The notes under the pieces were generated by a model that saw only the letters and a program-made list of their open reading frames with translations, was not told where the DNA came from and ran no database searches. Made by a program: the position numbers and the translations under genes. Positions 1 to 36,152 of a DNA stretch of 36,152 nucleotides are shown piece by piece. Origin of the DNA: a virus. Numbering within the stretch: the stretch's first letter is position 1; the number at the start of each line of letters is the position of its first letter. The stretch lies in the IMG/VR virus record IMGVR_UViG_3300035034_001991, positions 1 through 36,152 of that record, one strand, 5' to 3'.

Positions 1-146
1 GATTCTTTTTTATATATACCAACTGTAACGCTTGTAGTAAATTCATCAAAGCCCATGCTATTTTTTTTATAATAATTTTTATAAACATCATACCCCTCAT
101 CGTGTTCTAAAATCTCAATTTTTTTTACTTTGCCCTTATTCTTCAT
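1..146 (-). CDS. Leftward hypothetical protein, N-terminal fragment
   Basis: Only the first 48 codons are in the window, read from the ATG at 146 down to the left edge. A GGGGAG ribosome binding site lies 8 bases before the start (plus-strand 155-160). The start is lysine-rich (MKNKGKVKKIEILEHDEG) and continues with a Tyr/Lys-rich stretch. I do not recognise a family. It is the only minus-strand gene, so it marks a divergent operon whose promoter should lie in the non-coding region to its right; a candidate motif is at 417-426 on the minus strand. Confidence 0.6.
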   Translation of the reverse strand, partial: MKNKGKVKKIEILEHDEGYDVYKNYYKKNSMGFDEFTTSVTVGIYKKE

Positions 147-370
147 TTTTAAATCTCCCCTTTTTTTAAGTTTATTGGTGTCGTTGTTGATTTATTATGC
201 GTGTTTAAAGCTTCTTTTAATTTATAATGTTTAAGTATGTTACAATTAATACTATAAACTAAAAGAGCTATGATGTCAAGTATAATTTTAAATTTATTAT
301 AAAAAAGTTATAAAGCCCCTAACCTATGAAAGTTTATAAGACCTGTCATGTCAAACTTTATAAGCATTTT

Positions 371-400
371 AAAAAAAATTAAAAAAAATTAAAAAAATTT
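371..400. repeat. Phased A-tracts (predicted curved DNA)
   Basis: Three consecutive 10-bp units (A8TT, A8TT, A7TTT) place A-runs exactly one helical turn apart. Phased A-tracts are known to bend DNA. Here they lie just downstream, in the leftward direction, of the minus-strand promoter motif at 417-426, so they may influence leftward transcription or form part of an origin. Confidence 0.6.
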
Positions 401-416
401 TATTTATCTTTGAATG

Positions 417-426
417 TTGTATTATA
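417..426 (-). promoter_or_regulatory. Candidate leftward promoter (TATAATACAA)
   Basis: On the minus strand the bases read TATAATACAA. The same 10-mer, or its variant TACTATACAA/G, occurs on the plus strand in front of several rightward genes. This copy would drive the leftward gene at 1-146. No clear -35 hexamer is seen. The call rests on motif recurrence. Confidence 0.4.
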
Positions 427-683
427 TTATTATAAATTTATGCTAAAAAGTCAAGAATTAATGCAATTATTGATATAATATATATTTTTATTTTTTCCCT
501 TCTATTATATACAATATAAAATCTTAAAACAACTATTTAAAAAGATATTATTAATGTATTATATACTAATACTTTAAAATAGACAGAGAAGCCCAAGATT
601 GCGTTTTATAAGCCTTATAGATGTATATTAATAGTATATGTGCTATATGTAATTAAAATGTGATAGAAGGCAGTTTAAGGATC

Positions 684-842
684 TGCAACTATTTGCATGT
701 ATAACAATATTAAACAGCATTATGTAAATTGTCTGATTATTAAAAAAAGTTAGAACATTATAAATACATTTTTACAAGCTCGCTTGTTATACCTGCAATA
801 AATTGCATGCAGAACTGCATTAATTAGTGCAATAAATTGCAT
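684..842. repeat. Repeated TGCAAT-ATTGCA palindromes
   Basis: TGCAATAAATTGCAT occurs identically at 794-808 and 828-842 (34-bp spacing). Its arms TGCAAT/ATTGCA are a perfect inverted repeat around a 2-bp centre. A degenerate copy, TGCAACTATTTGCAT, lies at 684-698, and another TGCA-flanked element at 816-831 overlaps the last copy. Such arrays are typical of dimeric-regulator operators or initiator-binding sites. The binding protein is not identified in the window. Confidence 0.6.
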
Positions 843-851
843 CAATATTAA

Positions 852-876
852 GCGTCGCATAATACATATTATAAGA
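852..876 (-). promoter_or_regulatory. Shared 25-bp element, copy 1 (inverted)
   Basis: On the minus strand this reads TCTTATAAT, five variable bases, then TTATGCGAC. The same arrangement with the same spacing is found on the plus strand at 8106-8130. A shorter match, TATTATGCG, occurs near 192-200. Conservation between two non-coding regions in opposite orientation suggests a regulatory protein-binding site or a phage-specific promoter. Confidence 0.5.
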
Positions 877-1013
877 CAGAAAGGCTTTCAGCCCTGCAAT
901 ATCAACGCTCATCAGGTAGGGGTATGCTACATTTTAACCCTTTTATTAAGTCCATATACCCCTTAAAGTAGTTTCTGAACTCTGTGGCTATACCCTATAT
1001 TATTCCCCCTTGC

Positions 1014-1102
1014 TATCCTCTATTATAAAATTATTTTAATTATTTTCTTTTTTTACTTTAAATTCTCCACCCTAGAGGATATAATAGTAATAGAGGATAT
1101 AA
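1014..1102. repeat. TAGAGGATATAA direct and inverted repeats
   Basis: TAGAGGATATAA occurs as direct copies at 1073-1084 and 1091-1102 (18-bp period). An inverted copy (TATCCTCTATTATA) lies at 1014-1027. The pair ends six bases before the promoter-like TACTATACAA at 1108, a position where an activator or repressor of the early operon could bind. The function is inferred from position only. Confidence 0.5.
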
Positions 1103-1107
1103 AAAAA

Positions 1108-1117
1108 TACTATACAA
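1108..1117 (+). promoter_or_regulatory. Candidate early promoter (TACTATACAA)
   Basis: The 10-mer TACTATACAA lies 37 bases before the first rightward start codon, with a strong AGGAGGGGGTG ribosome site between. The same motif is found at 2419-2428, and the related TATAATACAA at 4151, 8083 and 8322. No consensus -35 box is evident here; the direct repeats at 1073-1102 occupy that position. Confidence 0.45.
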
Positions 1118-1153
1118 AGTATTCTCTCACAATACAAAGGAGGGGGTGTAATT

Positions 1154-1339
1154 TTGAAAATTTACTGTGAGAATTGTGGATTAGTGACCAAACAAGAATT
1201 GGTAACGTTAACTCCAAATGAATATGATTACTATAGTGATTTTGTGAGAAAAGTTATTTCAGCTCACATAAGAGATAATAAAACAGACACTAAACATAAA
1301 TCAAGTTTATTTGAAGGGTGTGATAGTTGTAATGAATAA
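1154..1339 (+). CDS. Small CxxC protein, first gene of early cluster
   Basis: This is a 61-aa protein starting with TTG, eight bases after a very strong AGGAGGGGGTG site. Two CxxC pairs, CENC near the N-terminus and CDSC at the C-terminus, frame a charged helical middle and could bind one zinc ion. I recognise no family. Its end overlaps the next gene's start by 8 bases, indicating translational coupling. It is the leader gene of a run of microproteins that probably take over host functions or regulate early expression (inference). Confidence 0.7.
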   Translation: MKIYCENCGLVTKQELVTLTPNEYDYYSDFVRKVISAHIRDNKTDTKHKSSLFEGCDSCNE

Positions 1340-1844
1340 AGAGATAGAACGTAAATTTTTAATAATTGACTATAGTATTAACGATTTAGAAATACAACAC
1401 TCTAGGTTTAAAGTAAACAATACATTAATAATACAGCAACTATATATAAACACATATAGAGACAGGGAAATGAGATACAGAAAGTCTTTTGATACTAAAA
1501 ATAGAAAGTTTAGCTATACCAAAACAGAAAAAATAGGTTATGGAATGACTAGGGAAGAAACAGAAGTGTCAGTCCCTAATGTTGAATTTATAGTATATGC
1601 TAGAAGGTGTTTACCTATTGAAAAAACAAGGTATGTTTGCAAAAATCATGGTAGAGATTTAATAATAGATGGATACATGAATGTTAATATTCCATTAGTT
1701 TGTGAAATAGAATTTAATAGCGAGCAAGAAGCTAATAATTTTACCCCTTACAAGTGGTTGGGTAAAGAGGTAACAGATATTAAAGAATTTAAGAACTATT
1801 ATATATTTAAAGAATTAAACAAAGAGGGTGATGTTGATGGATAA
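1332..1844 (+). CDS. CYTH-domain (triphosphate tunnel) protein
   Basis: This 170-aa protein belongs to the CYTH / triphosphate tunnel metalloenzyme superfamily, whose members hydrolyse or cyclise triphosphates such as tripolyphosphate, thiamine triphosphate or nucleotides in a beta-barrel tunnel. The diagnostic ExExK motif is at the N-terminus (E4, E6, K8). Tunnel-type basic and acidic residues follow: MRYRK (47-51), TKTEK (63-67), KTR (98-100), D113 and EIEF (125-128), then GKEVT (144-148), a usual CYTH ending. An in-frame upstream ATG at 1311 exists, but the start at 1332 has the ribosome site (GAAGGGTG) and gives the normal N-terminus. The substrate cannot be told from sequence. In a phage it may clear a triphosphate alarmone or nucleotide. 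Confidence 0.85.
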   Translation: MNKEIERKFLIIDYSINDLEIQHSRFKVNNTLIIQQLYINTYRDREMRYRKSFDTKNRKFSYTKTEKIGYGMTREETEVSVPNVEFIVYARRCLPIEKTRYVCKNHGRDLIIDGYMNVNIPLVCEIEFNSEQEANNFTPYKWLGKEVTDIKEFKNYYIFKELNKEGDVDG

Positions 1845-1995
1845 GGCTTGTCCAATGAAGTTTAGTGGGGACGAAGCTCTTAATTTAAGTAATAGAAGGG
1901 GCGAAATTTATCATGAATATAAATGTATAGAAAAAAAGTGTGCTTGGTGGAATATTCATGATAAAATTTGTTCAATAACAGAAAGGGGACATTGA
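1837..1995 (+). CDS. Cys-rich phage microprotein (CxxxxC-WW-C)
   Basis: This 52-aa protein overlaps the end of the CYTH gene by 8 bases. It has four cysteines arranged CP...C-x4-C-AWW...C, a layout I recognise from small unnamed phage proteins whose cysteines and tryptophan pair recur together. It is probably a metal-binding or redox-type fold, function unknown. ATG 1837 is preferred over ATG 1831 because the GAGGGTG site ends at 1830, giving sensible spacing only to 1837. The stop overlaps the next start (TGATG). Confidence 0.7.
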   Translation: MDKACPMKFSGDEALNLSNRRGEIYHEYKCIEKKCAWWNIHDKICSITERGH

Positions 1996-2213
1996 TGGTA
2001 GTAGAAATAGGAAAAAGCAATAGAAAAAATAATTTGTTTTGTGTAGTAAAGGTTAATACTCCTGAAGGTAAAAGGGTTGCTATAACAGCTACACATTGGT
2101 CTAATAAGGATAATATACACAGGAAGGGCTTTACATTTAAAGAAGCAATAAAGAAAGCTAAGAAGTATAGCAGGCTAACTAATACACCATTGTATGAAGG
2201 GACTGATTTTTAA
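1995..2213 (+). CDS. Small basic hypothetical protein
   Basis: The protein has 72 aa and starts at the ATG that overlaps the preceding TGA, with AAAGGGGAC upstream. An in-frame GTG/TTG extension to 1968 lacks a ribosome site and would overlap the previous gene. It is lysine-rich, with a predicted small beta-sheet (FCVVKVNTPEGKRVAITATHW) followed by a basic helix (FKEAIKKAKKYSRL). I do not recognise it. The basic character suggests nucleic-acid contact (inference). Confidence 0.65.
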   Translation: MVVEIGKSNRKNNLFCVVKVNTPEGKRVAITATHWSNKDNIHRKGFTFKEAIKKAKKYSRLTNTPLYEGTDF

Positions 2214-2392
2214 TGTTTGATGGAGCTATAGAAGCATTGAATTTAGTTGTAGTTATAGTTGCAATACTTGTTGTAACTATAATATTTACTTTAGCTTCAC
2301 CATTCCTTGCTGTAGTTTTTATATTTAATAAAACATGGTATTTCTTTAAGGTTAAACAATGGCAGAGTTGGGGTAAAGATAAAAAAAGTTGA
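2213..2392 (+). CDS. Small membrane protein
   Basis: The protein has 59 aa and starts in a TAATG overlap with the previous gene. A hydrophobic run covers residues 11-38 (LVVVIVAILVVTIIF and continuing through a short Ser-Pro break), long enough for one or two membrane passes. A short basic tail with KKS at the end follows. It contains no signal-peptidase site. Small early phage membrane proteins often act in superinfection exclusion or host-envelope effects, but nothing here specifies which. It is the last gene before a promoter-like element. Confidence 0.65.
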   Translation: MFDGAIEALNLVVVIVAILVVTIIFTLASPFLAVVFIFNKTWYFFKVKQWQSWGKDKKS

Positions 2393-2399
2393 TATTTTT

Positions 2400-2428
2400 T
2401 TGACAGCAAGAATAATCATACTATACAA
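2400..2428 (+). promoter_or_regulatory. Promoter: TTGACA with TACTATACAA
   Basis: A perfect -35-like TTGACA lies at 2400-2405. The recurrent TACTATACAA follows at 2419-2428; its TATACA part sits 16 bases from the -35. The same 19-base offset from TTG to the 10-mer occurs in front of the dNMP kinase gene. It would start a second transcript in the microprotein cluster. Confidence 0.55.
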
Positions 2429-2431
2429 GGG

Positions 2432-2741
2432 GTGTTTAATTTAGAAAAGTTCAAAGTGGGCGATAAAGTTTTTGTTAAAATTAATGATAACTTAACAAGA
2501 GAAGAAATTTTTTGGAATATCCAAAAGGCATGACCCTGATAGTTATGATTATGCAGTATCCTTTCAAGGTGATTATGACGATTGGGTAAATGATATATTC
2601 AAAGAAGAACATTTATCTGTTAGGTATGTAAATCTAATTCCTAAAAGGCTTGTTGGTGTCGAAACAGAACTTAAAAAAACATTTAAGAAGGTGTGGGGAC
2701 AAAATGATTTGTTTTTATTGTGGGAAAATAACTTTCCCTGA
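2432..2741 (+). pseudogene. Frameshifted small gene (T6 run)
   Basis: Two frames carry one coherent protein. The upstream frame reads EKFKVGDKVFVKINDNL-TREEIF and stops at 2533. The downstream frame continues with GISKRHDPDSYDYAVSF and on to the stop at 2741. They join if one T of the T6 run at 2508-2513 is skipped (+1). The expected start also looks damaged: AAGGGG at 2427-2432 points to TTA at 2441, where TTG or ATG would be normal, while the only listed start (GTG 2432) overlaps the ribosome site. The N-terminus resembles SH3-like FKVGDKV beta-barrels. It is either decayed or carries a sequencing indel. The end overlaps the next gene. Confidence 0.65.
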
Positions 2742-2817
2742 CAATTCATTAAATAGGAGAATAAAAATATGTGATGATTGCAAAAAGGAAGGTTTTTATG
2801 AACAACACACAATTTAA
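2704..2817 (+). CDS. Zinc-ribbon microprotein (CFYC...CDDC)
   Basis: A 37-aa protein with two CxxC knuckles (C3/C6 and C23/C26) separated by 16 residues, a classic minimal zinc ribbon. The start ATG follows GTGGGGAC closely. The gene begins inside the end of the frameshifted gene and overlaps the next start by 20 bases, so the three are translationally stacked. It is probably a zinc-binding nucleic-acid or protein adaptor; no named family is recognised. Confidence 0.65.
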   Translation: MICFYCGKITFPDNSLNRRIKICDDCKKEGFYEQHTI

Positions 2818-2971
2818 AGCTTTGCTGAAAGCAACTCCTAAAGAACATAAGCAGGGGTTGCTTAGTGGTTGGCTAACGATTAGGGAGTATTTTGATGGAT
2901 ACCAAAGTATTGTAGAAGCATATAGTATAAATAATACAAAAAAAGAATTGGTAGTCAAAATAGGATTTTAG
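2798..2971 (+). CDS. Hypothetical small protein
   Basis: A 57-aa protein. The start at 2798 has AAGGAAGG five bases upstream; the longer frame from 2771 has no such site. It is predicted mostly alpha-helical (NTQFKALLKATPKEH and WLTIREYFDGYQSIVEAY). No family is recognised. It overlaps the preceding zinc-ribbon gene. Confidence 0.65.
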   Translation: MNNTQFKALLKATPKEHKQGLLSGWLTIREYFDGYQSIVEAYSINNTKKELVVKIGF

Positions 2972-2985
2972 AAAGGAAGATAATA

Positions 2986-3270
2986 ATGGAAAAGGTTTAT
3001 GCAGTACACTTTGATGGCAGTTTATATAAAGGTTTAGATTATAATAAAGGACTTTTAAAAAATAGGCAAGGTATTTATTCGAGGGAGCAGGACGCTAAAG
3101 GAGTTATAACAAGAGATACTGAAACATTAGCAGAGAAGATACACTACAACAATAGAACAAGTGATGACCTAAGATGGTTTGAATTGCCTGAAGTTTATAA
3201 AGAAGAAAAGATTGAAAAGCAAAAAAGAAGATTTAAGATTGTTGAATATATTCCAAAAGGGACTGAATAA
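2986..3270 (+). CDS. Hypothetical small protein
   Basis: A 94-aa protein with a GAAAGGAAG ribosome site. The N-terminal half looks like a beta structure (MEKVYAVHFDGSLYKGLDY). The C-terminal part is a charged helix ending in a short strand. I do not recognise it. It is well expressed by its ribosome site and lies 14 bases after its neighbour, in the same transcript. Confidence 0.65.
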   Translation: MEKVYAVHFDGSLYKGLDYNKGLLKNRQGIYSREQDAKGVITRDTETLAEKIHYNNRTSDDLRWFELPEVYKEEKIEKQKRRFKIVEYIPKGTE

Positions 3271-3273
3271 TAA

Positions 3274-3468
3274 ATAACTAAAAAAGAAATGATATTAGAA
3301 CATTTAAAAACAGGTGCAAGTATTGGACAGTATGAAGCTATCATAGAGTATGGCTCTTTAAGGTTGCCTGCTGTGATATATGACTTAAGGGCTGATGGAT
3401 ATAATATAGAAACAGAACTGATTAAAAGCCCTTTAGGAAGGGTAATAACTGAATATACTTTAATATAA
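3274..3468 (+). CDS. Small helix-turn-helix protein, possible ATA start
   Basis: The reading ITKKEMILEHLKTGASIGQYEAI...YGSLRLPAVIYDLRADGYNI matches small phage winged-helix proteins of the HTH_39 type, which bind DNA through a compact HTH. The usual N-terminus of such proteins (MTKKEMILEHL) would start at the ATA codon at 3274, which lies 10 bases after AAAAGGGAC. The first ATG in frame is 3289, without a ribosome site and five residues into the conserved helix. Either ATA is used, or the start has mutated and a shorter protein is made. Length is 64 aa from ATA, 59 from ATG. Confidence 0.65.
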   Translation: MTKKEMILEHLKTGASIGQYEAIIEYGSLRLPAVIYDLRADGYNIETELIKSPLGRVITEYTLI

Positions 3469-3484
3469 GAAGGGGTTGCTTAAT

Positions 3485-3601
3485 ATGTCAAACAAAACTT
3501 ACTATTTCTGTATAGAATGTCAAAGGCATTATAGTGAAGCAGTAGCTAAGGATAAAGATATGGAGTGTATTTGTGGTGGTGGCTTAGTTTTACTACAATG
3601 A
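3485..3601 (+). CDS. Zinc-ribbon microprotein (CIEC...CIC)
   Basis: A 38-aa protein with CxxC (C9/C12) and CxC-GGG (C28/C30) knuckles, a small rubredoxin-like zinc ribbon. AAGAAGGGG lies 9 bases before the ATG. It is the third of the Cys-paired microproteins in this cluster. Function is unknown. Confidence 0.65.
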   Translation: MSNKTYYFCIECQRHYSEAVAKDKDMECICGGGLVLLQ

Positions 3602-3634
3602 CCTAACTGATGGGACAAAAAGGAGTGAGTAACT

Positions 3635-3814
3635 GTGAAAAATAAAAGAGTTACTATACAGTCGGATATGTTTAACATTTTAAAGAAAAAATCGTATAGA
3701 CATAATGTAATTATGAGCTTTATAAACTCTAAAGAAGCTAAAGGTAAAAAAACAATAAATATAAAAGAGTTGCGTGAAACAATAGCAAAGGCTGAAGGTG
3801 ATAAAGTCTTATGA
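3635..3814 (+). CDS. Small basic hypothetical protein
   Basis: The protein has 59 aa with a GTG start after AAGGAGTG. It is strongly basic (about one quarter Lys/Arg) with two helices. Its size and charge suggest an RNA- or DNA-associated role, but no family is recognised. The last four bases overlap the next start (ATGA). Confidence 0.6.
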   Translation: MKNKRVTIQSDMFNILKKKSYRHNVIMSFINSKEAKGKKTINIKELRETIAKAEGDKVL

Positions 3815-3957
3815 GGTGGGCTATAGTGGAGCATCCTATTAAGGGCAGAATGGCAATCAGAATGTATGAAGGGGAAAAGGTAGATATAATAAAAAAGAAC
3901 TCTCCTTCTTTAAGGGTTATTGATGTAGTTGAGTCAATTGACAGGAAGGAGTGGTAG
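3811..3957 (+). CDS. Hypothetical 48-aa protein
   Basis: A 48-aa protein coupled to its neighbour by an ATGA overlap. The order of strands (MRWAIVEHP, MAIRMYEGEKVDII, LRVIDVVESI) suggests a tiny beta-barrel. I do not recognise it. Confidence 0.55.
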   Translation: MRWAIVEHPIKGRMAIRMYEGEKVDIIKKNSPSLRVIDVVESIDRKEW

Positions 3958-3959
3958 TA

Positions 3960-4124
3960 ATGGGTAAAGCAGGAAGTTTACAATGTCCCAATTGTGGGGA
4001 CATATTCCCTGTACAGTATTGGTTGAATGGGAAAAGTATTTATGGGGCATTTTATTTGTGTCCTAGTTGTCAAAGCAAACATCATTGGCAAGAACTTATT
4101 CCTGTAACAAGTAGAAGCCAATAG
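3960..4124 (+). CDS. Zinc-ribbon protein (CPNC...CPSC)
   Basis: This 54-aa protein has a textbook zinc ribbon: CPNCG (C9/C12) and CPSCQ (C34/C37), with aromatic residues between, and a WQE tail. AAGGAGTGG precedes the start, inside the previous gene. This is the last gene before a promoter-like element, so it closes the microprotein cluster. Zinc ribbons of this form often sit in transcription or translation adaptors. Its role is unknown. Confidence 0.7.
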   Translation: MGKAGSLQCPNCGDIFPVQYWLNGKSIYGAFYLCPSCQSKHHWQELIPVTSRSQ

Positions 4125-4131
4125 TATTTTT

Positions 4132-4160
4132 TTGGATATAAATATAGTTATATAATACAA
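4132..4160 (+). promoter_or_regulatory. Promoter: TTGGAT with TATAATACAA
   Basis: TTGGAT lies at 4132-4137 and TATAATACAA at 4151-4160, with the same 19-base offset seen at 2400-2428. The ribosome site AAGGAGTG directly abuts the motif, so the leader would be very short. It is placed to drive the dNMP kinase and polymerase genes. Confidence 0.5.
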
Positions 4161-4172
4161 GGAGTGTATAAT

Positions 4173-4703
4173 ATGAGTAAACCTAAAATAATATTAATTA
4201 CAGGCCAAGCAAGACATGGGAAAGATAGTCTGGCAGACTTTTTAGAGATTGTGTCCCCTTCTACAACAGCAAGAATGGCTTTTGCTGATGGAGTAAAAAA
4301 GGTTGCTAAAGAAAAGCATGATTGGGATGGCGAAAAAAACGAAGTGGGTAGAAGCCTATTACAACTTGTTGGGACAGGATATAAGATTTTGTATGGCAAG
4401 GACTATTGGATAAAGGATTTAGAGAGTAAAATCGAAGATGATGTGGACTATATAATTGTTTCAGACACAAGATTTATAAATGAGTCCACATATTTTAAAG
4501 AAAATGGTTATAAGCAAGTAGTTATAAGGGTTATTAGACTTGATGAAGATGAAAATATATTTGACAATGGCTTAACTGAAAAACAAAAAAATCATCCTAG
4601 TGAAGCTGAAATGAGTAGAATTAAATCTGACATAGTAATATCTGCTAAAAATTTAAATGAATTATGTCAAGGAGCAATATTACATCTAACAAAAATATTT
4701 TAG
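4173..4703 (+). CDS. Deoxynucleoside monophosphate kinase-like
   Basis: A 176-aa P-loop kinase of the phage dNMP kinase type, which phosphorylates dNMPs to supply dNTP synthesis. The Walker A loop is GQARHGKDS (G11 to S19), the Gly-x4-GK-D form typical of this family. The motif IIVSDTRFINE corresponds to the family's conserved SDxRFxNE strand. The start at 4173 fits the AAGGAGTG site; an upstream GTG at 4164 lies inside that site. The gene sits just before the polymerase and ahead of thyX, a coherent nucleotide-metabolism group. Substrate specificity is not readable. Confidence 0.8.
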   Translation: MSKPKIILITGQARHGKDSLADFLEIVSPSTTARMAFADGVKKVAKEKHDWDGEKNEVGRSLLQLVGTGYKILYGKDYWIKDLESKIEDDVDYIIVSDTRFINESTYFKENGYKQVVIRVIRLDEDENIFDNGLTEKQKNHPSEAEMSRIKSDIVISAKNLNELCQGAILHLTKIF

Positions 4704-4718
4704 CAAAGGGGGTTTTAT

Positions 4719-7700
4719 ATGGATACATTTGTACAATTACACAATCATACAGCTATGGGGTCTTTGTTAGATTCTTTAATGACAGTAGATGAATTAGTTG
4801 AAAAAGCAAAAGAGTATAATATGCCTGCTGTAGCAGTTACTAATCATGGGGCTATGCACGACTTTTTAAGGTTTTATAAAAAAGCAAAAAAAGAAGGAAT
4901 AAAATCAATATTTGGTTGTGAATTATATATAACAAATGCCCCTGATATGAAAATAAAAGATAAGGAAGAAAAAAGGTATCATTTAATTACTTTGGCTAAA
5001 AACAAAGAAGGACTTAGTAACCTATTCAAGTTAATCACTATTGCAAATAAAGAAGGATTCTATTATAAACCTAGAATAGATTTCAAAACTCTAAAGGAAT
5101 ATAGTGAAGGGCTAATCGTTACTACAGCTTGTCTTGGTGGCGAAATTCCTTCTATAGTTATGGAAGATATGGCAAGAGCAAAAGATATTGTATATCAATA
5201 CAAAGATGTGTTTAGTAATGACTTCTATATTGAAATAATGAGTAACAAGATGGAGGAACAGTACAAAGTTAATCATAAATTGCACATGTTGGCACAACAA
5301 ACTGACACTAAATTAGTTGGAACAAACGATATACACTATACAAACAAAAAAGATTTTAAATCACATGAGGTTATGCTTGCTGTTCAAACTAAAGCTAAAA
5401 TGAAGGATAAAAACAGATTTAAACTTCCTAAGAATGAATTTTATTTTAAAAGCTATAATGAAATGTTAGAAGGTTTTTTCTTGAATGGTAGTATGAAAGA
5501 TGTTGCACACGAAGCCTTAAAGAATACTTTAGAGATTAATGACAAGATAGAACAAATAGACTTTACTTTAGGTGAGATAAGATTCCCTGAATATGAAGTC
5601 CCTGAAAAATATACAACTGAGGAATTTTTAGATGGAGTTGCACATTACAAACTAAAAGAACTATCTAAAAAAGAAGATATACCATACTATACTTACAAAA
5701 AAAGATTAAAGCATGAGTTAAAAATTATTAAAGATAAAGGTTTCTCAGCTTACTTCTTTATTGTAGCTGACTTTGTAAGGTGGGCTAAGGATAATGGTAT
5801 TATGGTAGGAGCAGGCAGAGGGAGTGCAGGTGGCTCTCTTTTATCATACCTTATGGAAATAACAGCTATTGACCCAATGAAGTATGGGTTGCTGTTCAGT
5901 AGATTTTTAAACCCTGAGAGAGAAGCTATGCCTGACATTGATATAGACTTTAGTAGAGTAGGTAGAGAGAGAGTTATTGATTATGTAAAAGATAAGTATG
6001 GTGAAGAAAATGTTGCACACTTATGCACATTTGGAACACTTAGCACAAAATCTGTTTTAAAAGATGTTGGCAGGGCATTAGATTATAATTTTCAGTATAT
6101 GAACAATAAAGTAGTAAAAGCAATTCCTGATGATGTAAAAAATATAGGGGAAGCTATTAGAACAAATTCTAATGTAGAAGAATATGCTAAGAAGCATGCT
6201 GACTTATTTAAATATGCTAGTAAGCTAGAAGGTAAGCCTAGACACTTAGGGACACATGCTTGTGCAATTGCTATAACCCCTGAGCCTGTAACAAACATAG
6301 TGCCTTTGGCAAGGACAAACAATGGAATAGTTACTCAAACTGAAATGGGTGATAGTGAACAACTAGGCATGTTGAAGATGGACTTTCTAGGTTTAAAAAC
6401 ATTAGACATCTTAGAGAACACAGCAAGGTTTATTCAAAAAAGAGATGACTTAGACAGTTATGATTTTATACCAACGCCCAAAAACATGTGGGAACTTCCA
6501 TTAGATGTTGAAGAAGTTTATGAAAATATATATCAAAAGTCAGATACAAATGGGGTATTCCAAACAGAAAGTCAGCTATTTAAAAAATTGTTAGGACAAA
6601 TGAAGCCAACTAAGTTTGAAGATATTATTGCTATATTAGCTCTTGGTAGACCTTCTACTCTTGAAGCAGGAATTGTAGATGACTTTATAGATAGAAAAAA
6701 TGGGTTGCAAACAGTAGAATATCCTCATGAAGATTTAGAAGAAGTATTAGAAGAAACTTATGGCTTTATGCTATATCAAGAACAAGTTTTAAAGATTGCT
6801 CAAATTATTGGGGGTTTCAGTTTAGGAAAGGCTGATATTTTAAGAAGGGCTATAGGGAAGAAAAAAGAAAAGCTAATGGATTCTTTAAAAGAAGATTTTA
6901 TTAATGGAGCTATTGATAAAGGCTATAAAGAGGATTTTGCTGTAGAGATGTTTGAATTGGTTGAATACTTTGCAGGGTATGGATTTAATAAATCTCACAG
7001 TACAGCTTATGCTATAACTTCTTATGCTACAGCTTATCTAAAAAACTTTTTCCATACTGAGTTTTATGCAAGTCTAATGACTTTTGAAGCTAAAAAAGCT
7101 CCTAAAAATAGTAACTTAACAACTTATATAAGTGATTGCTATAGGAAAGATATAGGGATACTCCCACCTGATATAAACGACTCAGAGCTTGGGTTTACTC
7201 CTATAAACAATGGTGAAGCTATAAGGTTTGGTCTAGGTAGCATAAAAGGTATTGGTGATAAAGGAGCAAATGACATATTAGAAAAAAGACCTTTTGACTC
7301 TTTAAGTGATTTATACAATAGAGTAAACAGAAGGATAGTCAACAAAACTGTATTTGAAGCTTTAATAAAATCAGGAGCTTTAGATAGATTTGGGGACAGT
7401 AGGAAAGGTTTGCTTGAGGAATATGGGAAGCTAAGAAAAGATAAAGCAATTAACTTATCTTTATTTGATATGAGTACAGAGGACACAAGAGAAGAAATTA
7501 TACAAATGGAATATAAAACTTTAGGTATGTCAGTTAGCCACCCTTCAAAATGGGATAAGCTTGCTGTAGGTGGCGAAATAAAATTTGTTGGTGAAATAAC
7601 AGAACTGAACGAGATAACGACTAAAAACGATAACTTAATGGCTTTTGCAAAGTTTAAAACATCAAGAGTTGAAATGGAAATGGTTATATTCCCTACACTT

Positions 7701-7829
7701 TATAAAAAACATCATGGTTTGCTACACTCTAAACCTAAAGTAGTGGTATTTGGGGAAAAAGGCTATAATAGTTCGTTAGTCGCACTTGGTCTAAAAGAAT
7801 ATAACCCTGAAGAATATGATAAGGAGTGA
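4719..7829 (+). CDS. dnaE: DNA polymerase III alpha (DnaE-type) with PHP domain
   Basis: A 1036-aa C-family DNA polymerase, the likely replicase of the phage. Order: PHP domain (about 1-270), palm and polymerase core with GAGRGSAGGS (364-373), catalytic Asp pair in PDIDIDF (D407, D409) and the third Asp in KMDFLGLK (D555), fingers, a helix-hairpin-helix (LGSIKGIGDKGA) and a C-terminal OB-fold. It is shorter than E. coli DnaE (about 1160 aa). The PHP metal ligands appear complete: H8, H10, D18, H43, E68, H88, C138, D204 and H206, matching the set in proofreading mycobacterial DnaE1. No separate exonuclease gene is seen. ATG 4719 follows AAAGGGGG. It ends 5 bases before the next gene. Confidence 0.95.
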   Translation: MDTFVQLHNHTAMGSLLDSLMTVDELVEKAKEYNMPAVAVTNHGAMHDFLRFYKKAKKEGIKSIFGCELYITNAPDMKIKDKEEKRYHLITLAKNKEGLSNLFKLITIANKEGFYYKPRIDFKTLKEYSEGLIVTTACLGGEIPSIVMEDMARAKDIVYQYKDVFSNDFYIEIMSNKMEEQYKVNHKLHMLAQQTDTKLVGTNDIHYTNKKDFKSHEVMLAVQTKAKMKDKNRFKLPKNEFYFKSYNEMLEGFFLNGSMKDVAHEALKNTLEINDKIEQIDFTLGEIRFPEYEVPEKYTTEEFLDGVAHYKLKELSKKEDIPYYTYKKRLKHELKIIKDKGFSAYFFIVADFVRWAKDNGIMVGAGRGSAGGSLLSYLMEITAIDPMKYGLLFSRFLNPEREAMPDIDIDFSRVGRERVIDYVKDKYGEENVAHLCTFGTLSTKSVLKDVGRALDYNFQYMNNKVVKAIPDDVKNIGEAIRTNSNVEEYAKKHADLFKYASKLEGKPRHLGTHACAIAITPEPVTNIVPLARTNNGIVTQTEMGDSEQLGMLKMDFLGLKTLDILENTARFIQKRDDLDSYDFIPTPKNMWELPLDVEEVYENIYQKSDTNGVFQTESQLFKKLLGQMKPTKFEDIIAILALGRPSTLEAGIVDDFIDRKNGLQTVEYPHEDLEEVLEETYGFMLYQEQVLKIAQIIGGFSLGKADILRRAIGKKKEKLMDSLKEDFINGAIDKGYKEDFAVEMFELVEYFAGYGFNKSHSTAYAITSYATAYLKNFFHTEFYASLMTFEAKKAPKNSNLTTYISDCYRKDIGILPPDINDSELGFTPINNGEAIRFGLGSIKGIGDKGANDILEKRPFDSLSDLYNRVNRRIVNKTVFEALIKSGALDRFGDSRKGLLEEYGKLRKDKAINLSLFDMSTEDTREEIIQMEYKTLGMSVSHPSKWDKLAVGGEIKFVGEITELNEITTKNDNLMAFAKFKTSRVEMEMVIFPTLYKKHHGLLHSKPKVVVFGEKGYNSSLVALGLKEYNPEEYDKE

Positions 7830-7834
7830 TAATA

Positions 7835-8065
7835 ATGGACAGTCAAGAATATGTGGATTTAGAATTTAATTTAAATGACGAATATGTTCAAGAGTTAGTT
7901 AAAAAAAGCAATAAAGGAAACCCAATAGCACATGTTGAATTACTTGGTGAAACAATAATTAGATTTAGCGATAAAATTAATCAGGCAGACGTTTCAAGTT
8001 TTGTAAAACAAGAAATTATATTAATGTATGTTGAAAGGCTTTTAGATTTTAAACAAGAAGTATGA
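7835..8065 (+). CDS. Small acidic hypothetical protein
   Basis: A 76-aa protein with an ideal AAGGAGTG site six bases before ATG 7835; a GTG at 7826 lies inside that site and was not chosen. It is acidic and predicted helical, and has no recognisable motif. It is cotranscribed with the polymerase, so a replication accessory role is possible but unsupported. It is the last gene before the second control region. Confidence 0.65.
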   Translation: MDSQEYVDLEFNLNDEYVQELVKKSNKGNPIAHVELLGETIIRFSDKINQADVSSFVKQEIILMYVERLLDFKQEV

Positions 8066-8430
8066 TGGTAAGTTTATAAAAATATAATACAAGATTTGGG
8101 CTTAATCTTATAATGTATATTATGCGACACCAAATTAAGATATGTATACCCCCAACACTTTACTTCCTTTAGTATAACAGAGGAATCTGTAGCTTCAGGG
8201 AGTTTTGTTGTTTATAAATATAATTATTTTTATTTTTCAAAAAAAGAGCTAATCTATTCTAAAGGGCTTTAATCAGTTGTAATCATCTATAATGGAGTAT
8301 TAGAGTATTTTTGTATAGAAATATAATACAAAAAATTTCTAATATTGCTTTAAAAATGGGTCAAAAATAGGTATAATAGTAGTGAAGGGGTTAAAAAATA
8401 TAATAATACTATACAGGGGGGGAATGATGA
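8066..8430 (+). promoter_or_regulatory. Second control region with three promoter-like motifs
   Basis: No gene is seen in these 365 bases. Copies of the recurrent promoter motif lie at 8083-8092 (TATAATACAA), 8322-8331 (TATAATACAA) and 8407-8416 (TACTATACAG); a further TATAAT is at 8372. The shared 25-bp element (8106-8130) sits 14 bases after the first motif. The last motif abuts the GGGGGG ribosome site of thyX. Multiple start points suggest that thyX, phoH and the sigma factor gene are controlled separately from replication genes. Confidence 0.55.
8106..8130 (+). promoter_or_regulatory. Shared 25-bp element, copy 2
   Basis: Reads TCTTATAAT, five bases, TTATGCGAC, A, C; it is the inverted counterpart of 852-876. 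Its position just downstream of the TATAATACAA at 8083 would suit an operator or a leader-RNA element. Confidence 0.5.
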
Positions 8431-9042
8431 ATGATTGAGGTTTTACCAAAGGTTGAACTGTTAGATTATACAAAAAATGCAGAAAGAAATGTAGCAATAT
8501 CTGCAAAACTAACTCACTCTAAAGAAGGGTTAGAAAAGTTAGATAAAAAAATGAGCAAAGAAGAAGTAAAAAAAATAGTAAGACACATGATTAAACTAGG
8601 TCATACATCTACACTAGAACACTCCTTCTATTATTTTAAAGTTGCTTGTAGTAGGACATGTTCACATCAGATAGTAAGGCACAGAATAGGGACAGGCTTT
8701 TCTCAGCGAAGCGAAAGGTATGTAGATAATGGCGAGTTAGAAGTTATTGTCCCACATACAATTAAAGAAAACCCTGAAGCATACGAAGATTTTATACACA
8801 AATGCATTGTTGCTGAAAAGCAATACAATAAATTTAGAGAACTAGGAATACCTAAGGAGGACGCTAGATTTATATTACCTAGAATTAAAACAGAATTAGC
8901 TTTTTCTTTAAATGGAAGGGCATTAAGACATTTTATAAATCTAAGAATGGATAAACATGCTCAATGGGAAATAAGAGATATTGCAACAAGAATGTATGAG
9001 CAGGTAAAAAATGTAACACCAAATATAGTATATGGATTGTAA
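8431..9042 (+). CDS. thyX: Flavin-dependent thymidylate synthase ThyX
   Basis: A 203-aa ThyX, which makes dTMP from dUMP using FAD, NADPH and methylene-tetrahydrofolate. The signature region is RHRIGTGFSQRSERY (83-97); the family form is RHR, seven residues, Ser. Here the Ser aligned before x-RY is S94, eight residues after RHR, so the loop is one residue longer, with Thr at the RHRxxS position. The C-terminal substrate-binding block NLRMDKHAQWEIR is typical. Size fits the family (about 200-250 aa). GGGGGG lies eight bases before the start. With the dNMP kinase it forms a dTTP supply pair. Confidence 0.93.
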   Translation: MIEVLPKVELLDYTKNAERNVAISAKLTHSKEGLEKLDKKMSKEEVKKIVRHMIKLGHTSTLEHSFYYFKVACSRTCSHQIVRHRIGTGFSQRSERYVDNGELEVIVPHTIKENPEAYEDFIHKCIVAEKQYNKFRELGIPKEDARFILPRIKTELAFSLNGRALRHFINLRMDKHAQWEIRDIATRMYEQVKNVTPNIVYGL

Positions 9043-9061
9043 TAAGGAGTGTTGTTTTTAA

Positions 9062-10240
9062 ATGGACTTTATAAATGAAGAAGGGGTAATCTTTGATACG
9101 AATATATTAATTAACAACCCAAATGTTTTATTAGAAATGGATAATATAAGGATACCATATGTAATATTGAAGGAGTTAGATAAGCTAAAAACAAGACAGG
9201 ACATAGGACACAGAGCTAGACATGTAAGTAGACTAATACTTGAAAATAATATAGTATGTAGAAAGCTTTTTAGAGATAGTAGTGAAGATAATTGTATTGA
9301 CGATTTGTTGCTGTCAATCTTGAGAACTCACCCAAATTATAAATTATATACAGAGGATATATTGTTGTATTTAAAAGGGAAAGCAGAACTGTCTAATGTG
9401 GTTTATTACAATCAAGATAGTAGCAATCTTTATGAAGGAGTTTCAAATACTCTTATAAAACAAAAGGTGGTTGACGAACTATATTCAGAAGGTTATACAG
9501 TTGCAGATGTAAATGATTTATACGAAAATCAATATGTGTTTGATAAAGGCAAAGGAGTAATCGCTAAAAGGCAAGGGGACATACTGAAGTATGTTGATTG
9601 GAACAAATCAGTTAGTGGATTTAAGGGTCTTAAATTAACCCCTAGACAAATAATGGCTGTTGATTTAATAATGGATACAAATATAACAGTAGCGAGTATA
9701 ACAGGTCGAGCAGGGACAGGCAAGACTTCTCTTACTGTAAATGGAGCCTTAGACCTTATCAAACAAGGGGTATATAATAAGCTAATTATCTCAAGACCTA
9801 GAATACAAAGAGGAAATAAGGAAGATAAAATAGGAGAATTGCCTGGAGACATTGAAGATAAAATGAAACCATATATAGCTCCATTCTTTGACAACATCTA
9901 CAGCCAAACACTTATTGATGTAGAGATTATTCCATTAAGTATGATACAAGGCAGAGATTTAAAAAAATCAATATGGCTTATTACAGAATTTCAAGATGTC
10001 TTACCTACAGAAGTTGACAATATAGTTGAAAGGGTTGGACAAAATTCTAAGCTAATTGTTGAAGGCGACATAAACCAATGTTCAAGAAATATATTAAGTA
10101 AAAGATATAATGGGCTATCATTTTTAATTAACTCATTAAAGGAGCAAGAACTTACAGGTTCAGTCAAGTTAGATGAAGTAAAAAGAAGCGAAACAGCAAA
10201 GCTAGGGAAACTATTAAGAGATAAGGCAAGAATATTATAG
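9062..10240 (+). CDS. phoH: PIN-PhoH fusion ATPase/RNase
   Basis: A 392-aa PhoH2-like protein. An N-terminal PIN RNase domain has VIFDTNILI (D12), LKELDKLK (E38, D40), an acidic cluster near D80 and TEDILLYLKG (D99). A PhoH ATPase domain follows with the P-loop GRAGTGKT (215-222), SRPRIQRG, and GDINQ (335-339). The Walker B region reads WLITEFQD (305-312), where PhoH proteins usually have LDEAQ, so the usual Asp is Thr. PIN-PhoH proteins are RNA helicase/RNases; phage PhoH is common but its role is unsettled. It follows thyX by 19 bases with AAGGAGTG. Confidence 0.88.
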   Translation: MDFINEEGVIFDTNILINNPNVLLEMDNIRIPYVILKELDKLKTRQDIGHRARHVSRLILENNIVCRKLFRDSSEDNCIDDLLLSILRTHPNYKLYTEDILLYLKGKAELSNVVYYNQDSSNLYEGVSNTLIKQKVVDELYSEGYTVADVNDLYENQYVFDKGKGVIAKRQGDILKYVDWNKSVSGFKGLKLTPRQIMAVDLIMDTNITVASITGRAGTGKTSLTVNGALDLIKQGVYNKLIISRPRIQRGNKEDKIGELPGDIEDKMKPYIAPFFDNIYSQTLIDVEIIPLSMIQGRDLKKSIWLITEFQDVLPTEVDNIVERVGQNSKLIVEGDINQCSRNILSKRYNGLSFLINSLKEQELTGSVKLDEVKRSETAKLGKLLRDKARIL

Positions 10241-10251
10241 GTGGTGTAGTA

Positions 10252-10818
10252 ATGTGTAAGGATAACATTTCAGTATTAATTACAAAATTAAATAAAGGTG
10301 AGAAAGTTTATAATGAGTTATGGGAGCATGTGAGTAGCTTGGTGTATAGTATAGCATTTAAATATTCTCAAAGGCATGGATATGAGTATGATGATGTGAA
10401 GCAAAATGCTTTTATAGCTTGGCACAATCTAACTAGAACTTTCAATTTAGATAAAATGAAAAGCGACAATATTGAAGCAAACTACATTGGCTATTTAAAC
10501 AAGTATTTAGAAAGAAGGTTGCATGACTATTCTAGCTCTTACTCTATATTTAAAGATAACAGCAAGGATATTGTGAGTTATAGCGACTATGATGATATTG
10601 GCTTCTTAAGTGAAGATATGCAAGTAGAGCCTTTTGATGACTATTATATACAGGCATTAAGCATAGAAGAACATTATCATAAGTTTTCAGGAAGGGAAAA
10701 ACAAGTGTTTAACTTATTGAAAGAAGGGTATGATGATGGGTATATAGCGAACAAGTTAGATATTAGTTATCAGAATGTCTATGAATACAGGAAAAGAATA
10801 TTTAAAAAAATACAATAG
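10252..10818 (+). CDS. Phage sigma-70 family factor
   Basis: A 188-aa ECF-like or YvrI-like sigma factor. Region 2 spans about residues 25-100 (SLVYSIAFKYSQRHGYEYDDV, then FIAWHNLTRTF, then YLNKYLERRLHDY). Region 4 is at 144-188 (FSGREKQVFNLL, with the recognition helix in YIANKLDISYQNVYEYRKRI). It has no region 1 or 3. It lies at the end of the middle genes, just before the late operon, where phages place late-gene sigma factors or activators. GGTGGTG precedes the ATG by four bases. It is the best candidate for recognising a non-canonical late promoter (inference). Confidence 0.85.
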   Translation: MCKDNISVLITKLNKGEKVYNELWEHVSSLVYSIAFKYSQRHGYEYDDVKQNAFIAWHNLTRTFNLDKMKSDNIEANYIGYLNKYLERRLHDYSSSYSIFKDNSKDIVSYSDYDDIGFLSEDMQVEPFDDYYIQALSIEEHYHKFSGREKQVFNLLKEGYDDGYIANKLDISYQNVYEYRKRIFKKIQ

Positions 10819-10907
10819 CCTGTGTTAGATTTTTATACATCAGAACGTTATATATTATGAAGTTTGATATATGATATATACCAAACAGGTCGAAAGGAAG
10901 GGTTTTA

Positions 10908-11092
10908 TTGGGTAAAAAAAAAATAATAAAAGCACTTATAAAGAACGAATTGAGGAAATGTTTTTAGAAACAGCAAAAGAGCTTAATGTTGATGTTTCCA
11001 AAGTTGGTATCATATGTGTTGGTAATGATAAATTTAATAACCCCTTCACGAATGAACATATAAAAGATTGGACATATTATAGTAGGGGCTAA
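10908..11092 (+). CDS. Small protein split by an A10 run (slippage or frameshift)
   Basis: TTG at 10908 has an ideal AGGAAGGG site, but its frame stops soon after the ten A residues at 10914-10923. The -1 frame then encodes a coherent protein (NNKSTYKERIEEMFLETAKE and on to a stop at 11092) that has no start with a ribosome site. Joining the frames by a -1 shift (A AAA AAA is a classic slippery heptamer) or by transcriptional slippage gives about 61 aa. A sequencing or real indel in the A-run is the simple alternative. The family is not recognised. Confidence 0.6.
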
Positions 11093-11108
11093 AGTTATTA
11101 GATATTTA

Positions 11109-11143
11109 GAGGGTGGTACTTTTATAGTCCCCCTCTTTTTTTT
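11109..11143 (+). terminator. Rho-independent terminator after middle genes
   Basis: GAGGG...CCCTC form the stem base, extended inward by G-C and wobble pairs with one mismatch, followed by eight T residues (11136-11143). It separates the sigma-factor transcript from the packaging genes, so late genes need their own promoter or antitermination. Confidence 0.8.
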
Positions 11144-11155
11144 GTGCAATAAATA

Positions 11156-11173
11156 TTCAGAAAATTCAGAAAA
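11156..11173 (+). promoter_or_regulatory. Tandem TTCAGAAAA repeat before late operon
   Basis: Two perfect adjacent 9-bp copies of TTCAGAAAA lie between the terminator and the ribosome site of the first late gene. In the 48 bases available there is no TTGACA/TATAAT-like promoter, and the early-type TATAATACAA motif is absent. The repeat is the only visible candidate for a late-promoter element. Confidence 0.35.
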
Positions 11174-11191
11174 CAAAGGAATGGTTAAGTA

Positions 11192-11842
11192 ATGGAAAAT
11201 AGAGTTAAAACAATACCAATGAACTCAAAGGACATGGTATATCAATTATTAGAATATGCGAAAACTGATGAAATAGAGTATATGAGAGGTAAGCACAACA
11301 AAATAGAGTATGGAGTAAGGCTTCCTATATTTGTATATGCCTTACATTCATATATAGATGAACATGGCAAGCTCCCTAGTCAAAGTGAGTTTTATGATTA
11401 TTATTTAGAAGTCAATAAAGATAACAAAGTAATTAATAGCCTTGACGACTATTTAATGAAGTTTTTAAAAGCTAGAGCTTATAGAGCTTATCCTTCAATA
11501 ATCAGGGATATTCATTTTGCGAAGTTGCTTGACGAAAACACAATGTTAGACGAAGTAATATTTGATAAAAAATTAGATGTTAAAGAAGGAATAGATGTTT
11601 TAGTTGTTGAGAACAATCAAAAATATGCTATTAATTGCTATTACAATACCAGAAGGTCAAAAGAAGCTAGAATAGTTAAAAAGAAACATAGGCATAAAAA
11701 ATCTAATGAGTATGTTTATGTTGAATTTCCTATTAATAGTAATGAGGGAATAAAAATAAGTGATAAGTTTGTTTTATATGGCACTAAACATGTAATCAAC
11801 ATACTAAACACTATACTAAAACATCAAAAACAAGCAAGCTAG
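11192..11842 (+). CDS. Late-operon protein, possible PD-(D/E)xK nuclease fold
   Basis: A 216-aa protein, first of the late operon (AAAGGAATGG site). N-terminal helices (to about residue 110) contain LPSQSEFYDYY. The C-terminal half has GIDVLVVENNQKYAINCYYN, followed by a basic block (RIVKKKHRHKK). A strand with Asp, then E-x-K-type residues and a basic segment, resembles PD-(D/E)xK nuclease folds. Its position before the terminase genes is where phages carry packaging-linked nucleases. I do not recognise a named family; the nuclease suggestion is weak. Confidence 0.7.
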   Translation: MENRVKTIPMNSKDMVYQLLEYAKTDEIEYMRGKHNKIEYGVRLPIFVYALHSYIDEHGKLPSQSEFYDYYLEVNKDNKVINSLDDYLMKFLKARAYRAYPSIIRDIHFAKLLDENTMLDEVIFDKKLDVKEGIDVLVVENNQKYAINCYYNTRRSKEARIVKKKHRHKKSNEYVYVEFPINSNEGIKISDKFVLYGTKHVINILNTILKHQKQAS

Positions 11843-11853
11843 AGGGTGATTGA

Positions 11854-12645
11854 ATGGCTTTGTCAGGTTGGGACTTTAAAGAATATGAACACTTACTTGA
11901 TGACAATTTAATAAATCAAGCTATAGATATATTAGAACAAAGATACAAGAAGATGGCTGATTGGATAAAAGAGAATGAGGGAATTGATTCTTGCTCTAAT
12001 TGTAAGAGTAATAACCTTCATTTTGCACATAATGGTATAGAGTGCAACGAATGTGGACATTTTGAAAAAGTAAAAGTCCCTTATCCTTCACAAGGGGGTA
12101 CTGTTGCTAGTAGAAAGCTAGAGAGTGTAATTAAAGAGTTGTTTTCTAGCAAAATGCAAGAGCAAAGAAAAAAAGAAAAGCCTTCTGAAAAGCAACTTGA
12201 AAGGTTGCCTTTTGAGGTTGATGACTTTGATAGTGGGGAATATACAAAAGAACAGGTGGAATACCTAACAAGAAGATACAGTACACTTGTAGAGGAAGAT
12301 AATATAATTAAATCTACTGACAAATTTTACATCAGGTCGCTTGTAATTCAGGAGTTAAAAATTATGACACTTGAACGACAGCAAGCAATAGGAATGGACA
12401 TATCCTCTACTGATATAAAAAGACAGTATGAAATTTATGACAAATTAGCCACTAAAGTTAAAGCCAATAAATCTTCAAGAGGTGATGAAGGTCAGACAGA
12501 CTTCTTAAAAGATATGGAAGAAAAGTTAGACAAAAGAGAAATTAAAGAGATTGTTGATGATTATTTCACAGAGGATTTACAACTCAGGCAAGAGTATCTT
12601 GAAATGAGCAAACAAAGACGAGAAGAAGTAGGCAATCCTTACTAA
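11854..12645 (+). CDS. Probable terminase small subunit (zinc-ribbon)
   Basis: A 263-aa protein whose stop overlaps the start of the large terminase by one base. A zinc ribbon (CSNC at about 47-50 and CNEC at about 64-67) is followed by long charged helices. Small terminase subunits bind the packaging site and hand DNA to the motor. The assignment is mainly positional; the zinc ribbon is not diagnostic. The acidic C-terminal helices could contact the large subunit. Confidence 0.6.
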   Translation: MALSGWDFKEYEHLLDDNLINQAIDILEQRYKKMADWIKENEGIDSCSNCKSNNLHFAHNGIECNECGHFEKVKVPYPSQGGTVASRKLESVIKELFSSKMQEQRKKEKPSEKQLERLPFEVDDFDSGEYTKEQVEYLTRRYSTLVEEDNIIKSTDKFYIRSLVIQELKIMTLERQQAIGMDISSTDIKRQYEIYDKLATKVKANKSSRGDEGQTDFLKDMEEKLDKREIKEIVDDYFTEDLQLRQEYLEMSKQRREEVGNPY

Positions 12646-14252
12646 TGAATATTAACAGGAATAAAATATATAAGTTATTAGAGCTTGGTAGGTATTTGCC
12701 TGTACTTGCTGTAAGCATACTCTTAAATGTTAAATTACCTTACCATCAACAAGACATGTTAGACAGAACTTGGAAAACAAAAAATGTAATATTTTTATGT
12801 AGCAGACGAACAGGAAAGTCCTTTATAATGGCTTTATTTGCTTTATTACAAGCTTTGCTGTATAGAGATATGAAGATTGGAATAGTTGCTCCTGTATTCA
12901 GGCAAGCAAAAACTTTATTCGACCAAATAGAAGGTGTAATAGAGCGTTCACCTTTTGCTAGTTACATGATGGAAGATGTTCCTAAGCATACAACAGAGGA
13001 ATTTTACATTGATTTTATAACAGGCAGTAGAATATCAGCTTTGCCTTTATCTGATAGAATACGTTCTTATGGTTTTAATATAGTGATTATAGATGAATAT
13101 GGCTATGGGGACAGGATGAATGATAAGCTAGACAATATTATTGCTCCTATGCTTTTCACTAAAAGAGGGTTACATCAGAGTGGCGAAGTTCACGAAACAG
13201 ACATAGGGAATAGGCTTATCCTTGCTTCAACAGCAACATTTAAGTTTAATGATTACTATAAAAAAGTTAAAGACTATGAAGAAGAAATCAAAAATGGCAG
13301 TACTAATCATGACATAATTTCTTATGACTATAGAGATGGGCTAGATAGTGGTATTTTTGAGGAAGAAATAGTTTTACAGAAATTCAATAAAGCTGACAGC
13401 TTAACACAGAAAATGGAGTATTTAAATATATTCCCTGACGATACTTCTTTATTTATAACCTATGAGCTTATACAAAAATATGTAATAGATACAGACGAAG
13501 AAGAAATTGATGGTGAAGTTGTTCCAAAAACACAAATAGAGTTTGAACAGCCACTTGATGAAGATGGCAACCCAATTTATGATTATGTACTAACCTTTGA
13601 TGACGCTGACACAGGTGATAATTTTGCTGTTAATATTATTAAAATAGATGGTACAGTTAAAAAAATAGTTTTAGTAAAAACCATGAATAACCAACCAATC
13701 CAACAGAAAATAAAGTTAATAAGAAATTTACTTAGGAAGTTCAATGTTAGATTGATTGCTTGCGACCAAAGAAATAGAAATATTAGAGATAACCTTGCAG
13801 AGCCTTATTATTATGATGATGGGGCTGTTGGGAACATAATAGTAGATATGAATGATGAAGAACAACAAGATTATCTATATAAGAAATATGGTACTGAAGC
13901 AGATTATAAAAAAATATTTAAGGTTTATAACTTCTCAGGAAAGACTAATGAAATGAGAGCTAGAAACTTATTAAGCGAAATGGAGTCAGGAAAAGTAAAA
14001 TTCCCTGCCCCTATTGGAATTGAAAGTAAACGAGAAGAAGACGCTGTAGCAGAAATGAAAGAAACATGGGCTGAGATAACATCAATCAAACCTACTCAAA
14101 GAGGTAAGTACACAGCTTATGAGCCTGCTCTATCTACACAGAAAAAAGATAGGTGGACTGTAACAGAGCTTGGGGTTTGGGCTTCTAATGAATACTTAAG
14201 AAAAATGAACTCTAATGATGGCAATGATGTTCCAATGGGAATATGGAATTAA
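12645..14252 (+). CDS. Terminase large subunit
   Basis: A 535-aa DNA-packaging motor. The ATPase domain has a Walker A variant SRRTGKS (53-59) typical of terminases, Walker B IVIIDE (146-151) and a coupling motif LASTATF (about 193-199). The C-terminal RNase H-like nuclease has the first catalytic Asp in YVLTFDDAD (D319/D320) and a second acidic strand LIACDQ. It pumps DNA into the prohead at the portal and cuts concatemers. It starts in a TAATG overlap with the small subunit. Length is normal for the family. Confidence 0.93.
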   Translation: MNINRNKIYKLLELGRYLPVLAVSILLNVKLPYHQQDMLDRTWKTKNVIFLCSRRTGKSFIMALFALLQALLYRDMKIGIVAPVFRQAKTLFDQIEGVIERSPFASYMMEDVPKHTTEEFYIDFITGSRISALPLSDRIRSYGFNIVIIDEYGYGDRMNDKLDNIIAPMLFTKRGLHQSGEVHETDIGNRLILASTATFKFNDYYKKVKDYEEEIKNGSTNHDIISYDYRDGLDSGIFEEEIVLQKFNKADSLTQKMEYLNIFPDDTSLFITYELIQKYVIDTDEEEIDGEVVPKTQIEFEQPLDEDGNPIYDYVLTFDDADTGDNFAVNIIKIDGTVKKIVLVKTMNNQPIQQKIKLIRNLLRKFNVRLIACDQRNRNIRDNLAEPYYYDDGAVGNIIVDMNDEEQQDYLYKKYGTEADYKKIFKVYNFSGKTNEMRARNLLSEMESGKVKFPAPIGIESKREEDAVAEMKETWAEITSIKPTQRGKYTAYEPALSTQKKDRWTVTELGVWASNEYLRKMNSNDGNDVPMGIWN

Positions 14253-14269
14253 AAAGAGGGTGATGTGGC

Positions 14270-15667
14270 TTGAACAAAAATGATAAAAATATAAAAGAAA
14301 GTAAATCAGAAGTAACTGAAGATTATATAGTAGGTAAAGCTAGTATACAAGATTTTTTAAGAGAAAATACTTCTTATTTTCAGACTATAATACCTAAAAG
14401 AAGAAAAGATGTAATAGAAAAAGCTAGGCAATATATGTGGAGTGTTGGGTTGTTGTACAGAGTTATTAAATTAAAAATTGAACTTGGTGCTTCAGGTCTT
14501 GAGCCTGTTCATGCAGACCCAAAAGTAGAGCAATTTTATAAAGACATATATGATGACTTAGATATGGAGGGATTTGTTAGAAGTGCTATTTATGAACATG
14601 AATTGGTGGGGGAGTGGTATCCTTATTTTTCTTGGGATGACAATACTCCTATTAATGCGACTTTATTAGACCCTACTTTAGTAGAAGTCAAAGCTGTTTT
14701 TGGTAACGAGTTTATTTATTTACATCCTTCAAGTGATGTTGAATATATAATTGATAACGAAAAAAATAGCAAAATATATAAAAAGATACAAAAACTAATT
14801 CCTACTAAGGTGCTGAAAAAATGGAAAAAAGGCGAGCCTGCATTATTAAATAGTGATAATGCAAAAAGATATTTTAATATTAAACCACCTTATGAAAAAT
14901 ATGCTAAATCTCCTGTACTTCCTATTTTTAGGGATTTAGAGATATTAAAAATGCTTAAGGAAGCTGATTATGTAACAGCAAAAAGATTAAGACAGCTTAT
15001 ATTACAAATTAAAGTTGGCGACCCAAAACTAAATGATGGCTCACCTGTAGGGAAAAAAACACTAAAGGGAGCTATGGATTTATGGAACGATAGAAAAAAA
15101 TCTAACGAAGTGTTCTCGCAATGGTTTGTAAGTGCTGAGTATATTACTCCTGATATGGATATATTTAATGAAGAAAAATATAAAAATCCTATCAAAAGTA
15201 TTGTAGATTGGAGTGGCTTAAATGCCTTGCTGTCAGATGGAGGAAGTTACTCTGAAGGCTATATTAAAGTTAAAGGGCTTAGACAAACTTTTAAAAATAT
15301 TAGAAGAACTATTAAGAAAGCTCTTAATGACTTCAATAAAGAAATAGCAATAAGAAACAATATGACTTATTATGGCAAACCTAAAACTCCTGAGATAAGG
15401 TTTAGCAATAGTGCATTAATTGATGACACAGAAATGAGAAAAACTATTGAGTTTTTATACAAATATGGATTGCTTAGTGCTGAAGATACCCTTAAAAACT
15501 TTGGGTATATGTTTGATAGACAGATGAACAAAAAAGAAGAAGAACAAGACTTTTTTGACACTATTAGAATTGGCTTTGAGCCTTCACAGGGACTTTTGAC
15601 TGAAGAAGAAAAGAACTCAGGTAAACCAAAAGACCCTAATAATAAGCAACCTAGAACTAAAGAGTAA
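14270..15667 (+). CDS. Portal protein
   Basis: A 465-aa protein directly downstream of the large terminase, at the normal portal position and size. It starts with TTG after GAGGGTGATG. The wing and crown region includes YEHELVGEWYPYFSW and DPTLVEVKAVFGNEF, and the C-terminal part is helical and basic, as in portals. Twelve copies would form the DNA channel at the head vertex. The identity rests on context and overall layout rather than one diagnostic motif. Confidence 0.78.
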   Translation: MNKNDKNIKESKSEVTEDYIVGKASIQDFLRENTSYFQTIIPKRRKDVIEKARQYMWSVGLLYRVIKLKIELGASGLEPVHADPKVEQFYKDIYDDLDMEGFVRSAIYEHELVGEWYPYFSWDDNTPINATLLDPTLVEVKAVFGNEFIYLHPSSDVEYIIDNEKNSKIYKKIQKLIPTKVLKKWKKGEPALLNSDNAKRYFNIKPPYEKYAKSPVLPIFRDLEILKMLKEADYVTAKRLRQLILQIKVGDPKLNDGSPVGKKTLKGAMDLWNDRKKSNEVFSQWFVSAEYITPDMDIFNEEKYKNPIKSIVDWSGLNALLSDGGSYSEGYIKVKGLRQTFKNIRRTIKKALNDFNKEIAIRNNMTYYGKPKTPEIRFSNSALIDDTEMRKTIEFLYKYGLLSAEDTLKNFGYMFDRQMNKKEEEQDFFDTIRIGFEPSQGLLTEEEKNSGKPKDPNNKQPRTKE

Positions 15668-15701
15668 TAATAACAAACTATCTCAAGATGGGGGGTGAAA
15701 G

Positions 15702-16841
15702 TTGTTGCCTGATAAATACAAGTTAAAGAGAGCTAAAATAAGTGCTGAAATAAATGTTAGTGATGTAAGAAAAGGTGTTGCTAAAAAAGAAACAACCCTA
15801 AACAACAAAATGTATATTAGTTATAATGTTCTTCATACCCTTCCTGATTTTAATAGTAATGGGCTAGCTTATGACCCTGAAAGAACTGAAGAAACAGTTA
15901 AAACATTTATAGATGGCTACATAAATATTGGACATGATGATTGGTTTAATGTTGGTGCTATTTATGATAGTAAATATATTTCACAAGAACAGGGTGGAAA
16001 GATACAAGCTGATGGCTTCCTATGGAAGAATGTTTTAAGAAACTTTGACATTACTCCACAAGATATAATAGATGGTAAATATCAAATATCAATGGAAGTA
16101 TTATATAAAGACTATTATTACTTAGTTGGTGATGAAAAATTTGACTCTTCTAAACATTCTGAATTAGAAGAATTTGTGGGACAAACAAAAGAGGGAAAGC
16201 CTGTTATAAGAGTAATATTCCCTGAAGAATTTATAGGGGTTGCATTAACCACAAAGCCTGCTGACAAGGATGCTGCAATATTTCAGGCTGTAGCTAAAAA
16301 GTTAGAAAGTTATAACAATAAAATTGACAATTATAAGCATGGAGGTGCTGAGGAAGTGGAATTATTTAAAGAATTAAAATTTGAAACAGAAGAAGATTAC
16401 AACAAACATGTGGAAAAGTTAAGACAAGGTTATGTAATGGCAGACGAAATCTTAAAAAAATTTGCTGAATTAGATTTAGAAGCTGAGAAACTTGATGATT
16501 TAGTAAAAGTTGTAGCTGATGTTAAAGAAGAATTAAGTACAGTAAAAAGTGAGTATGAAGATTACAAACAATCTGTAGCTAATGAAAAATTACTTAACAA
16601 AAGATTAAGTGAGCTTTCTGAATTAAACATTACTGTTGCTGAAGAAAAACATGAAGAAATTATTAACATGTCAGAAGCTACTTTTGAAATCTTACTAGAT
16701 ACTGCTAAAGCTAGTGTCGTAGAAGATAATAAAGAAGACAAAGAAACAAAAGAAGCAAAAGCTGAATTTGTAGACCCTAGTTTGCAAATATCTGATGAAG
16801 ATAAAGAGTTAGATGTAGAAGCAGTTGCTGAAGGAATATAA
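15702..16841 (+). CDS. Prohead protease fused to scaffold domain
   Basis: This 379-aa protein combines an N-terminal protease-like domain (about 1-200, with FIGVALTTKPADKDA, the pattern seen near the end of phage prohead S21-type or head-maturation proteases, and YQISMEVLY) with a C-terminal acidic coiled-coil (about 215-330), typical of a scaffold. It would organise capsid assembly and then cleave itself and the capsid delta domain. TTG starts at 15702 and 15705 are both possible after GGGGGTG. The catalytic Ser/His are not assigned with certainty. Confidence 0.75.
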   Translation: MLPDKYKLKRAKISAEINVSDVRKGVAKKETTLNNKMYISYNVLHTLPDFNSNGLAYDPERTEETVKTFIDGYINIGHDDWFNVGAIYDSKYISQEQGGKIQADGFLWKNVLRNFDITPQDIIDGKYQISMEVLYKDYYYLVGDEKFDSSKHSELEEFVGQTKEGKPVIRVIFPEEFIGVALTTKPADKDAAIFQAVAKKLESYNNKIDNYKHGGAEEVELFKELKFETEEDYNKHVEKLRQGYVMADEILKKFAELDLEAEKLDDLVKVVADVKEELSTVKSEYEDYKQSVANEKLLNKRLSELSELNITVAEEKHEEIINMSEATFEILLDTAKASVVEDNKEDKETKEAKAEFVDPSLQISDEDKELDVEAVAEGI

Positions 16842-16887
16842 TTCCTGATTAACAATATTTAATATTTCTAAGGAGGAATAAAATAAA

Positions 16888-17379
16888 ATGGCTGAGAAAA
16901 TGACTATGTTTGAATATGGTTTTAATTTAAAAGGCAAAAGAAAATTTGATGTTGGTGAAGATTTAATAGGCACATTTAAAGCTCCTGAGTCTTGGGAATA
17001 CCCTGTATATTCAGGTACACCTGTAGACTATGATAGCTCTAATGCAGGCTTTTTAAAGAAAACTGCTGATGGTGCTTTACCTGAAGCTTTACTGTTCTCA
17101 AGAGTAAGTAATGAGCTACGAGACATTGAAATGTACGAGAGCATTGTTGCTAGAGATGAAGTTAGATTAGGTGAAAATGTTGCTGTATTACCATTTAAAA
17201 AGGGTGCAATCATCAGAACAGGTTTACTTGCTGATGGATATACTCCTACAGCAGGGGATGACATCTATATTGATGGTGGCAAGTTTAGCAATACAGACCA
17301 AACAGCAGGTAGTGGGGTTGTTGTAGCTAAAGTTATTGAAGTTGATGTTAATGGCAAAGTTCAATTAGTTTTAAAATAA
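16888..17379 (+). CDS. Probable capsid decoration/stabilisation protein
   Basis: A 163-aa protein between scaffold-protease and major capsid, with the strong AAGGAGGAA site of an abundant structural protein. The beta-rich C-terminal half (AVLPFKKGAIIRTGLLADGY to VVAKVIEVDVNGKVQLVL) is like head decoration proteins that bind the capsid surface. The role is inferred from context and fold type. Confidence 0.65.
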   Translation: MAEKMTMFEYGFNLKGKRKFDVGEDLIGTFKAPESWEYPVYSGTPVDYDSSNAGFLKKTADGALPEALLFSRVSNELRDIEMYESIVARDEVRLGENVAVLPFKKGAIIRTGLLADGYTPTAGDDIYIDGGKFSNTDQTAGSGVVVAKVIEVDVNGKVQLVLK

Positions 17380-17422
17380 TAATTTTAATAAGATTTAGAA
17401 TAATTAAAGGAGGATTTTCCTA

Positions 17423-18484
17423 ATGAAAAATTTTAGATTACAAAAAAATGATAAATATTTAAAGGCTTTAGCTTCTAGTCAAGCTGAAGCAAAAAAGAAG
17501 GTAAGCGACAAAAATAGAGTTAATTACCTAAAAGAGATGGCTGACAGCGAGGAATTACAAAAAGCTTATGCTCAAAAGTTAGTTTCTAAAACATCTGTTG
17601 GTATTCAAGCTCAATTAATGTTTACTGAGTTCTTAAACATGGGAACTGTTGATATTGGGGAGCCATTAATTTACACACTTGACGAGCCTGTAAAAAGAGC
17701 TAAGATTACAGAAATGGCTGTACATGGTGGTAAACCTAGAGAAACATTAATTAACAATGCTGACTATGTAAGAGTTACACCTTACGAAATTACTTCACCT
17801 GAAGTTAGCATGAGTAAGTTCTCTCTAAGACAAGGTGATGTGTCTAACGAGAAAAAAATGAAAAAGAGAGTTGAAGAAGGAGTAGCAGACTTAACTGAAG
17901 TTGACTCCAAAGGTTTATTAGAAGCAGGCTTAGTTCCTGACTTCTCTGCTGTAGATGGAATTAACATTGACGACAGAGTTCACGACTTCCCTTCTACTAA
18001 TGACCTTGATTTAAGTGCTCAGGGTGGATTGACACTTGAAGTATTTAGACAAATCACAAGTCATTTCGACATGGTTGGTCGTGCTGTTAGAAATGTTTAC
18101 ATTCCTTCTAGTAGACGTTCTGACTTATGGGAATGGATGTCAATTCCTGCTGGATATTCTGATAGTTCAGGGATTACTGCTGATAATGTAGTTCCTCAAG
18201 GTATCCATGAGCAAATTGTAAGAACAGGCACATTAACCAACTTATTTGGTTATCCTGTAAACCTAGTTCCTATTAATACTCTAAATGGTAATGCAGGAAA
18301 TGGTGATGTTTACATTTGGGTTGCAACAAATCAGCCTGCTGGTGAGTACAGAGAAATTCCTGATGTGTCTTCTACTTATAGGGATGAAGACGCTAGAAGA
18401 GTTTACTTCACAATGAACAAAGCAGTAGCTATGTTCCAGACTCCAAATCAAAAACTTAACTATGCTAGAGTTCGTATTGCATAG
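17423..18484 (+). CDS. Major capsid protein
   Basis: A 353-aa protein with an AAAGGAGG site, a helical N-terminal arm (about 1-60) followed by an alpha/beta HK97-like body. DMVGRAVRNVYIPSSRRSDLW, LTNLFGYPVNLVPIN and a C-terminal TMNKAVAMFQTPNQKLNYARV are typical of HK97-fold capsids of low-GC phages. The N-terminal segment may be a removable delta domain. A hairpin follows the stop, which probably stabilises the message or limits read-through. Confidence 0.88.
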   Translation: MKNFRLQKNDKYLKALASSQAEAKKKVSDKNRVNYLKEMADSEELQKAYAQKLVSKTSVGIQAQLMFTEFLNMGTVDIGEPLIYTLDEPVKRAKITEMAVHGGKPRETLINNADYVRVTPYEITSPEVSMSKFSLRQGDVSNEKKMKKRVEEGVADLTEVDSKGLLEAGLVPDFSAVDGINIDDRVHDFPSTNDLDLSAQGGLTLEVFRQITSHFDMVGRAVRNVYIPSSRRSDLWEWMSIPAGYSDSSGITADNVVPQGIHEQIVRTGTLTNLFGYPVNLVPINTLNGNAGNGDVYIWVATNQPAGEYREIPDVSSTYRDEDARRVYFTMNKAVAMFQTPNQKLNYARVRIA

Positions 18485-18506
18485 TTATAAGACACTATAA
18501 AAACTA

Positions 18507-18530
18507 AGGGAGGGGTTAATTCCCCTTCCT
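18507..18530 (+). terminator. Hairpin after capsid gene without U-tract
   Basis: AGGGAGGGG pairs with CCCCTTCCT (one G-T wobble) around a TTAATT loop. No T-run follows, so it is more likely a leaky terminator or an mRNA 3'-end stabiliser that raises capsid yield relative to downstream genes. Confidence 0.6.
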
Positions 18531-18560
18531 AAACTTTAAAAAAGGAAAGGAAGGATTTTT

Positions 18561-18980
18561 GTGTTTATTACAGTTACAAGCGATAAATCAGCTTTAGGTA
18601 TTGATGGACAAATGTTCTATAAAAACAAAAGGTGTAAATGTACTGAAGAAACTGCTAAGAAAGTACATGAGCATGGTAGAGATTTTATTATTGAGATTGG
18701 TGATGAAAAAACTACCAACAAAGAATACTTTGGTGAAGATAAACCATTAAGAAAAGTTACTGAAACAGCAGAAATAGAAGTAAAAGAAGTTGAAGAAGAT
18801 GTAGAAATGTCTTTAGATGAAATATTTGAGGGACATTGGAGCAAGCAAGTTAAAAAAGCTAAGGAACATCTTAAAACAGAAGAAGAAATAGAAAAAGCAC
18901 TACAGTATGCAATAGAAAATGATGTAACAGATGGAGTAATTAGTAAAATAGAAGATATGCTTAATGGTGATAATGAGTAA
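18561..18980 (+). CDS. Acidic hypothetical head-region protein
   Basis: A 139-aa protein with a GTG start and AAAGGAAGG site. The N-terminal 55 residues are beta-like (MFITVTSDKSALGIDGQMFY), then an acidic linker leads to a helical C-terminus (LKTEEEIEKALQYAIEND). Its position between capsid and connector genes suggests a head accessory role. No family is recognised. Confidence 0.6.
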   Translation: MFITVTSDKSALGIDGQMFYKNKRCKCTEETAKKVHEHGRDFIIEIGDEKTTNKEYFGEDKPLRKVTETAEIEVKEVEEDVEMSLDEIFEGHWSKQVKKAKEHLKTEEEIEKALQYAIENDVTDGVISKIEDMLNGDNE

Positions 18981-18992
18981 GGGGGAATTTAA

Positions 18993-19394
18993 ATGACTTC
19001 AATTATTAACGAAGTAGTTCCAAAAATGAGAAGGGCAATTGACGACAACAAGCCCCCTTATGTTTACACAGATGAAGCCCTTGCTGAATACATTGAAGAT
19101 GGAATAGAAAGCCTTGAGATAGATTGGGAGCATGGTTATGTCGTTGATAGAGAAGCACATACTATAGAGCCTAATGTAGTTCCTAAACATCAAGCTGTAT
19201 TTGTTTTAAAAGCAAAGTATGACATGTTTCTTAGACAGCCTGACATATCATTTAACACAGGTGATTTATCAGTTACAGCAAAAGCTGATGTCAAAAAGAT
19301 TGTTTCTGATAGGCTAGAAAATGTTATTGAGCAGTTAAAAATTTTAGATGGTGTACTAGTGCTTTCTGATGTTGAAATAGCTGATTGGATTTAA
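18993..19394 (+). CDS. Head-tail connector (adaptor) protein
   Basis: A 133-aa helical protein resembling the HK97 gp6/SPP1 gp15 adaptor class, which binds under the portal. The pattern of N-terminal helices ending in a proline turn (MRRAIDDNKPPYVYTDEALAEYIEDG), with a central H-Q-A-VF-LKA-YD helix and a C-terminal helix before DVEIADWI, fits that family. Position after the capsid gene agrees. Confidence 0.7.
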   Translation: MTSIINEVVPKMRRAIDDNKPPYVYTDEALAEYIEDGIESLEIDWEHGYVVDREAHTIEPNVVPKHQAVFVLKAKYDMFLRQPDISFNTGDLSVTAKADVKKIVSDRLENVIEQLKILDGVLVLSDVEIADWI

Positions 19395-19415
19395 AATTAT
19401 AAAGGAGGGTTAGGA

Positions 19416-19682
19416 ATGGATGAAGTTAGAGAGCAAGAAGTTTTGAAGGAAACTTTATCATTAGAAGATAAGAAGGTTGCTGTATTACTTTTTAATCATT
19501 TTACTAACATTAAGTCAATTAAAAAAGATATGGTAAAAGCACTTGATTTATTAGATGAAGTTTCAGAAAATTCTGACTATGCTAAAAAACAGTTAAGAAA
19601 AAGTATCCTTGACAATTACAACGATTTGCCTAGAGATGCTTTAGAATTTGTTGAGAAAATAAATAAATTATTGAAGGAGTGA
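19416..19682 (+). CDS. Small helical hypothetical protein
   Basis: An 88-aa protein, entirely helical and charged, with an AAAGGAGGG site. The protein has no membrane segment or cysteine. It sits between the adaptor and the tail-tube gene. Its function is not recognised. Confidence 0.6.
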   Translation: MDEVREQEVLKETLSLEDKKVAVLLFNHFTNIKSIKKDMVKALDLLDEVSENSDYAKKQLRKSILDNYNDLPRDALEFVEKINKLLKE

Positions 19683-19687
19683 GTTAG

Positions 19688-20128
19688 ATGTTCACAGATG
19701 TATATGATGGCTCTGAAATAGTTGTTGAGATTGGCTCTTACAATGGCTCATCTTGGGACTATGAAACAGTTGCCTACAGACGAGGTTTAAATATTGATAT
19801 ACCTTCTAATACAAGACCTGTTTACGATAGGTTAGACTTTAGAGGTAACAAAAAGACAAGAGGGGAAAATTCATTATCTATCTCTCAAGAGTTTCAAGGT
19901 TTCGACACAGGACTTAAAACTTATGAGGAAACGAATGGATTGATTGTAAAAGTAACAATTACCCCTAATGATGGTAGCACACCTACTGACCCTGTTAGAT
20001 ACTACAGTAATTGGTGTACAGACCCATTAGAGTTAGGTGAAATTCCAGACGAAGGCGAGTTTAATGCAAGTCTTAATGGAAAATTTAACAAAGAGATAGT
20101 AGACGAGCCTGTTGATGATGACTTTTAA
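19688..20128 (+). CDS. Probable major tail tube protein
   Basis: A 146-aa beta-rich protein. Its middle (RGENSLSISQEFQGFDTGL) and the end (YYSNWCTDPLELGEIPDEGEFNASLNGKF) look like the two-sheet tail-tube fold of siphophages. A strong terminator directly follows the gene, as is common after highly expressed structural genes. Hexameric rings of this protein would build the tail. The alternative is that 20519-21280 encodes the tube. Confidence 0.65.
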   Translation: MFTDVYDGSEIVVEIGSYNGSSWDYETVAYRRGLNIDIPSNTRPVYDRLDFRGNKKTRGENSLSISQEFQGFDTGLKTYEETNGLIVKVTITPNDGSTPTDPVRYYSNWCTDPLELGEIPDEGEFNASLNGKFNKEIVDEPVDDDF

Positions 20129-20141
20129 TTAAGATTATAGT

Positions 20142-20166
20142 GGGGGGAATCTCCCCCCTTTTTTTT
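20142..20166 (+). terminator. Strong terminator after tail-tube gene
   Basis: A perfect G6/C6 stem (20142-20147 with 20153-20158), AATCT loop and eight T residues form a classic rho-independent terminator. Downstream tail genes must be reached by partial read-through or another promoter, which would set the stoichiometry of tube versus minor tail proteins. Confidence 0.85.
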
Positions 20167-20191
20167 ATTAAAGATATAAGGAGGTATATTT

Positions 20192-20506
20192 ATGGCTTTA
20201 TTAACAAGTAATGATGAAGGAACTTTAGCCTTTGTTTCTGCTTCAGCAGGTGGCGATAGATTTGAGAATAATGGAAGAAAAAAAGTTTTAGTTAAGAATG
20301 AAGATGCTGTAGAGCATACAGCGACAATCACAGCACAGAAAGAGTGTTCACAAGGATACTTGCATAATAAAGAATATATTGTTGCTGTTGATGAAACAAT
20401 CCTTATAGACAACCTAGCTCCACGTTACTATAATGATGAAAACAATTTAGTGCAGATGTCTTATGACAGCGAAACAGGTATGTCAATCTCTGTATTAAAT
20501 ATGTAG
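20192..20506 (+). CDS. Small beta-sandwich virion protein
   Basis: A 104-aa protein. The segment SASAGGDRFENNGRKKVLVKN, followed by ECSQGY, matches a small family of phage structural proteins with a conserved GGD-F-NNGR-x-LVKN and CSQG pattern. They sit near capsid and tail-tube genes and are generally taken as surface decoration proteins. AAGGAGG precedes the ATG. Confidence 0.65.
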   Translation: MALLTSNDEGTLAFVSASAGGDRFENNGRKKVLVKNEDAVEHTATITAQKECSQGYLHNKEYIVAVDETILIDNLAPRYYNDENNLVQMSYDSETGMSISVLNM

Positions 20507-20518
20507 AGGAGTGATTAT

Positions 20519-21280
20519 GTGGTAGAGGTATTTGATAGTTTTGACAGTCAAATCTCTATTGCACTAGAAGGGTTTACGACCAGCAGTTTTGTTGTAAGTA
20601 ATGGTGAAACTATTAATATAGACAATACAGGGGGGCGAGCATACTCCTCTGTATTTACTATAACTACTGATGTGGAAACAGTTTTAAGTGGCGAAATAGT
20701 AGTCAATAACGAAGGGGAAAGGCAAGGGTTTGGGTTTACACAAGATGTAACGTTAGGCATAGGGGATGTATTAGTGTTAGATTTTAAAGAACAAAATTAT
20801 ACTTTTAATGGAGTTTCTATTATAGACAAGGTTGATTTTATTGACAACAACCTTCTAGTTATAGAGCAGAACTCTATTAACTCCCTTTCATTTACTCTGC
20901 CTAATGATATAAACCTTGATATTCAAACCCTAAGTTATTCTGCCCTTTCTACACTTCACTATTTAGAAGGATTCAACTTACAATCAGATGTTTCATACAA
21001 GACTGTTGAAAGTTTTAATACATTGTCCCCCAATCAACATTATAAACAAGGTGTTAGTCATTCTTTTTCTATTAATCAGATGGCTACAGATTGGGAATTT
21101 TATAATCATATAAATAGTGATAGTGTATATAGAATTAAATATGTTGAGTTTAACCCTGATACTGCAATAACAGAAACTAAGTATCTTATTGGTGTTAAGT
21201 TTGATGGTTGGAAAAGAGATTTGAGAATGGGCGATTTTATTATGACAAATGTAGATGGTTTAGCACAAGAATTAATATAA
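20519..21280 (+). CDS. Tail-tube-related structural protein with N-terminal beta domain
   Basis: A 253-aa protein with a GTG start (the adjacent ATG is out of frame and blocked). The N-terminal half resembles an added beta domain (SSFVVSNGETINIDNTGGRA). The C-terminal half (YKTVESFNTLSPNQHYKQGV then YLIGVKFDGWKRDLRMGDFI) looks like a tube or baseplate ring fold. It could be a second tail-tube paralogue or a minor tail protein. No named family is certain. Confidence 0.6.
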   Translation: MVEVFDSFDSQISIALEGFTTSSFVVSNGETINIDNTGGRAYSSVFTITTDVETVLSGEIVVNNEGERQGFGFTQDVTLGIGDVLVLDFKEQNYTFNGVSIIDKVDFIDNNLLVIEQNSINSLSFTLPNDINLDIQTLSYSALSTLHYLEGFNLQSDVSYKTVESFNTLSPNQHYKQGVSHSFSINQMATDWEFYNHINSDSVYRIKYVEFNPDTAITETKYLIGVKFDGWKRDLRMGDFIMTNVDGLAQELI

Positions 21281-21299
21281 AAATAAGGAGTGGTTAATA

Positions 21300-21803
21300 G
21301 TGGCTAAAGGTAAAGAAAAAAAAGTAGTTAATATTTGGGATGAACTTGAAGGAGCTAAAGCTGGTCTTGGTGATGAAGTTCAAGTAGTATTTGGTAATGT
21401 TGATGTAATGTTTGATATACAGTTTATTGAGTTGGATGTTGTAGAAGATGTAATACAAGAATATGAAGAAAAGAAAACTAAGAAACCTAAGATTGCTGTT
21501 CCTTCTAACAAAGGAAAAATTAACATTGAAATTCCTACAGCAATACCTAAATATCAGAAGTTTAACACACATAAGGACGCTAAGAAGTGGCGAGAAGATA
21601 ATAAGCATGTTGATAAAGAAAGATATTATCGTTTAGCTTATTTGTTTATATCTGAAGAACAAAAGCCTGCTGACAATGCAGAAGATGGCATGGAGAGAAT
21701 GAAAAAGTCTTTACGTTATGTTGATGTACTAAAAATAGTTAAAGCAGGAATGAAGGTAAATGGCTTTAATGAGCAATTGGGAAAGCTAGACAGCGACTCC
21801 TAA
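21300..21803 (+). CDS. Tail assembly chaperone G
   Basis: A 167-aa protein with a GTG start after AAGGAGTGG. Together with its frameshifted extension it forms the usual pair of tail chaperones that coat the tape measure protein and recruit tube subunits. The frame-0 product ends at TAA 21801-21803, shortly after the slippery heptamer at 21779-21785. The acidic/basic linker (EEKKTKKPKIAVPSNKGK) is typical of low-complexity linkers in this family. Confidence 0.82.
   Translation: MAKGKEKKVVNIWDELEGAKAGLGDEVQVVFGNVDVMFDIQFIELDVVEDVIQEYEEKKTKKPKIAVPSNKGKINIEIPTAIPKYQKFNTHKDAKKWREDNKHVDKERYYRLAYLFISEEQKPADNAEDGMERMKKSLRYVDVLKIVKAGMKVNGFNEQLGKLDSDS
21779..21785 (+). promoter_or_regulatory. Programmed -1 frameshift site GGGAAAG
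   Basis: The heptamer G GGA AAG is in the correct phase (TTG GGA AAG in frame 0). It is the same slippery sequence used in phage lambda gpG-gpGT. A -1 slip moves reading to GCT AGA CAG, which enters the open frame that ends at 21991. Confidence 0.9.
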
Positions 21804-21991
21804 GCTCTGATAATACTTCAGGAAAAATAGAAAATGGAGTGTCCTTAAGGTATCAAGTCTTAACTATATGTGAAAAGTATGGTTTAAATCCTGAGAAGGA
21901 TTGGGAGGAGCTATCTAAACAAACAAAGATGGATATGATTGCTAAATTAATCTTAGACAATGAACGTGATGAAAGATTAAGGCAAGATTAA
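21785..21991 (+). CDS. Tail assembly chaperone T extension (made as GT fusion)
   Basis: This is the -1 frame after GGGAAAG: ARQRLLSSDNTSGKIENG to the end, 68 residues, giving a GT protein of about 230 aa (162 + 68). It has no ribosome site of its own at the start of this frame. The helical T domain (LTICEKYGLNPEKDWEEL, then MDMIAKLILDNERDERLR) is typical of GT chaperone C-termini that bind tail-tube protein. Confidence 0.85.
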   Translation, partial: ARQRLLSSDNTSGKIENGVSLRYQVLTICEKYGLNPEKDWEELSKQTKMDMIAKLILDNERDERLRQD

Positions 21992-22014
21992 AGGAAGGAC
22001 ACTCCACTTCCTTT
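21990..22014 (+). terminator. Hairpin after GT stop
   Basis: AAAGGAAG pairs perfectly with CTTCCTTT around a 9-base loop, overlapping the GT stop codon. It is followed by TAAAAGG rather than a long T-run. It may be a weak terminator or may tune translation of the next gene. Confidence 0.4.
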
Positions 22015-22031
22015 TAAAAGGTGGTGTAATT

Positions 22032-22409
22032 ATGCTTAGTCTATTACAAGAAAAAACAATTAAAAATAAAATTGATAAACTATTTAGAAACAACAAAATA
22101 ACCATTTCATATTATCAAGATAACAACTTTAAAGCAGGTTTTGAGAGCAAGCCTTCAGGCTTCTCTGATTTTGCAGATTATAAAGGTTTTGTTTCTACTA
22201 TGGATAGTTATGATGTTAAAAAATTTACCTTTGGTAATGCAGAGGTGGGGGATATAAAAATTTTATTGTCTAGCGATACTGAATTGCCTGACAGCACAGA
22301 ATATAAGGTAAAGTATCTAGGTAACGAGTATATCATTAAAGCTGATTTAGTTCCAAAAAGCTTAAATGGAAAAGACATACTTTATTATGTAGCGATAGGA
22401 AAGATGTAG
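22032..22409 (+). CDS. Putative head-closure/neck protein
   Basis: A 125-aa beta-rich protein (ITISYYQDNNFKAGFESKPS, DVKKFTFGNAEVGDIKILL, YKVKYLGNEYIIKADLVPKS). Size, fold type and the next two genes suggest a stopper or head-closure protein of the neck. GGTGGTG precedes the ATG by six bases. Its placement after the chaperones, instead of before the tube gene, is unusual. Confidence 0.55.
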   Translation: MLSLLQEKTIKNKIDKLFRNNKITISYYQDNNFKAGFESKPSGFSDFADYKGFVSTMDSYDVKKFTFGNAEVGDIKILLSSDTELPDSTEYKVKYLGNEYIIKADLVPKSLNGKDILYYVAIGKM

Positions 22410-22410
22410 A

Positions 22411-22950
22411 ATGAATATTGACACAAGTGAATTAAAAGGATTTGCTCAACATTTAAACACAATTAAAGATGATTTAGGAAAAGGCAAAAAAGAATTTCTT
22501 AAGAGTATAGATAAGGAATATAATATAGAAGAAAAACTTAACTTTCATATTAAAGCTGAAGTATACAGTAAAGACGAGCCTGAGTTTTACCAAAGGACTG
22601 AGAGGTTGTTAGCTAAAGAAGCAAAAGCTATCTTCTACACTAAAGATAAAATGGCAATAGCCATGAATGATGATTGGCTTGAAGGTGGCAGAGAACATCA
22701 ATACCCTCTAGGCTCACATGTTGGTAATGACCCAAATGTACATGGTGTAAAAAACCCCTTCATGACATACTCAGAAAGAGTAGAGTATGGATATACTTAT
22801 GATAATACTGAACAGAATATACCATTTAAAATAAAAATGGATGAAAGACCATTTATGAGAAAGACTTATGAAATGATGGTTAGTGATGTTAAAAGAGGTT
22901 TATTACAAGTTAAGAAAATAATCAACCCTTTCATTACAAGGTGGCGATAG
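22411..22950 (+). CDS. HK97 gp10-like neck/tail completion protein
   Basis: A 179-aa protein starting one base after the previous stop, with AGGAAAG in the previous gene. Helical N-terminus, then GGREHQYPLGSHVGNDPN and MDERPFMRKTYEMM near the end, the 'RPF' plus C-terminal helix pattern of gp10-like proteins that join neck and tail. The assignment is by pattern and context. Confidence 0.65.
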   Translation: MNIDTSELKGFAQHLNTIKDDLGKGKKEFLKSIDKEYNIEEKLNFHIKAEVYSKDEPEFYQRTERLLAKEAKAIFYTKDKMAIAMNDDWLEGGREHQYPLGSHVGNDPNVHGVKNPFMTYSERVEYGYTYDNTEQNIPFKIKMDERPFMRKTYEMMVSDVKRGLLQVKKIINPFITRWR

Positions 22951-22952
22951 TT

Positions 22953-23441
22953 ATGATTGATAGTATAAATTTTTTAAATATTTTAGAAGAAGAATTACAG
23001 AACTTTATCACCACTTCACAATTTGATGGTGATATTGCTGATTGGCATGTAACTTTTAGCAATTCAGATACACAGGAAATTTTAAATAAAATACAGGATG
23101 ATAAATTAGAAAACTACCCTATACTTCATTTTCAACTAACAGGCTCAAATCAATTGCCTAAAACTTATAATAAAGATGGAATAAGGGTTGAGCCATTTAT
23201 ATTAGACTTTGGAATGTTTTTAATGATTGATAAAGATTATCAAAATGAAATGAAAGATGAATTTAAGATAAATCAACTTTCTGCTGTGCTTCAAAGTAAG
23301 TTTGACTTAATAAACAAAAAGACAGAATATGTACAAGAAGCTGACATGTACATGTTGTCTAATCACTTTGAAGGTGGTTACTTGTCAATAGCAGGGGGGC
23401 AGCAAAGAGTTGTACTAAAAGCAACAAGAAGGGTTATATAA
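22953..23441 (+). CDS. Putative tail terminator protein
   Basis: A 162-aa alpha/beta protein (from ATG 22953; an upstream GTG at 22941 overlaps the neighbour and lacks the spacing to AAGGTGG). The sheet YPILHFQLTGSNQLP, then FILDFGMFLMI, with helices on either side fits the tail-terminator fold that caps the finished tail. The identification is contextual. Confidence 0.55.
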   Translation: MIDSINFLNILEEELQNFITTSQFDGDIADWHVTFSNSDTQEILNKIQDDKLENYPILHFQLTGSNQLPKTYNKDGIRVEPFILDFGMFLMIDKDYQNEMKDEFKINQLSAVLQSKFDLINKKTEYVQEADMYMLSNHFEGGYLSIAGGQQRVVLKATRRVI

Positions 23442-23476
23442 GGAAGGGGGGATAAAGTAAGTAGGAGGTAATAACT

Positions 23477-26400
23477 TTGGCTAACGAAACTCACAATCTA
23501 TCTATTGGGGTAGGTGTTGAAATAGAAAAGGCAGAACGAGAAATTAATAATCTTATCAATGACATCAAGAAGTTGTCTAGGGAACTTGGTGATATTGATA
23601 AGCAGGCTAGAGATATAGAAAAAGTTACTAAAGAATTTAATCAACAAAAAACAAGTGTAAATTCTTTGACTAGAGAAGTTGAAGAATTAACTAGAGAAAA
23701 TAATCAACTAGCTAAGTCAAATGAAAAAATAACAAATCAATTAGAAGAAGAACAGAGAGAAACAAGTCAATTAAGAAAAGAAATAGACAGATTAAATAAA
23801 GAACGTAACGACCACACAGGAGCAGTAAAAAGTGGTACTAAAGCTAATAAGAATTGGTTATCCTCTTATTCTCAGTCATTATCCATTGCGATTCATTCTG
23901 TAGCAGTATGGGGTGTAGCTACTACAGCTATCTATGGAACTAAGAGAGCATTAGAAATGATTACTGATGTAATTCGTGATGTAGATAGTGCCATGATTGA
24001 TTTAATGAAGGTAATGGACGCTACTGATAAACAGTATAAACATATGCAAGATACTGCTACCGATATGGCTAGGGAATATGGTAGAAATATCAGCGAAGTT
24101 ATAGACCAAATGTTCGAGTGGGGAAAACAGGGCAAAAGTGTTGCTGAAACAATAGAGCTAACAAGAACTACTTTGATGTCAGCCAATGCTACAAACCTTG
24201 AGTCTGGCGAAGCTGTGAAGTATTTAGTATCTACTTTATCACAGTTTAATATTAAGGCTAAGGACTCTTTAAGTATTGTGGATAAATGGAATGAAGTATC
24301 CAATAACTTTGCAAATACGACAGCTAGAGATTTAGCTGAGTCTATTAAAGAAGCAGGTAAAGCTTCAGAGTCTTTAGGAATTACATTAGACCAATTAATA
24401 GGTATGACTACTGCTATGGCAGAAGCTACAGCTAAGACAGGTAATAGATTAGGTAGAGCTACTAGAACTATGCTTGCTAATATTGTTGAAACAAGAAAAG
24501 GTATTGGCGATACAGGTGGGGATTTAAACGAGTTAGAAACTGTATTGAACAACCTTACTATTAATGGTAAAAAGCATGCTATAGCTCTTAGAAAATCTGA
24601 AAATGAATACAGAAACATCTATATGGTTTTAAAAGACTTATCAGGTGTTTGGGAAGATTTAACACAGGTTGAGAGAAAATATATTTCTCAACTTGCTGGT
24701 AACAAAAGAAGGTATGCTGACTTTGAAGCATTAATGGAAAACTTTGATACTGCTATAGAAGCTACTGAAGCTTCTGTAAATTCCATGAACTCAGCATTGA
24801 GAGAAAATCAAAGATATATGACAAGTGTAAATAGTCAATTTATACAAGCTCAAGCTTCATTTCAAAGCTTTGCTGTAACAGTTGGTGAAGCAGGATATAC
24901 AGATGCTTTAATTGGGCTTAGTAATATATTTGAGCAGTTATTTGTAAAAATGGAAGGTTTCATACTTAACATTCAAAAAACCAATAAAGAAACAGATGGG
25001 CTTTATGCTAATACAATGAAAATTATAGCTTATACTACTGCTTTAGGTGGGCTAGGAGTTGCTATTAAAGTTTTAATACCTTTATTATCAGTTTTATCTT
25101 TATCAAATCCTATTGGTATATCAATAATGGCATTGGGAGCTATAGTTGGAGCTTTAACATCTATAGCAAATATACATGGCAAAATAAAAAGAGAACAACA
25201 AGAAATAATAGAAAATGCAGATAGGTGGAACAAGTTACTTAACGAAGGAACTTCAATGTCCTACAATGAAGCGACTGTTTTAAAAGTTCAACTTGAGGAG
25301 TTTGAGGGTATCTTTGCTAAAATTAAAAAAATGAAAGAGAGTAGTGTTTCTCAGGGTGAAATTTTAAATATGCATAAGATTAATGAGGAAATTGAAGTAT
25401 TTAAAAAATATCCTTCTATATTTCCTAAATTAGAAGAATTAAAAAGCACAATTGCACAAATTGCTTATCTTAAACAAAGATTAAAAGAGCTTAGTGGAAT
25501 TTATAATGAAATTACTGTAGACTTTCAAGAGTCCCAAAAGTATGTATCTATGGGAGCAGAAACATTTATATCTGCTGTACAAAAAATTAGTCAGGAAATC
25601 CAAATTAATATATTAGACAAAATAAAAGAAATACAAGAAGCTATAAAAAGCATTGATACAACTCTTGAAGTTGATATTAAAATGTTAAAATACAAAGACG
25701 AGCTTGGCTTATTTGATAGTGAATTAGAAAAAGCAAACGAGCTTGAAAGTATTTTTGAAAATAGATTAAATAAAATACTTTCACTTAGAGCACAACTCAT
25801 GACTGCTGACATGACAGCAGAAGAATTAAACTTAAATAGAGAAAATGTTTTAGATGAAATTAATAGAAGATTAGATGAAGGTAACATGTCTGAGGACTAC
25901 GAGAATAATTTAAAAAGAATGAAAGTTAACTTAGAAACTGTTGAGAATGCAGAAAGTGTATTTACTAGCTTATTAAAAACATTAGATACTTTAGCAGAAG
26001 GTACAGTAGACAAAATAGAACAACAATCTAAAGAGGTAGCTAAAATAAATAAAGAGATAAGTCAAGCTGAATTAATGGGTAAAAGGTGGGATGCTAAATA
26101 TGGCACTCCAATAGCACAGCAGTATGATTTGGATTTAGGCTTGATGAATTTTGACCCTGATAGTACAAGAAATATTGATGAATTAAGCACAAAACTAACT
26201 GACCTTGAAGGACTTAGGGATACATTAGAATTAATTAATAAAGCTCACAGTATTGAGATTGTTGATATTTCTAAAGTAAATGCTTTAATTGATGAAACTA
26301 ATGGACAACTTAAAGAACAAAGAGATATTTTAAATGCTAACACAGAAAGCTCTGAAATAAGAGGTCAGAATTATCAGGCTATGGTAACTGCTTCTAAAGA

Positions 26401-28282
26401 GTTTACTAAGAATGTTAATAGTTTATTAGATAAAAATATTTCAGATGTGGGAGCTGAAGAACTTAAAATCCATATTGAAAACCTAAGAGAAGCTAGTTCT
26501 GATGGATTTAATTTAGACCAAATGGGCTTACTAAATCCTGAACTATACAATTTACTATCTATAGCTATTGCTAAAGCTAATGGTGAATTAGATGAATATG
26601 TAGCTACTCAAAGTGCATTAGTAAAAGGTAGCCATTATCAAGCACAGTTTGATAAACAAGTACAAGATAGGAAAAATGGTGTTGCTAGTATTAATGATGC
26701 CTTTGAAGGAACATTGACAGAAGTAGATTTAGCTAAAAGGAGTTTAAATGAAGCTAAAAGTTTATTAGATGAAGCTAGAAGCAAAGGTTGGGGCAAGGAA
26801 ATCATAAAGAAAGCTGAAGCTGTTGTCCAATCTCAAACAGAAAATTTGTCTAATGCTATTAAATCTTCTATTGATGATAGTGGGAAACACTTTAATAAAC
26901 TATTAGAGGATATGGTTGGTAACTCTGCTAAAGTGCTTAATGAATTTAATTTTGAAGAAATAATAGGAATTACATCAGCACAAGAGCAGATAAAATCAAT
27001 TACTTCTGAGCTTGACAGTTTGCAAAACAGAAAAGCTGAACTTGCTTATCAAAAATATCAAGGTGGTTTATCTAAAGAAGAATACGAAAAGATTATGGAC
27101 AGTATTCTTCCTAAAGAAAAAGAGTTAAAAGAGCTAATTGAAAAACTTAATTTATATATTGAAGACACCGAGTTTGCTTGGGCTTATGCCTTATCTGAAG
27201 GAGTTTATTATGCCCTTAACGACATGAAAAGTATTGAAGGCTTTGCTAACAAGTTTGGTGTAGCTCTTAGAAGTGTCGTTGGCGAGGTTATGTCCTTTAA
27301 AGAAGGTAGCGACAAGATTAACGACACTTGGGGACAGATATACGACTCAGTAGAAATGTTTAAGAACTTAGATATAGAAAAGAATATGTTTCAAGACTCT
27401 ATGATGTCAGCTACTAAAGCCTTTGCAGGTGGCAGGAGTGTTGGTGGGTCATTAATGTCAGGTATTGGTAGTGCATTGATGTCTACAGGTAACCCAATGG
27501 GGCTTCTAATAAGTGGAGCAGGTCATTTGTTAGAAGGAGCAATTGGAAAAGATTCAGGAAAAAAAGTCAAAGAGGAAGCTAAAGAAATAAATAGTGCTTT
27601 AGACTCAGTTAATAAAGAACTTAAAGAGTTTGGAGTTAGCATGGGTTACAGCAAAGCACAAATAAAAAATACTGCTAATTGGTTTGAAAGATTATTTGGT
27701 AAAAAAGAATGGAAAGTGTCAGGGCTTGATAGCGCTAAGAAAAGCTTAGATGAAATGAACAACATGTTGGCAAATGCTAAAAGAGCTTCTTCCACTTTAA
27801 TGAATGGCTTAACTAAAGCAATTACTGAAGGGTTTACTTATGGTGAGTTTAGAGGTATATTCGACCAATCTATAGGGCAAGCCTTACAGGACGCTATAAT
27901 TACAAGCTTAATTAAGACTAAAGCTATTGACGACCAAATTAAAAAGCTCTCAGGTACTATTGCTCTTGCTGTTGAAGATGGAGTAATTAGTGAAGCTGAA
28001 GCAAAAGTTATTAAAAAACTAAGAGAACAGTTAATCGCTAGTGGAATGGAAGTTCAAGAAGTAATAAGTCAGCTTGGAGACATGGGGTTTGAGTTGGACG
28101 CTGAAGTAAACCAATCTCAAGACCAAACCTTTAAAGCAGGTGCTACAACAAATGTTACTTATCACCAACAATTTACTGTGGAAGCAGGAGCTATGATGGG
28201 TGATGAAGGTGACGCTGAAAGGTTTGCAGAGTTTCTTGAGCCATACATTGTTGAAGTGATTAACAGAAATCAAGGGAGGTAA
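23477..28282 (+). CDS. Tail tape measure protein
   Basis: A 1601-aa protein with a TTG start after GGAGG. It has N-terminal coiled coil (15-115), a TP901-type tape-measure core (about 165-345, including GRNISEVIDQMFEWGKQG and LGITLDQLIGMTTAMAEAT), a hydrophobic stretch (515-565) usable for membrane insertion, long helical repeats (600-1250) and a Gly-rich hydrophobic segment near 1315-1355. Using about 1.5 angstrom per residue for such proteins, the predicted tail length is near 240 nm. It is ejected on infection and sets tail length. No peptidase motif is recognised. Confidence 0.93.
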   Translation: MANETHNLSIGVGVEIEKAEREINNLINDIKKLSRELGDIDKQARDIEKVTKEFNQQKTSVNSLTREVEELTRENNQLAKSNEKITNQLEEEQRETSQLRKEIDRLNKERNDHTGAVKSGTKANKNWLSSYSQSLSIAIHSVAVWGVATTAIYGTKRALEMITDVIRDVDSAMIDLMKVMDATDKQYKHMQDTATDMAREYGRNISEVIDQMFEWGKQGKSVAETIELTRTTLMSANATNLESGEAVKYLVSTLSQFNIKAKDSLSIVDKWNEVSNNFANTTARDLAESIKEAGKASESLGITLDQLIGMTTAMAEATAKTGNRLGRATRTMLANIVETRKGIGDTGGDLNELETVLNNLTINGKKHAIALRKSENEYRNIYMVLKDLSGVWEDLTQVERKYISQLAGNKRRYADFEALMENFDTAIEATEASVNSMNSALRENQRYMTSVNSQFIQAQASFQSFAVTVGEAGYTDALIGLSNIFEQLFVKMEGFILNIQKTNKETDGLYANTMKIIAYTTALGGLGVAIKVLIPLLSVLSLSNPIGISIMALGAIVGALTSIANIHGKIKREQQEIIENADRWNKLLNEGTSMSYNEATVLKVQLEEFEGIFAKIKKMKESSVSQGEILNMHKINEEIEVFKKYPSIFPKLEELKSTIAQIAYLKQRLKELSGIYNEITVDFQESQKYVSMGAETFISAVQKISQEIQINILDKIKEIQEAIKSIDTTLEVDIKMLKYKDELGLFDSELEKANELESIFENRLNKILSLRAQLMTADMTAEELNLNRENVLDEINRRLDEGNMSEDYENNLKRMKVNLETVENAESVFTSLLKTLDTLAEGTVDKIEQQSKEVAKINKEISQAELMGKRWDAKYGTPIAQQYDLDLGLMNFDPDSTRNIDELSTKLTDLEGLRDTLELINKAHSIEIVDISKVNALIDETNGQLKEQRDILNANTESSEIRGQNYQAMVTASKEFTKNVNSLLDKNISDVGAEELKIHIENLREASSDGFNLDQMGLLNPELYNLLSIAIAKANGELDEYVATQSALVKGSHYQAQFDKQVQDRKNGVASINDAFEGTLTEVDLAKRSLNEAKSLLDEARSKGWGKEIIKKAEAVVQSQTENLSNAIKSSIDDSGKHFNKLLEDMVGNSAKVLNEFNFEEIIGITSAQEQIKSITSELDSLQNRKAELAYQKYQGGLSKEEYEKIMDSILPKEKELKELIEKLNLYIEDTEFAWAYALSEGVYYALNDMKSIEGFANKFGVALRSVVGEVMSFKEGSDKINDTWGQIYDSVEMFKNLDIEKNMFQDSMMSATKAFAGGRSVGGSLMSGIGSALMSTGNPMGLLISGAGHLLEGAIGKDSGKKVKEEAKEINSALDSVNKELKEFGVSMGYSKAQIKNTANWFERLFGKKEWKVSGLDSAKKSLDEMNNMLANAKRASSTLMNGLTKAITEGFTYGEFRGIFDQSIGQALQDAIITSLIKTKAIDDQIKKLSGTIALAVEDGVISEAEAKVIKKLREQLIASGMEVQEVISQLGDMGFELDAEVNQSQDQTFKAGATTNVTYHQQFTVEAGAMMGDEGDAERFAEFLEPYIVEVINRNQGR

Positions 28283-28288
28283 TGCTAA

Positions 28289-28648
28289 ATGGGTAAACAT
28301 ATACAGTTAGATAATGTATTTTTGTACTGTACTGAATTTAACCATGACCCACAAGAGATTGGTAAAAGTAGAAGGTCTTATAATGGGACATTACACTCCC
28401 AAATAAGAAATTCTTACAATAGATTTGGGTTAGTCATAGAGGGTTTATCACCCTCTATGCACTCTAATTTATTATATGTAATAGATAAAAACAGGAGTTT
28501 TAATTCCCCTGCTGAGAACTTAACATTAGTTGATGATGTAGGAAATGAGTATATTGTTGCTATACCTCAAGGGGACTATTCGTACAAAAGAGCTAGTGGG
28601 AATAAGGAGTTATACAATTGGGAAATAAACTTAGAGGAAGTTAATTGA
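28289..28648 (+). CDS. Distal tail-type protein
   Basis: A 119-aa protein between the tape measure and the hub, in the position of Dit or a tail-tip adaptor. It is beta-rich (IQLDNVFLYCTEFNHDPQEIG to YIVAIPQGDYSYKRAS). It is shorter than typical Dit (about 250 aa) and equals roughly its N-terminal ring domain. A perfect 10-bp hairpin lies inside the gene at 28435-28459. Confidence 0.6.
   Translation: MGKHIQLDNVFLYCTEFNHDPQEIGKSRRSYNGTLHSQIRNSYNRFGLVIEGLSPSMHSNLLYVIDKNRSFNSPAENLTLVDDVGNEYIVAIPQGDYSYKRASGNKELYNWEINLEEVN
28435..28459. repeat. Perfect 10-bp inverted repeat within a gene
   Basis: CATAGAGGGT and ACCCTCTATG are perfect inverted repeats with a TTATC loop. The hairpin is in the coding sequence and has no U-tract. 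It could be incidental, or could pause translation or protect mRNA. Confidence 0.6.
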
Positions 28649-28660
28649 GGGTGATAAGTT

Positions 28661-31600
28661 ATGAAAAACATTAGTCCAGAGTTATTAAACTTATTTAATT
28701 CTAAAAATAAATACATTGACCTTGAGCAAAAAATTGATTGGGATAATGATGATGTATTTGGTGTTGGCGAGGACATCAGTAACTATACATTATCAGCTAA
28801 AATTTCCAAAAAGATTGAAGGCAATTTTGGAATAAATGTTGTAGATAATGCAACTGTTGTGTTGGATAACTCAGCAGGTAACTTTTCACCTAAAAACCAA
28901 AGTGGTGATTGGAGTGGAAATATAATTCCTGAAAGATATAGCATAATTAAAGCAGGGTTAGAGAACGATAAAGTACCCCTCTTTGATGGTTATATTCAGG
29001 ACATTAACTTAAACTACAATAATACAAAAGCTACTTTGAAACTAAAAGATTTAGTAAAAATGTTACAAGAAACTGATTGTCCTAAAAAGTTTTATAAAAA
29101 TTATAGAATTGAAGAAATATTTGCAGAATGGTTAGATAGGGTTGGAATTAATTATACAGTAAGTAGTTTAGGTACTACAGTTACAGAAATTACAGATTCT
29201 TTCGAGGGTCAAAAAATGTGGCAAGCTATGATAGGTTTAGCCAATAGTGTATGGGGCGACATTTATATTGATAATGGTACATTCTTTTTCAAAACTAAAC
29301 TGTCCCCTAGTTATGATGGCGAAACTTCCCCTGTAGATACTTTAGATGGGGACAATGACTACTTTGACATTGCTGAAAATTATAATACTAAAGACCTATT
29401 TAATGAAGTTAAGGTTGTAGCTAAACCTCTTATTAAGCAACCTAGACAACCTATTTGGACAGGTACTCAAGATAAAGTAGTAATACAAGAGGAATATAAT
29501 AGTGATGTGATAGTTGATAACCAACTCCAACTTACTTATGTTCCTGAAGGTGAAACAACTGAACAACCTACAAAAAATGTTCCTATAGTAGACAATACTA
29601 TGAGTATATTAGATATAACTATAGGGAAAACTTATAGTGTTGATAATGGAGCTATTTCAGTAAACCAACAAACAGGTTTAATAACTTTTGTAAACGATAC
29701 TGAGTATCCAACCCCTACTAATAGTACTTTAAGGGTTAAGTATGAGCAGTATGCTAATAGGCTAACAGCTAATCAAACAAAAGACTTTATTATACGGTTA
29801 GATAACCCTGCTGTAAATATAGAGCCTATGAATGTTTTGGCTAGATACATTGGAACAGAGAACGAGGTAGCTGTAGCAGATACACTTAAGACTGCTGTAG
29901 TTGGGTACAACGAAGTAAAAGAATTTGAAATTAAAAAGCCACAAACAGTTAATTGGGAGTTCAGTTACGAAAAAGGAATAGTAGCTGATAGTGGCTCTTT
30001 TGTAGTAAATTCAGGTGATGAAGGAACGTATAAGGTTACTGTTGCTATAAATGATTTAGATGTTAATTATTACATTACAGATAGCACAGGAACAAGAGTA
30101 GTTGATAAAACATATAATTCACTTACTGTGATAGAGTTTGTTTATGGCAAGAACAATATTGAAGGTAGAGTTAGTTATGATAGTGGCGATACTAACGATT
30201 TAGATGTTGTTAATTCTGATTTAGAAGTAAATACATTTGTCTACCCTGACAGAAAAAAGATTAAATGTGAAATAACAAATAAAACTTCTGAAACAATTAA
30301 ACTGTATGGATATATAAATGATAAAAACAATACTGCTGACAATATAGTATTAATGGGTAGACCTTATAAGAGAACAGAGATAATGGAAACTACAAGGATT
30401 GATAAGAAAAGTCAAGAGTCTTATGGAGTTAAGATTTTACCTACTATTGAAAATAATTTTATTTCTTCACAACAAGACTTAGATAAACTTGCAGAATATC
30501 TTTTATATAGATACTCAACTCCTAGAAGTGCTTTAAAAGTTAAACTTTTAGGTAAAGCTCAATATGAACTTGGGGACAAATTAACTATTATTCATCATGA
30601 TATGGATATAGATAATGACTTTATTCTTACAGGAATTAATTATGATTTTAAAGATGGTGAGCTAATTACTGCTGTCGATTTAGTGCAAGCCTATGCTTCT
30701 GATTGGAATTACACACCATCAGGGACTCCTGTTCTTACAGAAGGCACTCGTGATGAAGATAAGTATACAATTCCAAATCAGGTAACAGGGCTTAATGCTC
30801 AACTAATAAGCTCAAGTATGAATGGAGATAATAAAGCAAAATTAACTTGGGATAAGCACAATAACCCCAATATTTCGCACTACAACATCTTCAAGAGGGA
30901 GGATATTCAGTCTATAGGTTCACACTTTAAGACTATTAATAACCCTACTACACATTTTATTGACAATACTTTAGTTTTTGATAGTAGCTATTATTATTCT
31001 ATTACTGCTGTTGATAAGTATGGGAATGAGTCAGAAGTTAGTCCTGAAGTAAATATATCAATAAAAGATAATACAACTCCTTCAACTGCTATGTTTGATG
31101 TTGCTAGTTGCTATTTTAAAGATGATGTGCTTTTAAAATGGAATAGTATTGTTGAAGCTGAATTGTATGAGGTAAGGTTAGATACTAACTTTGGTGTGAA
31201 TGATAGTAATTTAGTCTATAGAAGCAACGAACTTTCTACTAAATTTTTCCCACAAATTAGAAATTATACATTTTATATAAAAACAATTAATAACAATGGG
31301 GTTTATAGTTCAGGATACGATAGCATTACTTTAGAAAATGCAGCTCCACCACAACCTACTCCCCCAATAATAACTGAGTTCTTTGAGGGGCTTTGGATTG
31401 AATTACAGAATGTAGTTGATGATGACATAAAAGGATATAGGTTTTATGTAACAGATAAAGAAACTGATACAACTTCTACATTTGATGTTGCTACAGCTCA
31501 AAGACTTTCTTTTGAAGCTGAAAGTGGAAAAACTTTTGATATACAAATAAGTGCATTTGATAGTTTAGGGGAAGGAGCATTGTCTAATGTAGTTACAGCA

Positions 31601-32152
31601 ACTACTAGAAGTATTGATGATATAAACCAACTTGGATTGCAGTTCCAGCCCCCTGAGATAGTTGATGTATTACCTGCACTACCTAACTCTGCATACCCTG
31701 AAGGAAAAACTGTATTTTTAACAACAGACAACACATTATATAAAAACATAAGTGGAGTTTGGGATAGTAGTTTATCAGATAACGAATACCAAAAAATACT
31801 TGTTGGAATAGTTGAAGCAGGAGCTATTGGAGTAGACCATTTGCAAGCAGAAAGTATAACAGCTAGTGCGATTGGTACAAATGAAATAATTACTAATATT
31901 GCAAACATTAATGACGCAGTGGTAGATGAGTTGAGAGTACAAAGTATTAAGGCTGGTGATATTACAGTTGGTAGTGAATCGACTTTTGAAGATGGATATA
32001 ACCCAACAGTAGTTGAGCAAAATGCTATTAATTATGCAAATAATGTAGCAAAAGCTCAAGATAAAATGAGATTAAAGCCTGAAGGAGCTATCCTGTTTCA
32101 CTTTGATGGAAATATAACAAGTACAGATGGTGTTGAAGCAGAGATAATATAA
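28661..32152 (+). CDS. Tail hub / tail-tip protein with FN3 repeats, apparently truncated C-terminus
   Basis: A 1163-aa protein. The N-terminal 300 residues look like a tail hub (LFDGYIQDINLNYNNTKATL, repeated beta). Fibronectin type III-like repeats follow at about 706-805, 810-900 and 905-990. Then comes a repeat typical of phage tail-tip proteins (VEAGAIGVDHLQAESITASA, then IANINDAVVDELRVQSIKAG). The last 20 residues, GAILFHFDGNITSTDGVEA, look like the first strand of a LamG/concanavalin-like carbohydrate-binding domain, where related proteins usually continue for 150 or more residues. Here the stop follows at once, before the radical-SAM cassette. It probably forms the cell-contact tip. 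Confidence 0.75.
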   Translation: MKNISPELLNLFNSKNKYIDLEQKIDWDNDDVFGVGEDISNYTLSAKISKKIEGNFGINVVDNATVVLDNSAGNFSPKNQSGDWSGNIIPERYSIIKAGLENDKVPLFDGYIQDINLNYNNTKATLKLKDLVKMLQETDCPKKFYKNYRIEEIFAEWLDRVGINYTVSSLGTTVTEITDSFEGQKMWQAMIGLANSVWGDIYIDNGTFFFKTKLSPSYDGETSPVDTLDGDNDYFDIAENYNTKDLFNEVKVVAKPLIKQPRQPIWTGTQDKVVIQEEYNSDVIVDNQLQLTYVPEGETTEQPTKNVPIVDNTMSILDITIGKTYSVDNGAISVNQQTGLITFVNDTEYPTPTNSTLRVKYEQYANRLTANQTKDFIIRLDNPAVNIEPMNVLARYIGTENEVAVADTLKTAVVGYNEVKEFEIKKPQTVNWEFSYEKGIVADSGSFVVNSGDEGTYKVTVAINDLDVNYYITDSTGTRVVDKTYNSLTVIEFVYGKNNIEGRVSYDSGDTNDLDVVNSDLEVNTFVYPDRKKIKCEITNKTSETIKLYGYINDKNNTADNIVLMGRPYKRTEIMETTRIDKKSQESYGVKILPTIENNFISSQQDLDKLAEYLLYRYSTPRSALKVKLLGKAQYELGDKLTIIHHDMDIDNDFILTGINYDFKDGELITAVDLVQAYASDWNYTPSGTPVLTEGTRDEDKYTIPNQVTGLNAQLISSSMNGDNKAKLTWDKHNNPNISHYNIFKREDIQSIGSHFKTINNPTTHFIDNTLVFDSSYYYSITAVDKYGNESEVSPEVNISIKDNTTPSTAMFDVASCYFKDDVLLKWNSIVEAELYEVRLDTNFGVNDSNLVYRSNELSTKFFPQIRNYTFYIKTINNNGVYSSGYDSITLENAAPPQPTPPIITEFFEGLWIELQNVVDDDIKGYRFYVTDKETDTTSTFDVATAQRLSFEAESGKTFDIQISAFDSLGEGALSNVVTATTRSIDDINQLGLQFQPPEIVDVLPALPNSAYPEGKTVFLTTDNTLYKNISGVWDSSLSDNEYQKILVGIVEAGAIGVDHLQAESITASAIGTNEIITNIANINDAVVDELRVQSIKAGDITVGSESTFEDGYNPTVVEQNAINYANNVAKAQDKMRLKPEGAILFHFDGNITSTDGVEAEII

Positions 32153-32175
32153 AAAAAAGGAAGAAGGGATTTTGG

Positions 32176-33186
32176 GTGTGTTTAATTACTTATTCATTTA
32201 AAGATAAGCATAAAGTTGCAACTAAAAAAATAGATAATTTTAGCAACAATCCAACGTGGGCTAATTTAGAAATAACTGCTAAGTGTAATGCTCATTGTGA
32301 ATGGTGTTATCTTGGTGAGGATATAAAAAATAAAACTATGAGCTTTTCACAAGCGAAAAATGTAGTTGATATTTTATACAATTCAGATATTAAGCAGATA
32401 ACAATAAGTGGGGGTGAGCCTACACTAATAGGATATTTACCCTTACTTGTTGATTATATAGTTAATAAAGGTATTGTTGCTAACCTTAATACAAATGGGT
32501 ATTTATTAGATGATAAATTGATTGATAAATTAAACAGAGCAGGTTTAAATCAAATACAAACCAACATAGAGTCTATTAACTCTGACATACATGACGAGAT
32601 AAGAAAACTAGAAGGCTCTCATAAAAATGCAATCAAAGCTATAAAAAAAATAAAGAACACTAATATAAAAGTAACATCACAAATTGTTGTAACAAAAGAT
32701 AATGAAAGTAATATAAATGATATATTAAAATACTCTTTTGAATTAGGGGTAGACAGATGTAGGATTTGGGACAGTACAGGATATAAGGAATTAGCTCCTT
32801 CAAGTTATAAAAATGTAGTAGACAAAGCAAATGAAATGATGGTAGACTTAGGAGCAACACATGTTCAATCGTACGAACCATTACCAAACATTAATTTCCC
32901 TGATAAACTAAGAAAGACTATAATGTCTTGTCCTGCTTTATCAGGCATGTTAGTCTTTGTTGATGTAGAAGGAAACGTATTTCCTTGTTCAGCAGGGGAT
33001 AGAGATAGTATACTTTATAATATTTTTGATTATAAAAACATAAATGAAGTTCATCATAAAAAGGTAAAAGGTATAATTAATTTAAGTAAAAAATGCGAAG
33101 TATGCAAGTATGTTAAGAGCTGTAAGGGTGGATGTCTAGGAAGAAGATACAATGGTAAGGATTGGTATTGTCAGGAAGGGGAATAA
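32176..33186 (+). CDS. Radical SAM protein with SPASM domain
   Basis: A 336-aa protein with a GTG start after AAGGAAGAAGGG. The radical SAM cluster motif is CNAHCEWC (C37, C41, C44), followed by GGEPT (79-83) for SAM binding. The C-terminus holds a complete SPASM pattern: C252, then G266-x4-C271, CEVC (C307, C310), x5-C316, x3-C320, and C332, matching the family consensus of seven cysteines for two auxiliary [4Fe-4S] clusters. SPASM enzymes modify peptides or proteins (sactipeptide thioethers, PqqE, sulfatase maturation). Finding one in the tail module of a phage is unusual. It starts 23 bases after the hub stop. The substrate is unknown. Confidence 0.93.
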   Translation: MCLITYSFKDKHKVATKKIDNFSNNPTWANLEITAKCNAHCEWCYLGEDIKNKTMSFSQAKNVVDILYNSDIKQITISGGEPTLIGYLPLLVDYIVNKGIVANLNTNGYLLDDKLIDKLNRAGLNQIQTNIESINSDIHDEIRKLEGSHKNAIKAIKKIKNTNIKVTSQIVVTKDNESNINDILKYSFELGVDRCRIWDSTGYKELAPSSYKNVVDKANEMMVDLGATHVQSYEPLPNINFPDKLRKTIMSCPALSGMLVFVDVEGNVFPCSAGDRDSILYNIFDYKNINEVHHKKVKGIINLSKKCEVCKYVKSCKGGCLGRRYNGKDWYCQEGE

Positions 33187-33190
33187 AAAA

Positions 33191-34135
33191 ATGAATATAA
33201 TATTAAATAATTATTGTAATTTAAACTGTAAATATTGTTTTGCTAAAGGAGTAATGTCTAAAAATAAAAGGCATATGACAATGGAGGATTTTAACTATTC
33301 TTTAGATTTTTTAAAACAATCAAGTGAAAGAGTAGTTAAGTTATTAGGTGGCGAGCCTACACTACACCCAAATTTTAATGGAATTATATATAGCATAAAG
33401 TCTGATAGTTATTTTGAAGGCATGTTGCTGTTTACAAATGGTTATTTTGATAAAGAAACTTTAAGGTCTTTAAAATATTTTAGTAAATATAAAGAGTTGT
33501 ATTTATTAATAAATTTAAACCACCCTGATGATATAGGGAAAGAAGCTTATAATAATATATTAGATAATATAAAAGCACTAAATAAAATACAATCTATTCA
33601 AATTACTTTAAGTTTAAACATATATAAAAAAGAACAAGACTTTAAATATTTTATAGATGTGTATGAAGATGTTGATTTAAATTTTGTTAGGTGGTCTTTG
33701 TCTGTTCCAACAGAGGAAAAAGATAAATCAAATCCTACTAAATATATTAAAAAACTTATTCCAACAGCAATAAGGTTTATAAAAGAGACAAGCAATCTAG
33801 GGCTAAGTGTAACTACAGACTGTTTCCAAATTCCTATATGCTTATTGAACAATAAAGATTTAAGGTTGTTAGCACTAAGTGGTAAGGATAATATAGGCAA
33901 ACCATGTAGCCCTATAATAGATGTAAAGCCTAATTTAAAAATTATTAGATGTTTTGCATTAGATAGCCATGAAGTAGACTTAAAAGATTTTAGTAATATA
34001 GAGGAACTGAGATATTATTTCTCAAATGAAATTGACAAAAAGCAAGAGCCTTCTTTTGACAAATGTAAAAGTTGTGCTTCTTACAAAAAGCATGAAAAAT
34101 CTTGTGTATGTTTAGCTTTTGGGGGGGATAAATAA
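33191..34135 (+). CDS. Second radical SAM protein, degenerate SPASM
   Basis: A 314-aa protein (start 33191, GGAAGGGG eight bases upstream; an upstream in-frame start at 33152 overlaps the previous gene and lacks this site). CNLNCKYC (C9, C13, C16) binds the radical cluster, placed only eight residues from the N-terminus. GGEPTLHP is at 53-60. The C-terminal cysteines C239, C254, CKSC (C292, C295), C305 and C307 resemble a shortened SPASM or twitch domain for at least one auxiliary cluster. It is four bases after the first radical SAM gene, so the two probably act together on one target. It is AT-richer by eye than the structural genes. Confidence 0.9.
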   Translation: MNIILNNYCNLNCKYCFAKGVMSKNKRHMTMEDFNYSLDFLKQSSERVVKLLGGEPTLHPNFNGIIYSIKSDSYFEGMLLFTNGYFDKETLRSLKYFSKYKELYLLINLNHPDDIGKEAYNNILDNIKALNKIQSIQITLSLNIYKKEQDFKYFIDVYEDVDLNFVRWSLSVPTEEKDKSNPTKYIKKLIPTAIRFIKETSNLGLSVTTDCFQIPICLLNNKDLRLLALSGKDNIGKPCSPIIDVKPNLKIIRCFALDSHEVDLKDFSNIEELRYYFSNEIDKKQEPSFDKCKSCASYKKHEKSCVCLAFGGDK

Positions 34136-34947
34136 TGTATGATTACCATATATTTGAAGAAACTGTAAAGAAGAACGAAAAGTCAGTCATTCAAATGTCA
34201 GAAAAAAAGTTAATAGAAAAGACTATGTTTGAAGATAAACCTTTTGTTGATGTTAGAGATAATATTTACAATGATATTTACGAATTGTTTTGTGATAATG
34301 GATTTAGTTTAGATAAAGGAAGTATTTTAACTACACAAGATACTATACCTACACATTTTGACAAAAAGACTTTTGATTTTTATTATTATATGAACATTGG
34401 GAATCATTTTATGAAGCCTTTAGATAAGTTTCATAATATAATCAACTCTTTGGGTTATACTGAAAGTTATATAACTGATAATATATTTTATCCAATTACA
34501 AATAGTAAAATGTTATCTTTAAATTTACCTAAGTTTAGAACAATATCTATAAATCCACTAATAGAAGGATTATCTCTTTACTTAGAAACAACCCCTGAAG
34601 TTAGAGAGTACGAATGTAAAAATCTTGTTGAATTAACTAACAATGACTATGATTATCATAATGGTTTATTAAATTCCATCTTTGGTGATGAAGATAAAGG
34701 GTATATATTAAAAAACAAAATGTTGGGGATTGGTTTTGGATTTAATGGAACGAGTATAATGAATGAGTTAAAATACTTCTTTATTTATAATAATCTTAAT
34801 GAAGATGAAAAGAACAACTTAAATAGTATAATAAGCAATAGTCCTGATGTGATTAAAAATGAACACAGCATAATAGGTGATATTTATATAGTAGGATTGA
34901 CAATAAGTAATAATAGTGTTGATTACTACAAGTATTATTATAGGTAG
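34135..34947 (+). CDS. Unrecognised 270-aa protein of radical-SAM cassette
   Basis: A 270-aa soluble protein whose start overlaps the stop of the second radical SAM gene (TAATG), so translation is coupled. It is rich in Tyr, Asn, Asp and Phe. Predicted features include an alpha/beta body (FDFYYYMNIGNHFM, ISINPLIEGLSLYLETTPEV, MLGIGFGFNGTSIMNELKYF) and a C-terminal strand GLTISNNSVDYYKYYYR. The protein has few cysteines (about two) and no signal peptide or membrane helix. I do not recognise a family. It could be the modified substrate, a recognition partner or a third tailoring enzyme. Confidence 0.75.
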   Translation: MYDYHIFEETVKKNEKSVIQMSEKKLIEKTMFEDKPFVDVRDNIYNDIYELFCDNGFSLDKGSILTTQDTIPTHFDKKTFDFYYYMNIGNHFMKPLDKFHNIINSLGYTESYITDNIFYPITNSKMLSLNLPKFRTISINPLIEGLSLYLETTPEVREYECKNLVELTNNDYDYHNGLLNSIFGDEDKGYILKNKMLGIGFGFNGTSIMNELKYFFIYNNLNEDEKNNLNSIISNSPDVIKNEHSIIGDIYIVGLTISNNSVDYYKYYYR

Positions 34948-34956
34948 GTGTATAGC

Positions 34957-36152
34957 ATGGAGTACGAAATTATTGATAGGTTTACTAGAGAAGTTATACA
35001 AGATGACAACACAAAAAAAATAGAGTTTTTTGATTACCCTATTGGGTATTTAGATAATAATAATGAATGGCAAGAAATAAAGCCTGATTTTATTGATGAT
35101 GGGATAACTTTTACAGATAGCAAGAATGCATTATCAACATCAATAGCTCCTGACCCTACTCAAAAATATAATATTACTTATAAAACTGATTATGGGTTAG
35201 AAGTTAATTTAGATTTAAGAGATATTATTTACACTAATGGCGAAAGTATAGAAACAATAGCTACACCTCAACAAGCTAGTAATTATTTAGTAGAGGACAA
35301 CGAAGGATATTCTAATGTTGTACAATCTCACATATTTCCTGACATTACAGACTCTTTTAGGTCAGAAAATAGTAAAGTTAAGAGAGATATATATATAGAA
35401 AAAAAATTACCTACTCCTACTCTTAGTGGGGAAATAAATTTAGAGATAAGGCATGTGTTTGAAGTAAATAAAGATGTTGATGTTTATACTAAGTCAGGGT
35501 TTAAGCCTGATGTATATACCCCTGAGCCTATAATAATAGAAGATAAAGATAATCATGAAAACATATTCACTTTTGAAGCTCCAACCTTAAACGACAATGA
35601 AGGTAAAAGTTTACCTATTTTGTATAAAATAATTCATATAGAAAATAATAAATATGAATTGTCTTATGTAATTAGACAGCCTGATATTAACAAAGATAAT
35701 ATTCTTTATCCATTAATAATTGACCCCACTACTTCTGTTAGCAATGTAGGAACTGGAGGGACAAAAAATTGGACTTGTGATTATCCACAAACTGTTTCTT
35801 GGAGTTGTAGTATTTATGGACATAGTTCTTCATATTCTAGTGATACAGGATATTTTCACATTTATGATGGCGACAATAGAAGGGTTTTTAAAGAAAAGTA
35901 TAGTTCGGGGGGAAGTAACTATTCAGGCTCATTTGCTATTGGCTCAGGTGATTTAGGGACAGGAGCAATAAGAGTTTGGGGTAGTAACGCATATTCAGGT
36001 GGTAGTGGCTCAGTTACTTATAGTGTTGATAGTACAAGCCCTGATTTTCCTAATGTATCAGTTGTTGGAAAGACTGACACTTCTGTTTCTTTAGATTGGA
36101 CAGTAGGAGATGGGGGAGGGTCAGGTGTTGATTATGTAAGGCTATATTTTCA
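34957..36152 (+). CDS. Large adhesin-like protein, start only
   Basis: At least 398 aa; the frame is open to the window edge. ATG 34957 has GGTAGGTG upstream and lies nine bases after the previous stop. The N-terminal region has the pattern YPIGYLDNNNEWQEI and, at about 260, YPLIIDPTT, which is found in N-terminal domains of large Gram-positive surface proteins of the RHS/WapA kind. A Ser/Gly/Tyr-rich beta domain (about 268-350) is followed by an FN3-like start (SPDFPNVSVVGKTDTSVSLDW). It is probably the receptor-binding or tail-fibre protein, and the nearest candidate substrate for the radical SAM pair. Confidence 0.7.
   Translation, partial: MEYEIIDRFTREVIQDDNTKKIEFFDYPIGYLDNNNEWQEIKPDFIDDGITFTDSKNALSTSIAPDPTQKYNITYKTDYGLEVNLDLRDIIYTNGESIETIATPQQASNYLVEDNEGYSNVVQSHIFPDITDSFRSENSKVKRDIYIEKKLPTPTLSGEINLEIRHVFEVNKDVDVYTKSGFKPDVYTPEPIIIEDKDNHENIFTFEAPTLNDNEGKSLPILYKIIHIENNKYELSYVIRQPDINKDNILYPLIIDPTTSVSNVGTGGTKNWTCDYPQTVSWSCSIYGHSSSYSSDTGYFHIYDGDNRRVFKEKYSSGGSNYSGSFAIGSGDLGTGAIRVWGSNAYSGGSGSVTYSVDSTSPDFPNVSVVGKTDTSVSLDWTVGDGGGSGVDYVRLYF

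Follow-up and report, generated by a model that had tools for sequence, protein, structure and literature searches.

Tandem radical SAM genes in a phage tail operon and their possible relation to the cysteine-array modules of other phage tails

Results

Gene organization of the locus

The virus record IMGVR_UViG_3300035034_001991 (36,152 bp; 31% GC) is called the window hereafter. Its genes run from the terminase to the tail, as is typical of siphovirus-like or related phages. On the 3' side of the tail hub, two radical SAM (rSAM) genes, ORF3, and an adhesin-like ORF cut off by the contig end follow one another in one tightly packed operon. The features are listed below; G001 and G003 are other phage contigs (see below).

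23477-28282, plus strand: tape-measure-like protein, which marks the tail module; it aligned with the proteins at the same position in G003 (34% identity) and G001 (29%)
28289-28648, plus strand: conserved tail protein of 119 aa, encoded ahead of the hub gene (47% identity to the corresponding protein of G003)
28661-32152, plus strand: tail hub or tail-tip protein that includes an fn3-like segment (tail protein family PHROG 1887; E 2e-15)
32176-33186, plus strand: rSAM gene 1 (336 aa), rSAM core (PF04055; E 5e-26) and seven-cysteine SPASM pattern
33191-34135, plus strand: rSAM gene 2 (314 aa), rSAM core (PF04055; E 4e-15) and partial C-terminal cysteine cluster
34135-34947, plus strand: ORF3, unrecognised partner of 270 aa, whose first base is also the final base of the stop codon of gene 2
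34948-36150, plus strand: adhesin-like tail protein cut by the contig end; its last 44 residues are 52% identical to the G003 adhesin

The original prediction had placed two adjacent rSAM genes and an unrecognised ORF between a tail hub and an adhesin-like gene, and the family matches (PF04055 for both enzymes and a PHROG tail family for the hub) bear this out. The hub is 40% identical to that of G003 over its whole length (1175 aa). At 25-30%, the cassette (both rSAM genes and ORF3) is slightly poorer in GC than the tail genes around it (32-33%). From 28 kb to the end of the contig, none of the ORFs with 40 aa or more was found to encode a short precursor peptide, protease or exporter; glycosyltransferase and sugar-nucleotide genes were likewise not seen around the cassette. 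In the left half of the window, translations alone suggested genes resembling those of DNA polymerase III alpha (4719-7829), ThyX (8431-9042), PhoH (9062-10240) and CYTH proteins (1311-1844).

The two radical SAM enzymes and ORF3

Against PF04055 (Pfam cut-off, 29.5 bits), gene 1 scored 92 bits and gene 2 scored 57 bits, and both have the CX3CX2C motif (C37, C41 and C44 in gene 1); thus, both are members of the radical SAM superfamily. The SPASM spacing was defined as CX9-15GX4C, CX2CX5CX3C and C. Gene 1 has exactly this spacing (C252-X13-G-X4-C271; C307-X2-C310-X5-C316-X3-C320; C332), as had been predicted for one of the two genes, although at E <= 1 no match to Pfam's own SPASM model was reported. 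The full seven-cysteine pattern was not found in gene 2, of which the cysteines at 239, 254, 292, 295, 305 and 307 do not fit CX2CX5CX3C. The ORF of gene 2 is readable from 33152; however, its start is probably the ATG at 33191, located 4 bp past the gene 1 stop and behind GGAAGGGG, because the ribosome-binding site there is better than that of 33152.

The best match of gene 1 among solved structures was the sactipeptide maturase SkfB (PDB 6efn; E 4e-13), over the rSAM core only (residues 26-192). Gene 1 also scored against non-peptide families such as MoaA, PqqE-like and cytosylglucuronate decarboxylase, and its score against PapB was only 71 bits. Judged from its sequence, it resembles rSAM/SPASM enzymes that modify peptides more than any others, in agreement with the type proposed originally. 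In cellular genomes it matched just generic rSAMs (21-31% identity), with no close relative, and those loci were without arrays (see below).

ORF3 matched no family in Pfam or NCBIfam; its sole PHROG match (phrog_6580) was weak (28 residues, E 0.001), and no relative was found among all the loci fetched. Its AlphaFold model, built from the single sequence, was too poor to read (pLDDT 40). The partner proteins of other phages were considered as ORF3 homologues and rejected, none being related. Close relatives of the three cassette genes were not found among IMG/VR or GenBank phages. On the rSAM tree, the window enzymes formed long isolated branches and were closest, but only weakly so, to the accessory rSAMs of G003; gene 1 fell outside the TIGR04115 and PapB clades; TIGR04115 (cut-off, 350 bits) was outside the best 25 families of each window rSAM, in which the top score was 96 bits.

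The nearest relative phage with rSAM genes

Since the cassette had no close relatives, relatives of the phage itself were sought. The window terminase matched three contigs at 59-61% identity, one of which, G003 (87.7 kb), carries three tandem rSAM genes and is the nearest relative phage with rSAMs. There the hub and adhesin genes are followed by one for a protein of 419 aa, by one for a 496-aa protein that contains a CX3C array, and then by the three rSAM genes. The array has 57 cysteines, its repeats are E/Q/T/S-rich and resemble an extended SCIFF, and the third rSAM is near the PapB ranthipeptide maturases (281 bits). The rSAM placement differs, being ahead of the adhesin in the window and after the array in G003. 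No cysteine array was found in the window. In G003 the array gene lies about 2.8 kb beyond the adhesin segment matched by the window end (counted across the repeated contig ends), so the window ends before the position at which an array would be expected. No clear tail rSAM was found in G001 and G005-G010, phages of the same tail group. Note that the G003 contig, classed as linear, has its end repeated at its start (a peptide is common to both adhesin ORF ends; L009 start, L010 end) and thus is probably complete.

Survey of rSAM genes and cysteine arrays in phages

The first scan was performed with a DNA pattern for eight CX3C cysteines. Most matches were low-complexity frames and were dropped. 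Among the convincing array proteins, four had an adjoining rSAM (L081, L084, L085 and L102), whereas an rSAM was absent from every noise locus. An alignment of four such array-adjacent rSAMs was used as the query of the second scan, which yielded 79 phage loci. A strict array (at least 8 cysteines with gaps of up to 5) was present on the same strand in 57 of the 79 loci and on the opposite strand in 2; because the queries came from array-bearing loci and near-duplicates occur among the 79, this fraction describes that rSAM family and not all phage rSAMs. The same test found no array in 80 cellular loci with gene-1-like rSAMs or in 15 other viral loci picked regardless of rSAM or cysteine content (Fisher p for the enrichment, 1e-7 to 3e-25). 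A looser criterion (7 cysteines in 40 aa) was discarded, since 33 of the 79 loci satisfied it on the reverse strand. PapB-like gut phage matches (L016, L018-L021, L025 and L026) were also set aside, because most of them are bacterial SCIFF loci with SecD-like or other cellular neighbours.

Baseplate, Dit or tail-fibre genes adjoin most of the array loci that were checked: in a PHROG test of 18 array-neighbour proteins, 11, from ten loci, belonged to baseplate, Dit, minor tail or tail-fibre families. Array composition followed the maturase clade, E/Q-rich arrays occurring with PapB/SCIFF-like enzymes and G/S/T-rich arrays with TIGR04115-like enzymes; on the rSAM tree a single change between the two compositions was needed (200 shuffles: mean 11.7, minimum 9), a fit to which the relatedness of the loci contributes, so that it demonstrates co-inheritance rather than proving specificity. 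Tandem rSAMs recurred in other phage loci, and at several phage loci unknown proteins of 250-400 aa adjoin the rSAMs. An accessory gene of about 100 aa was present in many phage loci and is common to cellular CXXX clusters; its helical-looking product was seen beside TIGR04115-type rSAMs at L182-L202 and L348-L351.

Cultured phages

The array/rSAM layout is carried by the cultured phages SPN3US, CR5 and CP220. Salmonella phage SPN3US and Cronobacter phage CR5 have two array ORFs, two tandem rSAMs and a partner protein of about 300 aa, next to virion structural genes. The rSAM pair and the unknown partner beside structural genes are as in the window; in contrast to it, two array ORFs precede the rSAMs, and the proteins are not orthologous to those of the window. 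In SPN3US (NC_027402), the array ORFs (130 and 134 aa; minus strand, L179:6100-6492 and 6503-6907) are either without a gene (the first) or overlain by gp100 in another frame (the second) in RefSeq, and in the array region of CR5 (L180:3115-3920) RefSeq calls an opposite-strand ORF instead. Campylobacter phage CP220 has, in its tail region, a 534-aa protein with six CDCNYCT-type repeats (L177:4161-5765), 2 kb ahead of an rSAM gene and annotated only as hypothetical or as repeat regions. Thus, array genes of cultured phages have been omitted or miscalled in the records examined (SPN3US and CR5) or listed just as hypothetical (CP220).

Relation to known maturase families

By sequence, many of the phage maturases belong to or resemble TIGR04115 or PapB, and this kind of enzyme is already known. 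The maturases of the G/S/T-rich arrays belong to or border TIGR04115, the NCBIfam family of CXXX-repeat maturases with targets TIGR04114/TIGR04117: at the cut-off of 350 bits, L183 was over (446) and L102 just under (342). CX3C targets and a related accessory of about 100 aa are likewise common to both. In the four cellular CXXX clusters found, however, the maturase is about 720 aa, the setting is non-phage, an ABC transporter adjoins in several, and a CX3C peptide of 54-65 aa was in view in three; in the phage modules the array is within a larger protein encoded in the tail operon, and exporters were not seen. The third rSAM of G003 scored 281 bits against PapB (NF047865) and 206 bits against SCIFF (TIGR03974), under the curated cut-offs (340 and 425, respectively); the target of those enzymes is a peptide of about 45 aa, whereas the candidate target in G003 is a 496-aa tail-module protein.

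Discussion

We consider it somewhat probable that the cassette is a tail-protein maturation set of the array/rSAM kind. The two rSAMs, one of which has a full SPASM pattern, would be made together with the tail-tip proteins and would install radical-made cross-links, most likely cysteine thioethers, in a virion protein ahead of tail assembly or while it proceeds. If G003 and dozens of other phages are a guide, the likeliest target would be a cysteine-array tail protein encoded 3' of the adhesin, past the contig end; a target of this kind in the window phage, the action of the two enzymes on it and the chemistry are inferred. The gene content and tail setting of the cassette are directly visible, and rSAM and array genes recur in the tail modules of other phages. 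In favour of the maturation set we counted these together with the packing and position in the operon, G003, the second scan, the tail neighbours of the arrays, the fit of composition to clade, the cultured phages and the tandem rSAMs; against it we counted the window without an array, the isolated rSAM branches, the position of gene 1 outside the TIGR04115 and PapB clades, the gene order unlike that of G003 and the phages of the group without a tail rSAM.

The original prediction of an action on virion protein gained strong, indirect support from this recurrence, but the likely target is different. The hub, the 270-aa protein and the adhesin had been named, and these have 3, 2 and 2 cysteines (the adhesin in its visible part); the recurrent candidate elsewhere is a separate cysteine-array protein. 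It is rather unlikely that the rSAMs modify one of these visible proteins at a few residues (for example, by a single oxidation or cross-link) with no array, ORF3 being a substrate or recognition partner. The direct adjacency and overlap of the genes and the 250-400-aa proteins beside rSAMs at several phage loci would suit such an action, but those proteins are unrelated to ORF3 and the three window proteins are cysteine-poor. Also in line with the original prediction, SPASM rSAMs occur in the tail modules of many phage lineages. The exact cassette is without close relatives, and cellular genomes do have generic relatives of gene 1, with no arrays beside them.

Because no precursor, peptidase or exporter was found, an ordinary RiPP cluster had been argued against; that part stands, but the contrast was drawn too sharply, since the maturase family, the CX3C target pattern and often the ~100-aa accessory are common to the phage modules and the cellular CXXX-repeat RiPP clusters. 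We also regard as unlikely that a RiPP or metabolic cluster was inserted in the tail operon as a passenger (moron) and does not act on the virion: the slightly lower GC and the absence of the cassette from most phages of the group would fit, but the lack of those RiPP genes, the tight overlap with tail genes and the wide recurrence of tail rSAMs argue against it. SPASM-type rSAMs with sugar substrates are known, and with the scores of gene 1 against MoaA, PqqE-like and cytosylglucuronate decarboxylase they might suggest an enzyme of the sugar epimerase or dehydrogenase type acting on a sugar or other small molecule and altering a tail or host-surface glycan, but this is improbable given the peptide maturase as best solved-structure match and no sugar gene nearby.

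Beyond the maturation set proposed for the window, there may be, with about even chances, a general virion-maturation system in many tailed-phage lineages, in which rSAM/SPASM enzymes would staple the long cysteine arrays of tail-tip or tail-fibre proteins, turning them into chemically cross-linked rods or knobs that resist proteases. A structural protein would thereby undergo a modification of the RiPP type, and the window would represent a divergent member of this system. Cross-linking by rSAMs has been studied as a chemistry of small secreted peptides, and the sequence data suggest that parts of the phage tail are chemically stapled by enzymes of the phage itself. If this is true, the use of rSAMs on tail proteins would be a new kind of virion maturation and could explain tail-tip stability and host binding; the enzyme family itself is known. 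The open literature searched, with few subscription journals and preprints in it, gave no account of rSAMs modifying phage tails.

An N-terminal repeat of the HIxxLRxAI type was common to several array proteins (L009:2680-4170, L230:6002-7117, L238:1765-2448 and L232:6413-6835); it is perhaps a virion-binding or enzyme-recognition part.
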